Part shown: positions 1 through 64,000 of the stretch, piece after piece | Layout: every line of letters starts with the position of its first letter | Numbering within the stretch: the first letter of the stretch is position 1 | Assembly: GCA_002304445.1 (NCBI GenBank) | Contig: NEVA01000003.1 | Coordinates: 1 to 64,000, forward strand | Direction of reading: 5' to 3' | DNA from: Opitutia bacterium Tous-C4FEB | GTDB lineage: Bacteria > Verrucomicrobiota > Verrucomicrobiia > Opitutales > Opitutaceae | Length of the DNA stretch: 64,000 bases | Notes under the pieces: model-generated | Database searches by the model: none | Seen by the model: the letters and a program-made list of their open reading frames with translations, nothing else | Told to the model about the DNA's origin: nothing | Position numbers and translations under genes: made by a program

Positions 1-518
1 GTGTCGACGGCCCTGCTCGTTTTATGTTTCACACCATCAACGACGCCAAACGGTGCGCCTTTTGGCGACTACTGCGTTATCTGAATGAGTCCGGCTCAGC
101 GCAGGAAAAGATGCCCCCAGGAAAAGGCCGAAAACGAAACGCGAGAGCATTGGCTTTGATCGCTTCATGCAGTGCACCGATCGCCCGTTATCCGCGTAAA
201 AACCCTAATCCCGAATTCGCTTAGAAAAACACCCCGAGGCCACCAAGCACGCCTCGCTGTGCACTAGGGAAGGATCATGCCAAAGAAAAAACCAATCGCT
301 TCGGCCGAAAGTCAATCGTCGGCGCCACGTTTTCTCGGCCACCCAAATGCAGCGACGGGGCTGCAAAGGTTCAGGGCGTTAACCGACGGGCCTCCACAAA
401 AAAGGTCCGTCACTTGCGCACCGCGAACATTTCGTCACCGTTCCTTTTTTAGTGACGTTCCACCCGTCGTTCCGTCTTTCTGGCCATCGTCAGAGTCGAC
501 TTTCTCCCCCTGCCTCCC
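1..518. other. Upstream non-coding stretch, no gene recognised
   Basis: I see no convincing gene here. Short open frames exist (for example 24-224 and 277-702 on the plus strand), but their translations are low-complexity, rich in Arg/Ser/Pro and resemble no family; the second overlaps the start of the iron-sulfur gene in another frame. The stretch presumably carries the promoter of the molybdenum hydroxylase operon, but I cannot point to a clear -35/-10 pair. Confidence 0.4.
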
Positions 519-1004
519 ATGCCAAAATACATACTCCAAGTTAACGGCCAGTCCCGCTCGGTGGACGTGGCCGCCGACACCCCGCTACTTTGGGTGTTGC
601 GCGATCATCTCGAACTCGTCGGCACGAAATTTGGTTGCGGCATCGGCCAGTGCGGCGCCTGCACCATTCACGTCAACGGCGTTCCGTCCCGGTCCTGCAT
701 GATGCCCGTCTCAACGGTCGGTCGCATGAAGATCACCACGATCGAGGGCCTCGCCGCCGACGCCAACAAGCTGCACCCGGTGCAGCAGGCGTGGTCAGAG
801 CTCGATGTCGCCCAATGCGGTTATTGTCAGGCCGGCCAAATCATGACCGCAGCCGCCCTGCTTAAAGACAATCCCAAGCCGACGGACGAAGATATTGACG
901 GCGCCATGGCCGGCAATCTGTGCCGCTGCGGCACCTACATGCGTATTCGCGCCGGCATCAAACTCGCCGCCACCCTCACTCCCGCCACCGGAGGTGCCCA
1001 ATGA
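519..1004 (+). CDS. (2Fe-2S)-binding small subunit of a molybdenum hydroxylase (IorA-like)
   Basis: The product is a 161-residue electron-transfer subunit of the xanthine dehydrogenase/isoquinoline 1-oxidoreductase family. It carries two [2Fe-2S] clusters: a plant-ferredoxin-type site with Cys40, Cys45, Cys48 and Cys60, and a second helical-domain site with Cys100, Cys103, Cys135 and Cys137 (motifs CGYC and CRC). The length is typical of IorA/CoxS-type subunits. It overlaps the next gene by four bases (ATGA), so translation is coupled to the catalytic subunit. In this family electrons pass from the molybdopterin site through these clusters to an acceptor; no FAD subunit is encoded beside it, which fits the IorAB type. 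The actual substrate cannot be told from sequence. Confidence 0.93.
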   Translation: MPKYILQVNGQSRSVDVAADTPLLWVLRDHLELVGTKFGCGIGQCGACTIHVNGVPSRSCMMPVSTVGRMKITTIEGLAADANKLHPVQQAWSELDVAQCGYCQAGQIMTAAALLKDNPKPTDEDIDGAMAGNLCRCGTYMRIRAGIKLAATLTPATGGAQ

Positions 1005-3247
1005 ACACTCCCCTTCTCTCCCGCCCCGTTGGTCGCCGCGACTTCCTGAAGTTCACCGGCCTCGCCGGCGGTGGCTTCGCCCTCGCGTTTTACATCCGTT
1101 CCGGCAACGACGCCGTCGCTGCCTCCTCGGCCGCTTCAGCCACAACCGATTTCGCGCCCAACGCATTCGTCCGCATCACGACCGCCGGCAAAGTGACCAT
1201 CGTCTCCAAACAGCCCGAGATGGGCCAAGGCGTGAAGACCTCGCTCCCGATGATCATCGCGGAGCAACTCGAAGTGCCATGGAAGGAAATCTCCATCGAG
1301 CAAGGCGACTTCGACGAAAAGAAATTCGGCAACCAAAGCGCCGGCGGCAGCAATTCCACGCCGAACAACTACGACAACTTCCACCTCGTCGGCGCCACGG
1401 TGCGCACGATGCTCGTCGAGGCCGCCGCCCAGACTTGGGGCGTGCCCGCCGCCGAGTGCCGCGCGGAGAAGGCGGCCGTGATCCACACCTCCGGAAAATC
1501 GCTGACCTACGGCCAGCTCGCCGCCAAGGCGTCCACGCTGCCGGTGCCGGCGAAATCCGCGGTCACGCTTAAGCAGCCGAAGGACTTCAAACTTCTGGGC
1601 ACCCGCGTTGCCCAAATCGATACGCCCGCGATCGTCACTGGGAAACCGCTTTTCGGCATCGATATGAAGCTGCCCGGAATGCTCTATGCCGTTTACGAAA
1701 AGTGCCCCGCGTTTGGCGGCAAAGTTGTCAGCGCCAATCTCGACCAGATCAAAACCCTCCCGGGCGTGAAGGATGCCTTTATCCTTGGCGGTAACGGCAA
1801 GGTGAAGGAACTCGTCCCCGGCGTCGCAATCATCGCCGATTCGACTTGGGCCGCGATGACCGCCCGCAAGCAGCTCAAGATCGTTTGGGACGAGGGCAAA
1901 GTCGCCACCGAGAGCTGGGACGGTTTCGTGGCGCAGGCGAAGGAGAAAGCCGCCCAACCCGGCGCACGCGTGCTCCGCAAAGACGGCGATCCCGATGCAG
2001 CCCTTGCGGGTGCGGCCAAAGTCGTGGAAGCCAACTACGTCTATCCGTTCATTTCGCACGCCAACCTCGAGCCGCAAAATACCACGGCCCACTGGAAAGA
2101 CGGCGTGATGGAAATCTGGTCCCCCACGCAGATCCCGACTATCGGCAGCGGCATGGTGAATCGGGTGCTCGGCATTCCGCCCGATAAAATTATCCTGCAC
2201 ATCACGCGTGCCGGCGGCGGTTTTGGCCGCCGGATCGGTGCAGACTACCTCATCGAGGCCGCGGCGATCGCCCAGAAGGTCAACGCGCCCGTCAAACTCA
2301 CGTGGTCACGCGAAGACGACTTGCAACACGACCAATATCGCCCGGGCGGCCTGCACTTCCTCAAAGGCGGCGTTGATGCAAAGGGCAAAGTGGTCGCGTG
2401 GAAAAACCACTTCTTCACCTTCGGTGAAGGTGGCAACCCCGGCAGCGGCGGCAACCTCAGCGCCGATGAATTCCCCGGACGCTGGATCGCCAACTATCAG
2501 GCCGAACAAACGATGTTCGATACCGGTTGGCCGATGGGCCCGTGGCGTGCTCCCGGCGGCTGCGTTTTCGCGTGGGTGTTCCATAGCTTCATCGACGAAC
2601 TCGCCCACGCCGGCGGCCGCGATCCGCTTGAGCTCCGCCTCGAAATCCTCGGCGATAAAGATGAAATGCCTGCGGGCACTCCGCCCGGTGGCGCCAAGGG
2701 CAAGCAAAACGCCGCACCGTACAATGTCGCCCGGATGCGCAACGTCCTGAAGTTTGCAGCCGAGAAAGCGGGCTGGGGCAAAAAGAAGTTCGCCAAAGGT
2801 TCGGGAGCGGGACTCGCGTTCCACTTCAGCCACCGCGGCTACTTCGCCCAAGTCGCCGAAGTGACCGTCACCAAAGACGGCGAACTCAAAGTGGATCGCT
2901 TCGTCACCGGCGCCGATATCGGTGCTCAAGTGGTCAACCTCAGCGGTGCCGAAAATCAAGTCGAGGGCTCCGTGCTCGACGGTCTCTGCGTATTGAAGAG
3001 CCAAGAGATCAATATCGAGCGCGGGCGCGTGGTGCAGGGCAATTTCAACGATTACCCGCTCATGCGCATCACCGAGGCACCGGCCAAAGTAGAGACCTAC
3101 TTCCTCTCGACCAACTACCCGACCACTGGACTCGGTGAACCGGCTTTACCGCCCGTTGCGCCGGCCATCTGCAACGCAATCTTCGCCGCCACGGGCAAAC
3201 GCATCCGCCAAATGCCCCTGTCCCGCGTCGATCTGCGCTGGAGCTGA
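1001..3247 (+). CDS. Molybdopterin-binding catalytic subunit, isoquinoline 1-oxidoreductase type (IorB-like)
   Basis: The product is a 748-residue molybdenum cofactor-binding subunit of the xanthine oxidase family, hydroxylating a carbon next to a ring nitrogen or an aldehyde. The start at 1001 is chosen because it overlaps the previous stop (ATGA) and opens directly into a twin-arginine signal (GRRDFLKFTG, residues 11-20) followed by a hydrophobic stretch. Export through Tat as a folded complex with the small subunit is therefore likely. The Gly-rich cofactor segment GGGFGRR and the C-terminal GLGEPAL segment with the expected active-site Glu are present. The substrate is unknown; IorB itself is only the nearest named type. 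A strong terminator follows at 3273-3312. Confidence 0.92.
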   Translation: MNTPLLSRPVGRRDFLKFTGLAGGGFALAFYIRSGNDAVAASSAASATTDFAPNAFVRITTAGKVTIVSKQPEMGQGVKTSLPMIIAEQLEVPWKEISIEQGDFDEKKFGNQSAGGSNSTPNNYDNFHLVGATVRTMLVEAAAQTWGVPAAECRAEKAAVIHTSGKSLTYGQLAAKASTLPVPAKSAVTLKQPKDFKLLGTRVAQIDTPAIVTGKPLFGIDMKLPGMLYAVYEKCPAFGGKVVSANLDQIKTLPGVKDAFILGGNGKVKELVPGVAIIADSTWAAMTARKQLKIVWDEGKVATESWDGFVAQAKEKAAQPGARVLRKDGDPDAALAGAAKVVEANYVYPFISHANLEPQNTTAHWKDGVMEIWSPTQIPTIGSGMVNRVLGIPPDKIILHITRAGGGFGRRIGADYLIEAAAIAQKVNAPVKLTWSREDDLQHDQYRPGGLHFLKGGVDAKGKVVAWKNHFFTFGEGGNPGSGGNLSADEFPGRWIANYQAEQTMFDTGWPMGPWRAPGGCVFAWVFHSFIDELAHAGGRDPLELRLEILGDKDEMPAGTPPGGAKGKQNAAPYNVARMRNVLKFAAEKAGWGKKKFAKGSGAGLAFHFSHRGYFAQVAEVTVTKDGELKVDRFVTGADIGAQVVNLSGAENQVEGSVLDGLCVLKSQEINIERGRVVQGNFNDYPLMRITEAPAKVETYFLSTNYPTTGLGEPALPPVAPAICNAIFAATGKRIRQMPLSRVDLRWS

Positions 3248-3272
3248 CGCCATCCCGTTTCTTCAAATCCAA

Positions 3273-3312
3273 CCCCCATTTCGACCAACGTCGAAGTGGG
3301 GGGTTTTCTTTT
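3273..3312 (+). terminator. Rho-independent terminator of the molybdenum hydroxylase operon
   Basis: A 13-bp stem (3273-3285 pairing with 3290-3302, one G-U pair) with a CAAC loop is followed by a T-rich tail (GTTTTCTTTT). It lies 25 bases after the stop codon of the catalytic subunit. Confidence 0.9.
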
Positions 3313-3320
3313 CTGCAAAC

Positions 3321-3394
3321 TGGCTGCCCGACTAGGGATCGAACCTAGACTAAGCGAGTCAGAGTCGCTTGTGCTACCATTACACCATCAGGCA
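3321..3394 (-). tRNA. tRNA-Gln (anticodon CTG)
   Basis: Read on the minus strand, a full cloverleaf is visible: 7-bp acceptor stem TGCCTGA/TCGGGCA, T-loop GGTTCGATCC, and anticodon loop CTCTGAC giving CTG. The 3' CCA is encoded. It is the last of three tRNA genes in the same orientation. Confidence 0.93.
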
Positions 3395-3442
3395 GTAAAA
3401 TTGTGATTCTCTGATAAAATCCGACGGCCGCATCCCTCGGGA

Positions 3443-3517
3443 TGGAGCCGGCGATGGGATTCGAACCCGCAACCGCCTGTTTACAAAACAGGTGCTCTAC
3501 CATTGAGCTACGCCGGC
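3443..3517 (-). tRNA. tRNA-Thr (anticodon TGT)
   Basis: Acceptor stem GCCGGCG/CGCCGGC, D-arm GTAGCTCAATGGTAGAGC, anticodon stem CCTGT/ACAGG around loop TTTGTAA (anticodon TGT), T-loop GGTTCGAATCC and encoded CCA. It is 48 bases from tRNA-Gln, so co-transcription is likely. Confidence 0.95.
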
Positions 3518-3563
3518 CAGAATCCCCCGAAAACTTGCCGAAAAGAAGTGGAAAAAACAAAAG

Positions 3564-3638
<75 letters not shown>

Positions 3639-3774
3639 AGCAAATGAAGGGTGGAAAAGTCACGCTGCACCCTCTGATGTCAACTGCGATTTCAGCCGCG
3701 GCCCGCACCGCCCGCGCCTGACCTTTTCCGGCGCTCCCCAGCTCAAAAGTGCGCACGTCTTGAGTTCCATGCGC

Positions 3775-4170
3775 TCAGAACGGACGCTGAAAGGATTTGG
3801 GGTCTTCGCCAGCCCGAAGCGAGATCGCGGCCCCTTCCCGGCCCAATTCCAGACACTCAAAGAGATTTCGGACGCACTGGCCCAGCCGGTCATGCCCGAC
3901 CCCGGCAGTTTCGATTTCGTCAACCAACTTTCGGCCCAACGTGGCCGCTTCTTGGCGCACCCGAGCCGCGATCAACGCCGGCGGATTGTCCTCCAGTTCG
4001 AGATAGGGCACCAGCATGCCCTCAAGCTTTGTGGCCGCCGCAACCACCCCGTCAAATGAGACGTGCTTCGTCCGAGGGAGGTCGGAAATCAAGAGCAAGA
4101 TGCGCCTCGCGACCCGGCCGGCGTGAGGCAGATTCAAAGCAACTTGGAAAAACGGCGTGCTTTCAGGCAT
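3775..4170 (-). CDS. Small protein of unknown function
   Basis: The frame encodes about 131 residues from the ATG at 4170; a TTG six codons upstream (4188) is an alternative start, and neither has a strong ribosome-binding site. I do not recognise a family. The sequence looks helical and protein-like, with Leu/Val/Ala-rich amphipathic stretches and scattered acidic and basic residues; it has no signal peptide, membrane segment or Cys motif. It lies 84 bases downstream of the endonuclease/exonuclease/phosphatase-fold gene on the same strand, so the two may be co-transcribed. Confidence 0.5.
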   Translation of the reverse strand: MPESTPFFQVALNLPHAGRVARRILLLISDLPRTKHVSFDGVVAAATKLEGMLVPYLELEDNPPALIAARVRQEAATLGRKLVDEIETAGVGHDRLGQCVRNLFECLELGREGAAISLRAGEDPKSFQRPF

Positions 4171-4254
4171 GGCGATGGAAACGAACAAATGGGCCGAAGA
4201 TGGCTCTCAAAACTCAAGGCCACTCCAGCCGGTCCGCAAGTTCCACCTGCACGA

Positions 4255-5028
4255 TCAATTAATCTCGAACTCAACCACAACCGGCCGATGGTCCGAGAGC
4301 ACGACACTCACTACTTCACAACTCACCAATCGGCATCCCATTGGCAGAAAAACGAAGTCCAGCGCCCGCCGGGGCAAAGGAGAGGGAAACGTCGGCCCGT
4401 TGAGCGGATGCAGTACGTAGTCCCCGTAGTCGGCCAGGTGGCTTAACAGCGATGCGGTCGCGTCGTCCCCGGTGCTGGGCGTGTTGAAATCGCCACAGAT
4501 GATCGGCCCCACCGCCCAACCCCTCGCCCGGAGCCGATGCTGATCCAGCAACCAAGCGAGCAGACGGTCGATCTGCCTGAGCCGTTGCGCCCGTGAGCCG
4601 AAGTGCAGGTGCAAATTCACCACCGGCACGCACAGCCCGCTCACGTCCAATTCGGTAAACAGAAATCCTTTTTCCCCCACCGAACTGCGCCCAAACACCA
4701 CCGTCTCCGCGTGCGTGATCTCGTGCCTCGAGAGCAGCGCATTGCCGTAACTCAGATTGAAGAGTCCCTTGCGCCGGTTGTTGATGCCAAACACCGAGTG
4801 CATGAAACCGCCGTGCACGCGCAAATAGTCGAGGTGATCGAAATTCCCCGACCACCGCGAACACTCGTCCACCTCTTGTAACGCGACCACGTCCGGAGCC
4901 AACCGCCCCAAAAGAGCCGAGATCTTCCTCAAATTGAGCCGCAGCTTCCGCGCCGAGGTAAATCCTTGGATGGGAGTCAGACCGCGCCCGTGGGCGATGT
5001 TAAAGGTTACGAGTCTCAGGCGCCGCAT
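4255..5028 (-). CDS. Endonuclease/exonuclease/phosphatase family protein
   Basis: This 257-residue protein has the signature order of the EEP (DNase I/exonuclease III-like) fold: FNIAHG at the N-terminus, ALQEVD with the metal-binding Glu, NLHLHF, GDFN with catalytic Asp and Asn, and the C-terminal SDHRP with catalytic Asp-His. All catalytic motifs are intact, so it is probably an active metal-dependent phosphodiesterase or nuclease. The family cleaves nucleic acids, phosphoinositides or sphingomyelin, and the substrate cannot be assigned. No signal peptide is seen, suggesting a cytoplasmic location. tRNA-His lies upstream on the same strand. Confidence 0.88.
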   Translation of the reverse strand: MRRLRLVTFNIAHGRGLTPIQGFTSARKLRLNLRKISALLGRLAPDVVALQEVDECSRWSGNFDHLDYLRVHGGFMHSVFGINNRRKGLFNLSYGNALLSRHEITHAETVVFGRSSVGEKGFLFTELDVSGLCVPVVNLHLHFGSRAQRLRQIDRLLAWLLDQHRLRARGWAVGPIICGDFNTPSTGDDATASLLSHLADYGDYVLHPLNGPTFPSPLPRRALDFVFLPMGCRLVSCEVVSVVLSDHRPVVVEFEIN

Positions 5029-5207
5029 CGGAAACCCATGAGAAACGTTGCATTACCCGCCGGCAAGTCCCCCGGGCCGTTCTCAGCTTCCCGTTTCCAC
5101 GATCGCCCGCCGAAGTTTTGAATCGTTCCCCTCGTTCACGGCGTCTCCGTCTTCTTCGTCGAGCACTCCGGCCCGCTCTCGCTACTCAGTGAACTCTTGA
5201 ATCACTC

Positions 5208-5285
5208 TGGGGCGGCCAACGGGATTCGAACCCGCGACCCCAAGAATCACAATCTTGTGCTCTAACCAACTGAGCTATGGCCGCC
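5208..5285 (-). tRNA. tRNA-His (anticodon GTG)
   Basis: The gene includes the encoded extra 5' G (G-1) opposite C73, a tRNA-His hallmark. Acceptor GCGGCCA/TGGCCGC, anticodon stem CAAGA/TCTTG around loop TTGTGAT (anticodon GTG), T-loop GGTTCGAATCC and encoded CCA are all visible on the minus strand. Confidence 0.95.
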
Positions 5286-5371
5286 GTGCAGAGAGGAAGA
5301 AATTCGCGAGCCGACCTTTCACTGTCAAGGCCGAGTTCCTCCCCGCGCCCACCCTTGCGCCCCCTCACCCC

Positions 5372-6331
5372 TCATGCCTGCCGACCTTGCCGTAACCGGT
5401 CCAAAAAGACAGCCACGATGATCACCAATCCAATGATGATTTCCTGAAAATAGGTGGGCCAGCCCATCTGTTGTGATCCGTTGCGCAGCACAGCCATGAT
5501 CAACGCCCCGATCATCGAGCCCAAGATCGTCCCCACGCCGCCGCTGAGGCTCGCCCCGCCGATGATCACCGACGCGATGATGTCGAGTTCCAGCCCCACC
5601 GCCACCGTCGGATCGCCCTGCCTCAGCCGCGAAAGCTGAAACAAACCCGCGAGTCCAAAAAACGCTCCGGCCAACGTGTAAATGGCCACCTTCAGCCGCG
5701 TCGTCGCGATGCCGCAAAGCCTCGCGGTCGCTTCGTTCGATCCCAGAGCAAAAACATGCCGTCCAAAAACCGTTTTTCGCAACAAAATCGCGGTCAACAC
5801 CGCCAAGCCCAGCGCCACCCACACCCCCGCCGGCAACGCGTGGCCAAAGGGGTCGGCCGTCGTCATCCAGCCATTGATGGGCGAGCTGTCGTAGTTCACC
5901 GTCTGGTTGTCCGCCATCCACTTCGCCGAGCCGCGCGCCACGCCGAGCGTCCCCAGTGTGATGATAAACGGGGTCATGCGCAGGCCAGCGATCGCCGTGC
6001 CGTTCAAGAGCCCGATCAACGCCCCGACCGCCACCATCGCCAGCAACACCGGAATCGGCGCCCACCCACGCTGAATCAACTGCGCGCCCGCCACACTCGT
6101 AAGCGCGATGCTTGAACCGACAGACAGGTCAATCCCGCCACTCACAATGATCATCGTCATCCCGAGCGCGCCGATCGCCACAATGACCGTCTGCGTGAAG
6201 ATGATCTTGAAATTATTGTAGGTGAGAAAAAATTCCCGCGTCTCCGCCGGAATTGAAAAAAGCACGATCACCAAGATCAGCCCGATAAACGGGCCGCCTT
6301 TTGCCAGCATAACTCTAGAGATTTCTTTCAT
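5372..6331 (-). CDS. Sugar ABC transporter permease (RbsC-like)
   Basis: This is a 319-residue inner-membrane permease of the ribose/xylose/galactose carbohydrate-uptake class. Eight or more hydrophobic segments are visible, along with the family's GGIDLSVGS and GLLNG motifs. The ATG at 6331 is chosen because it follows the ATPase stop by seven bases; a longer reading (to 6364) would overlap the ATPase and lacks support. It is the last gene of a three-gene operon (binding protein, ATPase, permease). The sugar is unknown; no kinase, isomerase or regulator is adjacent to hint at it. Confidence 0.92.
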   Translation of the reverse strand: MKEISRVMLAKGGPFIGLILVIVLFSIPAETREFFLTYNNFKIIFTQTVIVAIGALGMTMIIVSGGIDLSVGSSIALTSVAGAQLIQRGWAPIPVLLAMVAVGALIGLLNGTAIAGLRMTPFIITLGTLGVARGSAKWMADNQTVNYDSSPINGWMTTADPFGHALPAGVWVALGLAVLTAILLRKTVFGRHVFALGSNEATARLCGIATTRLKVAIYTLAGAFFGLAGLFQLSRLRQGDPTVAVGLELDIIASVIIGGASLSGGVGTILGSMIGALIMAVLRNGSQQMGWPTYFQEIIIGLVIIVAVFLDRLRQGRQA

Positions 6332-6338
6332 CGGAAAT

Positions 6339-7832
6339 TCAACCGGCGCTCCCCGTGGCCGCACGCATGATCTCAGTCTCGCTCCACTCAGCCCGCGGCC
6401 GCACCGCCGTGAGCTCTCCGCGGCACATCACGCCGATCGTGTCGCACATCCCCAGCAACTCCGGCAGATAGGAACTCACCACCACCACGGCTTTCCCCGC
6501 CGCCGCGAGCTCGCTCACCAATTGGTAGATTTGCGCTTTGCTGCCCACGTCGATGCCGCGCGTCGGTTCATCGAGTAAGAAAATCCGCGCCGGGTGCTCC
6601 AGCAGCCGGGCCAAAGCCACTTTTTGCTGATTACCACCTGAAAGCTCTCCGATTAACTGCCCGGCATCGCGGCACTTTACGCGCAACTCACCGACCCAGC
6701 GCTGCGCCACGGCTTCCTGCCGGGCACCGTTGACCCAACCCATCCGGCCAAATGCGCCCAGCTTCGTGAGCGTGAGATTGTCGGTGATGGTCTGATTCAG
6801 CATCAGGCCCTCCTCTTTGCGGTTCTCACTCAAAAAGCCGACGCCCTGCCCCCAGCGATTCTTTGGCCCCACCGCTCGAGTCGGCGCACCGAGAATGCAG
6901 ACCTCACCCGCCGCCAAATCATCGAGGCCGAAAATCGCGCGCAGTAAATCCGTACGCCCGGCGCCGATCAGCCCGCCCAGACCGAAAATTTCCCCGGCGC
7001 GCAGTTGCAAGGTCGCCTGCCTCAGCCGCGGCTTGCTCGCCACCGCCTTCACCTCAAGCACCACGGCCCCCATCGGGTGCGCCGTGCGCGGATAAAGGTC
7101 TTTCACTTCACGTCCCGTCATCAACGTCACGATGTGGTCGAGACTGGCCCCGGCCATTTCGCCGGAACCGACCGTTTCGCCGTCTTTGAGCACCGTGTAA
7201 CGGTCCGCAATGAGACGGCACTCTTCCAGGAAATGGCTGATGTAGATAATGCTCACGCCCCGGGCCCGGAGCCGGGCAATCGTCGCAAAGAGCTTCTCGG
7301 TGTCGGCCTGCGTGAGACTGCTCGTTGGCTCGTCCATGATCAGCACTTGGGGCGAGATCAGCAGAGCCCGCGCAATCTCGATGATCTGCTGCTCGGCGAT
7401 CGAAAAATCGCCGGCCAACCGGTCAAGATCGAGCCCCTCATGGCCGAGTTGGGAGAGCGCCGCTTGCGCGCGTTCCCGGGAAGTCTTGCGGTCGATCCAG
7501 CCCGCCCGGGCCGATTCGGCACCGAGCAGAATATTTTCCTGCGCACTCAGGTGCAGCGCGAGATTCAACTCTTGGTAGATCATCGCCACGCCCTTGAGCC
7601 GGGCGTCATGGGGATTCTCCGGCAGGTAAGGCACCCCGCTGAGATTCATCGTGCCCGCGTCCGCCCCGTAAGCACCGCTGAGGATCTTCATCAGGGTGCT
7701 CTTGCCCGCGCCGTTCTCACCGATGATCGCGTGCACTTCGCCCGGCGCGATCTCCAGCGAAACGCTCTTCAACGCCCGGGTGGCGCCAAAGCTTTTCTGG
7801 ATCGCCGTGAGGCGGAGGCGGACGTCGGACAT
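6339..7832 (-). CDS. Sugar ABC transporter ATP-binding protein, two ATPase domains (RbsA/MglA-like)
   Basis: The 497-residue protein contains two fused ABC domains, as is usual for carbohydrate-uptake transporter-2 ATPases. The first has Walker A GENGAGKST (residues 38-46) and Walker B LIMDEPTSSL. The second has a degenerate Walker A-like GLIGAGRTDLL, an intact signature LSGGNQQK and Walker B FLLDEPTRGID. In this family such asymmetry is normal and only one site is thought to be fully catalytic. It starts one base after the binding-protein stop, so translation is coupled. Confidence 0.94.
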   Translation of the reverse strand: MSDVRLRLTAIQKSFGATRALKSVSLEIAPGEVHAIIGENGAGKSTLMKILSGAYGADAGTMNLSGVPYLPENPHDARLKGVAMIYQELNLALHLSAQENILLGAESARAGWIDRKTSRERAQAALSQLGHEGLDLDRLAGDFSIAEQQIIEIARALLISPQVLIMDEPTSSLTQADTEKLFATIARLRARGVSIIYISHFLEECRLIADRYTVLKDGETVGSGEMAGASLDHIVTLMTGREVKDLYPRTAHPMGAVVLEVKAVASKPRLRQATLQLRAGEIFGLGGLIGAGRTDLLRAIFGLDDLAAGEVCILGAPTRAVGPKNRWGQGVGFLSENRKEEGLMLNQTITDNLTLTKLGAFGRMGWVNGARQEAVAQRWVGELRVKCRDAGQLIGELSGGNQQKVALARLLEHPARIFLLDEPTRGIDVGSKAQIYQLVSELAAAGKAVVVVSSYLPELLGMCDTIGVMCRGELTAVRPRAEWSETEIMRAATGSAG

Positions 7833-7833
7833 C

Positions 7834-8811
7834 TCACTTCAAATACTTAGCCAACGGAGGATTCACGATATCGGCCATCGCCGGATCATTGAAGTTTTCC
7901 TTCGTGACGAACCCGACTCCCGTGTCGATCTGGGCCGGCACTTTCTCTCCGCGAATCACCGCGACCACGGTCTTCACGCCGAGGTAGCCCATGTTGAGCG
8001 GATTCTGCACCACAAGGCCGGCGATATCGCCCGACTTCAAACCGGCATTGAGCGTTTCGCCGGAATCAAAGCCGACGAGCTTCACCTTACCGGCGAGCCC
8101 GGCGTCGCGGAGCGCCAGCAACATGCCGGCCGTTGTCGATTCATTGCAGGTGAAAATACCGTTCACCTCTCGACCGAAACGACTGAGCAGATTCTCGGAG
8201 ACCCGTTTTGCCGTGTCACGGGTCGCACCGCCGTGTTGGTCGGTCGAGAGCAGGCGGATCCCGGGGAAGTCTTTCTTCATGACTTCAAGAAACCCTTCTT
8301 CGCGTTCTTCCGTGCTGGCCGAGCCAACTTGGAGACGAAGCATAACCACATTCCCTTTTCCCCCGAGCAATTTCCCAAGATTGCGCCCGGCGATCCGCCC
8401 GCCCTCGCGGTTGTCGGTCGACACGAAGCTCGCGATTTTATCCGTCGCCAAGCCGGAGTCGATGATCACGACCGGGATCTTACCCCGCGCCGCAGTCTCC
8501 ACCGGTCCGACCAACGCCCGCCGATCCAACGGCGCCAACACCATGCCATCCACGCGTCGGCCGATAAAATTCTCCACGACCTGAACTTGTTGCTCCCGGT
8601 CATCCTCCTTGAGCGGGCCTTTCCAAATCACGTTCACCATGATGCCCTGCGTCGCAAGTTCCATCCGGGCCTTATGAGCTCCGGCGTGGATCGACTTCCA
8701 GAATTCGTGCGTCGTCCCTTTCGGGATCACGGCAATTTGGTAGGTGTCCGCGGCGGTCGCGACCGCGGCGGCACTCAACATTCCAAGGCAGATCGACAGG
8801 ATTTTCTTCAT
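7834..8811 (-). CDS. Periplasmic sugar-binding protein (RbsB-like, Peripla_BP_4)
   Basis: This 325-residue type I periplasmic binding protein has a cleavable signal peptide (MKKIL, a hydrophobic core, then Ala-X-Ala near residues 19-21). It carries typical family segments: the early FWKSIHAGA, VIIDSGL before the hinge, and TCNESTTAGML in the second lobe. It is first in the operon and is expected to deliver a monosaccharide to the ATPase/permease pair downstream. Ligand identity is not decidable here; ribose, allose or another sugar are all possible. Confidence 0.92.
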   Translation of the reverse strand: MKKILSICLGMLSAAAVATAADTYQIAVIPKGTTHEFWKSIHAGAHKARMELATQGIMVNVIWKGPLKEDDREQQVQVVENFIGRRVDGMVLAPLDRRALVGPVETAARGKIPVVIIDSGLATDKIASFVSTDNREGGRIAGRNLGKLLGGKGNVVMLRLQVGSASTEEREEGFLEVMKKDFPGIRLLSTDQHGGATRDTAKRVSENLLSRFGREVNGIFTCNESTTAGMLLALRDAGLAGKVKLVGFDSGETLNAGLKSGDIAGLVVQNPLNMGYLGVKTVVAVIRGEKVPAQIDTGVGFVTKENFNDPAMADIVNPPLAKYLK

Positions 8812-9001
8812 AGGGTACGGGGAGGCTTCGAGGGAGAGGAAAACGTCGTCCCGGTGCGATCCGAAATTTTCCCGTCAGCAGCGTAGCACGGTGCAACCGC
8901 GCGCCGAATGGATATTCTGGCCCGTTTGATGGCCATTTTCAGCTTTCGGCCGCCTGCGCTCCATGCTCGCCGGGCCGCCGGTCCCTTGCTTTCAGTGGTC
9001 C

Positions 9002-9787
9002 ATGTTCTGGCTCAAAAAATTCGTCTCCTTTTGGCTCATGCCGCTACCTTTCTGCCTGACGCTGCTGACGGTCGGCTTGGCGATCCTGCTCTTCTCCCGA
9101 CGAGCCCGATTGGGGCGTTGGCTGCTCATCGCCGGCACCGTACTGCTTGGTTTGTTTTCCAACAAGGTCGTGAGTACCTGGCTCGTCCAGCCCATTGAAT
9201 TAACGTTCGCCCCAATCCCCGAGCTCAAGGCCAACGCTCCCTTAACGACGGAGTTGGCGCGGTGCCGGTTTGTCGTAGTGCTGGGCAGCGGGCACTCCGA
9301 CTCCCCGGGGTTCTCTGCCAACAACCAGCTTTCTTCCGCCGCTCTCGCCCGCATCACCGAGGGGGTCCGCCTACTGCGACTCCTACCCGGCGCGAAACTG
9401 GTGGTCAGCGGCGGCGGACGACCCGGCTATCCGACCCACGCCGCGGTTCTGGGCCGCGTCGCGGTCGAACTCGGGATCGATCCGGGCCGCATCGTTTATG
9501 CGGAAGCCGGCCGCGATACCGAAGACGAAGCCCGTGAGGTCGCGGCCTTGGTCGGCCAAGCCCCGGTCGCTCTCGTGACCACCGCTTGGCACCTCCCCCG
9601 GGCCGCCGCTCTCTTCCGGCGCGCCGGGGTTGATGTCCTGCCGTGCCCAACCGACTACACCGCGCGGCCGAGCCCTGAATTTTACTGGCGCGATGTCGAC
9701 TGGGATGTCGCCTCGCTCGAACGCAGCACAGCCGCCGTGCGTGAACGCATCGGTTACCTCTGGGCATGGTTGCGGGGCAAAGTCTAG
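9002..9787 (+). CDS. YdcF/ElyC/SanA family (DUF218) membrane protein
   Basis: This 261-residue protein has two N-terminal transmembrane helices followed by a DUF218 domain with the characteristic FVVVLGSG, LVVSGGG and TTAWHLPRA segments. The start at 9002 (MFWLKKF) is preferred over 8963, as it gives a clean hydrophobic N-terminus. ElyC-type proteins affect envelope integrity or peptidoglycan precursor supply in Enterobacteria; their enzymatic activity is not established. Its last four bases overlap the convergent M19 dipeptidase gene. Confidence 0.85.
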   Translation: MFWLKKFVSFWLMPLPFCLTLLTVGLAILLFSRRARLGRWLLIAGTVLLGLFSNKVVSTWLVQPIELTFAPIPELKANAPLTTELARCRFVVVLGSGHSDSPGFSANNQLSSAALARITEGVRLLRLLPGAKLVVSGGGRPGYPTHAAVLGRVAVELGIDPGRIVYAEAGRDTEDEAREVAALVGQAPVALVTTAWHLPRAAALFRRAGVDVLPCPTDYTARPSPEFYWRDVDWDVASLERSTAAVRERIGYLWAWLRGKV

Positions 9788-10941
9788 GCCGACCTCAACC
9801 GCGCGACGTCCCGCATGAGGCGCAGCGTATTGCCGCCCCAGATTTTGCCGAGCGCGGCTTCGCTCAATCCGCGCGCTCGCAGCGCGCACGTGATCATCGG
9901 ATAATCGCTCACCTCCCGCAGGCCGGTAAATCCACCGCCGCCATCGAGATCGCAGCCTATGCCGACATGGTCTTCCCCCGCGACTTCCACCGCGTGAAGC
10001 ACATGCGCCACGTAATCGTCCATCGTTGCCGTCGCCGGTGGAAAACTTTGCTCAAACTCCGTCCATGCCCGGCCCACGTCAGCCCGCACGGCCGGGGACA
10101 AAACCTCGTTGCGAAATCGCATCATAATGCGGTCCACCGCCGCCGTCTTCGCCGCCAAATCGGCTTGCGCCGCCATCGCCACGGCCAAGCCGTTAATTTG
10201 AATCACCCCGCCCTTCGCCGCGAGTGCTCGCAGCAGGTCATCGCCGATGTTACGCGGGTGGTCGCACACCGCCCGGCAGCCCGTGTGAGACAAGATTACC
10301 GGCGCCCGCGACTGCTCGATCATTTGCGCCAACGCCGCGTCCGAAACGTGCGAGCCGTCGACTATGATTCCAAGACGGTTACACTCCGCGACGATCTCTC
10401 GCCCCAACGGGCTCAGCCCGCCCCACTCCACTCCGAGCGGATCGGTCGACGAATCCGCCACGTCGTTATTCAACATGTGCGTAAAACCGATCATGCGCAC
10501 CCCGAGGTCGAAGAACTCTTGCAACGCCCCAACCTCGAGCCCGAGCGGATAAGCATTCTCTATACTCAAAAAAATCGCACGCCGTCCCTCCGTTTTTAGC
10601 CGCAGCGCGTCTTCAGCCCCCAGCGCGAGTCCGCACGTGCCCGCATTTGCGGCCATCGCCGCCCGGGTCCGCTCCACTATTCCGCGCACCGCCGCCTTCG
10701 CCACCGCGTGCCCCTCAGCAGTGCGGGCCGCTTGCATAAAATAAGCCGCAAATACCGCTGCATCCAAACCGCCCGCACCCATGCGCGGCAGGTCACACTG
10801 TGAGCCATCGCCCGCGTGACTGTGACGCACCCCGAAATCCCAACCCGCCCTCGGCAGACTCGCTGTCGGCGTGTCGAAATGGGTGTCGATCGTAAACAGG
10901 CGTTCGTGCAGCGCCGTGGCTTCGGCAGAAGGTTCAATCAT
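9784..10941 (-). CDS. Membrane dipeptidase, peptidase family M19
   Basis: The 385-residue product matches the renal-dipeptidase family: an N-terminal zinc motif DTHFD (His-X-Asp), a mid-protein SIENA with the bridging Glu, a GSHVSDAAL segment, an SHTGCRAVCDHPRN segment with zinc His and substrate Arg, and a C-terminal GCDLDGGGG with the catalytic Asp. These enzymes hydrolyse dipeptides, including D-amino acid-containing ones. The start at 10941 (MIEPS) is chosen; 17 further upstream codons are open but Gly/Arg-rich and unlike the family. No signal peptide is evident. Confidence 0.9.
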   Translation of the reverse strand: MIEPSAEATALHERLFTIDTHFDTPTASLPRAGWDFGVRHSHAGDGSQCDLPRMGAGGLDAAVFAAYFMQAARTAEGHAVAKAAVRGIVERTRAAMAANAGTCGLALGAEDALRLKTEGRRAIFLSIENAYPLGLEVGALQEFFDLGVRMIGFTHMLNNDVADSSTDPLGVEWGGLSPLGREIVAECNRLGIIVDGSHVSDAALAQMIEQSRAPVILSHTGCRAVCDHPRNIGDDLLRALAAKGGVIQINGLAVAMAAQADLAAKTAAVDRIMMRFRNEVLSPAVRADVGRAWTEFEQSFPPATATMDDYVAHVLHAVEVAGEDHVGIGCDLDGGGGFTGLREVSDYPMITCALRARGLSEAALGKIWGGNTLRLMRDVARLRSA

Positions 10942-11342
10942 GCCGCCGAGCAAAGCGCCCGCGCGCCCCGGCGCAAGTCGGCCGCCGCTCAACCCGGCGA
11001 CAGCACAACCGTTCGCATCGCCGCCGTAATCCCCGCTAGATCATGCTGCATCGTGCGCGTGAACGGCACCCATCGCACCGAGCGCACCACGAGAGCGCGC
11101 CCGCGCGGAGAAGGCGGAACAGTTCTGCGCTGACTCAACGCGGTGCGCGGCGCGTCCCGCTCGCACCGATCAGCAAGCCGGCGGGCGGGGCGACGACTTG
11201 CCCGTTTAATTCTTGGTCAGGCCGTCCCCAGCGGACCGATCCCAGGTTGACCCGCGATAGGGTCCTTACAGAGCCCTCCCATATTGGAGAAAAGGCTGTA
11301 ACCCGAGAGTCGTTTCGGCTGAGCTCCGCTCACTCACTCATC
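10942..11342. other. Divergent intergenic region
   Basis: These 401 bases separate the divergently transcribed M19 dipeptidase and TlpA-like genes, so at least two promoters are expected. A TTGACC at 11247-11252 could be a -35 element for the downstream gene, but no well-spaced -10 is evident. I recognise no RNA gene. The plus frame stays open from 11043 into the next gene, but its translation is unlike a protein. Confidence 0.4.
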
Positions 11343-12305
11343 ATGAAAATCCACCGCCTCCTCCTCGCTCTGCTGGCCGGGCTCACCGCGCCATTTTCCG
11401 CCGCGTTTGCCCAAGACGCCGCCCCCGCCCCGGCCAAAAGCCCGGCCGCCACCGACCTCGACGCGCTCGTGAAACAGATTCGAGCCAAAATGAGCAGCGG
11501 TTCCCGCACCGCCGAAGCCCTCGCACCGGAGCTCGCGCAATTTGAAGCGCTCCGGGCCAAATACGCCGCCGACAAGTCCGATGATGTCGCCCAGATCGCG
11601 ATGATGCACGCTTCGCTCTATGCCCAAGTCTTGAACGACGAGGAGAAAGCCAAGGCCTTGCTCACCGCGCTCAAGACCGATTTCCCCGGGACCAAAGCCG
11701 CCGCAAATGCCGATCGGATGCTCGTGCAGATGAGCCCCGAAGCCAAAGCGAAGGCCAAAGCCGCGGCCGCCGAACGCGAAGCCAAACTTGCCGCCCTCGT
11801 TGGTAAAACTGCCCCGGAGCTTGATTTCATTTGGTCCTCAAAGGACGGCCTCAAAAATCTTTCCGCGCTCAAGGGCCAAGTCGTGGTGCTCGATTTTTGG
11901 GCCACTTGGTGCGGCCCGTGCATCGCATCCTTCCCCGAGATCCGGGAACACGTCGCCCACTTCAAAGGTTCACCGGTTACCTTTCTCGGCGTCACCAGCA
12001 TCCAAGGCGCGGTTTCAAATATGCCCGGCGGCAAGATCGACACCAAGGGTGACCCGGCGAAGGAAATGGCCCTCATGCCCGAGTTCATGAAACAAAAGGA
12101 TATGACGTGGGACGTCGTTTTCAGTCAGCAAGAGGTCTTCAATCCCGACTACGCCATCCGCGGCATTCCATACGTAGCCATCATCGCTCCGGATGGCACC
12201 GTGCGGCACGCCGGCCTTCATCCCGGCAACAAAGCCGCCGACATCTCCGGTAAAATCGAAGCCTTGCTCAAGGAGTTCAAACTCACCTCGCCCGCCAAAT
12301 CTTAA
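11343..12305 (+). CDS. TlpA-like thioredoxin-fold protein, secreted
   Basis: The 320-residue protein starts with a Sec signal peptide (MKIHR, hydrophobic core, AFAQD cleavage region). A helical, Ala/Lys-rich middle part (about residues 35-150) follows, then a C-terminal TlpA/ResA-like redoxin domain with the active site WCGPC (Cys190 and Cys193). The domain ends with the cis-Pro segment GIPYVAII. It is probably a periplasmic thiol-disulfide reductant, for example in cytochrome c maturation or protein repair; the helical insert is common in Verrucomicrobiota and Bacteroidota homologues. The gene is followed by a strong terminator and appears monocistronic. Confidence 0.9.
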   Translation: MKIHRLLLALLAGLTAPFSAAFAQDAAPAPAKSPAATDLDALVKQIRAKMSSGSRTAEALAPELAQFEALRAKYAADKSDDVAQIAMMHASLYAQVLNDEEKAKALLTALKTDFPGTKAAANADRMLVQMSPEAKAKAKAAAAEREAKLAALVGKTAPELDFIWSSKDGLKNLSALKGQVVVLDFWATWCGPCIASFPEIREHVAHFKGSPVTFLGVTSIQGAVSNMPGGKIDTKGDPAKEMALMPEFMKQKDMTWDVVFSQQEVFNPDYAIRGIPYVAIIAPDGTVRHAGLHPGNKAADISGKIEALLKEFKLTSPAKS

Positions 12306-12353
12306 GGCGCTGCATTTTCTCCCGTCGCCCGACCATCCGGGCGTCGCACCGCG

Positions 12354-12386
12354 AAGCCCCGGACTACCCGGGGCTTTTCGTTTTTT
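12354..12386 (+). terminator. Rho-independent terminator after the TlpA-like gene
   Basis: A perfect 9-bp stem (AAGCCCCGG at 12354-12362 with CCGGGGCTT at 12368-12376) is followed by TTCGTTTTTT. Confidence 0.9.
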
Positions 12387-12446
12387 AGCCCCTTGAGCCC
12401 CCGATTCGGGCCCGCGCCGTTTGAATTTTGGACGTTGCTCAAATTC

Positions 12447-12545
12447 GTAGCCGCGAGCGCGGGGGAGTCGCGGTCCGCCCACTCGCGCACGCTCGCGGCT
12501 ACCGGCTACGCTCGGAGAGTTCGGAACCCCACGGTAGCCGGTCTC
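12447..12545. repeat. Tandem inverted repeats in an intergenic region (REP-like)
   Basis: Two nested palindromes sit side by side. GTAGCCGCGAGCG from 12447 pairs with its reverse complement ending at 12502, and ACCGGCTAC (12501-12509) pairs with GTAGCCGGT (12534-12542). Both contain the word GTAGCC in one arm. The arrangement resembles REP/BIME-type repeats, though no second copy lies in this window. No T-tract follows, so a terminator role is less likely. Confidence 0.45.
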
Positions 12546-12683
12546 ACGCCTCTCTCGCCTCAGAAAAATCGCGTCGATCGATTTAAAGCTGCGTCCAAAT
12601 CGGCTAAATTACCTTCCGGCGTGCTCGGTCGCTCCATCACCGAAACCGTCGTCCACGACGCCAGCCTGCGCTCCCTCGAAGGC

Positions 12684-13010
12684 TTATCCCGGGCCATAGC
12701 CGGACTCGAAATCTTCCTCGTCGGAACCGGGGCAACCCCTCCCGAGACTCCGCCAGCCCGCTCGCCTCACCTGCATCGTCGCGCGAAATTCCAGCACCCA
12801 CTCCGCCAACCGCTCGATGTCTGCCAACTGACGAATCACGCGCTCGCTCGGAGCTTCGATGTCCAACGCAGCATCCATCGGCCCACGCTCGATTTGCCTG
12901 CCTCTGCCGGGGTGCATCGAAGAATCATCCATGAGCTTCCGGCCGGATCGAGCAACACCGCGATCCGGCACACCCAGATGTCCGGCGTCTCCCCTAGCCG
13001 TGCCCCGGCG
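12684..13010 (-). pseudogene. Remnants of small VOC-like and SRPBCC-like genes
   Basis: No intact gene fits here, but two minus-strand stretches in different frames look like gene debris. Around 12994-12940 a frame reads GETPDIWVCRIAVLLDPAG, reminiscent of the C-terminal strand of glyoxalase/VOC proteins. From 12878 another frame reads LDIEAPSERVIRQLADIERL, reminiscent of the N-terminus of SRPBCC (START/Bet v 1) domains. Both run into unrelated sequence. The region lies downstream of the M32 peptidase gene on the same strand. The assignment rests on short motifs only. Confidence 0.3.
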
Positions 13011-13015
13011 AAGCC

Positions 13016-14491
13016 TCAGCTTAAATAGCGCGCCCGCAGGTGCCGGATGTGCCACTTCGCGTCCGTCGGTTTACCCGTCGCCTGCGTGATGATCTCCTGC
13101 GGCGTCAGGGCGCCACCATGGGAATGCACCGCCTTTCGCAACCACGCCAAGAGCGGAGCGTAGTCACGCTTCTCCAATGCCACCGTGATTTTCTTCTCCC
13201 GTTTTGCGGCCGCAAACAGCTGCGCCGCGTTCAGGTTCCCGAGGGTGTAGGTGGCAAAGTAGCCGAGCCCGCCCATGCTCCAGTGGATGTCCTGCAGACA
13301 TCCGCGACGATCATCCGGCGGCGTCATCCCAAACAGATCGCGGTAAGCTTCATTCCAAGCCTTCGGCACGTCGTTCACCGCCAGTTCGCCTTTCATCAGG
13401 CGGCGCTCGATCCCGAAACGCAGCAGAATGTGCAGATCATAGGTCGCCTCGTCGGCCTCGACGCGGATGAAGCTAAACTCGCTCCGCAACACCTCCCGCA
13501 TGAAAACATCGAACTTCACCCGGCGGAGTTGGGGAAACAACTCCGCGGCACGGGGCAACCACGTATGCCAAAACCCCGGACTTCGCCCCACGTGATTTTC
13601 CCACAGCCGGCTTTGCGATTCATGAATCCCAAGCGAATCCGCGCTGCCGCTCGGCAATCCGAAATCGGCTTTCGGCAATCCTTGCTCATAGAGACCGTGA
13701 CCCGCCTCGTGCATTACCCCGAACAGAGAGGACAGAAAATTCGTCTCATCGTATCGGGTCGTTAAGCGCACATCGCAGGGGCCCAATGTCGTGCAAAAAG
13801 GATGGGGCGTCGTGTCGATGCGCCCCGCCTTAAAATCAAACCCCAAGCTCTCCGCGATCTCACGATTCAGAATCTGCTGCTGCTTGATCGGGTAGCGACC
13901 CCGCCGTGCCTCGGCCTTCACCCAGCAAGACTTCGCCACCGCTTCTCGGGCGATTTCCGCCAACTGCAGCTTCAACGTCTCAAACAGCGCCGCCACCTCC
14001 CGCGTCTTTGCGCCCCGCTCGTAAAGACCGAGCAATGCATCATACGGCTCGTCTTCGTAGCCGAACAACTCTGCTTTCCTCCGGGCGATGCTCAGCACCT
14101 TTTCCAAGTGTGGCGCAAACCGGGCAAAGTCGGAGGCCTTCCGCGCTTCAACCCACGCTGCTTTCGCATGGGTGCAGACTTCACTTTCCTCCCGCACCAG
14201 CTTTTGCGGCAGCTTCGTCGCCCGATCAAGGGCCCGGCGCAACTCGCGCACATTCGCCGCCTGCGTCGCATCCGCCGGCACCTCCGCCTCCGCTTGCTCC
14301 AAAAGTTTTAGCGTCCGCTTGGAACTCAACAACCCATGCGCTTTGCCCGTCAGATAGGAAAGCTGCCGGGCGCGAAAATCGAGAGCCCTCTCCGGCAAAT
14401 AGGTTTCTTGATCCCAACCGAGCACGGATCCAGTCGAGTTGATCAGCGCGATTTCGGCCGCGACTTCAAAGAGAGAACGATAAGCAGACAT
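13016..14491 (-). CDS. Carboxypeptidase, peptidase family M32 (Taq-type)
   Basis: The 491-residue metallocarboxypeptidase shows the zinc motif HEAGH with downstream GIHESQSRLWEN, the defining HEXXH and HES-Q motifs of family M32. Near the N-terminus WDQETYLP is a conserved family segment. The length is typical (about 500). The start at 14491 (MSAYRSLFE) is chosen; 35 upstream codons are open but not protein-like. These cytoplasmic enzymes remove C-terminal residues from peptides and probably help recycle oligopeptides. No partner gene is adjacent. Confidence 0.93.
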   Translation of the reverse strand: MSAYRSLFEVAAEIALINSTGSVLGWDQETYLPERALDFRARQLSYLTGKAHGLLSSKRTLKLLEQAEAEVPADATQAANVRELRRALDRATKLPQKLVREESEVCTHAKAAWVEARKASDFARFAPHLEKVLSIARRKAELFGYEDEPYDALLGLYERGAKTREVAALFETLKLQLAEIAREAVAKSCWVKAEARRGRYPIKQQQILNREIAESLGFDFKAGRIDTTPHPFCTTLGPCDVRLTTRYDETNFLSSLFGVMHEAGHGLYEQGLPKADFGLPSGSADSLGIHESQSRLWENHVGRSPGFWHTWLPRAAELFPQLRRVKFDVFMREVLRSEFSFIRVEADEATYDLHILLRFGIERRLMKGELAVNDVPKAWNEAYRDLFGMTPPDDRRGCLQDIHWSMGGLGYFATYTLGNLNAAQLFAAAKREKKITVALEKRDYAPLLAWLRKAVHSHGGALTPQEIITQATGKPTDAKWHIRHLRARYLS

Positions 14492-14734
14492 GCGGGACGG
14501 AGTGCCAGCGCCGCCGGCGTCACTCAAGCCCGAGATGCGGCAACATCTCGCGTCCAATTGGAGCGACGACGCCCCGCCTTGTTTCGAATCCCGCATGATC
14601 CGCCCAAAAAAATCATCGCGAGAACCAGCCCCTAGGCCGCCCCAACACCCCCCTCGGCCCTTAATTTCTTACCTTCACCGTGGGCCGCTCCGGCCTTGTG
14701 CCCAACTCACTTTGGGTTTCCTTGGAGGTTCACC

Positions 14735-15685
14735 ATGAACCTCTGCATCGCCGTCCCCGGGCTAAGCTCCGCCCAATGCCAGCGTCTGCTCACCGCACTC
14801 TCCTCGTACAACGTCACGTTTTGGGCCGATCTCCCCGAGGCCGAAAAACGCGTTACGCTCGCCGCCGCGCACATTGTGTTCGGCAACGTCCCTGCCTCCT
14901 GGCTCGCCGCTTCGGCCAACCTGCGCTGGGTGCAACTGGAGTCCGCCGGTGTCGACGCCTACCTCGGGATCAATGATACGCCACGCGCCACTCCAACTCA
15001 ACTCACGCACCTCACCGGATTCTTCGATCACGCCGTGGCCGAGGCCGCGCTCGCCGGTATCCTCGGTCTGTACCGACAACTCCCGCGACTTCTCCTCGCC
15101 CAGCCGCAATCGGCTTGGATCAAGGCGGAGGTCGAGCCCGGCATTCGCGCGCTCGATGGCCAGCGCGTTCTCCTGCTTGGTGCCGGTGGCATTGCCCAAA
15201 GGATCGCCCGCCTGCTCCGCGCGTTTGACGCCGAGATTCAGTTCTTCGCCCGCACCGCCGGCGCCGGATCCCTGACCACGCCCGCCGATCTGGACCTTGC
15301 CCTCGGCGCCACCGATCTCCTCATCGACACGCTGCCCCATACTTCCGCGACGATTGGCTTCCTCAACCACGCTCGCCTCGCCCGCCTTAAGCCGGACGCC
15401 GTCGTTTGTAACGTGGGCCGCGGCTCCACGCTGGACGAGAACGCACTCGTGGAACACCTCGACTCCGGACACCTCGGCGGCGCCGTGTTGGATGTGACCG
15501 CCATCGAACCCCTCCCCGTTGCGAGCCCGCTTTGGCGGCACCCGAAAGTCCTCCTTACCCAGCACACCGGCGGACGTTTCCCCTGCGAGATCGACCGAAA
15601 AATCGACGTATTCCTCGCTAATCTCGCCCGCTACGAACGCGGCGAAATGCTCCACGGCCCCGTAAACAGTGAGCGCGGCTACTGA
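14735..15685 (+). CDS. D-isomer specific 2-hydroxyacid dehydrogenase
   Basis: The 316-residue NAD-dependent oxidoreductase starts at 14735, six bases after a clear GGAGG (14724-14728). It has the nucleotide-binding GAGGIAQ motif and the catalytic Arg in NVGRGS, Glu in AIEPLP and His in QHTGG of the family. The divergence and short length suggest a GhrA-like glyoxylate/hydroxypyruvate reductase or a similar broad-specificity enzyme; the substrate is not decidable. Confidence 0.85.
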   Translation: MNLCIAVPGLSSAQCQRLLTALSSYNVTFWADLPEAEKRVTLAAAHIVFGNVPASWLAASANLRWVQLESAGVDAYLGINDTPRATPTQLTHLTGFFDHAVAEAALAGILGLYRQLPRLLLAQPQSAWIKAEVEPGIRALDGQRVLLLGAGGIAQRIARLLRAFDAEIQFFARTAGAGSLTTPADLDLALGATDLLIDTLPHTSATIGFLNHARLARLKPDAVVCNVGRGSTLDENALVEHLDSGHLGGAVLDVTAIEPLPVASPLWRHPKVLLTQHTGGRFPCEIDRKIDVFLANLARYERGEMLHGPVNSERGY

Positions 15686-16207
15686 GCTGTAACAGTCTCG
15701 CGCCTGCCACCTATCTCACCTGCCGCGCCCACCCAAATTCACCCGCCACGCTCCCCCCAACCGGCCGTTGCCAAATCAGCGACTTCGCGTCCGCGCTCAG
15801 CTCACGGACGCTCCACGCCACGCCACCCCAGCTGCCTCCCTGGTTCAACGCCTCGGGTCGGTTCAGTTATTCATTCTGATCCTTCCTCTCTTCGTTTTCG
15901 GCCTGTTGATCGCCGAGACGTTTTTTAGCTCCCAACGGAAATCGTTTCCAGTCGGATGAAAGCCGACACGCTGGTCAGCGGTGTTCCCCCGGAAGATTTC
16001 GCTCTTCGAACCGGTTCGCTGGAGTCGCTTCGTCGGCGTCTAGAGCGGCATGGTACACGACCACCTCGTCACCTGCTCCCGCTACGCTCCTTGCACCAAG
16101 CTCCGATAGTCCGGGGCCCGCTGCATGCAAACGGGCCAATAAAAATCTTTTGCATCGGGACTTTTGCACGCTTTGGTCCCTGTTGGACGTTCGCTGCTGC
16201 TTCTCTC
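15686..16207. other. Intergenic region with no firm gene
   Basis: About 520 bases follow the hydroxyacid dehydrogenase. A 63-codon plus-strand frame (15768-15959) ends in one hydrophobic segment (LFILILPLFVFGLLIAETFF) that could be a small membrane protein, but its N-terminal half is unlike protein and no ribosome-binding site is seen. I recognise no RNA gene. The end of the stretch presumably carries the promoter for the next two genes. Confidence 0.35.
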
Positions 16208-16609
16208 GTGTCACAACCTGTTCAACTCTCCCCCGAGACCATCGTCTGCCTCCGTGACGAGGCTTATGTGCACCTGTGCCGGCAGTCGCCTACGCAGGAG
16301 TTGACCCGCGTTGAAATTGAAAAGGCACAAGTCAAAAAAACCAAATCCTCCTTTGCGCTTTTCGCCTCAAAAAAATCCCGGCTGGCCTACCAAAAAGCCA
16401 TGGACGCGGTCTTGGAAGCAGAAGGAGAAATACGCCAAAAACTCATCCCGGAAGTAATCGCCGAGTTGTCGGCGCGCTACCTCACCAGCGACCTGGATGA
16501 TTACCGGATCGAACGGGCCAAGAACCCGTTCGCGTTTGATCGGGCCTTTTCGTTTTTTGCTTTACCCATTTTGCCTGTGCTGACTCACCGATCCGCAACA
16601 TTGGCTTAA
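16208..16609 (+). CDS. Hypothetical protein upstream of thymidine kinase
   Basis: I do not recognise this protein. From the GTG at 16208 it is 133 residues, with a charged helical middle (alternating Lys/Glu, Ala-rich) and a conserved-looking IPEVIAELSARYL segment. The same frame stays open upstream to 15956, but that part is not protein-like, which favours the GTG start. The C-terminus is hydrophobic and aromatic. It ends 24 bases before the thymidine kinase gene, so co-transcription is likely. Confidence 0.5.
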   Translation: MSQPVQLSPETIVCLRDEAYVHLCRQSPTQELTRVEIEKAQVKKTKSSFALFASKKSRLAYQKAMDAVLEAEGEIRQKLIPEVIAELSARYLTSDLDDYRIERAKNPFAFDRAFSFFALPILPVLTHRSATLA

Positions 16610-16633
16610 ACGTTTCATCGCTCCGCCCCCACT

Positions 16634-17215
16634 ATGGCCAAGCTCTACTTTTACTACTCGGCGATGAATGCCGGCAAATCGACGGTTCTGCTGCAATCGA
16701 GCTATAACTATCAGGAACGCGGCATGCGCACCTTGGTGTTCGTACCAGCAATTGATACCCGTTCCGGTCTCGGACGGGTGCGCTCCCGCATCGGCCTCGA
16801 GGCCCCGGCCGAAGTGCTCACGCCCACCGACAATCTGCTCAACCGCGTGCGCCATGAGCACACGATTGATCCGATCGCCTGCGTGCTGATCGACGAAGCC
16901 CAATTTCTCACTCGCGCCCAAGTCGAGCAACTTTCCGATGTCGCTGATGTGCTCGAAATCCCGGTCCTTTGTTACGGCCTGCGCACTGATTTCCAGGGTC
17001 AGCTTTTTCCCGGCAGCGGCGCGCTGCTCGCCCTCGCCGACGACCTCGTCGAGCTCAAGACGATCTGCCACTGCGGCCGGAAAGCCACGATGAACCTGCG
17101 CCTCGCCGCCGATGGCCGCGCCGTCCGCGAGGGCGCCCAAATTGAGATCGGCGGCAACGAACGCTACGTCGCCATGTGTCGCCGCCATCATAAGACGGCT
17201 CTTGCCGCCTCTTAG
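16634..17215 (+). CDS. tdk: Thymidine kinase (type II)
   Basis: The 193-residue enzyme phosphorylates thymidine with ATP in the pyrimidine salvage pathway. It has the N-terminal P-loop AMNAGKST, Walker [10 protein letters not shown] with the catalytic Glu, the [12 protein letters not shown] nucleoside-site region, and the zinc-binding lasso with CHCG and a later CRRH. The length is that of bacterial TdK. The short distance to the following dehydrogenase (17 bases) suggests a shared transcript. Confidence 0.95.
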
Positions 17216-17232
17216 TCCCCGTGACCTGCCCC

Positions 17233-18231
17233 ATGCCGACCGTCGCCGTCTTCGACACCAAGCCCTACGACCGCGACTACCTTTCCGCCGCGGCAAAAGT
17301 CGCCGGGCTGACGTGTCGCTTCCATGAATTTCGGTTGGATGCCGATTCGGCGGCCATCGCCCAAGGGGCCGATTCCGTCTGTATCTTTGTCAATGATCGC
17401 GCCGATGCCCCGGTACTGGAGAAACTCCATCGCCTAGGTATTCGTCACCTTGCCCTGCGGTGCGCGGGGTTTAACCACGTCGATCTACCCAAGGCTCGGG
17501 CACTCGGCCTGAGCGTTACACGAGTCCCCGCCTACTCGCCTTACGCCGTGGCCGAGCATACCGTTGCCCTGCTGCTCGCGCTCGTCCGAAAAATCCCCCG
17601 CGCCCACAACCGCGTGCGCGAACTTAACTTTTCCCTAGCCGGTCTCGTCGGTTTCGATCTGCACGGTAAAACCGCCGGCATCATCGGCACCGGGCAAATC
17701 GGTCGTTTGGTCGCCCAGATTCTTCGTGGCTTCGGGATGAAGGTTCTCGCCTTCGATCCGGTCCAATCGGCCGATTGGGCGGCAGCCCACGGCGTCACCT
17801 ACGTCACGCTCGATCATTTGCTCCCGGCCAGCGACATCGTTACCCTTCACCTGCCCCTCACGCCCGAGACCCACCATCTCGTCGACTCTGCCGCCCTCTC
17901 GCGCATGAAGCCCGGCGTTGTTTTGCTCAATACCAGCCGTGGCCGTCTCATCGACACGACCGCTCTCATCGCGGCGCTCAAAACCGGCCATGTCGGCGGC
18001 GTTGGTCTCGATGTCTACGAGGAGGAAGCGGGGGTGTTTTTCGAAGACCTTTCCGGCACGGTGCTCGCCGACGACGAACTGTCCCGCCTGCTCACTTTTC
18101 CCAACGTGTTGATCACCTCGCACCAGGCGTTTCTCACGCAGGAGGCTCTCACCGAGATCGCCCGTGTCACCGTGGAAAATATCCGACGAAACGCCGCCGG
18201 CGAGCCGGCGCTACCCGGTTCGTCACTTTGA
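17233..18231 (+). CDS. D-lactate dehydrogenase-type 2-hydroxyacid dehydrogenase (LdhA-like)
   Basis: The 332-residue protein has the fermentative D-lactate dehydrogenase hallmarks: GIIGTGQIGR dinucleotide-binding motif, catalytic Arg in NTSRGRL, Glu in the YEEEAGVFFED segment and His in SHQAFLT. The ...HQAF.T form of the last motif separates LdhA-type enzymes from other hydroxyacid dehydrogenases. A GTG at 17221 is an alternative start four codons earlier. It probably reduces pyruvate to D-lactate with NADH. Confidence 0.88.
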   Translation: MPTVAVFDTKPYDRDYLSAAAKVAGLTCRFHEFRLDADSAAIAQGADSVCIFVNDRADAPVLEKLHRLGIRHLALRCAGFNHVDLPKARALGLSVTRVPAYSPYAVAEHTVALLLALVRKIPRAHNRVRELNFSLAGLVGFDLHGKTAGIIGTGQIGRLVAQILRGFGMKVLAFDPVQSADWAAAHGVTYVTLDHLLPASDIVTLHLPLTPETHHLVDSAALSRMKPGVVLLNTSRGRLIDTTALIAALKTGHVGGVGLDVYEEEAGVFFEDLSGTVLADDELSRLLTFPNVLITSHQAFLTQEALTEIARVTVENIRRNAAGEPALPGSSL

Positions 18232-18278
18232 ATTACGGGCGCGCTTCGGCAAATCGCTCGGCTCCGCTCCAATCAATT

Positions 18279-19364
18279 ATGCGTCCGGAAATCCCACCGC
18301 ACTTCAGCTTCTACATCGGCACCTACACCCGCACGACCAGCCTCGGGATTTATGGCGCCCGGATTGATTCGTCGTCGGGTGCGCTCTCTCCCGCCTCACA
18401 CCTTGCGGCTCTGGCAAATCCCACGTGGCTAACGCTCCATCCGGGCCGACAATTCTTTTACGCCAATCAGGAGCTGAAATCGGCCGACGGAAAACCCGTG
18501 GGCGCGGTTGCCGCATTCGCCGCCGCTCCGCTTGGCGGCAACCATGCGCCGCTAAACGTCGAGCCCACCGACGCCACGTTGTGCCACACGGCGGTGGATC
18601 ATACCGGCAAAGTTCTCGTCGCCGTGAGTTACAGTGGCGGCCAAGTCAGCACGTTCCCCCTCGAACCCGACGGCCGGCTCAGGCCGCGCCGGAGCTTCGT
18701 CACGCATCAAGGCCCACTCGGCCCGCAAACGAATCGGCAGGACAAACCCCACCCACACTCCGTCACGATTTCTCCCGACAATCGCCTCGCCTGCGTCACC
18801 GATCTGGGTCTGGACCGCGTCTATTGCTACGACCTCAACGCCGCCACGGCCACAATCACCCCGGCTGCCGCTCCTTTTCTGCACCTGCCTCCCGGCACCG
18901 GCCCCCGCCACGCAAAATTTTCAGCCGACGGACGCTTCCTCTACGTCATCGGTGAACTCGCCAACACCGTCACGGTTCTCGCCCACGACGCGGTCGAAGG
19001 CTCATTTCAAATCGTTCAATCTTTGCCCACCCTGCCTGCAGACTTTGCGGCCGAAAGCACCGCCGCCGAGATCCGCATCCATCCCAACGGCCGTTTCCTT
19101 TACGGATCGAATCGAGGCCACGACAGTCTCGTCGTCTACGCGATCGCTCCGTCCACCGGCCTGCTCACTTGGGTCGAAACGGTGAACTGCGGCGGCGTGC
19201 AGCCGCGTAATTTTGAACTCACGCCTGACGGCGCGTGGCTTGTCTGCGCCCATCAGGGCTCGGATTCACTCGTCTCTTTCCGGGTCGATTCCACCAGCGG
19301 TCGCCTCGCTCTGCTCCCAGGGAAAATCACCGTCTCTCAGCCGGTCTGCATCCTGTTCGCCTGA
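18279..19364 (+). CDS. Lactonase family beta-propeller (6-phosphogluconolactonase, YbhE/Pgl type)
   Basis: The 361-residue protein has the seven-bladed propeller pattern of the bacterial Pgl lactonases. Repeated blade motifs are visible: FYIGTYTR at the N-terminus, NPTWLTLHP, KPHPHSVTISPD, GTGPRHAKFSADG, AAEIRIHPNGRFLYGSNRGHDS and FELTPDGAWL. Enzymes of this family hydrolyse 6-phosphogluconolactone in the pentose phosphate pathway, though others act on different sugar lactones. No signal peptide is seen. It is convergent with the response-regulator gene. Confidence 0.9.
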   Translation: MRPEIPPHFSFYIGTYTRTTSLGIYGARIDSSSGALSPASHLAALANPTWLTLHPGRQFFYANQELKSADGKPVGAVAAFAAAPLGGNHAPLNVEPTDATLCHTAVDHTGKVLVAVSYSGGQVSTFPLEPDGRLRPRRSFVTHQGPLGPQTNRQDKPHPHSVTISPDNRLACVTDLGLDRVYCYDLNAATATITPAAAPFLHLPPGTGPRHAKFSADGRFLYVIGELANTVTVLAHDAVEGSFQIVQSLPTLPADFAAESTAAEIRIHPNGRFLYGSNRGHDSLVVYAIAPSTGLLTWVETVNCGGVQPRNFELTPDGAWLVCAHQGSDSLVSFRVDSTSGRLALLPGKITVSQPVCILFA

Positions 19365-19409
19365 ACGAGGACCAACTCCTTCGATCAAAAGTTTGAGGCG
19401 AGACGCGCG

Positions 19410-19790
19410 TCAGTTCCGCCCCGCCCTTGCGCGGTCCACCGCCGACAACAAGGCGTGATAAGCGAAGGGCTTTCGCAACAGCACATCCGCACCAACCCCC
19501 CTGGCCATCGGCAAATGCTCGTCCCGGCCGATCAGCCCGCCACCCGAAATTGCCACGATCTTCACCGTCGGATAATTTTCTTTGATTTCAGCGATCAATT
19601 CGAAGCCGTCGCGCTCCGGCATCAGCATATCGGTCACGACCACATCGAAACTCCCGCCGGTGATGGCCAAACTCGCATCAATTCCGTTCTTGGCGCACGT
19701 CACCAAGTGACCTGCCCGTTCCAAAACATGCCGAAGCAAATCACGCAGCTCCTCTTCGTCATCAACCAGAAGAATGGAACATGAACTCAT
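19410..19790 (-). CDS. Single-domain response regulator with an IS inserted at its start codon
   Basis: This is a 126-residue CheY-like receiver domain with no output domain. Residues expected for phosphotransfer are intact: Asp10-Asp11, the phospho-acceptor Asp54 in VVTDMLMP, Ser82 in the switch position and Lys107 in RKPF. The reading frame is complete, but the A of its ATG (19790) is the first base of the 8-bp duplication made by the adjacent IS1595-family element. Everything upstream, including the native promoter, is now 1 kb away. Unless the insertion sequence supplies an outward promoter, expression is likely altered or lost. Its sensor kinase is not in the window. Confidence 0.88.
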   Translation of the reverse strand: MSSCSILLVDDEEELRDLLRHVLERAGHLVTCAKNGIDASLAITGGSFDVVVTDMLMPERDGFELIAEIKENYPTVKIVAISGGGLIGRDEHLPMARGVGADVLLRKPFAYHALLSAVDRARAGRN

Positions 19791-19797
19791 GGAATTA
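19790..19797. repeat. Target-site duplication, left copy
   Basis: TGGAATTA, identical to 20795-20802; an 8-bp direct repeat flanking the element, the length expected for the IS1595 family. Confidence 0.9.
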
Positions 19798-19824
19798 TCT
19801 AGGTATTTACGTGACTCAACCAAC
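19798..19824. repeat. Left terminal inverted repeat of the IS
   Basis: It begins TCTAGGTATTTACGTG and is the exact reverse complement of 20768-20794. Confidence 0.95.
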
Positions 19825-19847
19825 CACAGCCCGTAGGGACATCTGCC

Positions 19848-20765
19848 GTGGCGGAAGACTATCCGAAAACCATTCTGGAACTGGAGAGACGTTTTGGCGA
19901 CGAGGCGGCCTGCCGGAGCTATCTGTTCGCGTTGCGTTGGGCGGAGGGATTCGTGTGTCCGCATTGTCAGACAAAAGAAGGCTGGTCGATGGCCAATGGC
20001 CGGTGGCTCTGCGTGGATTGTCGGGCGCAGGTGTCGGTGATGGCTGGGACGATCTTTCAGGACAGCAAGCTGCCGCTGACGACGTGGTTTCGAGCGATGT
20101 GGCAACTCACCAGTCAGAAAAACGGCGTGAGCGCATTGGGCCTCCAGCGACAATTGGGGTTGGGCAGTTACAAGACGGCTTGGACGATGCTGCACAAACT
20201 GAGGCGGGCCATGGTTCGGCCCGGTCGAGAGCGGTTGCGGGGCCTCGTCGAGGTGGACGAAGCTTACTGGGGTGGCGCGGAAGAGAATGTGCGGGGGCGG
20301 CAGACTTACGAAAAGGCGCTCATCGCCGTCGCGGTGGAAGCGGCCGGCCAGCGCATTGGGCGCATCCGGTTGCGCCACATTGCGGATACCAGCCGGAAAA
20401 CCCTGCATGGCTTTATCACGGAGGTCATCGCGCCAGGCAGCACCGTGCAGACCGACGGATTGCACGCCTATCGCGAGTTGCAGGGCTACGTCCACGAACC
20501 GCAGGTGCAAAGTCGCCAGCCGAAGGATGCCGACCATCTCCTGCCGCGTGCCCATTTGGTAATCTCGCTGTTCAAACGCTGGCTGCTCGGAACCCATCAA
20601 GGCGCTATTGCCCATGACTACCTTCAAGACTACTTGGACGAGTTCACCTTCCGATTCAATCGCCGCAACTCGACCTCACGAGGCAAGCTCTTCTATCGCC
20701 TCGTGCAACAGTCCGTGCAGGTGTTGCCGGCCACGTTCAATTCCATCACCGCACCCAACCCATAG
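19848..20765 (+). CDS. IS1595-family transposase
   Basis: The 305-residue transposase starts at a GTG (19848) shortly after a GGGA. It has an N-terminal zinc ribbon (Cys37, Cys40, Cys55, Cys58) as in ISXO2-like transposases, and a DDE-type core with Asp in VEVDEAYWGG and Asp in VQTDGLHAY. A C-terminal segment DEFTFRFNRR is also typical of the family. It catalyses cut-and-paste movement of the element. The frame is intact. Confidence 0.95.
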   Translation: MAEDYPKTILELERRFGDEAACRSYLFALRWAEGFVCPHCQTKEGWSMANGRWLCVDCRAQVSVMAGTIFQDSKLPLTTWFRAMWQLTSQKNGVSALGLQRQLGLGSYKTAWTMLHKLRRAMVRPGRERLRGLVEVDEAYWGGAEENVRGRQTYEKALIAVAVEAAGQRIGRIRLRHIADTSRKTLHGFITEVIAPGSTVQTDGLHAYRELQGYVHEPQVQSRQPKDADHLLPRAHLVISLFKRWLLGTHQGAIAHDYLQDYLDEFTFRFNRRNSTSRGKLFYRLVQQSVQVLPATFNSITAPNP

Positions 20766-20767
20766 GG

Positions 20768-20794
20768 GTTGGTTGAGTCACGTAAATACCTAGA
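20768..20794. repeat. Right terminal inverted repeat of the IS
   Basis: The reverse complement of 19798-19824 with no mismatch over 27 bases. Confidence 0.95.
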
Positions 20795-20802
20795 TGGAAT
20801 TA
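20795..20802. repeat. Target-site duplication, right copy
   Basis: TGGAATTA, matching 19790-19797. Confidence 0.9.
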
Positions 20803-20949
20803 AGTTAAACTCTTGACGGAGGACCCTGTTTGCCGGCGACCGGGCATACAAGCGATTTATGTGCAGCCGTGGGTTCATGCAATCGGGGTTAGGGCGAATT
20901 TGGGTCTAGGCTCGGCGATCGCAACCCGCTTTAACAACAGGTAACACTG

Positions 20950-22233
20950 ATGGCTAATTTTCTCGAAGACAAACGCCCGGAAAAAATCGAACGCGCCTTT
21001 CTGGTGGGCGTTCAGACCAAATCGATGGCCGCAGGTGAAGGCGCCGAGCTGCTGGAGGAGCTCACCGAACTCGTCGAGAATCTCAAGCTCACTGTCGTTC
21101 GGACCGAACTGGTCCAGCTCCGCGTCGCCACGCCCGCGACGCTCTTGGGCAGCGGCAAAACCAAAGAACTGATCGATCTCGCCAAAGCCGAGGGCTGCCA
21201 CGTCATCGTCTTCGACGAAGCCCTGACCCCCGCGCAGCAGCGCAACTGGGAGAAACTGTCCGAGCTCGCCGTGATCGACCGGCAGGAGGTCATCCTCCAA
21301 GTCTTTGCCGACCGCGCTCAAACCCGCGAGGCGGTGCTTCAAGTCGCACTCGCCCGCATGGAGTATTCGCTCCCCCGCCTCACCCGCGCATGGAGCCATC
21401 TCTCCCGTCAACGCGGCTCTGGCGGCATGGGCGGCGAAGGCGAAACCCAGCTCGAGCAGGATCGCCGCCTCGTCAACGACCGCATCGTCGCCCTCAAACG
21501 CGAGCTGGTCGATGTCCGTAAACAGCGCTCCACGCAGCGCCAGCGTCGTCAACGCGTGCCCGTCCCCACCGCGGCGATCGTCGGCTACACCAACGCCGGC
21601 AAATCTTCCCTGCTCAACGCGCTCACCGGCGCCTCCGTTCTCGCCGAAAACAAGCTGTTCGCCACGCTCGATCCCACCACGCGCCAGCTTCAGCTGCGCG
21701 GCAACCAAAAGCTGCTGGTCACGGACACCGTCGGCTTCATCCGCCGCCTGCCGCACGGTCTCGTCGAGGCATTCAAAGCCACGCTCGAAGAGGTCATTTT
21801 GGCCGATTTTTTGATTCATGTCATCGACGTCGCGAACCCCAACGCGGCCCAGCACCACGAGACCACTCTCGCCGTGCTCAAGGAACTCGGAGCCGTCGAT
21901 AAACCCATCCTCACCGTCTTCAACAAAATCGACGCCGCGGATGAAGCCGCACTCAACCGCGCCCACCTCATCGCCCCCGACGCTCTTTTCATTTCCGCCC
22001 GCAGCGGCAAGCATCTCGATCAACTCGTCGCCGCTTGCCTCGAACAAATCGCCGATGCGCTCGACGCCGTGGAGTTGCTCGTGCCACACACCCGTTACGA
22101 TGTGATCGCGAAGCTCCACGCCACCGGACATGTCCAGTTCGAGGAGACCCGCGAGGAGGGCGTCTTCATTCAAGGGCGCTTCGCCCCCGCGCAAGCCGGT
22201 CTCTTCAAGGCCTATCTCGTGAACCAAAAGTAG
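20950..22233 (+). CDS. hflX: GTPase HflX
   Basis: The 427-residue GTPase has the HflX N-terminal nucleotide-binding domain, a Gly-rich linker (RGSGGMGGEGETQLE), and a G domain with G1 GYTNAGKSS, G3 DTVGF and G4 NKID. HflX binds and splits stalled ribosomes under stress, and in some bacteria also has RNA-helicase activity. The length is typical. There is no hfq neighbour. The IS lies about 150 bases upstream and does not touch the reading frame. Confidence 0.95.
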   Translation: MANFLEDKRPEKIERAFLVGVQTKSMAAGEGAELLEELTELVENLKLTVVRTELVQLRVATPATLLGSGKTKELIDLAKAEGCHVIVFDEALTPAQQRNWEKLSELAVIDRQEVILQVFADRAQTREAVLQVALARMEYSLPRLTRAWSHLSRQRGSGGMGGEGETQLEQDRRLVNDRIVALKRELVDVRKQRSTQRQRRQRVPVPTAAIVGYTNAGKSSLLNALTGASVLAENKLFATLDPTTRQLQLRGNQKLLVTDTVGFIRRLPHGLVEAFKATLEEVILADFLIHVIDVANPNAAQHHETTLAVLKELGAVDKPILTVFNKIDAADEAALNRAHLIAPDALFISARSGKHLDQLVAACLEQIADALDAVELLVPHTRYDVIAKLHATGHVQFEETREEGVFIQGRFAPAQAGLFKAYLVNQK

Positions 22234-22282
22234 CCCGAAGTCACCGACTCGCCCTCCGGGCAGCGCCCACCGCCCCCACGCC

Positions 22283-23098
22283 TCACCCCGCAAATGGCAC
22301 GAACTCCCGCGTGAGGGTCCCCTCCGGCGTGCCGTTTGCCACGAAATACCCCTTCGCCTTGGTTCCGTCGTGGTTCTCCCGCACCCGCGCACAACAGGCG
22401 TTCGTCACCACCTCGATTCCCCGATACGCGACCGCGGTTTGCGCGTGATAGTGCCCAGAGAATGCCCCGCGCAGATTGAAATCCAGAAAACATTCCAGCA
22501 CGGCCTCCGCGTTGAGCGGCCGGTATTTCACCCCCGCGCCGAGCGGAAAATGAGTGAGCACCACCGTCGGTTTCTTCGGATCCAGTTTCGGCAATTCCGA
22601 CTTCAGCCACGCGAACGTCGCGTCGCCGATCCGCGTGTCGCCCCACTTTTTTCCATCCGTGGTGTCGAGCGCGACAAACTGCCAGCCCGCCTCGGTCCAA
22701 CTGTAGTTGAGCCGCCCGGGAAACACTTCCGCATAAATCCGCGTCGTCTCCTCCACGTCGTTGTCGTGATTGCCCGGCACGGTGTAAAATGGCCCCAGCA
22801 ACGCCGCCGCAAGCCGCTTAATCGCCGCGAGACTCTCGGGCTTGCCCGCGTTCGCGAGATCGCCGAGCCCCGCGACAAAAGCCAACCGCCCATGCGCGCC
22901 GACCGATTGGAAAAGTTTTTCGAACCACGCGTCACAGGCGATGCTGTCGTGGTGAAAATCGTTGAGCACCGCAAACCGCACCGCGCCCGCGCCCGTCGGC
23001 TTGCTTTGCGCCCGCAAGGTTCCCGGCCAAAGTCCCGCCGCCAACAACGCGCCCAACTGCCCGAGCGCCGCCCGGCGGGTAATGACCGTTGGGTTCAT
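22283..23098 (-). CDS. Metallophosphatase (calcineurin-like), Tat-exported
   Basis: The 271-residue protein has the metallophosphoesterase metal ligands in order: NDFH, GLGDLANAG, GNHDND, LTHFPLG and SGHYHAQT. The N-terminus carries a twin-arginine-like signal (ITRRAALGQLG followed by a hydrophobic stretch and ...RAQS), so it is probably periplasmic. The ATG at 23098 is chosen for this signal. It is the last gene of an apparent operon with a Dabb protein (13-base gap) and three peptide-transporter genes. The substrate is unknown. Confidence 0.88.
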   Translation of the reverse strand: MNPTVITRRAALGQLGALLAAGLWPGTLRAQSKPTGAGAVRFAVLNDFHHDSIACDAWFEKLFQSVGAHGRLAFVAGLGDLANAGKPESLAAIKRLAAALLGPFYTVPGNHDNDVEETTRIYAEVFPGRLNYSWTEAGWQFVALDTTDGKKWGDTRIGDATFAWLKSELPKLDPKKPTVVLTHFPLGAGVKYRPLNAEAVLECFLDFNLRGAFSGHYHAQTAVAYRGIEVVTNACCARVRENHDGTKAKGYFVANGTPEGTLTREFVPFAG

Positions 23099-23111
23099 AA
23101 CCGGAACCCGC

Positions 23112-23411
23112 TTATTCGGCGTCGTAGATCTGCACCCGCGCCCAGAATTGTTTGCACGACGCAATAAACGCCAAATGGATCGGATCGACTTGGTAAGCGT
23201 CGTGCGCGGCGAGGTCTTTGCAGATCACCGTGATCGCAACCGAGAAACTCTTGTCGATGATCGGCCGGTCCGGCACGCCCGCCGGCACGCCGCAGAAAAA
23301 CTGCGAGACCGAGGGAATCGCGCCCAGCGTCTCTACGCCGGCGCGGAACTCCGCGCGTTGCGCCGGAGTAAGTTCAGGTTTCAGCCAGAAGTAGACGGTG
23401 TGGACGAGCAT
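23112..23411 (-). CDS. Dabb domain protein (stress-responsive A/B barrel)
   Basis: The 99-residue protein begins MLVHTVYFWLKP, the usual Dabb opening, and has the conserved PSV and YQVDPIHLAF segments of this dimeric alpha/beta-barrel fold. Such proteins are linked to stress or serve as small catalytic domains; no precise function is known. It lies 15 bases after the peptide-transporter ATPase gene and 13 bases before the metallophosphatase gene. Confidence 0.88.
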   Translation of the reverse strand: MLVHTVYFWLKPELTPAQRAEFRAGVETLGAIPSVSQFFCGVPAGVPDRPIIDKSFSVAITVICKDLAAHDAYQVDPIHLAFIASCKQFWARVQIYDAE

Positions 23412-23426
23412 GGTGGGAAAAAGTGT

Positions 23427-24326
23427 TCAGCTTTGATCGGCCGCGTCGAGCTTTGCCAGTTCGTCCCCGACATTAAAATTCATCCGCACGTCCGGGTCCG
23501 GCGACGGTACCGCCGAGAGCAATATCTTCGTGTAAGCATGTTGCGGGTCCGAAAAAATCTGCGCCGTCGGGGCCAACTCGACGATGCGTCCCTTCCGCAT
23601 CACCGCCACGCGGTCGCAGAAATTCCGCACCACGTCCAAATTATGCGCGACGAACAAATAGGTGAGCCGGAACTCCCGTTGCAGTTCCTTCAACAGGTCG
23701 AGCACCTGCGCCTGCACCGACACATCCAACGCGGAAGTCGCCTCATCGCACACGATCAACGAGGGTTTCATGATCAACGCCCGCGCGATCCCGATCCGCT
23801 GGCGTTGCCCGCCGGAAAACGCATGGGGATACCGCCGGCTATGCTCGGGCTGCAAACCCACCCGGGCCAGCACCTCGGCCACCCGTCCCGCCAATTCCTC
23901 GCCCCGCGCCAGCCGGTGGATCACCAGCGGCTCCCCGACAATGTCCCCGACTGTCATTCGCGGATTCAGTGACGACACCGGATCTTGAAACACCATCTGC
24001 GCGTGCTGCCGGATCGGTTTCAATTCCCCCGCGGTCAACTTCACCAGATCGACCGTACGCCCGTCGGGCAGATGGAACATCACGGATCCCGCGGTCGGAT
24101 CAATCGCCCGCAAGATACACCGGGCCGTCGTCGTCTTGCCGGAGCCGCTCTCCCCCACGAGGCCCAGGGTTTCGCCCGCCGCCAGATCGAAACTCACCGC
24201 GTCCACCGCCTTCACCGTCGCCAGCACCGACCGGCGAAATCCGCGGCTCATCACCGGAAAATGCTTGGTCAGGCCGCGTACGCTCAGCAGCGGCCGGCCG
24301 TCCGTCCCCTCCGTCCCGCCCGTCAT
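23427..24326 (-). CDS. Oligopeptide/dipeptide ABC transporter ATP-binding protein (OppF/DppF-like)
   Basis: This 299-residue ATPase has Walker A GESGSGKTT, the Q-loop VFQDP, signature SGGQRQR, Walker B LIVCDEATSALD and the switch His in FVAHN. The N-terminal KHFPV and the RFTRRS-like basic loop are characteristic of the F-type partner. The start at 24326 overlaps the stop of the D-type gene by four bases. The C-terminus stops shortly after the YTKILL segment and lacks the longer Cys-rich tail of many OppF proteins, so it is slightly short. Confidence 0.92.
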   Translation of the reverse strand: MTGGTEGTDGRPLLSVRGLTKHFPVMSRGFRRSVLATVKAVDAVSFDLAAGETLGLVGESGSGKTTTARCILRAIDPTAGSVMFHLPDGRTVDLVKLTAGELKPIRQHAQMVFQDPVSSLNPRMTVGDIVGEPLVIHRLARGEELAGRVAEVLARVGLQPEHSRRYPHAFSGGQRQRIGIARALIMKPSLIVCDEATSALDVSVQAQVLDLLKELQREFRLTYLFVAHNLDVVRNFCDRVAVMRKGRIVELAPTAQIFSDPQHAYTKILLSAVPSPDPDVRMNFNVGDELAKLDAADQS

Positions 24327-25156
24327 GCCGGTCTCCTCCGGCTCGGCAAGGCGTCCAACAAAGACCGCGTGTAGGCGTGTTGCGGCGCTTTCAACACCGA
24401 GCGCACGTCTCCGCTTTCGACGACGATGCCGCGATGCATCACCGCCACGTCGTCCGCCATCTGCGCCACCACGCCGAAGTCGTGCGCGATCAAAAGCACG
24501 GCGCAGCCCAACTCGCGTTGCAGGGTTTTGATAAGTCCGAGAATCTGTGCCTGAATCGTCACATCGAGCGCCGTCGTCGGCTCGTCCGCGATCAACAGCT
24601 CCGGTTTGCACACCAACGCCATCGCGATGACGACCCGTTGCCGCATCCCGCCCGAGAGTTCATGCGGATACTGGTGATAATAAACGGACGGCAGCGGCAG
24701 TCCGACCTTCCCAAGCATTTCAATCGTCAACTCCCGCGCTTCTTTGACCGTCCGTTTTTGATGCAGCAAAATCGCTTCGGCAATTTGACTGCCCACCGTG
24801 TGCACCGGCGACAAAGCCGTCATCGGTTCTTGGAAAATCATGCTCACGAGCCCGCCGCGCACCCGATACAGCAATTCATCCTCCTCGCCGAGGTCCGCCA
24901 GTTCGATGTCCCCGGCCCGCGCCGATCTCAGCAGGATTCGACCGCCCGTGATCCGGCCAGGTGGTTGAATCAGTCGCAGAATCGAATATGCGGTCACCGT
25001 TTTCCCAGAGCCGCTCTCCCCTACCAGCGCCAATGTTCGCCCGCGCCCGATCGCGAACGAGACTCCCTGGACCGCCGAGACCACACCGTCGGGCGTGAAA
25101 AACGACACCGCGAGGTCCCGCACTTCCAACAACGGCTTCTCGGTGCTTTCGCTCAT
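24323..25156 (-). CDS. Oligopeptide/dipeptide ABC transporter ATP-binding protein (OppD/DppD-like)
   Basis: This 277-residue ATPase has Walker A GESGSGKTV, Q-loop IFQEPM, signature LSGGMRQR and Walker [12 protein letters not shown]. It overlaps both neighbours by four bases (ATGA), showing tight translational coupling. It ends at YTRSLLDALPSRRRPA and lacks the C-terminal Cys-containing oligopeptide-binding extension usual for the family (about 320 residues). The F-type partner is also short, so the pair is consistently trimmed. Confidence 0.92.
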   Translation of the reverse strand: MSESTEKPLLEVRDLAVSFFTPDGVVSAVQGVSFAIGRGRTLALVGESGSGKTVTAYSILRLIQPPGRITGGRILLRSARAGDIELADLGEEDELLYRVRGGLVSMIFQEPMTALSPVHTVGSQIAEAILLHQKRTVKEARELTIEMLGKVGLPLPSVYYHQYPHELSGGMRQRVVIAMALVCKPELLIADEPTTALDVTIQAQILGLIKTLQRELGCAVLLIAHDFGVVAQMADDVAVMHRGIVVESGDVRSVLKAPQHAYTRSLLDALPSRRRPA

Positions 25157-26289
25157 TTCGACGAATACGGATCAGCCGCATCCCGCAGGCCGTCGCCGAG
25201 AAAATTAAAGCTCAGGACGGTCAGCACAATCAGCACCACCGGCATCAACAGCCAGGGATAACTCCCCACGGTCTGGATACTCAGGCAGTCCTGCAGCATC
25301 ACACCCCAGCTGACGATCGGCGGTCGCAGCCCAAGCTGCAAAAAGGACAGGGAGGTCTCGCCCAAAATCATCGCCGGCACGCTCATCGTCAGCACCACGA
25401 TGATATGACTCGTAAACCCCGGCAGCAGGTGCCGGAAGAGCACCCGCGTGTGCGAAGCGCCGAGCAATCTCGCCGCCATGGCATAGTCCTCCTCCCGCAG
25501 GGCCAAAATTTTCCCCCGCACAACCCGGGCCAAACCCGTCCAACCGAGCAGGCTCAGCACCAGCGTGATCGCAAAATAGGTCGAAAGCGGCGACCAGTCG
25601 GCCGGCAAAATCGCACCAAAGGCCAACCACAGCGGAATCTGCGGGAAGGCGTTGGTCACCTCGATGACGCGCTGGATGAAGTTATCTACTCCGCCACCCA
25701 CGTAGCCCGAAATTCCACCGATTGTCACCCCGAGCAAAAACGTCACCGCGATCGCCACCAGCCCGACCGAGAGACTGATGCGTGATCCATAAAGCAACCG
25801 ACTGAATACATCCTGCCCGTATTTGTCGGCGCCGAGGAAGAAGAACGTCGGGAGCTTTCCGTCGATCGATCGCCGCGTCGGATCTTTCACCCCAAAAAAG
25901 TGACGATCCCACCGGAACAGCCCCCAAAACTCATACGCCTCACCCCGCACAAAAAAACCCAACCGCACGACCTGGGTCGGATCCTCGCTGTATGACTTTC
26001 GAAAGGTAAGCGGATCGACGACCCGGTCCATCACGGGCACATGAAGCCCGTGCTCAAGCGACAACCGGGGCAACTGCGGCGGGCAATAAGAGTGCGACAA
26101 ATCCCGCCACTGCCGCGGATAGGGCGCGAAGAATTCGGCCCCGAGCGCCAACCCGTAGAGCACTGCTAAAAGGTATAGCGAAGCCACCGCCAACTTATGC
26201 CGCGAGAACCTCCGGCGGATCAGCTCCCATTGGGACTGGGTGCCGGTCGCGTTCTCGACCAGGGAGGCGGGGGGCTCAGCCGGAGGCAT
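25153..26289 (-). CDS. Peptide ABC transporter permease (OppC/DppC/YejE-like), long form
   Basis: The 378-residue permease has a first transmembrane helix near residues 32-50, then an unusually long non-membrane segment of over 100 residues, and then the regular five-helix BPD_transp_1 domain with the LGADKYGQD and EAA-like LREEDYAMAARLLGAS motifs. Typical OppC is about 300 residues; the extension after helix 1 is known in long-form OppC/YejE homologues. The ATG at 26289 is chosen; the frame remains open to 26436. The partner permease (OppB type) and a binding protein are absent from both sides. Confidence 0.88.
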   Translation of the reverse strand: MPPAEPPASLVENATGTQSQWELIRRRFSRHKLAVASLYLLAVLYGLALGAEFFAPYPRQWRDLSHSYCPPQLPRLSLEHGLHVPVMDRVVDPLTFRKSYSEDPTQVVRLGFFVRGEAYEFWGLFRWDRHFFGVKDPTRRSIDGKLPTFFFLGADKYGQDVFSRLLYGSRISLSVGLVAIAVTFLLGVTIGGISGYVGGGVDNFIQRVIEVTNAFPQIPLWLAFGAILPADWSPLSTYFAITLVLSLLGWTGLARVVRGKILALREEDYAMAARLLGASHTRVLFRHLLPGFTSHIIVVLTMSVPAMILGETSLSFLQLGLRPPIVSWGVMLQDCLSIQTVGSYPWLLMPVVLIVLTVLSFNFLGDGLRDAADPYSSK

Positions 26290-26516
26290 CACTTCAGACA
26301 CAAGGATTGAGCCCAGAGTCGGCAAGGGACAATTCCACCCCCTGTCCGGTAGAGTTTCACCGACGACTAAGCCCGAGGCCAAAGCGGCGAGGGCGTCCCG
26401 CCCATAGGTTCGAAAACGACCGACCAGGATGATCACACCCTGATCTGCGCACCACCGCCGAAAATATCCTCAAAAAAAACTGTCGCTCTCGCCTGTCATT
26501 CCCAATCGTTGAAAAC

Positions 26517-27566
26517 ATGGCCTCTTCCGCACCTCTCGGCTTCGGTATTTTGGGACTCGGTTTGATCGCCGACTTTCACGCCCGAGCCATCGCTGCCGCC
26601 GCCGGCGCCCGACTCGTTGCCGTCTGCGGTCGCTCACCGGAGAAAACTCAAGCCTTCGCCGCCACGCATGGGGCCGATTTCGCCACGACCGATTTCTCGG
26701 CGTTCCTCGCGCACCCCGGCCTCGACGTCGTCTGCATCACCACGCCCAGCGGCGCGCATTTGGAGCCCGCCCTCGCCGCCGCCCGCGCTGGCAAACACCT
26801 CGTCATCGAGAAACCGATCGAGATCACTTTACCCCGAATCGACGAGCTACTCGCCGCCGCGACGGCAGCCGGCGTGACACTGATGCCTATTTTTCAATCA
26901 CGCTTCGGCTCAGGCGCCCGCACGGTGAAAGCCGCCGTCGCCGCCGGTCGCCTCGGGCGCCTGAGCCTCGCCAGCGCCTTTGTGAAGTGGCAACGGACCC
27001 CTAGCTATTACGCCGACAGTTGGCACGGCACGTTTGCCCTCGACGGCGGCGGCGCGCTGATGAATCAGGGCATCCACGCGGTCGATTTGCTGCAGTGGTT
27101 CGCCGGCCTGCCGGCCGACGTTTTTTCCCGCAACACCCGCCGCGTCCACCTCGGCATCGAGGTCGAAGACACCGCCGTCGCCTCGCTGCGTTTTCCCTGC
27201 GGGGCGCTCGGCACGATCGAGGCCACCACCGCCGCCTATCCCGGCTGGGCCCGCCGCATCGAACTCTGCGGGGAAAACGGCTCCATCGTTCTCGAAGACG
27301 ACCGAATTCTCCGCTGGGATTTCCGCACCCCCCAACCCGAAGACGCCGCCATCCTCGCCGCCAAACCGGACGACTCCATGCGCGCCGGCGCCAGCGCACC
27401 CGGAGCGATGAGCCACGAAGGTCATTTCCGCCAAATTGAGAATTTGGTCGCCGCCCTGCGCCACGGCGCATCCCTTGCCGTCGACGGACCCGAGGCCCGG
27501 AAGGCTGTCGCCCTCATCCTCGCCCTTTACCGCTCCGCCCAGTCCGGCCAACCCGTCGCGCTGTAA
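26517..27566 (+). CDS. Gfo/Idh/MocA family oxidoreductase
   Basis: The 349-residue NAD(P)-dependent oxidoreductase has an N-terminal Rossmann domain (GILGLGLIADFH) and the EKPIEI segment with the conserved Lys-Pro. The C-terminal substrate domain contains GGGALMNQGIHAVDLL, the usual position of the catalytic Asp/His pair. Such enzymes oxidise or reduce sugars, inositols or their derivatives. It is eight bases upstream of an MFS transporter gene, suggesting uptake and conversion of one sugar-like compound. The substrate is unknown. Confidence 0.92.
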   Translation: MASSAPLGFGILGLGLIADFHARAIAAAAGARLVAVCGRSPEKTQAFAATHGADFATTDFSAFLAHPGLDVVCITTPSGAHLEPALAAARAGKHLVIEKPIEITLPRIDELLAAATAAGVTLMPIFQSRFGSGARTVKAAVAAGRLGRLSLASAFVKWQRTPSYYADSWHGTFALDGGGALMNQGIHAVDLLQWFAGLPADVFSRNTRRVHLGIEVEDTAVASLRFPCGALGTIEATTAAYPGWARRIELCGENGSIVLEDDRILRWDFRTPQPEDAAILAAKPDDSMRAGASAPGAMSHEGHFRQIENLVAALRHGASLAVDGPEARKAVALILALYRSAQSGQPVAL

Positions 27567-27574
27567 TCACTTTC

Positions 27575-28939
27575 ATGTCCTCCACTGCACCCTCCGCCGC
27601 GAGCCCCGACCAGCCTTGGTATAAATTGATGACGAGCCAACACTGGTTCGTCTTCTCCGTCGCCTCGCTTGCGTGGCTCTTCGACTGCATGGACCAGCAG
27701 TTCTTCAACCTCGGCCGCGGCGCCGCAATGGAGCAACTCCTGCCCGATAAATCCAAAGCGGCCGAATACGGCTCCTACACGACTTCGGTGTTCCTCGTCG
27801 GCTGGGCCGTCGGCGGCCTGCTCTTCGGCGCGATGGGCGACATTTACGGCCGGGCCAAGATTCTAACCGTCTCCGTGCTGCTCTACTCGGTGTTCACCGG
27901 CCTGAGCGCGCTCTCCACCGGCTTCTTTGATTTCTGCGTTTACCGCTTCCTCACCGGCATGGGCGTCGGCGGCGTCTTCGGTCTCGCGGTCGCACTCGTC
28001 GCCGACACCGTCCCCGACAAAGCCCGCGCGCCCGCCCTCGGTCTGCTCCAGTCCCTCTCTAGCATCGGCAACATCAGCGCCGCCCTGATCGGCATGGGCA
28101 TCGCCGCCCTCGCCGCCCATCACCTGCTCCCCGGCGGACTCACCACTTGGCAGGCCATGTTTCTGGTCGGCTCCACCCCGGCCTTTCTCTGCGTCTTCAT
28201 TTTGGCGAAACTCAAAGAGCCCCAAAAATGGGTCGACGCCAAAGCGTCCGGAAAAATTTCCGGCATCAAATTCGGTTCCTACGGCGCCCTCCTCTCGCAC
28301 CCGCGCTGGCGCAAACACGCCTGGGCCGGTCTCGCCCTTTGCAGCGCGGGCATCATCGGCCTCTGGGGCATCGGTAATTTCCACCCAACGATCGTCTCTT
28401 CCGTCGTCGTCGAACATCTCAAGAATTCCGGCATCTCCCCCGAAAAACTCGCCAGCGAGAAAGCCTTCTGGACTTCCGTCGCGCTGCTTTTGCAGAACGT
28501 TGGTGCGTTCTTCGGCATGACCGCGATGGCCAAGCTCGCGCAAATCAAGGGCCGCAAGTTCGCCTTCGCCCTCGCCCTCTTTCTCTCCTTCGCCTCGACC
28601 ATCCTCGTCTTCAAGGGCCTGCGCGAATTCAGTGACATTTTCTGGATGATCCCGCTCATGGGCTTCGGCCAACTCGGTGTCTTCGCCGTCTACGCGATTT
28701 ACTTGCCCGAACTTTTCCCGACCAGCCTCCGCGCCACCGGCACCAGCTTCTGTTACAACTTCGGCCGCCTCGTCGCTGCGACCGCGCCGTTCACGATCGG
28801 CCAGATCACCAAGAGCCTCGGCGGCAACCTCGAGGGCTTCCGCACTGCCGGCATCGCCGTCAGCTTTGTGCTGCTCCTCGGCATTTTGGTCCTCCCGCTG
28901 CTCCCCGAGACCAAAGACAAGCCCCTCCCCGACGAATAA
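27575..28939 (+). CDS. MFS transporter
   Basis: The 454-residue protein has twelve predicted transmembrane segments and the loop 2-3 motif GAMGDIYGRAKIL of the major facilitator superfamily. Acidic residues in helix 1 (FDCMDQQFF) recall the sialate/aromatic-acid branches, which are proton symporters. A central cytoplasmic loop follows helix 6. The eight-base gap from the Gfo/Idh/MocA gene indicates an operon, so it probably imports that enzyme's substrate or a precursor. Confidence 0.9.
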   Translation: MSSTAPSAASPDQPWYKLMTSQHWFVFSVASLAWLFDCMDQQFFNLGRGAAMEQLLPDKSKAAEYGSYTTSVFLVGWAVGGLLFGAMGDIYGRAKILTVSVLLYSVFTGLSALSTGFFDFCVYRFLTGMGVGGVFGLAVALVADTVPDKARAPALGLLQSLSSIGNISAALIGMGIAALAAHHLLPGGLTTWQAMFLVGSTPAFLCVFILAKLKEPQKWVDAKASGKISGIKFGSYGALLSHPRWRKHAWAGLALCSAGIIGLWGIGNFHPTIVSSVVVEHLKNSGISPEKLASEKAFWTSVALLLQNVGAFFGMTAMAKLAQIKGRKFAFALALFLSFASTILVFKGLREFSDIFWMIPLMGFGQLGVFAVYAIYLPELFPTSLRATGTSFCYNFGRLVAATAPFTIGQITKSLGGNLEGFRTAGIAVSFVLLLGILVLPLLPETKDKPLPDE

Positions 28940-29262
28940 GCCGCAGTCTGACGCCCCGGGCGGCACGCGCCCCGTCCCTGTGCGCGGGGTGACTATTGCC
29001 AGTAGGCGGGGTGATCCCACCCCGCTCCGGCAGCGACCCGCCGCCCAGCCTCACCTACGAAGGCGATTAGCCTAGGTTGCGGCCGAAAATTTCCCCTTCT
29101 GCCTCTCCGTTCCTGCGCGGTTCACGCGGTCTCCGAATTTCCCCCTTCCCCTTTCGCGCCCATCCGCGTGATTCGCGGGCAACTTCGATTCTTCTGCGAT
29201 CCCTCCGTCCCCTTTTTCTGTGTATTCCGCGGATTCCATAGGCCACTCTTCCGCGCCCGCCC
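28940..29262. other. Intergenic region with hairpin and protein-like repetitive sequence
   Basis: About 320 bases separate the MFS gene from the next gene. It holds a short perfect hairpin (29006-29025). From about 29080 to 29240 the pyrimidine-rich plus strand has a minus-strand reading of the form NTQKKGTEGSQKN...ITRMGAKG. I associate that type with dispersed intergenic repeats in Verrucomicrobiota genomes; this cannot be confirmed within one window. No gene is recognised. Confidence 0.35.
29006..29025. repeat. Short perfect inverted repeat
   Basis: GCGGGGTG (29006-29013) and CACCCCGC (29018-29025) with an ATCC loop. It lies about 70 bases after the MFS stop; without a T-tract it is only a possible transcript end. 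Confidence 0.5.
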
Positions 29263-30593
29263 GTGAACTCGCTTCGCCTTCCCCTCCTCCTCGCCGTCGC
29301 CGCACTTCTGCCCGCGCCCGCCGGCGCCCAGAGCGAGCCCGACTACGAGCGCGCTCCTATCCGCTACTCCACAGCGACGCCCGACAACGCCGTCACGCGT
29401 CTCCAGGCCCGCCTCGCCATCGGCGACCTCAAACTTGCCGGCTCCGAACTCAATCAACTCCGCACGATTCTCGGCGAACTCGGGGTCTCGCCCGCCAGCC
29501 AGACCCTTGCCTTCTCCCGCACGAGTTTTCAACGCACGCGCATCCGGCCCGATCATCCCCGCGCACTTTATTTCTCCGACTCCGTCTATGTCGGCTGGGT
29601 GCCCGGCAGCCTCGTCGAGATCATCGCGATCGATCCGCAACTCGGACCCGTCTTCTACTCGCTCGCGTTGCCCGGCACCCGCTCCGCTGCGCCCGCGATC
29701 AAGACTGCCTGCGCTGCCACGGCGGGGCCTTCGTGCGCGAAATTCCCGGGCTCTTCGTCCGCTCGCTCTTCGTCGACGCCGCCGGCGACCCGCTCCTGCG
29801 CCACGGCACGCAAATCGTCGATGACGAGACCCTCTTCGCCGAACGCTGGGGCGGCTGGTATGTCACCGGCTACCGGGGCGCCGCTCCCCACCGCGGCAAC
29901 GTCTTCTCCAGCGAACGCGGCGATGCCCTCGTCTTCGCTCCCGCCCCCGCCCGCCCTGAGGAACTCTCCGCCTTCTTCGATCCTTCCGCCTATCTTCAAC
30001 CCACCAGCGACATCGTCGCGTTGCTCGTCGCCGAGCACCAGATGTCGGTCCAAAACAGCTTCACCCGCGCGGGCTTTGCCGTCCGCCGCATGATCGACTA
30101 CCAGCACAGCCTCCAAAAAACCTTCCACGAGCCGCAGACCGACGAGCCCGCCTACGACATCGTCAAAAGCGTGCTGAACGGCGCGGTGCAGGATGTCGTC
30201 GACCGCCTGCTCTTCCGCGCCGCCGCACCGCTCCCACCTGGCGTCACCGGCGACCCGGCCTACCAGGCAGCGTTCACCGCCGCCGCGCCGCGTAGTCAGT
30301 CCGGCGCTTCACTCCGCGACCTGCAACTCACCGACCGCCTCTTCGCCCAGCGCTGCAGCTACCTCATCTACTCCGAATCTTTTCACGCTCTTCCCGATCT
30401 CCTGCGACACCGCATCCTCGACCGCCTCGGCACCGCGCTGCTCTCCCGCGATCCCGCCGACCGCTACGCCTACCTCCGGACCGAGGAGAAAGAACGCATC
30501 CACGCCATTTTGCTCGAAACTCACCCCACCGCCCGAGCCCGTTGGTCGCGCCCGCCCGCCGCCGGAAGCGCTAACACCGTCACGCTGCGCTGA
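29263..30593 (+). pseudogene. Secreted protein with a single CXXCH haem motif, frameshifted
   Basis: A GTG at 29263 opens a signal peptide (hydrophobic LPLLLAVAALL, then PAGAQ) and a frame that is protein-like to about 29680. From about 29690 the coding signal moves to another frame, which carries CLRCH (29706-29720) followed by GGAFVREIPGLFVRS and runs to 30593. Joining the two needs a one-base deletion in the sequence relative to an intact gene. The whole would be about 440 residues: a periplasmic protein with one c-type haem site. I do not recognise a named family. It is either a recent pseudogene or a sequencing error. Confidence 0.75.
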
Positions 30594-30647
30594 CGGCCCG
30601 GCGCACCCACCAGCCCGCACGCATCGATTCTCAACGCAACCCCCACC

Positions 30648-31043
30648 ATGGAAATCAAACGCAGTGGCACCCAGCCTTCCCAACCCGGCTCCGCAAATTG
30701 GTTCACAGGGGTCGTCCGGATCGATCCGCTCTTTCCCGCCACCGCGCCCGCCCGAGCGGCCGGCAACCGCGTCACCTTCGAGGCCGGCGCCCGCACCGCG
30801 TGGCACACCCACCCGCTCGGCCAGACTCTGATCGTGACCGCCGGCAGTGGCCGCGCCCAACGCTGGGGCGGCCCGATCGAGGAAATCCACCCCGGCGATG
30901 TGGTCTGGTTTCCGCCCGGCGAAAAACACTGGCACGGCGCCAGCCCCACCTCGGCCATGACCCATCTCGCGATTCAGGAGCACCTCGACGGGAAGGCCGT
31001 CGACTGGATGGCGCCCGTGACCGACTTGGAATATCTCGCCTAG
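30648..31043 (+). CDS. Cupin domain protein
   Basis: The 131-residue protein is a single cupin barrel with both metal motifs: motif 1 [13 protein letters not shown] (two His and Gln) and motif 2 [15 protein letters not shown] with a terminal His. The N-terminal [11 protein letters not shown] segment is typical of small cupins annotated as carboxymuconolactone-associated or hydroxynitrile-lyase-like. Metal binding is likely; the reaction is not predictable. It precedes the alcohol dehydrogenase gene by 39 bases. Confidence 0.88.
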
Positions 31044-31082
31044 TCTGGCTAAATCCCGAAGTCCAAGCACCGTCCGCCCACT

Positions 31083-32147
31083 ATGTCCAAACCACGCGCC
31101 TACTCCGTCAAAGCTTACTCGGCCACCGACGCCAAATCACCCTTAGCCCAGACCACGATCCAGCGTCGCGAGCCGACCGACCGCGACGTGCAGATCGAAA
31201 TTCTCTTCTGCGGCGTCTGCCATTCCGACCTCCACTTCGCCCGCAACGAATGGCACTTCACCCAGTATCCCGCCGTGCCCGGCCACGAGATCGTCGGCCG
31301 CGTGACCAAAGTCGGTGCCGCGGTCACCAAATTCAAGCCCGGCGACCTCGCCGGCGTCGGCTGCCTGGTGGATGCCGATCTCTCCTGCCCTCAGTGCAAA
31401 AAAGGCTTCGAGCAATTCTCGCCGACGATGGTCGGCACCTACGGCGGCACCGACAAGCACCTCGGCGCGCCGACCCTCGGCGGCTACTCCGAGGCCATCG
31501 TCGTGGACGAACATTTTGTTCTGCGGATTCCGCAAAACCTGAACCTCGCCGCCGTCGCGCCGCTGCTTTGCGCCGGCATCACCACTTATTCACCGCTGCG
31601 GCACTGGAAAGTCGGACCCGGGAAGAAAGTCGGAATCGTCGGGCTCGGCGGTCTCGGCCACATGGGCGTCAAATTCGCCCGGGCGTTTGGCGCCCACGTC
31701 GTCGTCCTCACGACCTCCGAAAGCAAAAAAGCCGACGCGCTCCGCCTCGGCGCCCACGAAGTCATCGTCTCCACCCACGCCGCCGAGATGGCGAAGCACG
31801 CGGGGACCTTTGACTTCATTCTCGACTGCGTTTCCGCGGAGCACGACGTCAACGCCTACCTCGGCCTGCTCGCGGTCGACGGCAATCTTACCTTGGTGGG
31901 ACTACCCGAAAAGCCGCTGCTAATCGCCCCGTTTGCCTTGGTCATGGGACGGAAGAGCCTCTCCGGCTCGCTCATCGGCGGCATCGCGGAGACGCAAGAG
32001 ATGCTCGATTTCTGCGGGCAACACGGGATCACCTGCGACATCGAGTTGATCCGCATGGATCAAATCAACGAAGCCTACGACCGCCTGTTGAAGAGCGATG
32101 TGAAATACCGCTTCGTGATCGACCTCTCGTCGCTTAAGTCGAGTTAG
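31083..32147 (+). CDS. Zinc-dependent NAD(P) alcohol dehydrogenase (YahK/CAD type)
   Basis: The 354-residue medium-chain dehydrogenase has catalytic zinc ligands in FCGVCHSDLH and PGHEIVG and the cofactor motif GLGGLGHMGVKFA. YahK/CAD-type enzymes reduce aldehydes to alcohols with NADPH. The structural zinc lobe is unusual: where relatives have four Cys, this protein reads DADLSCPQCKKGFEQFS, keeping two Cys with Asp and Ser at the other two positions. The second zinc may therefore be weakly bound or missing. The overall fold assignment is secure. Confidence 0.9.
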   Translation: MSKPRAYSVKAYSATDAKSPLAQTTIQRREPTDRDVQIEILFCGVCHSDLHFARNEWHFTQYPAVPGHEIVGRVTKVGAAVTKFKPGDLAGVGCLVDADLSCPQCKKGFEQFSPTMVGTYGGTDKHLGAPTLGGYSEAIVVDEHFVLRIPQNLNLAAVAPLLCAGITTYSPLRHWKVGPGKKVGIVGLGGLGHMGVKFARAFGAHVVVLTTSESKKADALRLGAHEVIVSTHAAEMAKHAGTFDFILDCVSAEHDVNAYLGLLAVDGNLTLVGLPEKPLLIAPFALVMGRKSLSGSLIGGIAETQEMLDFCGQHGITCDIELIRMDQINEAYDRLLKSDVKYRFVIDLSSLKSS

Positions 32148-32234
32148 ACCGCTTGTCCGCTGCTGTTAGCCTGGAAACCGGTAGCGTCCAATCGGCGCTT
32201 GCGCGGCTCGTGTGCGCTATCGTGAAGTGTGGGG

Positions 32235-33992
32235 ATGCATGTTTCGTTCGATATCGCCTCGTCACTGGACCAAGCCTTGAGAACCGCCGCCGTCGCCGCC
32301 GGCTTGGAGCCCGAGAGCTTTAGTCCCGAGGTGCGGGCGGCCGATCCGCGCCACGGTGACTTTCAAGCCAATGGTGTCCTCGCCTACGCGAAGGCCCGCA
32401 AACTCAACCCTCGCGCCTTGGCCGAGCAAATCATTGCCGCGCTCCCTCCCGGAGTGGGCGAACGTTGCTCCGTTTCGATTGCCGGCCCGGGGTTCATCAA
32501 CTTCCTGCTCAAGCCCGAGTCGTTGCTCCAATGGATCACGGCGCAAGATACGACCGAGCGTCTCAAATCAGGCGCCACCTCGCTGCACCACGGTCAGAAA
32601 TATGTGGTCGATTTCAGTTCCCCGAACACCGCGAAGCAGCTTCATGTCGGTCACGTCCGGGGCATGGTGATCGGCGAAGCAATTTGCCGCTTGCTCGCCT
32701 TTTGTGGCGCCGAGGTGATCCGGGACAATCACATCGGCGATTGGGGCACCCAATTTGGTAAACTCATCTGGGGCTACAAACACCATCTCGACCAAGCCGC
32801 GCTGGCCAACGACCCGCTTGAGGAACTCGAACGGCTCTATAAACTCACGGACGCTGCGACCAAGTCCGACTCTTCTGTCCTCGATGCCGTCCGCGCCGAA
32901 TTGGTTCTGCTTCAATCCGGCGATGCCGAAAACTTGGCGCTTTGGAAAAAAATCATCGCCCTGAGTTCCGGGGCGTTCACCGAAATCTACCGACTGCTCG
33001 ACATCCACTTTGACCACCAGCTGGGCGAGAGTTTCTACAACGACAAATTGCCTGCCGTCTACGCCGAGCTCGAATCTACGGGCCTCGCATCGGAGTCACA
33101 AGGCGCCCTGGTCGTTTTCCATCCCGAACACCCGCGCTTCAAGACCCAGCCGTTTATCGTCCGCAAGTCCGATGGCGCGGCGAATTACGCCTCCACCGAT
33201 TTGGCCACCATGCTCTACCGGACGGAGCACTTTCACGCCGACGCAATCGCCATCCTCACCGACGCACGCCAAGCCGACCATTTTGAACAGCTTTGGTTGA
33301 CCACTGAAAAATGGTTCATGAGGACGGGCCGTGCTCTCCCCCGCTTCACGCATGTTTCTTTTGGCTCAATCCTTGGCGAAGACGGGAAAGCCATAAAGAC
33401 CCGGTCCGGCGATCCCATAAAGCTAAAGGCTCTTTTGGCCGAAGCCGTGGATCGCGCATTTGTCCTCGTAACGGCCAAAGCCCCGGAACTGCCGGAGACC
33501 GAACGTCGCAATATCGCCACGGCGGTGGGGCTTGGGGCTATCCGCTATGCCGATCTCGCGCAGAATCGCAGCAGCGATTACATTTTTTCTTGGGATAAAA
33601 TCCTCTCTTTTGAAGGCAACACCGCACCCTACCTCCTTTACGCGGTTTCCCGGGTGCGCTCGATCTTCCGCAAAGCCGGACTGGAGCCAAACGATGCGGC
33701 CGCCGTGATCGCGGCGACTCCGCCCGAAAGCCCCGCGGAGCTCGCACTCGCTCGCAAACTGATCGCATTCCCTGTCACGCTGAAGCTCACGACCGATCAA
33801 CTGAGACCCCACTTTCTTTGCACCTATCTTTACGAACTCGCAGGTGAGTTTAGCAGCTTCTACGCGGCGGAAAAAGTCGTCGTCGATGACCCATCGATCC
33901 GCGCCCGACGGCTGCTGTTGTGCAGCCGAACGCTCCTGTTGCTTGAGACGGGGCTGCATCTTTTGGGCCTTCGCACGCTCGTCCGCATGTAG
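32235..33992 (+). CDS. argS: Arginyl-tRNA synthetase
   Basis: The 585-residue class I synthetase charges tRNA-Arg. It has the N-terminal Add-1 domain, the HIGH-like signature HVGHVRG after SSPNTAKQ, an NHIGDWGTQFG segment, and a C-terminal DALR anticodon domain (DYIFSWDKIL, NTAPYLLYAVSRVRSI). The class I KMSKS position reads GEDGKAIKTRSG, as usual for ArgRS. An in-frame GTG at 32229 is an alternative start two codons upstream. Confidence 0.96.
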   Translation: MHVSFDIASSLDQALRTAAVAAGLEPESFSPEVRAADPRHGDFQANGVLAYAKARKLNPRALAEQIIAALPPGVGERCSVSIAGPGFINFLLKPESLLQWITAQDTTERLKSGATSLHHGQKYVVDFSSPNTAKQLHVGHVRGMVIGEAICRLLAFCGAEVIRDNHIGDWGTQFGKLIWGYKHHLDQAALANDPLEELERLYKLTDAATKSDSSVLDAVRAELVLLQSGDAENLALWKKIIALSSGAFTEIYRLLDIHFDHQLGESFYNDKLPAVYAELESTGLASESQGALVVFHPEHPRFKTQPFIVRKSDGAANYASTDLATMLYRTEHFHADAIAILTDARQADHFEQLWLTTEKWFMRTGRALPRFTHVSFGSILGEDGKAIKTRSGDPIKLKALLAEAVDRAFVLVTAKAPELPETERRNIATAVGLGAIRYADLAQNRSSDYIFSWDKILSFEGNTAPYLLYAVSRVRSIFRKAGLEPNDAAAVIAATPPESPAELALARKLIAFPVTLKLTTDQLRPHFLCTYLYELAGEFSSFYAAEKVVVDDPSIRARRLLLCSRTLLLLETGLHLLGLRTLVRM

Positions 33993-34088
33993 GTTAACAA
34001 ATTCCGAGTAACCGATTCTCGTCCCGCAGCAGACTGTGCTCGAAATCAGCCTTGCCGCGCCTATGTCCGACTCCAACCTCAACGGCCA

Positions 34089-34844
34089 ATGGACACGCAG
34101 GAATTTTACATCCGCCATGCGTCCGAGACCGATGCGCGAGGCCCCTACAATCTTGAGGAGATGGTTTCCCTCGCCGAGACCGGCAGCGTCACGGTCGAAA
34201 CCCTTTATTACGACGCCACCACCGAGCGATGGGCCGTCATCGGCGACAATCCGGCCGTGAAAACAGGGATTTTCCCGGAAAAGAAAAAACTTACGATCAA
34301 GGCCGGGGAGACGCTCGGTTCGAACAATAAACCGAAGGCGGACAACCTCGCTCCGAGCACGGTCGACGATATGCTCGCAGCCGCCGAAGGTCTGCGCGAC
34401 GATACCAAGCACAAAAGAAGCGGTGAAATTACTACCAGCCGGCCAACGGCAATCGGGATGTGGGCAATTGTGGTCATGTCCGTATTGAGTTCCGCTGGCG
34501 GGATGCTACCGGCAGTCGATGTCCTAATGTCGCTCGATCCGATCAAGATCGCGACCAACCCATTAGCTTTGATCGGCGTGATTGATTTGGTTTTTGCCGT
34601 CTTTATCGGCCTCGGAATCGTGAATTTGTATCCGGTGGTTCGTTTCCGCGCCGCACTCGGTCTGGGATTCTTTGGCTTGATCTTCTTCATTCAAGGTCTG
34701 CACACACCGATGTTGGCTGCCATCGCCGGCTCCGTTAGCTTATATCTCTGCACCATTTTCATCAGCCTGTTGCCGGTGATTATCTCAGCGGGAGTTGGTA
34801 TCACCGCGCTTGGCTATTTGGCCTTCCAGCTCAGTTCCAACTGA
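34089..34844 (+). CDS. GYF_2 domain membrane protein
   Basis: The 251-residue protein has an N-terminal GYF_2 (DUF4339) domain (FYIRH...GPYNLEEMVSLAETGSV and a WAVIGD end, residues about 5-55). A hydrophilic linker is followed by about four to five transmembrane helices from residue 120. GYF_2 domains are protein-interaction modules on membrane proteins in Gram-negative bacteria; no enzymatic role is apparent. It precedes the YihY-family gene by 24 bases, suggesting co-expression. Confidence 0.8.
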   Translation: MDTQEFYIRHASETDARGPYNLEEMVSLAETGSVTVETLYYDATTERWAVIGDNPAVKTGIFPEKKKLTIKAGETLGSNNKPKADNLAPSTVDDMLAAAEGLRDDTKHKRSGEITTSRPTAIGMWAIVVMSVLSSAGGMLPAVDVLMSLDPIKIATNPLALIGVIDLVFAVFIGLGIVNLYPVVRFRAALGLGFFGLIFFIQGLHTPMLAAIAGSVSLYLCTIFISLLPVIISAGVGITALGYLAFQLSSN

Positions 34845-34868
34845 CGTGGCGGACGGCAGTCGCTCTCC

Positions 34869-36341
34869 ATGAAGCGATTAATCGAGATAAGACTCCGACT
34901 GTCGAAACTCTACCGGAAAGAAATCTGGTCCTCGAGCCACCTGAAGGACAATTCACCGCGCGGCTGGCTCTACGCCGCACTCAGGGTGACATCCATTACC
35001 TGGACCGTTTTCAATGAAACCAAGATTCCTGCGCGGGCGGCAGCCCTGAGTTTCGGCTCTCTTCTTGGATTAGGCCCGCTGGTAGCGAGCGCCGTGCTGA
35101 TCGGCGGATTTGTTCTCGGCAAAGACAGCGATCCAAGCCTTATCGCAAACCGGCTCGGCGTGCTCATGGAGCAAGTCGCACCCCAATTGCGCCAACTCAA
35201 TTCCTTGGACGCCGCCGGCAATCCGACTTCGGCCACGGCCAGCCCTGAAGTCGTGAAAGTGATCAGCGACATCATTGCCGCGGCTCGCTCGGGCGCGGGT
35301 GTAGCCGGAACAACCGCAGGGGCATTTTCAATCATTCTGATCGTTCTTCTGCTCTTCAAGTCGATCGAGGATGCCTTCAATGACATTTGGGGCGTCCGTT
35401 TGGGCCGCTCACTCTTGATGCGGATCGTCTTTTATTGGACCACGCTGACTCTCGGGGCGGTCTTGTTTTTTTCCAGCCTAGCCCTGCTCGGGGCAAGTGC
35501 GGTCGTAAACGTTTTCCAACAGCTTCCTGGTGGAAGTGATTTACAGGCGTTACTGCGGTGGATGCTGCCCGTTTTTTCACTCACGCTTCTAGTCGGAATT
35601 TTGACCCTTGTTTACCGGGTGATTCCAAACACTCACGTTTTCTGGCGTGCAGCCTTTGTCGGGGCGGTCGTGGTCGCCGCCCTGCTTTTGCTGAACAATG
35701 TCGTCGCCCTGCTCTACGTGCGGCGCGTGGTTCTTGAACGCAGCCTCTACGGCTCCTTGGCCATCTTTCCGGTATTCATGCTAGGGCTGTATATTTTTTG
35801 GCTCTACGTGCTCATCGGCGGCGTGATCAGCTATGCCGTCCAGAATGTCCATTTTCGCAACAGCCAGGCCGCATGGGGCAGTCTGTCCGAATCAATGCGT
35901 GAACGCCTTTCCTTGGTCGTGCTTCTAACTATCGGTCGGAGATTTCAAAACTGCTTGCCTGCCACTTCGGCCGCCCAACTGGGTGATATGCTCAAGGTTC
36001 CGACTCAGATTTTGAACGAATGCCTAAACCGCCTCGTCCTAATGGAACTGATCACAACGTTGCGCCCTGTTTCCGGTACGTCGGCCACGGAGTATCTCTA
36101 CCAACCGGCGCGGCCATTAAATCGAATAAGTCTCAATGAATTCAAGAATCTCGACGACAACTTTGGCGATGATCCGATAGGTCAGGCTCTCGAACAGATG
36201 GATCCAATTTTGCATCACTATAACGACGCTTTGGAGCAACTAGGGCACCAATCATTCTTCAAGAAATCTCTTGAGGAGCTGTTCCTCGAACACCCGTTCA
36301 AAGATTCCAAACCTTCGCTCGAGAAGCTCAAGCACCCGTAG
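34869..36341 (+). CDS. YihY/BrkB family membrane protein with C-terminal extension
   Basis: The 490-residue protein has six transmembrane helices of the YihY (UPF0761, once called RNase BN) type, including ARAAALSF near the N-terminus and GSLAIFPVFMLGLYIFWLYVLIGG late in the membrane part. Typical members are about 290-320 residues. The extra C-terminal 150 residues look like a winged-helix region (QLGDMLKVPTQILNECLNRLV) followed by a charged tail, as in longer YihY proteins of several phyla. The function is not established. Confidence 0.88.
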   Translation: MKRLIEIRLRLSKLYRKEIWSSSHLKDNSPRGWLYAALRVTSITWTVFNETKIPARAAALSFGSLLGLGPLVASAVLIGGFVLGKDSDPSLIANRLGVLMEQVAPQLRQLNSLDAAGNPTSATASPEVVKVISDIIAAARSGAGVAGTTAGAFSIILIVLLLFKSIEDAFNDIWGVRLGRSLLMRIVFYWTTLTLGAVLFFSSLALLGASAVVNVFQQLPGGSDLQALLRWMLPVFSLTLLVGILTLVYRVIPNTHVFWRAAFVGAVVVAALLLLNNVVALLYVRRVVLERSLYGSLAIFPVFMLGLYIFWLYVLIGGVISYAVQNVHFRNSQAAWGSLSESMRERLSLVVLLTIGRRFQNCLPATSAAQLGDMLKVPTQILNECLNRLVLMELITTLRPVSGTSATEYLYQPARPLNRISLNEFKNLDDNFGDDPIGQALEQMDPILHHYNDALEQLGHQSFFKKSLEELFLEHPFKDSKPSLEKLKHP

Positions 36342-36406
36342 CCTCAGGCATCGGATCAAAACTGTTTTTGGCCGCCAAGCCCTGCGGATTACACATCGCG
36401 GCGCCC

Positions 36407-36982
36407 CTACTTTTTGAGTAAGCGCGCGAAAATAATGACGTGCGTCGCAAACAACAGGGGAATGAAGAAAGTGAGCGAAAGGCTGAGAGGCAAACGCGTG
36501 AGAGCCCGCAGTTGAAAAGGATCAACGGCGCCCGCTGTCGTCGCAATATACACGCTCAGGATCAGACCCAAAGAACCGGCGACATTCCAAATTGTTAGGA
36601 GCTGGCGCCAACGCACTTTATTGAGAGGCGAGATGATCAAAAACAGAGCGCCGAGAGCCATAAGAATGTCGCCCAATCCAACTGGTACCGCAAAGGCATA
36701 CGGCAATTCACCCTGCCGCCATGACACCAACAAAAACACTCCAAAAAAACGAACCATGTGAATCTGAAGCAGGACGCGCAAATCGAGTCCGTCTACCCAC
36801 GTTCGAACGGAACTAAAGCGAAAATAGGGGTAGAGCGCACACAAAGTGCAGCCAAGCACCACGATCGGCAAGACCGAGGGCGACAGCCGCTGCAACGCAA
36901 AAGTGTGCCCAACGTAAACTGAACCCAAAAACCATGACCACAAAACCAAGCGGACCAAAATTACGGGGCGGAACATCGGCAT
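36407..36982 (-). CDS. Integral membrane protein of unknown function
   Basis: The 191-residue protein is almost entirely hydrophobic, with about six predicted transmembrane helices and no soluble domain. I recognise no named family. Aromatic and Arg/Trp residues cluster at helix ends (FRFSSVRTW, SWRQGELPY). It is convergent with the YihY gene, and the TolC-family gene lies upstream on the same strand, 84 bases away. Confidence 0.65.
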   Translation of the reverse strand: MPMFRPVILVRLVLWSWFLGSVYVGHTFALQRLSPSVLPIVVLGCTLCALYPYFRFSSVRTWVDGLDLRVLLQIHMVRFFGVFLLVSWRQGELPYAFAVPVGLGDILMALGALFLIISPLNKVRWRQLLTIWNVAGSLGLILSVYIATTAGAVDPFQLRALTRLPLSLSLTFFIPLLFATHVIIFARLLKK

Positions 36983-37066
36983 AAAGTTGGGAACTGAACC
37001 TCACAGAAAGCCCATCCTCCACCTGCAGTCCTACCTTGAATTCGAGCTGAAAACAGCACGTTAGGC

Positions 37067-38572
37067 TTACTCCGGCAACGCAATCCGGTAACGCTCAAGT
37101 GAACTGCCATCGATGCGGTTAAGCTCCGCCAAAGCCACCCTGAGGCTCACTTTGGATTGGAGCTCATTCACACGAGCGGCTTCGAGATCATCCTGAGCTT
37201 GCAGCACGAGACGGCTGGTCGAGAGACCGGCATCAAACCGCGCTTTCTGGAGTTCATATTGCTTCTGGCTGAGTTCCGTGGCTTTCCCCGCTATCTCAAC
37301 CGCAACGATATTCGTTTCTACAGCCCGAACTGAACTGCGCACGTTCACCAGCAGAGTCTGATCTAACTGCTGCAAACGGGTTTGCTGCTGGAGCAGGCTA
37401 ATTTTTGCAGTCCTCAAGCGCGCTTTATCTGCATGTAAACCCCAAGGAACTGAGACTGAAAGCCCAACATTCCAGTTATACCCGTTTCCATCGGGCAGAC
37501 TGCCGATTGCGTCGCCGTAAGATCGTTCTGTCGCAGTATAGCCAACTCCGGTGTCCAGATTTAGTCCTGGCAGCGCGGCCTGTTTGGCCGTGCGGGCATC
37601 GATTTCTATCTGCTTGATCTGAGCCTGCGTAACCAAAAAATCAGGCGATCGATCGCGCGCCGACTTGTAGACCAAATCAAAGGAAGGAGCACCTTCGGTG
37701 TAGTCGCCGAACTTAACCTCTCCGGGGCGACTGTTAAATCCAAACTCCCCGGTAAGGGTTGAGAGTGAATCTTCCCTATCGCTGACGGCTTGTTCCGCCT
37801 GAACGACTGCCCGGCGAGAGTTGGCGACGCCAACCTCAGCAGTCAGCACATCAAGATCCGTCGCTACACCGGTCGATTTGCGAACCTTGTTTTCCTCGAA
37901 GAGCTTAACAGCGAGCTCCAAACTCCGCCGCTTGACCATCAAGTTCTCGCGAGCGTAGGCCAAATTGTAGTACGCATTTTCAGTGTCGCGAATAACGGTC
38001 AGGACACGGATCTTGTAGTTCAACAGGGCAATGCCGACCCCTAGTTTGCTGCGATCAATATTGGCTCGAGCCACGCTCGAACCCGCTCCTCTCAAAAGAG
38101 GTTGGCTCAGGCTAACGCTCGCGCTGCTACCAAACGCGGGGTTTAACGTGGAATTGAGTGAGTTGGTGGCAGCTCGCGTCGTATTTCCTGCCACGCTGAC
38201 TGTGCCTCCGGTTACGACCCGTTGACTGGCCCCAACGGAAAATACCGTATTGTCACTCCTCGGACCGCTGGCGGCCGTTCCGTCCAATCGACTGGTGGTA
38301 GCGGCAGACTGATTTAAATTTCGGCGCGTGGTGGCAGTAAAAGTTGGATCAAAATCCGCGCTCGCAACGTTTAACGCCTCCTTGGCAATTTCTGAAGAGA
38401 ACCCTTGAATCTGTAAGTCAAAATTCTTTCGCATCGCTCGCTGAATGCACTCCTCGAGCGTCAGCGGGATCGGCGCCGTAACCGGCGTCGCCGTGGTGCC
38501 TTGGCCGAAACTTAACGAGGCACTGCAGAGAGATAGAATCGTGACGATTTTTCGGACTAGGATTCTTGGCAT
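37067..38572 (-). CDS. TolC-family outer membrane efflux protein
   Basis: The 501-residue outer-membrane channel has a Sec signal peptide (MPRILVRKI... SASLSFGQ) and duplicated OEP repeats. Each half has the long helical coiled-coil segments typical of TolC (LNVASADFDPTF, YNLAYARENL, ARFDAGLSTSRLVLQAQDDLEAARV). It forms the exit duct of tripartite efflux or type I secretion systems. The start at 38572 is chosen for the signal peptide. No membrane-fusion protein or pump is encoded beside it, so its partners are elsewhere. Confidence 0.92.
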   Translation of the reverse strand: MPRILVRKIVTILSLCSASLSFGQGTTATPVTAPIPLTLEECIQRAMRKNFDLQIQGFSSEIAKEALNVASADFDPTFTATTRRNLNQSAATTSRLDGTAASGPRSDNTVFSVGASQRVVTGGTVSVAGNTTRAATNSLNSTLNPAFGSSASVSLSQPLLRGAGSSVARANIDRSKLGVGIALLNYKIRVLTVIRDTENAYYNLAYARENLMVKRRSLELAVKLFEENKVRKSTGVATDLDVLTAEVGVANSRRAVVQAEQAVSDREDSLSTLTGEFGFNSRPGEVKFGDYTEGAPSFDLVYKSARDRSPDFLVTQAQIKQIEIDARTAKQAALPGLNLDTGVGYTATERSYGDAIGSLPDGNGYNWNVGLSVSVPWGLHADKARLRTAKISLLQQQTRLQQLDQTLLVNVRSSVRAVETNIVAVEIAGKATELSQKQYELQKARFDAGLSTSRLVLQAQDDLEAARVNELQSKVSLRVALAELNRIDGSSLERYRIALPE

Positions 38573-38991
38573 AGAGATTAGGTTGAAGAGACGATCAAAA
38601 GGGAAACACCTGTGCAGCACGAAAGTTACTGGTTTTTAAGGTCCTCACTGAGATCCGATAGAAAGACCTTACGACAAACAATCGGCTATCCTGCGAGACG
38701 GACCTTGCTGCCTAAAGTTTCAAGGAATCAATGCAGCGTCGGCCCACTTGCGAACCAAGTGTATAATCGCACTAAACAAAGAATCTTTGACCGTAGAAGA
38801 ATTGAACGAGGCTTTCCGACACGGCTTTCCACTTAGAGGCAATGGATGGGCCAAATTTCTCCGCTTCTGAATACAAGAGTTCGCGTCCCTCTCACGCGGT
38901 GAGAATGTTTTCCTCGTCTCCAGTCAAATGTGCTGCCCCAAAGTCCACGGAATGCTTTCTCACCTACGCGCAGACAAAAGCACACCGAACC
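38573..38991. other. Intergenic region with an orphan coding-like stretch
   Basis: About 420 bases lie between the PpiD-like gene's stop and the tolC-family start. On the plus strand, 38652-38870 is open for 72 codons without ATG and ends in SLTVEELNEAFRHGFPL followed by 12 further codons, which reads like the end of a real protein. It may be a gene remnant or a non-ATG short gene. The rest presumably carries the promoter of the TolC-family gene; a TATAAT at 38762 lies on the plus strand without a matching -35. Confidence 0.35.
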
Positions 38992-40662
38992 TTACTTCGC
39001 GGGGGGTTCAGAGCGCTTAAGTTCCGCCTCTACCATCTCGGCAAGATAGGCGCTCGAACCCAGTCGCGCGGTGTAGGTTGCGATCTGATTTTGAGTTTCA
39101 GTGAACAACGGGTTGGTGGCAGAAAAGTCCGGAACTTGTTTGGCAGCCACATACACAAATGTGCCTTTATCCGCAGCGATAAGGAGATCTGAAACCTGCC
39201 CTTTCTCGAGACGCTCGGTCGCATTCAATATCGAAAAATCAACATCTTGAGTTCGGTTTCGAAGTGAGAACGAGGGCAGAGACTTCAACTCGATCTTAGC
39301 CGAACTGCCCTCCACGGCGGCAGCCGCAGCCTTTTCGAAAGTATCGCCTGCTTTTAAACGATTTTCGATCAAACCACGCAATGTGCGGCCTAGTTCAACA
39401 AAGCGCTTGCGCTTCTCGTTTTCAGAAAAGTCCGAGGCGACCTTCGCCTTCAATTCCGAAAAGGCCGGTTTCCGAGCCGGGATGGTGTCTTTCCAAAAGA
39501 GAACTGCCGCACCCGCGTTCGTCGCGAAAGCTTCCGAATATACCCTGTCTTTACTGAGCTTAAATGCTTCTTGGGCCGCGGCCGCAGCATCTCCACCGAA
39601 CTCAGCCGGTCCGGACTCCCGCGTAAACGGCGCCAAGATCTTCTGCGGGTGTTTATGCGCCGCGATAAACGTGGCCAACGCCGGCGAATCCGCCGTAACC
39701 TTGGACTCATACAACCCAAACACAAAGTCGCTCGCCGCCTTGGCAGCCAAGCGCTTAGCCCGCTCGAAACGGAGAGCCAGCTCGACTTGGGGGCGGACCG
39801 CTGCAAAGTCCGACACAGGATCCGTCTTGATCGGGGCCAGAGCTTTCGGATCGGAAGCCGGTTTTGGAAAGCGACTTGGATTTGATTCATAATAGGCTTG
39901 AACCTCAGAATCCGAAAATGAAACCGAAGCCAAGTAATCGGTCGCCGGGAACTCCACGTAGCTAGCGGAAATCTTCGGGGGAACTTCATAGCGAAACGCG
40001 TTCTCTTCGAAATACTTGGTCAAATCGGCGTCGGTTTGCGGAATCGCAGGATTAAACGACGCATAATCGACATTCGCTATGATCAGACTCCACGAAGTGT
40101 CAGCGCGGGCTAATTGAGACTTCACGTCCGCCGAAAGCACATATCCCGGACCGCCGAGCAATTTTTGAATCTTTTCAGCCTTAACATCGTCTCCAATTAC
40201 CCGGGCAATATCAGCCTCGGTTAGACGTGGGTTAGTCTTGAGGTTATCCCTGAAAGTCGCGTAACGCTTCGGATCGAATTTGCCGTCATCGTCCGTGAAG
40301 GCGCGGAGCGTCTTGATCTGATCCGCAATTTCGCTGGTGGTTGTTGCGGGCAGGCCAATTTTTTTCGCCACTTCAAGAGAAGCGACGCGCTGAAATGCGT
40401 AATTTTGGATCTGTTCGGCCTCAAGGCCGTAGCCCACTTGCAAACTGGCACTCAATCCGGCGTCGCCCATTACTCGCTGCTGATCCTCCGGTGAATTCAA
40501 GTTATAGCCAAAAAACTCCCGTTTTATGGTCTGCTGGTCGGCCGGACCAACTCCTGGCGAAGCTCCAATTGTGAAGACGAAAGAAACAATAATGACAGCC
40601 AGCAACACGCCAAAAACCAATTTGAGGTGCCGCTGGAAGGTGCTTTGAATCCAAGAAATCAT
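38992..40662 (-). CDS. PpiD/SurA-like periplasmic foldase
   Basis: The 556-residue protein starts with a single N-terminal transmembrane anchor (about residues 14-32). A SurA_N_3 chaperone domain follows, with the family's QQxxKREFFG and ADIARVIGDDVKAEKI segments. A parvulin-type peptidyl-prolyl isomerase domain is not clearly recognisable; only a segment near residue 400 (AFKLSKDRVYSEAF) resembles the end of such a domain. It is probably a membrane-anchored periplasmic chaperone for outer-membrane or secreted proteins, perhaps without isomerase activity. It follows the UDP-glucose dehydrogenase gene on the same strand. Confidence 0.85.
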   Translation of the reverse strand: MISWIQSTFQRHLKLVFGVLLAVIIVSFVFTIGASPGVGPADQQTIKREFFGYNLNSPEDQQRVMGDAGLSASLQVGYGLEAEQIQNYAFQRVASLEVAKKIGLPATTTSEIADQIKTLRAFTDDDGKFDPKRYATFRDNLKTNPRLTEADIARVIGDDVKAEKIQKLLGGPGYVLSADVKSQLARADTSWSLIIANVDYASFNPAIPQTDADLTKYFEENAFRYEVPPKISASYVEFPATDYLASVSFSDSEVQAYYESNPSRFPKPASDPKALAPIKTDPVSDFAAVRPQVELALRFERAKRLAAKAASDFVFGLYESKVTADSPALATFIAAHKHPQKILAPFTRESGPAEFGGDAAAAAQEAFKLSKDRVYSEAFATNAGAAVLFWKDTIPARKPAFSELKAKVASDFSENEKRKRFVELGRTLRGLIENRLKAGDTFEKAAAAAVEGSSAKIELKSLPSFSLRNRTQDVDFSILNATERLEKGQVSDLLIAADKGTFVYVAAKQVPDFSATNPLFTETQNQIATYTARLGSSAYLAEMVEAELKRSEPPAK

Positions 40663-40825
40663 AGAGATAGGGTCAGAAAATTAGGTCGCAGCTCAGGTGA
40701 AGCAAGGTCGAATTGGTCCGAGCGGGCAGGATAGGATGCCAGTCACGGCATCCACGCTCAGCGGGAATAAAGACCGAAAAAACCACCCGTTCCTCGCCCG
40801 AGACTGGTTTTACCGTGGCACAGCA

Positions 40826-42184
40826 TCACTTACCGATTCCGCTGGTCCTAAAACCGAGCGCTCTCAACTTGTCTAATTCTAGAATATTTCGCCCATCAAA
40901 AATGAAGGCTGGCTTTGCCATTGCATCGTAGATCTTGGCGAAATCTAACCGCTTGAACTCGTCCCATTCAGTTAGCACCGCCAAAGCGTGCGCTCCGAGC
41001 ACGGCTGCATAGGGGTCGTTTGCGACCGAAAGCCTCGGGTTGGGTGTGTTCGCGCCGAATAGATCGCGATTCACTTCAACAGCCGACACTTTCGGATCAT
41101 AAACTACGACGTTAGCTTGTTCATCGAGCAAATCTTGGCAGACCGCAATCGACGCTGACTCTCGGGTGTCATTGGTATCTTTCTTGAACGCAAACCCGAG
41201 CACTGCGATCCGTTTCCCGGCAACACTGTTGTAGAGAGAACTCACAATTCGGGCGGCGAAACGATGCTTTTGCCAGTCATTCATCTTCACTACGCTTTCC
41301 CAATATGCAGAGACCTCGGGTAGCCCGAATTTTTCGCATAGGTACGCCAAATTCAAAATATCCTTTTGAAAGCAAGAGCCGCCAAATCCGACCGACGCCT
41401 TTAGAAATTTGGACCCGATGCGTGAGTCCCTTCCAATTGCATTCGCAACTTCATCCACGTCCGCTCCGGTGGCCTCACACAACGCGGAAATCGAGTTAAT
41501 CGAAGATATCCGTTGAGCCAAGAACGCATTTGCCACCAGCTTTGACAACTCAGACGACCACAGATTGGTGGTGATGATTCGATCGATCGGAACCCAGTGA
41601 GCATATACGCTGACTAAAGTCTTTACCGCCAACTCGCCCTCCGGTGTTCGCTCGCCGCCAATCAGCACGCGATCCGGGTTGAGCAAATCGGCGATCGCGG
41701 TACCTTCGGCCAAGAATTCGGGATTCGAAAGAACCTGAAACTTCGCTCCGCGCGAATTTGCAGCCAAGATATCCTTGATGGTTTCGGCGGTTTTCACGGG
41801 GATAGTTGATTTTTCAACTATGATTTTGGTGCCATCAGAAACTTCGGCAATCGTGCGCGCAACCGATTCTATGTACCGCAAATCGGCGGCCCGCCCCGCG
41901 CCCACCCCGTAACTCTTAGTCGGGGTATTGACGGCGACGAAGATCACATCGGCCGCCTTGATCGTGCCGACCACATCCGTCGAAAAGAACAGGTTTTTTC
42001 CCCGACGTTGCCTCACCACGTCATCGAGGCCAGGCTCATAAATTGGCAAAGTATCGGAGTTCCAAGCCGCGATCCTGGCCGCATTCATGTCGACTACTGT
42101 TACTTGAATGCCGGGTGCCTTAAAAGCAATCATCGCCATCGTTGGACCGCCGACATAACCCGCGCCGATACAGCAAATTTTCAT
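40826..42184 (-). CDS. ugd: UDP-glucose 6-dehydrogenase, eukaryotic-like form
   Basis: The 452-residue enzyme oxidises UDP-glucose to UDP-glucuronate with two NAD+. It has the Rossmann motif [19 protein letters not shown], the substrate region [10 protein letters not shown] and the catalytic Cys in GGSCFQKD. Several long stretches read like animal UGDH, for example NAWNS-type [31 protein letters not shown] and [14 protein letters not shown]. Typical bacterial Ugd is shorter and less similar. The start at 42184 (MKICCIG) gives the expected N-terminus. UDP-glucuronate probably feeds surface polysaccharide or lipopolysaccharide synthesis. Confidence 0.95.
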
Positions 42185-42305
42185 AAATTGAGGTCCGAAA
42201 AATGCTGGCAAGACGAACAGAAACCAAGCGCTAAGTCTCTCGATTTAAACCCGCCCCGCGGAACGTAACGAAAGTTCTAGATCGATACTGACCCTAAACT
42301 GCAAA

Positions 42306-44333
42306 CTAAGCGGGATTCGGTGCTGCCGCCGGGCTGCCAGGTTCAATCGATTCGCTCGTCGCAGGTTTCTCAACCGACTTTTTCTCGATCGCTTTCTCCG
42401 AATACTTTGAGGGCGGCGCGACAATTACGGCCGAGCGAAGTTCGCCGTGTTGGATAATTTCCAGCACGTGTTTACCCTCAATCGTCTCGTGCTCCAGCAA
42501 CGCTTCAGCGATTTTGTCGAGTGCCGACCTATGCTTGGTGATCAATTGGGTCGCTCGAGCATATTGCTCCGTGATGATTCGATGAATTTCGACGTCAATT
42601 TTCCGAGCCGTTTCCTCGGAAACGTTCTCGGAACGCGTAATCTCCCGACCAAGGAAAACCGTATCCTGATTATCCCCGAACGAAATTGGACCGAGCGGAC
42701 TCATTCCCCAATCGCAGACCATGTGACGGGCGATCTTGGTAACCTGCTTGATGTCGCCGGCAGCCCCGCTCGAGATGTCGCCGAGCACCAACTCTTCCGC
42801 GATTCGCCCCCCCAACCCCATCGCGATTTGATTCAACATCCGTTTCATCGCATGCGTCAGCAGGTCCTTTTTGGGGATGAACATCGTACTACCCAAGCTT
42901 CGCCCTCGCGGGATGATCGTTACTTTGTGAACCGGCATGGTGCCATCATCCAAGACGCCTTGCACCAAGGCATGGCCAGCTTCGTGGTAAGCGGTCAGTT
43001 TCTTCTCATCGTCATCCATCAATCGCCGGTGCTCACGACCGAACTGCACCTTCTCGCGCGCATCGTCGATATCGATCATTTCCACTTTTTTCTTGTCCCG
43101 CCTCGCGGCAAGCAGCGCGGCTTCGTTGAGTAAGTTCGCCAACTCAGCCCCGGAGAGTCCCGGGGTCCCGCGAGCGATAACCGCCAGATCGATCGCATCC
43201 ACCAGGTTAATCTTCTTCGCGTGAACGCGCAGAATTTGCTCCCGACCCACGACGTCGGGCAGATCGACATGAACTTGGCGATCAAACCGGCCTGGACGAA
43301 GCAACGCACTGTCCAACACATCGGGACGATTTGTTGCGGCGATAATGATCACACCCTCGGTGGTGTCGAAACCGTCCATCTCAACCAAAAGAGAATTTAG
43401 CGTCTGCTCACGTTCGTCGTTGCCTCCACCAACACCGGCTCCGCGCTGCCGCCCCACCGCGTCGATTTCATCGATGAAGATTAAGCAAGGCGCGCTTTTG
43501 CGACCCTGTTCAAACATATCCCGCACGCGGCTCGCGCCCACACCGACGAACATTTCAACAAAATCGGAACCAGAAATACTGAAAAAAGGCACATCCGCCT
43601 CACCGGCGACCGCTTTCGCGAGAAGGGTCTTCCCCGTGCCCGGAGAACCGACCAACAAGATCCCGCGAGGAATCTTTCCGCCCATTTTTGTAAATTTCTT
43701 CGGATCTTTCAGGAAGTCGACGACCTCGCTGACCTCCTCTTTGGCTTCATCGCAACCGGCGACGTCGGCAAACGTTACCTTGTCCCGATCACGCGTCAGC
43801 AGTTTCGCCCTGCTCTTGCCAAAGCTCATGGCCCCGCGTCCGGCCTGTTTTAGCTGACGAACAAATAAAAAATAAAGCAGTCCGATGATCAACAAAAAGG
43901 GAATCACTTGAACCAAAATTGCGGACAACAGTGTTTGCGATTGTTGCTCCGCAAACTTCTTGGATTTCTGCAACCGCTCCATGTTAGCATCGGTTAATCG
44001 ACCCGCTGCAACGAACTGATTCGTCTCCACGCCGCGCTCGCCCTTCAACTTTTGACTCTCAACCAGCTCGCCCTTTATCGAAACCCAATCACGTCCACCT
44101 GAAGAATCAGGGCTGATTGTGCCTTTGGCTACCTCTCCCGCCTCCGCTCTGTCGATGACCTCTTGAATCGTTAACTTGGCCGGACTTGTGGTAATGCCAG
44201 GCGACCAAACCAGCAAAGCCACGACAGCTGCGAATATCGCCAACCAGATGAAAAGGACCTTCGGCTGAAAACGTTCAGGCGGCAGGTTCTTAATGGGACG
44301 ACGGGGCTTTTTGTTATTTTCAACGTCAGACAT
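42306..44333 (-). CDS. ftsH: ATP-dependent zinc metalloprotease FtsH
   Basis: The 675-residue membrane protease has two N-terminal transmembrane helices flanking a periplasmic domain, an AAA+ module (Walker [11 protein letters not shown], Walker [10 protein letters not shown], pore FVGVGA and arginine-finger RPGRFDRQ), and an M41 protease domain with zinc site [10 protein letters not shown]. FtsH degrades membrane and short-lived regulatory proteins. The start at 44333 (MSDVE) is chosen; 14 upstream codons are open but unlikely. The C-terminus is Ala/Pro/Ser-rich. It lies between tilS and ugd on the same strand; tilS-ftsH adjacency is common in bacteria. Confidence 0.97.
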
Positions 44334-44425
44334 TTCAATGTGGACTGGATTTTCGAGAGTGATGTTCCCGCGCAATAAGTCAATTGGCTGCCCGAGGAAA
44401 AGGAAGGTCCAATCCCACTGACACC

Positions 44426-45445
44426 TTACCGCGCTTTTTGAGCCTCCAACACTCCTTTCCGAATGCGCGCGAACAGCAGTCGGCCTAAACTCTGACGCGT
44501 GTCACGCCCCAGCTCGGTCGCCGTCAAGAGCCGTTCAAAGCCCTGCTTGGAAATCTCAACCGGTCTTGGTTGCGCCGCCAGCCAACGATGCAAAGCCCGC
44601 CTCACGATCGCCCGCGGCACTCCAGCAAATCTCTTCAAATCCAACGATGGCTTGATCCCGTCGGGAAATAATCGATCAAGCCAGTGCCTCAACGCGTCGT
44701 CGTCCTCGGCCAAGAGCTCTCTCGACAATGCTGCGCCAGCCACTGCATCCCGTTTTGAAGCCTCCCGCCAAACCGACAGGACGTCGTTCCGCACCCGGTT
44801 CCTAAAAAAAGTCCCTTCTTGGTTGGTCGCGTCCTCTCTCCAGTTTGCTCCGGCAGAAACTAAACCGGTTTGGATCGCTTCTTTTTTCAAACTCAACATC
44901 GGCCGGAGGTGAATTCGGTTTTTCGGGAGGAAATGAATCGGTCTGGGCGCCGCCAACCCCGCCGTCCCACTCCCCCGGGCCAATCTCATCAAGAGTGTTT
45001 CGGCGATATCATCCTGCTGTTGCCCTAGCCAGAGAGCCGAGATGCGCCTCCGTCCAAGCTCCCGTTGGAAGAATTCAAATCGCTCGGTTCGAGCCACCGC
45101 TTCGCTTGGAGCTTTCGGAGGACGTGACCAATGCCCCCCCGCAAAAATTACGCCAAGCCCCAAGCAAACGCTCTGACAAAAGAGTGCGTCATCCCGCGAA
45201 GCCTTTCCCCGCAATCGGTGATCGAAGTGCAGCACAAGCAGCCGTTGACGCTTTTCCGGCCAGTGCGCCCAAAGCAGCAACAACAGCGCCGTGGAGTCCG
45301 CGCCCCCTGAGAGCGCAACGGCCCATCGCTCGCGGGCTGGCCGGCCATTTGCCCAAATCAAAACCTCCGGATGCAGGCGCTCCCGCGGGATCAACTGCCC
45401 AAGCCTCGTCGCGACTGCCGGCCAGTCGATCGGGTGACGCTTCAT
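44426..45445 (-). CDS. tilS: tRNA(Ile)-lysidine synthetase
   Basis: The 339-residue enzyme has the PP-loop ATP pyrophosphatase motif SGGADST and the [18 protein letters not shown] segment of TilS. It attaches lysine to C34 of tRNA-Ile(CAU), turning it into a reader of AUA codons. It is 44 bases downstream of serS and 92 bases upstream of ftsH on the same strand. The length is at the short end for TilS, with a reduced C-terminal domain. Confidence 0.95.
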
Positions 45446-45489
45446 TTTTCAGTGAATTCCCCTCGGCCCAATCCGCCGGTCGGTACGAA

Positions 45490-46758
45490 TCACGTAAAGC
45501 TCAGGTACTCCTTGCCAAAATAAGGAACTAAAGGAGCCGGAATTCTGACCCGCCCATCTTGCTGCAGATTGTTCTCAAGCAACGCCGCCAAAACACGGGG
45601 CACAGCCAGACCGGAACCATTGATCGTATGGACAAGCTCGGGCTTTCCGGTGTCCTTCGCCCTAAAGCGAATCTGCGCCCGTCGCGCCTGAAACGCCTCA
45701 AAATTCGAGCAACTCGACACCTCGAGCCAGCGCTTCTGACCCGCCGCCCAGACTTCAAGATCGTATTTTTTGGCCTGAGCAAAGCCCACATCACCCCCGC
45801 ACATCAACAGCACCCGATAGGGCAACTCCAGTTTCTGCAACAATCGCTCCGCATCGCCGCGCAACTTGTCCAACTCGTCATAGCTCGTTGCCGGATGCAC
45901 CCATTTCAGCAATTCCACTTTGTCGAACTGGTGCAGACGATTCAACCCGCGCACATCCTTACCGTAACTGCCCGCCTCGCGTCTAAAACAGGGCGTACAG
46001 GCGCAGCGATAGATCGGCAGCATGCTTTCTTCCACGATCTCGTCCCGGAAAAAATTCGTCAACGGAACCTCTGCCGTCGGCACCGCATAAAGCGGGTCGG
46101 AAGTCTCATACATTTGCCCCTCCTTATCGGGCAGTTGTCCCGTCGCCGTCGCGCTGGCCGCGTTCACGAAAATCGGAGGGGAAACTTCGGTGTAGCCGGC
46201 TTTCACATCCTCATCTAAAAAAAAATGAAGCAGTGCCCGCACGATCCGCGCCCCAGCTCCGACATAAAACGGAAATCCCGCCCCCGTCACCTTCGCGCCG
46301 CGCGCAAAATCAAAGAGCCGTTCAAACCCCGCGATCTCCCAGTGCGGCACCGCGTGCGCGGAAACGGACGAGACATCACCGTGGGTCGCAAAGGTCACAT
46401 TTTCTTCAGGCGTCCGACCTTCGGGCACGCTCACATGTGGCAGATTCGGCAAAGACAACATCGCCACCCGGACCTTTTCCTCGGCGTCCTTTAACTGAAC
46501 CTCCTTCTCCTTCACTTGGCTAGAGACCGCCTTCATTTCCTGCACCTTGGCGATAAACTCCGGCGAGCCTTTGGGCAACGCCGCCATGGCCGTATTCGCC
46601 GCTTTTTGGGTCGAACGCAGCAACTCGACTTCCTGCAGCAGCGTCCGCCACGCAGCGTCGACCGCCAGCACTGCATCGAGATCCACCGACAGGTGTTTCT
46701 TGGCGAGCGCGGCACGAACAAGTTCAGGAGTTTCGCGAATCAACTTTGGGTCGAGCAT
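45490..46758 (-). CDS. serS: Seryl-tRNA synthetase
   Basis: The 422-residue class II synthetase has the N-terminal tRNA-binding coiled coil (residues about 30-100) and class II motif 2 (CFRREAGSYGKDVRGLNRLHQFDKVE). Motif 3 is also present (GSGLAVPRVLAALLENN). It charges tRNA-Ser and tRNA-Sec. It is the second gene of a minus-strand series starting with a GT9 glycosyltransferase. Confidence 0.97.
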   Translation of the reverse strand: MLDPKLIRETPELVRAALAKKHLSVDLDAVLAVDAAWRTLLQEVELLRSTQKAANTAMAALPKGSPEFIAKVQEMKAVSSQVKEKEVQLKDAEEKVRVAMLSLPNLPHVSVPEGRTPEENVTFATHGDVSSVSAHAVPHWEIAGFERLFDFARGAKVTGAGFPFYVGAGARIVRALLHFFLDEDVKAGYTEVSPPIFVNAASATATGQLPDKEGQMYETSDPLYAVPTAEVPLTNFFRDEIVEESMLPIYRCACTPCFRREAGSYGKDVRGLNRLHQFDKVELLKWVHPATSYDELDKLRGDAERLLQKLELPYRVLLMCGGDVGFAQAKKYDLEVWAAGQKRWLEVSSCSNFEAFQARRAQIRFRAKDTGKPELVHTINGSGLAVPRVLAALLENNLQQDGRVRIPAPLVPYFGKEYLSFT

Positions 46759-46788
46759 GGAGAAAATGAAAAAAGTCCGGGCGACGTG

Positions 46789-47748
46789 CTATTTGGAAAA
46801 CCGTGAGCGGGCGCGTTCCAGCCGGCTATATACATCCTTGGCCGGCAGTAATTTCAAATCACCCACCGGCGCCTGAACCACAAAATTGGTCGGACCATTT
46901 AACGGATACGGGCCAAACAAACGCGGATCGGTCGGCCCAAAAATACCCATCGTACGCACTCCCTGGGCCGCGGCCAAATGCATCGGGCCGCTGTCGTTCG
47001 TGATCACCCACTCCGCCCGCCGAATGAGCGCGGGCAATGAAACCAAACTCGTGTTCCCCGTGAGATTCAAAAACTGTGCGGCCGAAAACGAATTTCGATC
47101 CGGCAGGTAATTGCTACCGGCCCAGACCACTTTGCGCGAGCGATCTTCCTTCAGCAGCAACTCGGTGAGTTGCTTGAATCCGCCCCAACGCTTCTCAACG
47201 CGGCGACTGTCGGGAAACATCAGAACCGGCTTTGCGCCGCCCCGACCATCGGTGAACTTCAAGTTCAAGCTCTCCGCCTCGCGGAATTTAAGAACCCCGC
47301 TCAGCTCCGGTTTCACCCCGAGGACCGGACAAAATTGCAGAAGAATGTCGATCGCATGGCTGCGGCGACCGTCCGGCGGTAGTGGCACCTTTTCGTCGTA
47401 AAAGATTCCGGCCATTTCCCGCGCATCCGTGCGGCCCACCTTTTTTTTGGCCAGCGCCCGCGACGTCATCAAGCCCGTGCGCAGCAAACCCTGAAAATCG
47501 AAAACGTAATCGAACTTTGTCTTCCGCACCTCGGCCATCAGCTTGAGAAACGCCTTGGCTCCTCCCGCGCGCTCGAACACGAACACCTCGTCTACCGCTT
47601 CGCATACCTTGACGAGCGGGGCGAACATCTCGCGCACGATCCAAGAAATTCTCAGGTCGGACCGATGCGCCTTTAGCGTCGTCGCGACCTGCAGACCGTG
47701 GACAATATCGCCCAACGACGAAGGCTTGATGATGAGAAGTTCGGTCAT
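46789..47748 (-). CDS. Glycosyltransferase family 9 (heptosyltransferase I-like)
   Basis: The 319-residue GT-B enzyme matches WaaC-type ADP-heptose:LPS heptosyltransferases: the N-terminal IIKPSSLGDIVHGL, VVWAGS before the nucleotide-sugar site, and the C-terminal TNDSGPMHLAAAQGV and FGPTDPRLFGPY. In Gram-negatives such enzymes add the first heptose to the Kdo of lipid A-core. It is divergent from, and 98 bases away from, a gene fusing an acyltransferase with a second GT9 domain, which supports a role in lipopolysaccharide assembly. Confidence 0.9.
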   Translation of the reverse strand: MTELLIIKPSSLGDIVHGLQVATTLKAHRSDLRISWIVREMFAPLVKVCEAVDEVFVFERAGGAKAFLKLMAEVRKTKFDYVFDFQGLLRTGLMTSRALAKKKVGRTDAREMAGIFYDEKVPLPPDGRRSHAIDILLQFCPVLGVKPELSGVLKFREAESLNLKFTDGRGGAKPVLMFPDSRRVEKRWGGFKQLTELLLKEDRSRKVVWAGSNYLPDRNSFSAAQFLNLTGNTSLVSLPALIRRAEWVITNDSGPMHLAAAQGVRTMGIFGPTDPRLFGPYPLNGPTNFVVQAPVGDLKLLPAKDVYSRLERARSRFSK

Positions 47749-47846
47749 GCGTGGGGCGGATAGGGCAAAGAGAATCTGCTTTTAACCGCGCGAGGGTTAC
47801 GTTTGATGGCGTTTCCCGGCCAAATTCAAAGCCAAATCCCGCACGC

Positions 47847-49754
47847 GTGCTCACTCTTCTGCTCAAGACTCTCGGTTGGCTCGCTGCACACTGCCCCGAA
47901 TCGGTCTTACACTCCTTTTCCGCGGTTCTCGGCGATGCCGTTTTCTTTGGCCTCCCCCGGCGACGTCGGCTCGCGTTGTCGAATCTCCACCACGCGTTCC
48001 CCGAACGCTCCGAAACGTGGCATCGCGCGACCGCGCGCGAGAGCTTTCGTCGTCTGGTTGAAACCGGACTGCTTTCGCTCGCGACCCCTTTTTTGAGCGA
48101 ATCACGGCTGCGGACGATCGTCTCCGTCTCTCCCTCTCTGCTCGAAGCCTACGCTCAACACCGCCTGGAACCGGCCGCCACGCTCATCTGCTCCCCCCAT
48201 ATTGCCTACTGGGAGGCCCAGACGGCCAAACCCCTTTTGATTCCAGGACCGTTCCCCGAGTTTGGCATTATCTTTCGGCCGCTCGACAACCCGACGGCCA
48301 ACGCATTCGTCGTAGGTTCGCGCGAGCGCTTTGGGATGAAACTGCTCTCCCGCAAGACCGGCTTTGCCGAGGCTTTGAAGATTCTTCGCCGTCAGGGCTT
48401 CGTGGGAGTTCTCTTCGATCAGAATGCCGGCCTGCAAGGCGCCCTGACCACCCTCTTCGGTCGCGTTTGTTCCACCACGGAACTGCCCGGGCTCATGGCC
48501 GAAAAATTCTCCGCCCGCGTTTTTGGAATCTATCCACGTCGGCTCGGATTCTGGCGTGTCGAGATTGGCTGTGCCTCCATCGCCCACGACAACAGCAGCA
48601 CCGGGGTCACTCTCGCGCTCAACCGTTGGCTGGAGAATTTACTGACGGGCGATTCTGATGTGTGCGCGTCTTGGCTTTGGTCCCACGATCGATGGCGCAA
48701 TCAGGACATGCCGTCGCAGCGGTTCCGCCTCGCCGCCAAACGCGACCTGCTCCAGGCCGACCTTGCGGCGCGTAACTTGAGCGACCTCCCCCGCCGGACC
48801 CGCATTTTCGTGCGCCTGCCCAATTGGCTTGGCGACGTGGTCATGGCCTTGCCGCTGCTCCGCGCGTTACGCGTTTCGCGGCCCGACGCCGAACTCACAT
48901 TCATCGCCGCGCCCGCGCTCCTTCCATTGATTCGCGAGTGGGCGATCGCCGATCATCTCGAAGGCCTACCCAAACGCGGTTTTGGCTATTTCCTGCATTT
49001 CTGGCGTCTCCGCAGTCGATACCCTGACGTCGTCTTGCTCCTCACCAATTCGTTTCGCGGCGACTTGGAAGCATGGCTGACGTGCAGTCCGCAACGCTTT
49101 GGACTCGTGCGCCGCGGTTGTCGCCGCCCCCTTTTGTCTCACGCCTATCGGCCTTCCGCAGACTTTGATGAGGCCGGTCATCACCAAACCGCTCTTTGGG
49201 AAAACATGTTCCGCCATTTCGGCCTCGAAGCTCAACCCGACCGGTCTCCCGTTCTTGCTCGGCGAGAACATCCGGGAACTACGATCGGGTTGATTCCGGG
49301 ATCGGAAAACAACCCCGAAAAACGCTGGCCGGTTCTTCATTGGCGTGCCCTGATCGCCGGTTTGCCCGAGCAAAAGTTCGTGCTGTTCGGCACCCCGCGC
49401 GACGCGGCCATCACCGCCGAAATCGCCCGAGGATTTCCGCCAGGCCGAGTTGAAGATCTTGCCGGCCGGACGGATCTTGTCACGTACGCCGCTCACCTTC
49501 GCCAAAGCCGCCTGCTTGTCGCCAATGACACGGGTGGCATGCATCTCGCCAACGCTCTAGGCGTGCCGCTCATCGCCCTCTTCGGACCGACCAACCCCCT
49601 TCGCACCGGCCCAATTTTTTCAGCTCCGACCCGTGTTTTACAACCGCCGGGTTGCCCGCCTACCGGCGGAGGTTCACTCCTCAATCTTGACCCGACCACC
49701 GTCATCGTCGCGGTCCGGGAAATGACCTCAGCAACTCACTTCGGAGCGGTTTGA
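47847..49754 (+). CDS. Fusion of LpxL-type lipid A acyltransferase and GT9 heptosyltransferase
   Basis: A single frame of 635 codons encodes two full enzymes. Residues about 1-300 are an LpxL/HtrB-type acyltransferase: N-terminal hydrophobic helix, the RRRLALSNLHHAFPE segment and the catalytic HX4E motif in PHIAYWE (His118), with FDQNAG later. From about residue 318 a GT9 domain follows: FVRLPNWLGDVVMALPLL, IGLIPGSE and NDTGGMHLANALGVP with FGPTNPLRTGP. The GTG at 47847 fits the LpxL N-terminus; a GTG at 47751 would add 32 residues of unprotein-like sequence. The product probably couples acylation of lipid A with core heptose addition at the inner membrane. Confidence 0.92.
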   Translation: MLTLLLKTLGWLAAHCPESVLHSFSAVLGDAVFFGLPRRRRLALSNLHHAFPERSETWHRATARESFRRLVETGLLSLATPFLSESRLRTIVSVSPSLLEAYAQHRLEPAATLICSPHIAYWEAQTAKPLLIPGPFPEFGIIFRPLDNPTANAFVVGSRERFGMKLLSRKTGFAEALKILRRQGFVGVLFDQNAGLQGALTTLFGRVCSTTELPGLMAEKFSARVFGIYPRRLGFWRVEIGCASIAHDNSSTGVTLALNRWLENLLTGDSDVCASWLWSHDRWRNQDMPSQRFRLAAKRDLLQADLAARNLSDLPRRTRIFVRLPNWLGDVVMALPLLRALRVSRPDAELTFIAAPALLPLIREWAIADHLEGLPKRGFGYFLHFWRLRSRYPDVVLLLTNSFRGDLEAWLTCSPQRFGLVRRGCRRPLLSHAYRPSADFDEAGHHQTALWENMFRHFGLEAQPDRSPVLARREHPGTTIGLIPGSENNPEKRWPVLHWRALIAGLPEQKFVLFGTPRDAAITAEIARGFPPGRVEDLAGRTDLVTYAAHLRQSRLLVANDTGGMHLANALGVPLIALFGPTNPLRTGPIFSAPTRVLQPPGCPPTGGGSLLNLDPTTVIVAVREMTSATHFGAV

Positions 49755-49787
49755 CTCGGCTCCCAACTCCAACCACTCCTCAAACGC

Positions 49788-50762
49788 GTGCCCCTCCTCT
49801 CCGTCCACGATCTTCGCACTCACTTCCACACCCGCAACGGCATCTACCGCGCCGTCGATGGCGTCAGCTTCAGCATCGAACGAGGCGAGACGCTCGGTAT
49901 CGTCGGCGAATCCGGCTCCGGTAAGTCCGTTACTTGTTACTCCATCATGGGCCTCATTCCGCAGCCCCCGGGTCGCATTGTAAGCGGTACGGCGATGTTT
50001 GACGGCGTAGACCTCCTCCACTGCTCGCCGGCGGAAGCCCGAGCGATCCGAGGTAAGCGCGTCGCCATGATTTTCCAAGATCCTATGACATCGCTCAATC
50101 CGTACTTGCGGATCAGCGAACAACTCATCGAGCCGCTTCTCATTCACGAAAAGATTTCCCGTCGCGATGCCCTCAGCCGCGCCCTTGCGATGCTTGATGC
50201 CGTCGGCATCAACGATGCGGCCAAGCGTATTCATTATTACCCGCACGAATTCTCCGGCGGCATGAGACAGCGCGTAATGATCGCCATGGCGCTCATCACC
50301 AAACCCGAGGTTCTCATCGCCGACGAACCGACCACCGCCCTCGATGTCACGGTGCAGGCGCAAATTCTCGAGCTAATCAAAAAAATGCAGCGGGAACTGG
50401 GCATGGCGGTTGTGTTCATCACGCATGATCTCGGGGTCGTCTCCGGTCTCTGCGACCGCGTCCAGGTTATGTATGCCGGTCGCATCGTCGAAACCGCCGA
50501 TACTCGCACTCTCTTTCACGCGCCGCGCCATCCCTACACGCGCGCCCTGCAACGCTCGATCCCCGCGCTTCAGTCCAAGGGCGTAGAACTTTACACTATC
50601 CCGGGCCTCCCTCCCGATGTCTCGAAGACGATTCCCGGCTGCGCTTTTGCGCCGCGTTGCGAATTCGCCAGCGCTCGTTGCACTGGCGGCGTCCCCGAGC
50701 TGACCGCCCTCTCACCCACCCATTCTCATGCCTGCCTCCGCGTGCAAGCCGGCGAGATCTGA
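49788..50762 (+). CDS. Dipeptide/oligopeptide ABC transporter ATP-binding protein (DppD/OppD-like)
   Basis: This 324-residue ATPase from a GTG start has Walker [11 protein letters not shown]-loop IFQDPM, signature [10 protein letters not shown] and Walker [12 protein letters not shown]. It has the full C-terminal oligo_HPY tail with the Cys set ([15 protein letters not shown]), unlike the shorter D-type protein at 24.3 kb. It is followed by an F-type ATPase gene after 44 bases. No permease or binding-protein gene is nearby. Confidence 0.94.
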
Positions 50763-50806
50763 TTTTCTCTTACCCGACCGATTATTTGAATTTCCGATCG
50801 AGAAAT

Positions 50807-51793
50807 ATGTCCGACACGATTCTCCAGCTCACCGACGTCAAGACCCACTTTCCGATTACGCAGGGATTCCTGCTCAAGCGGCACATCGGAACCGTGAAGG
50901 CCGTGGACGGAGTCAACCTCACGGTTCGTCGGGGCGAGGTGCTTGGCCTTGTCGGTGAATCTGGCTGCGGCAAATCCACCCTCGCCCGGACGATCCTGCA
51001 ACTTGTCCCGACTACCGGCGGAACTGTCGTTCTGAACGGTCGTAACCTCGCTGATTCGTCCGCGCGTGAATTGCTCGCCGCCCGCCGAGACTTGCAGATG
51101 GTTTTTCAAGACCCTTATGCATCGCTCAACCCGCGCATGACGGTCTTCGCGACCCTCGCCGAACCGTTATTCGTCCACGGCGTCTGCCCACCCGCAGAGG
51201 TACCGGCGCGAGTCGCGGAACTCATGCGCGTCGTCGGCCTTGCCCCGCGCTTCATGCAAAAGTATCCGCATGAGTTTTCCGGCGGACAACGCCAACGCAT
51301 CGCTATCGCCCGCGCCCTCGCCCTCGAGCCCAAGGTGATCGTCGCCGACGAACCCGTATCTGCCCTCGACGTCTCCATTCAGGCACAAATCCTGAATCTT
51401 CTCGCCCAGCTGACGAAGCAGATGAACCTCACCCTGATCTTTATCGCTCACGATCTATCCGTCGTGAAACACATCTCGGACCGGATAGCCGTCATGTATT
51501 TGGGCAAGATCGTAGAACTCGGATTGGCCGCCGATGTGATTGACCGTCCGCGCCACCCCTACACCCGTGCCCTCGTCAGCGCGATTCCGACGCCCAACCC
51601 AGACATCGAGCGCAACCGCCAACGGATCGTTCTCGCCGGCGATCCCCCCTCTCCGATCAATCCGCCCTCCGGTTGTGCTTTTCATCCCCGCTGCGCTTAC
51701 GCCCGGGCCGAGTGCAGAAATGCAGTTCCCCCACTCGTCGCCGATTCACCAGATCGCGAGGTCGCCTGTGTCCGCCTCTCCGAGATAAGTTAG
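50807..51793 (+). CDS. Dipeptide/oligopeptide ABC transporter ATP-binding protein (DppF/OppF-like)
   Basis: This 328-residue ATPase has KTHFPI at its start, Walker [11 protein letters not shown]-loop VFQDP, signature SGGQRQRI, Walker [13 protein letters not shown] and a C-terminal [14 protein letters not shown] tail. The start at 50807 (MSDTI) fits the family; the frame is open further upstream into the D-type gene. The D/F pair energises a peptide permease encoded elsewhere. The pair is separate from the C/D/F set at 23.4-26.3 kb, so the genome has at least two such systems. A strong hairpin follows at 51818. Confidence 0.94.
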
Positions 51794-51817
51794 CTACCCG
51801 CTCGCATCATTTATTTT

Positions 51818-51856
51818 GGGTTTACTTCGGTCCTCCTTGGGAGACGAAGTAAACCC
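51818..51856. repeat. Perfect 12-bp inverted repeat forming a long hairpin
   Basis: GGGTTTACTTCG (51818-51829) pairs with CGAAGTAAACCC (51845-51856); inside it CTCC and GGAG can extend the stem. The 3' arm ends directly at an ATG (51857), and no T-tract follows on either strand. It could end the ABC-ATPase transcript or act as a 5' RNA structure of the decayed gene that follows. Confidence 0.6.
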
Positions 51857-52945
51857 ATGAGGGCCAAGCCAAATGAGCCCCTTGAGTTGGCAAACCCCGC
51901 GCCGCTGATCGCGCCTAAAAAACAGCCGGACGAGTCTGGTGCTCCAACGTCTTCATCCGCGACCACCGCCGTCCAGGTGTCGTCGCAGGCCCTGATCGAA
52001 CCGAAAGCGACCATTTCCCCGATCCCGATTGGAATGAATCAGGTATCGGACGCGCCCACACCGTCGTTCGCCGCGCCCGCTCCAAGAAAAAACACTCCTC
52101 TTTCCGGTATCGTCCTCGGTGGACCCGAGCCGTTTAACACCGCGCTCTCCCCTCTTATTCGGATCATCTGTCTGAAAACTCCTCCTAAAGCTTTTTGTCG
52201 GTCTGACCATCGTGACGTTAATGTTGGTTTACTACCGCAGCACCTCGAATCCGACGTTGGCGGCCAAACTGAATCGCAAAGCTGGCCTCAACCCGTTCAA
52301 AACCGTGAACGAGGTTTTGGTGATGCCCGCCAAAGTCATGGGCAAGACCAAGGACGTGGTGGATAAAAAAAACTCCCGAACGGGTGTCCTCGACGGAGTG
52401 ATCGCCAATCCGCAAGGGACCAGCGCGTCTGCAAGTAAAGTCGGAGGCAGAACCGCCGCCGCCGCCGATCCGACTAAACCGACCGCGTCACCTCCACCGG
52501 TGAACACAGCGGTTAGCGCTGATGAAAAAGAAAGGCTGGCCCGGTATTTGACCCACTACAGCCTCGCCCCCGCAGCCGTGCAGTAGGCCGAAGGCACCAA
52601 CTCGGCAAACCTGTCCCAAAATTCCGTGCCCGTAGGCCCAGCAACGCCCATGGTCGCTACAGTCAACCCAAACGCATCCAACTCGGGGGAGCCATTGTGA
52701 TTACCATTCCCGTGACCACCGACACCATCGAAGCCAGCGAAACGTTCACGACATGGGTCACAAACGTTAAAATCAGTGGCAGCTTCCCGGGCACTCCGGG
52801 CCGGTTAATACTCAATGAGCGGCCTACCCGCGCATGAGGTCCCGCTCACGTGCGCCTGGGAATCACGTTCGTCGGCCTCGATGCAGAAACTCAGCTTTTG
52901 CTCTTCCGCGATAAAGCCGGAGCCAGCGTTGCGCGCAGTTACTGA
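51857..52945 (+). pseudogene. Decayed membrane-protein gene
   Basis: Coding-like pieces follow one another in changing frames. From 51857 there is a Pro/Ser/Ala-rich hydrophilic part. About 52179-52583 carries LLLKLFVGLTIVTLMLVYY (a transmembrane helix) and a Lys/Ala-rich part ending at a TAG at 52584. The same frame then continues protein-like to a TGA near 52700. A shifted frame gives GGAIVITIPVTTDTIEASE, and the last frame gives LGITFVGLDAETQLLLF and ends at 52945. At least three frameshifts and one stop are needed. The original looks like a bitopic membrane protein with a C-terminal beta-rich domain; I recognise no family. Confidence 0.65.
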
Positions 52946-53424
52946 GTCGGCACCGCGGACGCGATCGGCAAACCCACTTGTCGCAACGCCTCGTAGGTTC
53001 CAATGCCTGCAGCCGTGCTGAGATTAAGCGAACGAAGCGCACCATTGGCGTGGGGAATCGTGGTGCGAAAGTCTTCGCCCAACTCTTCGTGCAACCATGC
53101 CGGAGCTCCAGCACTCTCGCTGCCGAAAACCAAACCATCATCACTCGCAAAATTTACGTTCCAAAAACTCCGCGTCGTCTTGGTCGTGAACAGCCAAAGC
53201 CGTCTTGGTGCCACCGGACTGTTGCGGAAAGCCTTCCAGTCTTGGTGCTCGTGAACATCCAGCGATTTCCAGTAATCCATCCCCGCCCGCCGCAAATTCC
53301 GGTCATTGATCACAAATCCAAGCGGGTGGATCAGGTGCAGCCTTGAACAAGTGAGAGCACACATCCGACCGATATTTCCGGTATTTTGAGGTATCTCCGG
53401 TTGAAAAAGCACCACATGGATCAT
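52939..53424 (-). CDS. trmL: tRNA (cytidine(34)-2'-O)-methyltransferase
   Basis: The 161-residue SPOUT-class methyltransferase has the TrmL opening VLFQPEIPQNTGNIGR, the LHLIHPLGF segment, DYW, the knot sequences LVFGSESAG and the LNLSTAAGI tail. It methylates the wobble position of tRNA-Leu isoacceptors. The start at 53424 is chosen for its family N-terminus. Its stop overlaps the end of the decayed gene on the other strand by seven bases. Confidence 0.95.
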   Translation of the reverse strand: MIHVVLFQPEIPQNTGNIGRMCALTCSRLHLIHPLGFVINDRNLRRAGMDYWKSLDVHEHQDWKAFRNSPVAPRRLWLFTTKTTRSFWNVNFASDDGLVFGSESAGAPAWLHEELGEDFRTTIPHANGALRSLNLSTAAGIGTYEALRQVGLPIASAVPTQ

Positions 53425-53652
53425 GCATCGAATCTCACGGCCAAAAAAGCGCGATGCAAGCGTCACACGGGTTGCCTTTCACGGTTACGATGCCCCCGCT
53501 TTGAATACCGCTCGTAAACTCCGCCTTGCGCTTCAACTGCTGCCTTTAGGATCAAAGGTTACCTCTCAAAACCGTTCGGATGGCGCCAATTGGCGGTTGA
53601 GATTCTTGGCGTGTGGCCCGATGGCAATCCCCCCAAGCTTCGGAGCGGCACT

Positions 53653-54561
53653 TCACTCAAGACGTAAACCTTCGTTATCCGCGGCCAGCCTACGCACGTC
53701 GCTAGCGACACCGGCAGCCATAAATGCTTCAGACATAGCTGCTCCCACTCGGGCCGAGTCATCGACCGTTGTCATACACAATACGCTGGATCCGCTTCCA
53801 CTGAGCCAACCTGTGAAAGCTCCCGCCGCTTTTCCCGCCGCGATCGCCGCGCGGGCTCCAGGAATCTTCGGCAGACGATACGGTTCGTGCATAAAATCCC
53901 CTGCGGCCGCACTCAATCGGCCATAGTCACCCGAAGAAATGGCGGCGACGAAATAGGCCGCACTGTTGATGCTCCGCACCGCGTCAGTATACGGCAAAAA
54001 TCCGGGGAGAGCGCCACGTGATTCCTTGGTCAGCAGTTCGATCTGTGGAGAGACAACAACGAAGACCAAGTGCGAAGGAATCGAAAATCGTACCGCATCA
54101 AGATAGTTACCAGTCGTCGGATCGCACCGTGCCACGCAGAATCCACCCAAGATACCTGCGCTGGCGTTATCCGGATGGCCTTCGATCTCCGTGGCTACCC
54201 GCACCAAATCGTCGCGATTAAGCCCGGTGCGATGTAGCGCATTGAGCCCCCCCAGCACTCCGGCGATCACCGTCACGCTTGAGCCCAGGCCACGTGCCGG
54301 CGGAACTTCGCCGCTGATGTGATAAGAAAAACCTTCGGAAGCTCGACCCGTCGTCCGGAAAAATGCGGCCGCGGTTTCACTCACCATCGCTTGCGCGCGG
54401 CGGTCATCGGGCGAGGCCGGCATGGGATCCACCCCGTCGGCGGGTGAAATCGAAACCCGATTGTAAATTTGCAGCGCCAAACCGAGCGTATCGAACCCCG
54501 CCCCGCAATTTGAGGTGCTTCCCGGGACTCGGACCGTGAAAGTTTCCGCAGGCGAAGACAT
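53653..54561 (-). CDS. thrB: Homoserine kinase
   Basis: The 302-residue GHMP kinase phosphorylates homoserine in threonine synthesis. It has the N-terminal VPGSTSNCGAGFDTLG, the GHMP phosphate loop PPARGLGSSV, EGHPDNA and the C-terminal GAFTGWLSGSGSS. The ATG at 54561 overlaps the smpB stop by one base (TGATG). Other threonine genes are not in the window, so thrB is separate from a thr operon. Confidence 0.95.
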   Translation of the reverse strand: MSSPAETFTVRVPGSTSNCGAGFDTLGLALQIYNRVSISPADGVDPMPASPDDRRAQAMVSETAAAFFRTTGRASEGFSYHISGEVPPARGLGSSVTVIAGVLGGLNALHRTGLNRDDLVRVATEIEGHPDNASAGILGGFCVARCDPTTGNYLDAVRFSIPSHLVFVVVSPQIELLTKESRGALPGFLPYTDAVRSINSAAYFVAAISSGDYGRLSAAAGDFMHEPYRLPKIPGARAAIAAGKAAGAFTGWLSGSGSSVLCMTTVDDSARVGAAMSEAFMAAGVASDVRRLAADNEGLRLE

Positions 54562-55034
54562 CAACGTCGGATCTTAAGCACTTGGCTCAACTCACGCTCT
54601 TCCACCTTTTGCTTAAGCGTTTCGCGCTTGTCGTGATTCTGCTTACCCGTGCAAAGACCCACCTCTACTTTGACCAATGCTTCCTTAAAATACATCCGGA
54701 GCGGCACCAGCGCACGACCTCCCGCATCAAGCGCCTGAGAAATCTTCCGGAGTTGATGCCTGTGCAGCAAAAGCTTCCTCGTCCGTTTAGCCTCGTGGTT
54801 GTGCAGGTTTCCAAACGCATAGAGTTCGATGTGCGCGTTGTGCATCCATAGCTCTCCGTTTGTCATCCGCCCAAACGCGTCGGAAATCTGCGCCCGCCCG
54901 GCTCGAATCGACTTAACCTCGGTTCCGCGAAGCTGCACGCCCGCCTCGAAGCGCTCGTCCACGAAATAATCCCGGAGCGCCTTGGCGTTCCGAATCTCGG
55001 TAAACCGAGTAGAATCTTTCTTTTTTGCAGACAT
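54561..55034 (-). CDS. smpB: SsrA (tmRNA)-binding protein
   Basis: The 157-residue protein binds tmRNA and delivers it to stalled ribosomes. Family segments are clear: YFVDERFEAGVQLRGTEVKS, AHI-type IELYAFGNLHNHEAKRTRKLLLH and the Lys/Arg-rich C-terminal tail. The start at 55034 (MSAKKKD) is chosen; the upstream open stretch overlaps the rpoZ terminator. It overlaps thrB by one base. Confidence 0.96.
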   Translation of the reverse strand: MSAKKKDSTRFTEIRNAKALRDYFVDERFEAGVQLRGTEVKSIRAGRAQISDAFGRMTNGELWMHNAHIELYAFGNLHNHEAKRTRKLLLHRHQLRKISQALDAGGRALVPLRMYFKEALVKVEVGLCTGKQNHDKRETLKQKVEERELSQVLKIRR

Positions 55035-55055
55035 ACCGTTCGACACAAACCTGCA

Positions 55056-55091
55056 CAAAAAAGGCGGCACCGGCAACTGCGGGCCGCCTTT
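55056..55091 (-). terminator. Rho-independent terminator after rpoZ
   Basis: On the minus strand AAGGCGGC (55090-55083) pairs with GCCGCCTT (55068-55061), extended by a CCGC/CCGG inner region, and is followed by a run of T. It lies between the rpoZ stop and the smpB start, so smpB-thrB probably has its own promoter or depends on read-through. Confidence 0.8.
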
Positions 55092-55116
55092 CAAAGGTAT
55101 GCGCGTCGACCTAAAA

Positions 55117-55317
55117 TCAGGTTCCGATGGTTTCGTAGCTGATTTTTTCCTCAATGATTTCGCGGAGCGCTGTATCCTCGGGCGAAAGCTTTTCGAGGGA
55201 CTCCACCAACGGGCGGTTGCCGCGCTTAAGCTGTTTGACGCGAAGGGAAACCAAATTGATCAACACGTTCGGATCGGTAATCTTTGCAGCGGCTTGTTTG
55301 ATGTAATCGTCTCTCAT
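55117..55317 (-). CDS. rpoZ: DNA-directed RNA polymerase subunit omega
   Basis: The 66-residue protein reads like a compact RpoZ: YIKQAAAKITDPNVLINLVSLR at the N-terminus (equivalent to the conserved NRF.LV..A.RA segment) and ALREIIEEKISYE near the end. Omega helps assemble the polymerase beta-prime subunit. The match is by pattern and size; the region is short, so assignment is less certain than for larger genes. Confidence 0.85.
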   Translation of the reverse strand: MRDDYIKQAAAKITDPNVLINLVSLRVKQLKRGNRPLVESLEKLSPEDTALREIIEEKISYETIGT

Positions 55318-55399
55318 GGCGAAGGGTTAAGTCAGGATCGAATCCGGTAGAAGGCAGTTCGACTAGATCAGCGTCAAGGTGGAATTTCTAGGACCAATC

Positions 55400-57127
55400 T
55401 CAGTAGCCAAGAGCTGAGTTCGTGCGCCGAGGATCCGCGAAACCAATTAGAGTTCCGTCTGCATTGAACTCAATCGCATTGATTCCGCCAAAATATTGGC
55501 CGTGGCCAGCGACTTCCGGCGTTTCATAACGCCATCCCAAGCCCGTTAGGCCCGCTCCGGTCTCCGTCGGCAACGATTTCTCCGCTGAAAACAGATCCGG
55601 CTCGCCCTCCTTGGTTGCCGGGCTGAAGTGAAAGCGAGAGTCTCCGATCGCCTCGGCCAAGGGACGATTGAATGCCAGACGGTCCAACAACACTTGAAGC
55701 ATCGCAGTTGGGATTCGAGCTGCGCCTGGTAAACCCAGCGCGAGCACAGGCTTGGCCGCTTTCGCCACAATCGTCGGTGAAATAGTGCTTCGCGGTCGTT
55801 TGCCCGGCGCGACGAAATTCGGACTCCGCCGGTCATTGTAGGCAAAATTGCTCATCGAGTTATTCATGACAACGCCTGTGCCCGGAGGAACGACCCCGGC
55901 GCCAAAGTGCAAACTCTGGGACTGCGTTGCACAAACGATGTTTCCTTGGCTGTCCGCGACCACAAAGTGCGTCGTCGCAGCCGCGCTGTCTTCGTAGGCC
56001 GCTGGTTCTTCGGCCCACGCGCTCCGTAGCTCCGGACTCGGCCAGCCGCTCGCCGCCGACTTCGGCGCTGACGAAAAAATCTGATGTCGAAGCTGCTTGA
56101 TCGAATCCGTCGCCACCAGCCGCTCGAATTCAAAACGAGCACTTTCAACATCGGCGATTGTTCGAGAAATTGACGGTGCGACAACTCGCCACACGCGACC
56201 CACAAGATCAAGATTGGCGGGCGTTCGAAGCCGATCACCCGAAAATTCCGTCTCCTCCAGCACCTTGATGATCGTAAAAAAAATCGCCGGTCCGGTAGCG
56301 GGCGGCGGAGCGGCCCAAAGCTGATAACCGCGGAAATCCAGGCTTAGAGGCTCGGTGATACGCGCCTCATAGTTTTCCAAATCCGTTCGCTGCAGGATGC
56401 CGCCACCAGCTTCGGAGGCGGCCAAAATCGCATCAGCGACCGGGCCGCGGTAAAATCCATCACGACCGTGGAGGGCCATCAGCTCCATCGTTCTCGCCAA
56501 ATCCTCGTTCTTCAGCCGCGTGCCGATAGCGGGCAAATCTCCCCCGGGCAAGTAAAGGCGCGCCAACTCGCTGTCACCTCGACGCAACTTTGCGATTTGC
56601 TCGAAAAACGAGTCCTGAGACTTGGGAAGAATTTCAAACCCACCCCGGGCGAGCCGCACCGCGGGTAAAACCGTCTCCGACCAGCGCATCGAGCCCCAGC
56701 GCTGATGGGCTAGCCAAAGCCCCGCCGGCAAACCGGGCACGCACACGGAGCCATAACCGTAACGCCGATCCTCCTCCGGGCGCGTCCTAAATTGCTCCAC
56801 GGTAAACCCGGTCCCGGCGGCGTCCAATCCTTCCACCACGTGGATCCGTCCCGACTTGGCCTCGAAAAAAAGCAGTATCAACTTCCCCCCGAGTCCGGAT
56901 CCATAAGGCTCGGCCACGCCGAGAGCGAGGGAGGTAGCAACCGCCGCGTCGATCGCGTTTCCACCCGCGCGCAACACCTCCAGACCGGCCGCCGCCGCCT
57001 GCGGATGACCCGCAACAACAACTCCGTTGCGCCCGCTCACGGTGCCGACCGATACGGGCACCTCAGCCGCAGTCAACGCCACCACCAAGCAGAGCGACAA
57101 ACTGATCAAGCGCGCAATGGACTTCAT
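55400..57127 (-). CDS. ggt: Gamma-glutamyltransferase
   Basis: The 575-residue Ntn-hydrolase precursor has a Sec signal peptide (MKSIARLISL... LTAAE) and the family's N-terminal GVVVAGHPQAAAAGLEVLRAGGNAIDAAVA. The nucleophilic Thr lies in ATTHFVV, where autocleavage would make the large and small subunits. The small-subunit motif NNSMSNFAYND and the later GLPGAARIPTAM are present. The enzyme hydrolyses or transfers the gamma-glutamyl group of glutathione in the periplasm. It begins 162 bases after the small Lys/Ala-rich gene's stop. Confidence 0.94.
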   Translation of the reverse strand: MKSIARLISLSLCLVVALTAAEVPVSVGTVSGRNGVVVAGHPQAAAAGLEVLRAGGNAIDAAVATSLALGVAEPYGSGLGGKLILLFFEAKSGRIHVVEGLDAAGTGFTVEQFRTRPEEDRRYGYGSVCVPGLPAGLWLAHQRWGSMRWSETVLPAVRLARGGFEILPKSQDSFFEQIAKLRRGDSELARLYLPGGDLPAIGTRLKNEDLARTMELMALHGRDGFYRGPVADAILAASEAGGGILQRTDLENYEARITEPLSLDFRGYQLWAAPPPATGPAIFFTIIKVLEETEFSGDRLRTPANLDLVGRVWRVVAPSISRTIADVESARFEFERLVATDSIKQLRHQIFSSAPKSAASGWPSPELRSAWAEEPAAYEDSAAATTHFVVADSQGNIVCATQSQSLHFGAGVVPPGTGVVMNNSMSNFAYNDRRSPNFVAPGKRPRSTISPTIVAKAAKPVLALGLPGAARIPTAMLQVLLDRLAFNRPLAEAIGDSRFHFSPATKEGEPDLFSAEKSLPTETGAGLTGLGWRYETPEVAGHGQYFGGINAIEFNADGTLIGFADPRRTNSALGY

Positions 57128-57173
57128 ATCATTTGAAAGATTCTACGACCGACCAAACACACGCGAAGCGAAA

Positions 57174-57203
57174 ATAAAAAAGCGGGACGAAAATCGTCCC
57201 GCT
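57174..57203 (-). terminator. Rho-independent terminator after the Lys/Ala-rich mini-gene
   Basis: A perfect 10-bp stem AGCGGGACGA/TCGTCCCGCT (57181-57190 and 57194-57203) with a 3-base loop is followed on the minus strand by TTTTTATTTT. It lies 86 bases after the 28-codon basic protein's stop and 53 bases before the ggt start. Confidence 0.9.
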
Positions 57204-57289
57204 TTAGTCACGCAGCTGAAACTTTGGTTCGAAAATCGGCCTCAGGGACCGGATCTACAAAAATTTCCTGCGGCGAAGAACCTACGCCG

Positions 57290-57376
57290 TTACTTCTTCT
57301 TGGCGGCGGTCTTCTTCTTGGCGACGGCTTTAACCGGCTTTTTCGACGCTGGGGACTTTGTGGATTTTTTGGCCAT
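57290..57376 (-). CDS. Very short Lys/Ala-rich basic protein (histone-like mini-protein)
   Basis: A complete 28-codon frame (MAKKSTKSPASKKP, then Lys/Ala/Val repeats ending TAAKKK and TAA) is too short for ordinary gene finding. It contains 13 Lys and no acidic residue. Such sequence resembles the tails of bacterial H1-like or HC1/AlgP-type DNA-binding proteins. An ATG two codons upstream (57382) is an alternative start. The strong terminator 86 bases downstream on the same strand supports a real transcript. Binding to DNA or RNA is an inference from composition alone. Confidence 0.65.
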   Translation of the reverse strand: MAKKSTKSPASKKPVKAVAKKKTAAKKK

Positions 57377-57511
57377 GCTCATAAACTCGACAAATTTTTT
57401 TCAGATGGCACGCAAATTTTTCCATGTCGTTGCAGATTTGTTTCGAAACAATGCCGCTCTGCCGACAGCGCAAACATGTTGCCGCAAACAGCCACGATCT
57501 ACCCCGCGGCT

Positions 57512-58705
57512 TTACTGTTTCAAGGATGCGCAGAAACGTGCAATGCGCGTCACTCCTTTTTGAATCACTTCATCACTCGTTGCATAACTGAGACGCAGAT
57601 AACCTTCGGCGCCAAACGCGCTGCCAGGGATGACCCCCACTTTCTCCACTTCGAGCAGCCGTGCGCAAAAATCGGCGTCCTTGAGACCGAAGCTCGAAAT
57701 ATTCGGGAAGAGATAAAAGGCTCCCTCTGCGAGAAGACAGCTGATACCCGCGATTCGGTTTAACTCGGCGTGCAAGAGTTTACGGCGCCGGTCGAAGGCG
57801 GTCATCATCACCTTGAGCGCCGCCGCTGTTTTTTCCTTCTCTCGCAGTGCAGCGAGAGCGCCATACTGGGCGAAGGTCGTCACGTTGGACGACATTTGGC
57901 TCTGCAATTCAGAGATCGCCTTTGCGATCGGAAGCGGCGCCACGGTCGTTCCGATGCGCCAGCCGGTCATCGCGTAAGTTTTTGAAAAACCGGCGACAAG
58001 AATTGTGCGGGCCCGCGCCGCCTCGCTGAGCGTCGCCACGCAGGTTGGGCGAGCATTATCATAGACCAAGTGCTCATACATCTCATCGGAAAGGATGTAG
58101 AGATTGTGCTTCACCGCGACCGCAACAAGCGCCTCGAGCTCGCCCCGTGAATAAACCGCACCCGTGGGATTCGACGGCGAATTGAGGATCACGAGCTTGG
58201 TCTTCGGAGTAATTGCAGCCTCGAGCATCGCCGGCGTGAGGCGGAATCCAGTCCGATCATCGGCCAGCACGAACTTCGGCGTCGCACCCGCTAGCTTCAC
58301 CATCTCCGGATAGCTTACCCAATAAGGCGCAGGCACAATGACTTCATCGCCCGGCGAACACACCGCCAATACCCCTAGGTAGCAGTTGAACTTTCCGCCG
58401 GGCGAAACAATCACCTGCTCCGGCGCCGCAGAGAAACCATACTCGGCCGCATAACGGTCAACGATGGCCTTCCGCAGTTCCGGAATCCCAGGCGTTGGCG
58501 CATACTTTGTTTTTCCTGCGCGCAAGGCGACGATCGCCGCCTCTTTGATATGTTCCGGGGTATCGAAATCGGGTTCACCCGCGGCAAAATTACACACATC
58601 CTCGCCCGCAGCTTGAAGCGCTTTCGTTTTTGCATCAATGGCGAGGGTCGGCGAAGGCGACACGTTTTGGGACCAAGTGGACAGTGGCAATGGAGTCGGG
58701 TGCAT
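57512..58705 (-). CDS. Pyridoxal phosphate aminotransferase, aspartate type
   Basis: The 397-residue class I aminotransferase has the Asn-Pro loop [16 protein letters not shown], the PLP-Lys in [14 protein letters not shown] and [15 protein letters not shown] near the N-terminus, typical of AspC/PatA-type enzymes. It probably makes aspartate from oxaloacetate and glutamate, but related enzymes have broad specificity. The ATG at 58705 (MHPTPL) is chosen; 32 upstream codons are open but unlikely. Confidence 0.93.
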
Positions 58706-58797
58706 TGGCGTAAGCCCGGAACTAAAGGGAAACCAACCGCGCAATTGCAAGCTTCGCACAGGTCCGCGCCGCAGCTGCCGACCACCCCCACAAGCGA

Positions 58798-59130
58798 TCA
58801 AGCCGCCGACTTTTGGCCAGGGCTACGGCCGGACTTACGATCAAGAGCCTCAATTGCATGTCGGAGAACCTCACCCAGGCTGGTCCGCTTCTGTCGGGCC
58901 ACCCGTCTGAGTCGGGCGCGGTCCTCACTGCTCACGCGCACAGATATCTGCCGGCCCGCCTTGGTCTCAGGTTGGAAACTGGAGAAATCAAAATGCGCGA
59001 GAGCGAGACGCACCACCTCGCTCACGGATTTCAGACTTCGCTTGGTCCGAATCGAATCGATTTTGGTGAAAAGTGCCTCCGGCAAATCGAAGGTAAGCGG
59101 AGCTGGAGCAGGACGGGAACGCGTAGCCAT
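58798..59130 (-). CDS. Ribbon-helix-helix-like small protein, duplicated
   Basis: The 110-residue basic protein has two similar halves. [27 protein letters not shown] and then [28 protein letters not shown] each follow the Arc/CopG ribbon-helix-helix pattern (beta strand, helix, turn, helix). It may be a DNA-binding regulator with two RHH units in one chain, or an antitoxin. No toxin gene lies beside it. The start at 59130 (MATRSR) is chosen. Confidence 0.7.
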
Positions 59131-59189
59131 GGGGTGAGGGAATGACGAAAGCCGACCAAAAAAAATCATTCAGTACCACTGCCGCAATC

Positions 59190-59852
59190 TCAAACCACCT
59201 TTGCCGTGCAACGCATCACCCATTCATAGGCTTCACCCGGCGAAGCTACCGCTCGCCACGCCCCCGAGGCCACAGCCGGCTGAGCCTCCCGAGCCTGACT
59301 GATCAAAATTGTGTCCACGTTCGCGCCGACGCCGCCCAAGACATCAACGTCGGCATCACCGACGTAGAGAGCATGCGCGGCCGGCACGTCGAGTTGCCTC
59401 AATAACTCCACCAGTCCGGCCGAATCCGGTTTGTGCGAATCCAGGTCGTCACCGCAAACGATCGAATCGAAGCGGGTGCTCAAACCATGCAAATCCAGGA
59501 GAAACTCCGTGCTAAGTCGGTCCCGGCCGGTCCAAACGCCCATTTGAATGCCCCGCTTTGCCAGAACATCCAACAGCTCCACCGCCCCCGCAAAGGGCTC
59601 AATTTGATGTTGGTTCTCCAAATTATACTCGTGAAGTCGGCGCAGCGCGGCAGGCACCTGATTCGGATCCGCAACCATATCGCCAAATATTCTTTCGGGC
59701 GGACCGCCCAAAGTCGCAAACATTGCCATCGTTGGCCGCCCGCCGAACGGGGCCACCGCATGAGTGAACGCCCTCAAAACCAGCGGCAGGCTGTTCAGCA
59801 ACGTGCCATCAAGATCGAAGACTACCGCGCGCGTTGGATGCACTCGACTCAT
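59190..59852 (-). CDS. HAD-family phosphatase (phosphoglycolate phosphatase-like)
   Basis: The 220-residue haloacid dehalogenase-type hydrolase has motif I FDLDGTLLNS, motif II VWTGRDR, the Lys motif HKPDSAGL and motif IV YVGDADVDVLG. The helical cap after motif I identifies a Gph/beta-phosphoglucomutase-type class. It hydrolyses a small phosphorylated metabolite; 2-phosphoglycolate is one candidate. It overlaps the upstream gene by four bases (ATGA). Confidence 0.9.
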   Translation of the reverse strand: MSRVHPTRAVVFDLDGTLLNSLPLVLRAFTHAVAPFGGRPTMAMFATLGGPPERIFGDMVADPNQVPAALRRLHEYNLENQHQIEPFAGAVELLDVLAKRGIQMGVWTGRDRLSTEFLLDLHGLSTRFDSIVCGDDLDSHKPDSAGLVELLRQLDVPAAHALYVGDADVDVLGGVGANVDTILISQAREAQPAVASGAWRAVASPGEAYEWVMRCTAKVV

Positions 59853-60739
59853 TGCGTAAACCGCACCAGTCGGTTGGCCGGCGGCGGCGCTACATCGTCG
59901 CTCAAACGCGCCGGTTCGAACAGCCCAGCTGAGAATTCCAAACTCAAACCGGCTGCAGTCACCAAAAACCGAGTTTTGTCGCGCGTGCTTTCGTTTCTCA
60001 GATCGATCGACTTAAGCATCCACTGCTCGCCGACCTTCTTGAGTTCTCCGAGCGAAAATGACGTTAGAATTCGTCCACCGGCGTCCAACCGTTCAGCTTG
60101 CATCAGAACATTGAACTGCGTGTCGAGATAGGCGCGGACGAGGGCCACTTCGGGGTGCGCCCGGGCAAACGTTGCGGGCGGGCTAAAAACAAATGTATGC
60201 GCCGGCCGACCGCGCACGCGATCAATCCGCGTCAGCTCAAAACTCGGCCAGTAAAGATACGGCATAAGAAGATCGAACGCACTTAGATTTATCCCCGGTA
60301 TCAATGGCGTGAGTAATTCCCCTGCTGGTAACGGTAAGGCCTGGCCATCGGCCAATCGCCACACGGCGGCGGGCGATCCGTTTTGCAGCAGCCAGCGGAA
60401 CGTTCGACCGGCAGCATCTTTAAGCTGCACCCGGCTCACAGCCCCCTGATCGTTACGCGAACTCCAAAGTTGGCCCTTGAAGACGGCCCCCTCGCCGCGG
60501 CGCGGAAAAAAGCGGAGCTCAAACTCCAAAAAATAATCACCCGACGGACCGGAGCTCCTAAATTTCTCGAGCAAAATCCGCGCAGCGGCAGCATCGGGCT
60601 TACCAATCTGAGCGAGATCGGGTGGACGAGGAGAACCGGGTTGAGCGGACACCTGTGTTACGCACGCCGCAAACCATGCCGCACCCATAAAAAAAGCCCG
60701 CCAATAAAAGGCGGGCGTGCAATTTCCGAAAACTCCCAT
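59849..60739 (-). CDS. Secreted protein of unknown function (outer-membrane lipoprotein-sorting-like)
   Basis: The 296-residue protein has an N-terminal hydrophobic signal and a body of alternating beta strands rich in Phe, Leu and Arg. The pattern recalls LolA/LolB-type or lipoprotein-sorting proteins (FLEFELRFFP, FKGQLWSSRN, AYLDTQFNVLMQAERLD). Its function is not established. The start is ambiguous: ATG 60739 gives a signal with a positive charge (YWRAFFMGAAWFAAC) but runs through the secG terminator, while ATG 60688 starts just after the terminator's T-run and lacks that charge. Confidence 0.75.
   Translation of the reverse strand: MGVFGNCTPAFYWRAFFMGAAWFAACVTQVSAQPGSPRPPDLAQIGKPDAAAARILLEKFRSSGPSGDYFLEFELRFFPRRGEGAVFKGQLWSSRNDQGAVSRVQLKDAAGRTFRWLLQNGSPAAVWRLADGQALPLPAGELLTPLIPGINLSAFDLLMPYLYWPSFELTRIDRVRGRPAHTFVFSPPATFARAHPEVALVRAYLDTQFNVLMQAERLDAGGRILTSFSLGELKKVGEQWMLKSIDLRNESTRDKTRFLVTAAGLSLEFSAGLFEPARLSDDVAPPPANRLVRFTQ
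60689..60716 (-). terminator. Rho-independent terminator after secG, overlapping the next coding start
   Basis: A perfect 7-bp stem GCCCGCC/GGCGGGC (60716-60710 and 60702-60696 on the minus strand) is followed by seven T. It lies 26-54 bases after the secG stop and inside the longer reading of the next gene. Confidence 0.85.
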
Positions 60740-60742
60740 CGA

Positions 60743-61111
60743 TCAGGGATTTTTTGGGGCCTCGGGAGCGGTCGTGGCCGCCGGTGGCACCGCTGCTGCA
60801 GGAGGAACTGGCGACGCAGGAACACTGATGGTGGGGAGAGCATTGGTTGCCGCCGCCAACGCATGTTTCTGCTCATAGATCCGGCCAAGGTAGAGGGACA
60901 AGGTGAGCACGAAAAACATCACGGATGCATAAATCGTCGCTTTCGAAAGCATGTTGCCCGTGTCCGCGCCAAAGGCCGCTTCAGTCATGCCACCACCCAA
61001 TGCCGCGCCGACACCGCCATCAGATTTGGCCTTTTGGGCCAAAACAATCAGCACAAGGAAGATCGAGACAATGATAAGGAAGAAGGTAAGAATACCGAGG
61101 ACAATGCTCAT
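60743..61111 (-). CDS. secG: Protein translocase subunit SecG
   Basis: The 122-residue protein has two transmembrane helices (residues about 3-25 and 57-77), separated by the family's cytoplasmic loop GALGGGM..AFGADT.NMLSKAT. A Pro/Ala-rich tail follows. SecG assists SecYE in protein export. The window has no other sec gene nearby. A terminator follows. Confidence 0.95.
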   Translation of the reverse strand: MSIVLGILTFFLIIVSIFLVLIVLAQKAKSDGGVGAALGGGMTEAAFGADTGNMLSKATIYASVMFFVLTLSLYLGRIYEQKHALAAATNALPTISVPASPVPPAAAVPPAATTAPEAPKNP

Positions 61112-61226
61112 GGAAAAGGTGGAATGAATTCGGCCGGGAGGTCGTTTGTCAACCGCCGGATTCGACCGTAAAGCAGACAGCCTGCCCTTGGAATTACGAG
61201 AGTTTCAACCCTCTGACCAACGCGCG

Positions 61227-62162
61227 TTAAGACTCAACGCCGAGCTTCTCCAGCAAACGCTGCAAGTCGTCGTTACCGCGATATTCAATGACAATACGGC
61301 CTTTTTTCGGTGTGTGCAGAACCGCCACTCGCGCCCCCAAAAACGACGTCAGCTTCTTTTCGATTCCAGTGACAGCCGCCGCATCTTGGGTGGCTAGTTT
61401 GCGCATTTTTGCCGGGGCCGACTTTGATCCCCCACCCGCCTTGAATGACTGGACGAGTTTTTCCGTGGTGCGAACGCTCAACCCTTCCTCAATCACCCGG
61501 CGGGCGAGGACTGTCCGATGCGCAACATCCTCGATGCCGAGGAGCACCTTGGCATGACCGACACTAATGAGGCCCTTGGCAATGAAGCCTTGGATATCAG
61601 CGTCTAGAGCCAAGAGGCGCAACGAATTCGCCACCGATGCACGGCCCTTACCGACACGCTCGGCCGCAGTCTCTTGCGTCAGATCAAAATCACGAATCAA
61701 GCTGGCATAGCCGTGGGCCTCCTCGATTGCGTTTAAACCTTCGCGCTGCAAATTTTCGATCAGACCGAGCGCAGCCGCCGAAGCGTTGCTCGCCTCCACG
61801 AGGCGGGCAGGGATCGTCTTAATTTTGAGCTGTTGAAAGGCCCGCCAGCGACGCTCACCCGCAATCAGTTCAAACTTTTCACCCTGCCGCCGCACCACAA
61901 TCGGCTGAAGTAATCCCTCTGAACGGATGCTCTCGGCCAATTCTCTCAACTGTTCAGCTGGAATCTCGCGGCGGGCTTGGTAGGGGCTCGGAATGATAAG
62001 ATGAACCAAAACCTCAAGATACCCGGGCACACCGGCGATGCCAGCGGGCGCCGAACCGACCGCCGGAGCAGTCACGGCAGCAGGGGCGGGAGTAGCCGGC
62101 TTGGCGGCGGAAATGAGTCCGCCGAGACCTCGGCCAAGACGTGATTTTGGAGCGGCTGCCAT
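61227..62162 (-). CDS. parB: Chromosome-partitioning protein ParB
   Basis: The 311-residue protein has the KorB/ParB sulfiredoxin-like N-domain with box I (PSPYQARREIP) and box II GERRWRAFQ, which form the CTP-binding site. The helix-turn-helix segment IEEAHGYASLIRDFDLTQETAAERVGKGRASVAN and the C-terminal dimerisation part follow. ParB loads at parS and spreads along DNA. It begins one base after the LysM protein's stop; no parA is next to it here, so that gene may lie elsewhere. No parS was found. Confidence 0.96.
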   Translation of the reverse strand: MAAAPKSRLGRGLGGLISAAKPATPAPAAVTAPAVGSAPAGIAGVPGYLEVLVHLIIPSPYQARREIPAEQLRELAESIRSEGLLQPIVVRRQGEKFELIAGERRWRAFQQLKIKTIPARLVEASNASAAALGLIENLQREGLNAIEEAHGYASLIRDFDLTQETAAERVGKGRASVANSLRLLALDADIQGFIAKGLISVGHAKVLLGIEDVAHRTVLARRVIEEGLSVRTTEKLVQSFKAGGGSKSAPAKMRKLATQDAAAVTGIEKKLTSFLGARVAVLHTPKKGRIVIEYRGNDDLQRLLEKLGVES

Positions 62163-62163
62163 A

Positions 62164-62739
62164 TTATTTACTTCCAGATACAGGAATGAAGAGCGTCTGG
62201 CCAAGGTTGATTTTCGAAGGATCGGCCAACTTGTTCGCGTTGATAATATCCTGCTGCTTGGCGCCGGTTTTCTTGGCGATCACGGCCAACGTGTCGCCTT
62301 TCTGCACGGTGTAGCTCACGCCTTCTTTCGGGAAATCATCAGAGAAATTGGTCGTCACCGCCGGCCGGGTCGCCTGGCTTTTTGCCAACGAATCCAGCGC
62401 CGCATTTGTCTGTTTGCCGAGTTTCTCCATCTGGACCGCTACCTGCGCCAACGTCTCGCTCCTCGAGGCCGCGACGGATGATCGGATGACGCGATTCAGA
62501 TCAGCGACGGCGTCATTCAAGTCGCTCACGGTTGCGTAGCTTTTGCTCACCGCGCCCTGACTCGACTTCAGCTCGCGGTTCTCCCGTTCCAATTGCTCGA
62601 CCTTCAGCGCCAATTCACCGAGCCGCTGGGAAAGGCCACGCACGTCCTCGCGCAGATTCGCCAACTCCACTTGGGCGAAACTCTGCGACCCAAGACCGAG
62701 CGCCACCAAGACCACAAAACACCGGCAACGTTTGAACAT
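62164..62739 (-). CDS. LysM-domain secreted protein
   Basis: The 191-residue protein has a signal peptide (MFKRCRCFVVLVAL... SQSFAQ) and a coiled-coil rich middle (about residues 25-80; LREDVRGLSQRLGELALKVEQLERENREL). A single C-terminal LysM domain (YTVQKGDTLAVIAKKTGAKQQDIINANKL) ends the chain. It probably binds peptidoglycan in the periplasm. It is one base ahead of parB, an arrangement that may reflect only co-transcription. Confidence 0.85.
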   Translation of the reverse strand: MFKRCRCFVVLVALGLGSQSFAQVELANLREDVRGLSQRLGELALKVEQLERENRELKSSQGAVSKSYATVSDLNDAVADLNRVIRSSVAASRSETLAQVAVQMEKLGKQTNAALDSLAKSQATRPAVTTNFSDDFPKEGVSYTVQKGDTLAVIAKKTGAKQQDIINANKLADPSKINLGQTLFIPVSGSK

Positions 62740-62798
62740 GAACCGCAGGATGAAAAAGCCCCGGCCGGAAAACAAGCGGGTTGTGCGAAGAGAACGGA

Positions 62799-63818
62799 TC
62801 AACGCCGAAAAGGGGCTGGTGCAACGAGCGGCGCAAGGGGTCTCGATTCGATCTGTACACCCGCAGAAATCGGGTAGCCTCGCAAAAATTCGCCCGCATC
62901 CAACATCCGGCCACCAGCACGCTGCAGTCGGCGCAGCCGAAGAACACCCCGGCCCGTCGCCAGCAAGAGGCCGGCCGAATCGGATCCCATGACCGAACCC
63001 GGAATCCCTCCTGCCTCGCCTTGGCCCCCGACCACCTCGCCCGCAACATCGGCCAAGCCAATCTTTACCAGCTCGCCGTTTACCAAAATCGCACAGGTCG
63101 GCCATGGGAAAAGGCCGTTGATTCTTGCCGCGAGCACCGCCGCGGGCAATGCGAAGTCGAGGGCTCCATCGGCCTTTTCGAGGCGCCGGCAAAAGGTTGC
63201 CGCCGAGTGGTCCTGCTCAACAAAGACCAATTCACCGTTGGCCAGCCGCGGAAGGGCCCGCGCGACCAACGGCACGCAAGCCGCCGCTAATTTTCCCTCG
63301 ACGTCTCCCGCCGTTTCAAGCGCCCCAATCTTGACCAACTCGGCATCGGCGAGCGGCCCGGCGTCAAGTTCCCGCGCAATCCGCATCAGCGTGACGCCGG
63401 TCTCAACGTCACCGTTTGCAATCGCAGTCTGAATCGGCGACGCCCCGCGATACCTCGGCAGCAACGAGGTGTGCAGGTTCAGCGTTCCCAGACGTGGCGT
63501 CGCGATGAACGCCTCCCTAAGTATGTGCCCATATGCCATCACGAGCGACAGATCCGGCTTGAGCGCGGCGAGCTCGACCCGAGACGAGTCGTCGAGTTTC
63601 TCAGGCTGAAACACCGGCAAGGTGTGCGCCAAGGCCCACGTCTTGATCGCATTGGCGGTGATCTTTTGACCACGCCCGACCGGGCGGTCCGGCTGGGTGA
63701 ATACCGCCACAATCTCAGCCTGCAAGCGTCCCGCCTCCGAATCAAACCAGTCGAGCAAGCGCAACGCGATCGCATCTGAGCCGAAGAAAACGATTCGGAG
63801 CGGTGCGGGTGAACTCAT
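62799..63818 (-). CDS. fmt: Methionyl-tRNA formyltransferase
   Basis: The 339-residue enzyme formylates initiator Met-tRNA. It has the FFGSDAIALRLL start, the folate-binding HILREAFIATPRLGTLNLHTSLLPRYRGASPIQTAI and the C-terminal OB-fold domain. The length is typical. It begins 35 bases after the stop of a truncated gene at the window edge. Confidence 0.95.
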   Translation of the reverse strand: MSSPAPLRIVFFGSDAIALRLLDWFDSEAGRLQAEIVAVFTQPDRPVGRGQKITANAIKTWALAHTLPVFQPEKLDDSSRVELAALKPDLSLVMAYGHILREAFIATPRLGTLNLHTSLLPRYRGASPIQTAIANGDVETGVTLMRIARELDAGPLADAELVKIGALETAGDVEGKLAAACVPLVARALPRLANGELVFVEQDHSAATFCRRLEKADGALDFALPAAVLAARINGLFPWPTCAILVNGELVKIGLADVAGEVVGGQGEAGGIPGSVMGSDSAGLLLATGRGVLRLRRLQRAGGRMLDAGEFLRGYPISAGVQIESRPLAPLVAPAPFRR

Positions 63819-63853
63819 CGCTAAAGTGAGACCCAGTCGGCGAAAGACGCGGC

Positions 63854-64000
63854 CTAGTCCTCGAGCGTTTCGAGCTCGACCCGTCCGGCGCGCTTCTCGA
63901 CCGGACCGCGCTTATGCTGCGCCTTGGTTGTCGGGAAGGAGCTGTTGCTGAAGGGCGCCGGCTCCCGTTTTTCTTTGCCGACGAGATCGAAATAGATCGG
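63854..64000 (-). CDS. C-terminal end of an unidentified protein, cut by the window edge
   Basis: The last 48 codons of a minus-strand frame are present and continue beyond position 64000. The sequence PIYFDLVGKE is followed by a Lys/Arg/Pro-rich tail and ends ELETLED. I do not recognise the family from so short a tail. It is immediately upstream of fmt on the same strand, so the two are probably co-transcribed. Confidence 0.6.
   Translation of the reverse strand, partial: PIYFDLVGKEKREPAPFSNSSFPTTKAQHKRGPVEKRAGRVELETLED

Follow-up and report, generated by a model that had tools for sequence, protein, structure and literature searches.

The window, a stretch of 64,000 nucleotides from Opitutia bacterium Tous-C4FEB (contig NEVA01000003.1), carries a gene in which an LpxL-type acyltransferase and a GT9 heptosyltransferase-like domain share one open frame, with a second GT9 gene running divergently from it (Table 1). 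The frame extends from a GTG at 47751 to the TGA at 49752-49754 (667 residues) with no internal stop, and the GTG at 47847, from which a sequence-only reading of the locus had started the protein, is residue 33 of this longer frame.

Table 1. Features of the fused gene and its surroundings. Residue numbers, as well as the range 419-628 given in the text, count from the GTG at 47751 (frame P0001).
Feature	Position	Strand	Basis or remark
Fused gene, putative LpxL-type acyltransferase + GT9 heptosyltransferase, 635 aa from GTG 47847	47847..49754	+	
LpxL / Lip_A_acyltrans domain, residues 32-316	47844..48698	+	PF03279
HX4E catalytic motif H-I-A-Y-W-E	48198..48215	+	conserved His, Glu
Interdomain linker, residues 317-349	48699..48797	+	gap between domain matches
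GT9 (WaaF-like) domain, residues 350-660	48798..49730	+	PF01075, TIGR02195, 1psw
WLGD motif Asp, aligned with GD Asp of WaaF/WaaC	48834..48836	+	invariant, 20 sequences
NDTGGMH motif, aligned with NDSGLMH of E. coli WaaF	49524..49544	+	20-sequence alignment
Divergent GT9 gene, WaaC (heptosyltransferase I) type	46789..47748	-	PF01075 92.7 bits
Apparent conserved intergenic DNA between the divergent genes	47751..47846	.	Ks vs L033-L035, alignment

The start at 47847 is supported by the substitution pattern, since codons 1-31 of the longer frame gave low Ks values (0.09, 0.16 and 0.22 against the related loci L033, L034 and L035), where the remaining parts of the gene ranged from 0.94 up to saturation. 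Against L032, the Ks was 0.05 for codons 1-31 and also 0.04 for the linker, and the contrast is not decisive for this pair. The longer start at 47751 was rejected, because codons 1-31 carry no coding signal against L033-L035 and L066 has a stop there. Positions 47751-47843 thereby look like conserved intergenic DNA and not protein, and the interval between the divergent genes probably holds two promoters. In this interval no sigma-70-like site was found, and there was no Rfam match above the gathering score. In many relatives it shows the pattern AGAATCTGCTTTTAA ... AAATCAAA ... CAAAT.

The N-terminal half (residues 32-316) matches PF03279 with 86.1 bits, above the Pfam cut-off of 22.3. Its HX4E motif, PHIAYWE (His codon 48198-48200, Glu codon 48213-48215), is accompanied by RRRLALSNLHHAFPE; HIAYWE aligns with HFLTLE of E. 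coli LpxL, and the His and Glu do not vary across a set of 20 aligned sequences that includes the window's own. Every NCBIfam LpxL-type model listed scores below its cut-off for the protein (the best, PRK08419, 72.8 against 248; TIGR02207, 46.9 against 297.8), and we therefore file it as LpxL-type under no named equivalog. Compared with LpxL/HtrB (PF03279; solved relative LpxM, 5kn7), the window protein has the complete domain, the HX4E motif, further invariant residues and the fold in common, but carries an added C-terminal glycosyltransferase domain. The fused gene is the sole PF03279 match in its genome.

The C-terminal half matches PF01075 at residues 419-628 (96.7 bits, above the Pfam cut-off of 22) and has all of the WLGD, KRW and NDTGGMH motifs. 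The residues invariant in the 20 sequences are, in the numbering of that alignment analysis, H119, E124, D331, K493, R494, W495, N561, D562, G564 and H567; within NDTGGMH the N, D, T, G, G and H are invariant and the M nearly so. The catalytic motifs of the window align with those of E. coli LpxL, WaaF and WaaC. The open frame, the Pfam matches and these alignments bear out the original observation of an LpxL-type and a GT9 domain in one frame with both motif sets intact. The GT9 domain is complete, as had been proposed, but it begins at about residue 350 instead of about 318, the residues from 317 to 349 forming a linker. It resembles WaaF/RfaF (GT9, PF01075; 1psw) in its complete GT-B domain, its GD, KRW and NDTG-MH motifs and its fold and, less firmly, in its side of the tree, but it is no separate protein, starting about 317 residues into an LpxL protein.

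Which heptosyltransferase it represents is a less firm assignment. The GT9 domain of the window scores 107.5 bits to TIGR02195 (heptosyltransferase II), below the NCBIfam cut-off of 134.6. In the GT9 tree the fused domains fall on the WaaF (HepII) side (91/90), on an unstarred branch and with a long branch to E. coli WaaF, and the branch into the fused clade of the window's order is itself long (1.53 changes per column). This placement is less firm than that of the divergent neighbour with WaaC. Because of the score under the cut-off and the unstarred branch, the sugar and the acceptor are uncertain. The same score and the long branch would fit a fused GT9 that transferred a sugar other than heptose, or acted at a core position other than that of heptose II. 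We regard this as unlikely, given that the genome contains donor-making genes, that WaaF is the best structural match (below), and that one fused orthologue, L110, which belongs to a different order, exceeds the TIGR02195 cut-off with 212.1 bits, although L102 from the window's order fails it (111.7); these two were the other intact fusions scored. The automatic naming of L110 (2696-4714, + strand) may hide its LpxL half, since it passes the NCBIfam heptosyltransferase II cut-off.

The divergent neighbour is another GT9 enzyme, as the sequence-only reading had it, and groups with E. coli WaaC in the GT9 tree (100/100). It thus shares the clade of WaaC/RfaC, yet its TIGR02193 score of 129.4 bits lies below the cut-off of 185.3. 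With this gene beside WaaC and the fused domain on the WaaF side, the earlier suggestion that both heptose steps may be encoded here holds up. A divergent GT9 gene adjoins the fusion in 54 of 70 loci, a few of which are one gene fetched twice; 13 loci lack it, two are cut by contig ends and one is without a full fusion. The genome of the window has four GT9 matches including the fused one, a WaaA (174 bits), an HldD above its cut-off (378.7 bits against 274.6) and an HldE domain I (kinase) just below its own (334 against 345), and the ADP-heptose donor is probably made in this organism. The other neighbours of the fusion are ftsH, tilS, serS, two oligopeptide-type transporter ATPases, a trmL-type gene and thrB, and the locus is therefore no LPS cluster.

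An AlphaFold2 model of the fusion, built from a 20-row alignment, had a mean pLDDT of 86.6 and a pTM of 0.77, providing the structural view that the sequence-only reading had called for. Using VIA-align, the best structural match was E. coli WaaF (1psw; Z 29.9, rmsd 2.5, 298 aligned, model residues 319-633), and A. baumannii LpxM (5kn7) matched model residues 35-348 (Z 24.8, rmsd 2.6, 252 aligned), indicating that both halves are whole folds as modelled. Model residues 284-294, at the start of the linker, have a pLDDT below 50, and the model thus does not give the relative placement of the two domains. No solved single chain with both domains was among the VIA-align matches listed, which follow a Foldseek ranking that entries can escape.

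The same domain order, which had been proposed as the thing to look for in other Verrucomicrobiota, is widespread. Of 41 related loci, all on other contigs, 40 have the two domains in a single frame; in the remaining locus (L071) a contig end cuts the gene before the GT9 part, and one of the 40 (L069) begins at a contig end and is without about the first 94 residues. When 387 genomes of the phylum were searched with the fusion profile and the matches were counted by row, both domains were found in one open frame in at least 44 genomes, all in the window's class among the matches listed: at least 19 of 37 within the window's family, at least 11 of 26 elsewhere in the order and at least 14 of 63 elsewhere in the class. 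These counts treat G116 and G207 as fusions though they were matched in two or three pieces. Two further genomes of the 63 came on top of them in follow-up, with L123 (G295, 865 aa) and L186 (G322, 653 aa). Among the matches listed, 18 of the 37 sampled genomes of the family have no match over both domains, and the 261 genomes outside the class have no row over both halves, though weak cases may escape such a search. Two proteins from outside the class were left out of the follow-up, a 766-aa frame around PF03279 (G056, contig C9) and one of 565 aa (G245, contig C92). Beyond the phylum, where plasmid records only were searched, none of 66 matching records covered 80% of the query.

A join of two genes by an assembly, sequencing or frameshift artefact was rejected on these grounds, as the single frame recurs on 40 of the 41 other contigs and in at least 44 of the 387 genomes; the chance of such an error is negligible. 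No frameshift or stop separates the domains, and each half has recognisable active-site motifs. The Ka/Ks values for the LpxL and GT9 parts were 0.10 and 0.13 against L032, 0.076 and 0.137 against L033, and 0.065 and 0.136 against L034; for L035, where the Ks of the LpxL part was saturated, the GT9 Ka/Ks was 0.118. By this measure both halves of the fusion are under purifying selection. The Ka/Ks of the linker (33 codons) was uneven over the four pairs (0.68, 0.26, 0.11 and 0.14).

In an LpxL tree of 87 domains, all 56 rows from fused, motif-less, truncated or short proteins formed one clade (100/98). Its sister group consisted of 16 single-domain LpxL from other classes, and 14 single-domain LpxL from the same family, order or class grouped with E. 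coli LpxL (100/97). The 30 single-domain loci offered to the trees were the best-scoring ones and no random draw. The genera of those 14 seem to have had their fused gene replaced. A quick tree with 19 added rows kept the clade, now of 67 rows (SH-aLRT 99): eight added single-domain LpxL fell outside it, and the 11 added rows inside it were one intact fusion and ten with a short tail or none, four of the ten from family f2. The 34 fused GT9 domains did not form one clade in a free GT9 tree, but constraining them to one was not rejected (p-AU 0.389). Taken together, the LpxL clade and the GT9 constraint make a single fusion event at or near the base of the class, followed by several decays of the GT half with the acyltransferase half kept, the simplest reading of the sequences, short of proof.

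The LpxL of L124, L125 and L188 (f1, g8/g4) and of L195, L204, L207 and L208 (f2) group with the short-tailed LpxL of f10, which suggests that LpxL was transferred between families, namely between the f1 and f2 members of the window's order and f10. In genus g41 of family f11, none of the four sampled genomes (G042, G054, G072 and G152) has a PF03279 match and GT9 genes remain, G042 having three GT9 matches despite this absence.

Three loci of family f1 (L126, L127 and L128; genera g6 and g11) have an E. coli-like single LpxL, one TGA and then a GT9 in the same frame, in genomes with no full fusion among the matches listed, where the fusion was apparently replaced. Stop readthrough from lpxL into GT9, for which the frames are in phase, was rejected for these loci: L127 and L128 have a TGA, three bases (GCC) and an ATG between the two genes, an ordinary boundary, and in L126 the ATG of the GT9 gene lies farther off and the LpxL is of another type. 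Such adjacent unfused genes in other genera of the family (L127 and L128), though with the other LpxL type, would agree with a coincidental merger of neighbours whose product is two independent enzymes with no functional coupling, as would the repeated loss of the GT half. We nevertheless consider it rather unlikely that the fusion means nothing more, as it has been kept across several orders and a GT domain that lost its motifs is still under purifying selection (below).

All three GT9 motif patterns were found in 87 of 100 rows with both domain matches, several rows being repeat fetches of one gene. Among the 13 exceptions (L075, L145, L146, L106, L179, L175, L176, L177 and L117-L121), L075 is cut by the end of the locus, one pattern was not found in L145, and the frame of L146 is split; L106 and L179 are the same gene, of genome G080. 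Four exceptions from four families (L175, L176, L177 and L179) keep only the N-terminal GT9 part, have lost the GD motif and score 27.7-126 bits to the GT9 model. These losses are four changes on the tree, of which the starred branches force three (87-domain tree) or two (quick tree). Five groups (G080, f7, f8, f9 and g37) thus have a GT9 half that is cut short or has lost its motifs. This half is reduced or absent in f10 genera, f1 g4 and g8, f2 rows and L135: in the f10 genera and in f1 g4 and g8 the tail measures about 100-171 residues and gives a slight GT9 signal or none, and in L135 (295 aa) it is almost gone. Tethering is therefore dispensable in several groups, and the decay of the GT half where the acyltransferase half stays implies that the two predicted activities are not strictly coupled. 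If heptose transfer was lost in such lineages, the retention of the domain, or of the half of it on the acceptor side, points to a second role of the GT half in acylation.

The motif-less genus g37 is very probably Akkermansia, and its genome G113 very probably A. muciniphila ATCC BAA-835. We examined 12 of its 23 sampled genomes (L117, L118, L119, L120, L121, L190, L193, L197-L199, L202 and L205), checking the GD position by alignment in all 12, and found the GD, KRW and NDTGxMH columns changed or missing in every one. In 11 of them Asp-Glu or Glu-Glu replaces GD (Asp to Glu), KRW is changed and AVDG replaces ANDTG, and 11 of the 12 frames still measure 637-754 aa; the exception in length, L205 (539 aa), is without the C-terminal half. 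Over 21 pairs among seven close g37 sequences, the Ka/Ks of the tail was 0.10-0.22 and that of LpxL 0.07-0.13; tail comparisons with the distant L117 gave 0.29-0.41 with high or saturated Ks. The plain reading of these values is that the tail is a selected pseudo-glycosyltransferase, a candidate pseudo-heptosyltransferase.

In G113, PF03279 is matched once, by the gene whose tail has lost its motifs (L119, 3048-4973, + strand), and PF01075 twice, once by this tail. The second GT9 protein (324 aa) has intact GALGD, YKRW and NDTG motifs and adjoins an HldD (404 bits). A. muciniphila oligosaccharides are described as having three Kdo and one heptose (PMC13135019; PMC12527988), and one heptose in the core fits a single active heptosyltransferase. 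The main text of PMC12527988 gives the lipid A of strain HW07 as tetra-acylated, cites that of BAA-835 as tetra- to hexa-acylated, and names one low-identity LpxL (23.7%). This proposed LpxL, JFJHEM_01585 of HW07, is probably the orthologue of L119, since G113 has only one PF03279 match. That main text mentions no C-terminal glycosyltransferase-derived domain, fusion, waaF, waaC, rfa or glycosyltransferase.

The decay series bears on what the GT half does. The GT9 half might chiefly serve the acyltransferase, as a module that docks the acceptor or has a regulatory part, with its own activity secondary and lost in several lineages, which now hold a pseudo-glycosyltransferase or remnants of the N-terminal half. 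The 12 g37 proteins with altered motifs, 11 of them in frames of 637-754 aa, and the low Ka/Ks of the seven close tails would fit this, as would the retention in L175, L176, L177 and L179 of the N-terminal GT9 part, the acceptor side in GT-B enzymes. We hold this possible but lean against it, because the three GT9 motifs in the window and in the 87 rows make it seem that catalysis is selected there. In addition, the Asp to Glu change in 11 of the 12 g37 proteins is mild and some activity may persist, and L135 and several f10, f2 and f1 rows manage with little or no GT9 remnant.

We think it likely that the window protein is a bifunctional LpxL-WaaF enzyme of LPS assembly, and the best reading is that its GT half also serves the acyltransferase. 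In well-known Gram-negative systems, late lipid A acylation and inner-core glycosylation are carried out by separate genes. The LpxL half would transfer a secondary acyl chain onto Kdo2-lipid IVA at the inner membrane, the divergent WaaC-type enzyme would add the first heptose, and the fused WaaF-type GT9 half would then transfer a second heptose from ADP-heptose onto the inner core. Tethering would hold both sites on one glycolipid. These reactions, their order and the catalytic roles are inferred from the enzyme families. The two tethered steps had been called consecutive, which does not agree with the E. coli scheme, where WaaC acts between LpxL and WaaF; what the two steps share is the growing Kdo2-lipid A molecule on which they act. 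Our searches of the open-licence literature showed no LPS structure of an Opitutaceae species.

The acceptor side of GT-B enzymes is held by the N-terminal half. The GT9 half could be imagined as a sugar-reading checkpoint that docks the inner-core acceptor, such that a single polypeptide would settle both lipid A acylation and the extension of the core, and the Akkermansia module, including that of A. muciniphila, as a selected pseudo-heptosyltransferase that only tunes acylation. We put this forward as a speculative and somewhat doubtful extension; it would fit the one-heptose core and the variable, tetra- to hexa-acylated lipid A reported for A. muciniphila.

Both enzyme families, LpxL and the GT9 heptosyltransferases, are well described. 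No LpxL-heptosyltransferase fusion was described in the titles and abstract openings listed in our searches of the open-licence literature, and domain databases may well show the pair. The phylum does have a precedent for gene fusion in the lipid A pathway, as lpxC-fabZ is given as a single gene in Bacteroidetes, Chlorobi and Verrucomicrobia (PMC3087551), but that fusion joins other enzymes, early in the pathway.

Conservation of the fusion through several orders makes a coupling of acylation and glycosylation testable. Its decay series, from intact through truncated to motif-less but selected forms, is a natural experiment on how the GT half may serve the acyltransferase. The series extends to A. 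muciniphila, a gut symbiont that has been widely studied. Acylation of its lipid A is relevant to the immune effects of this species, and its LpxL homologue is in print as a low-identity one, the extra domain going unmentioned in that main text (PMC12527988).
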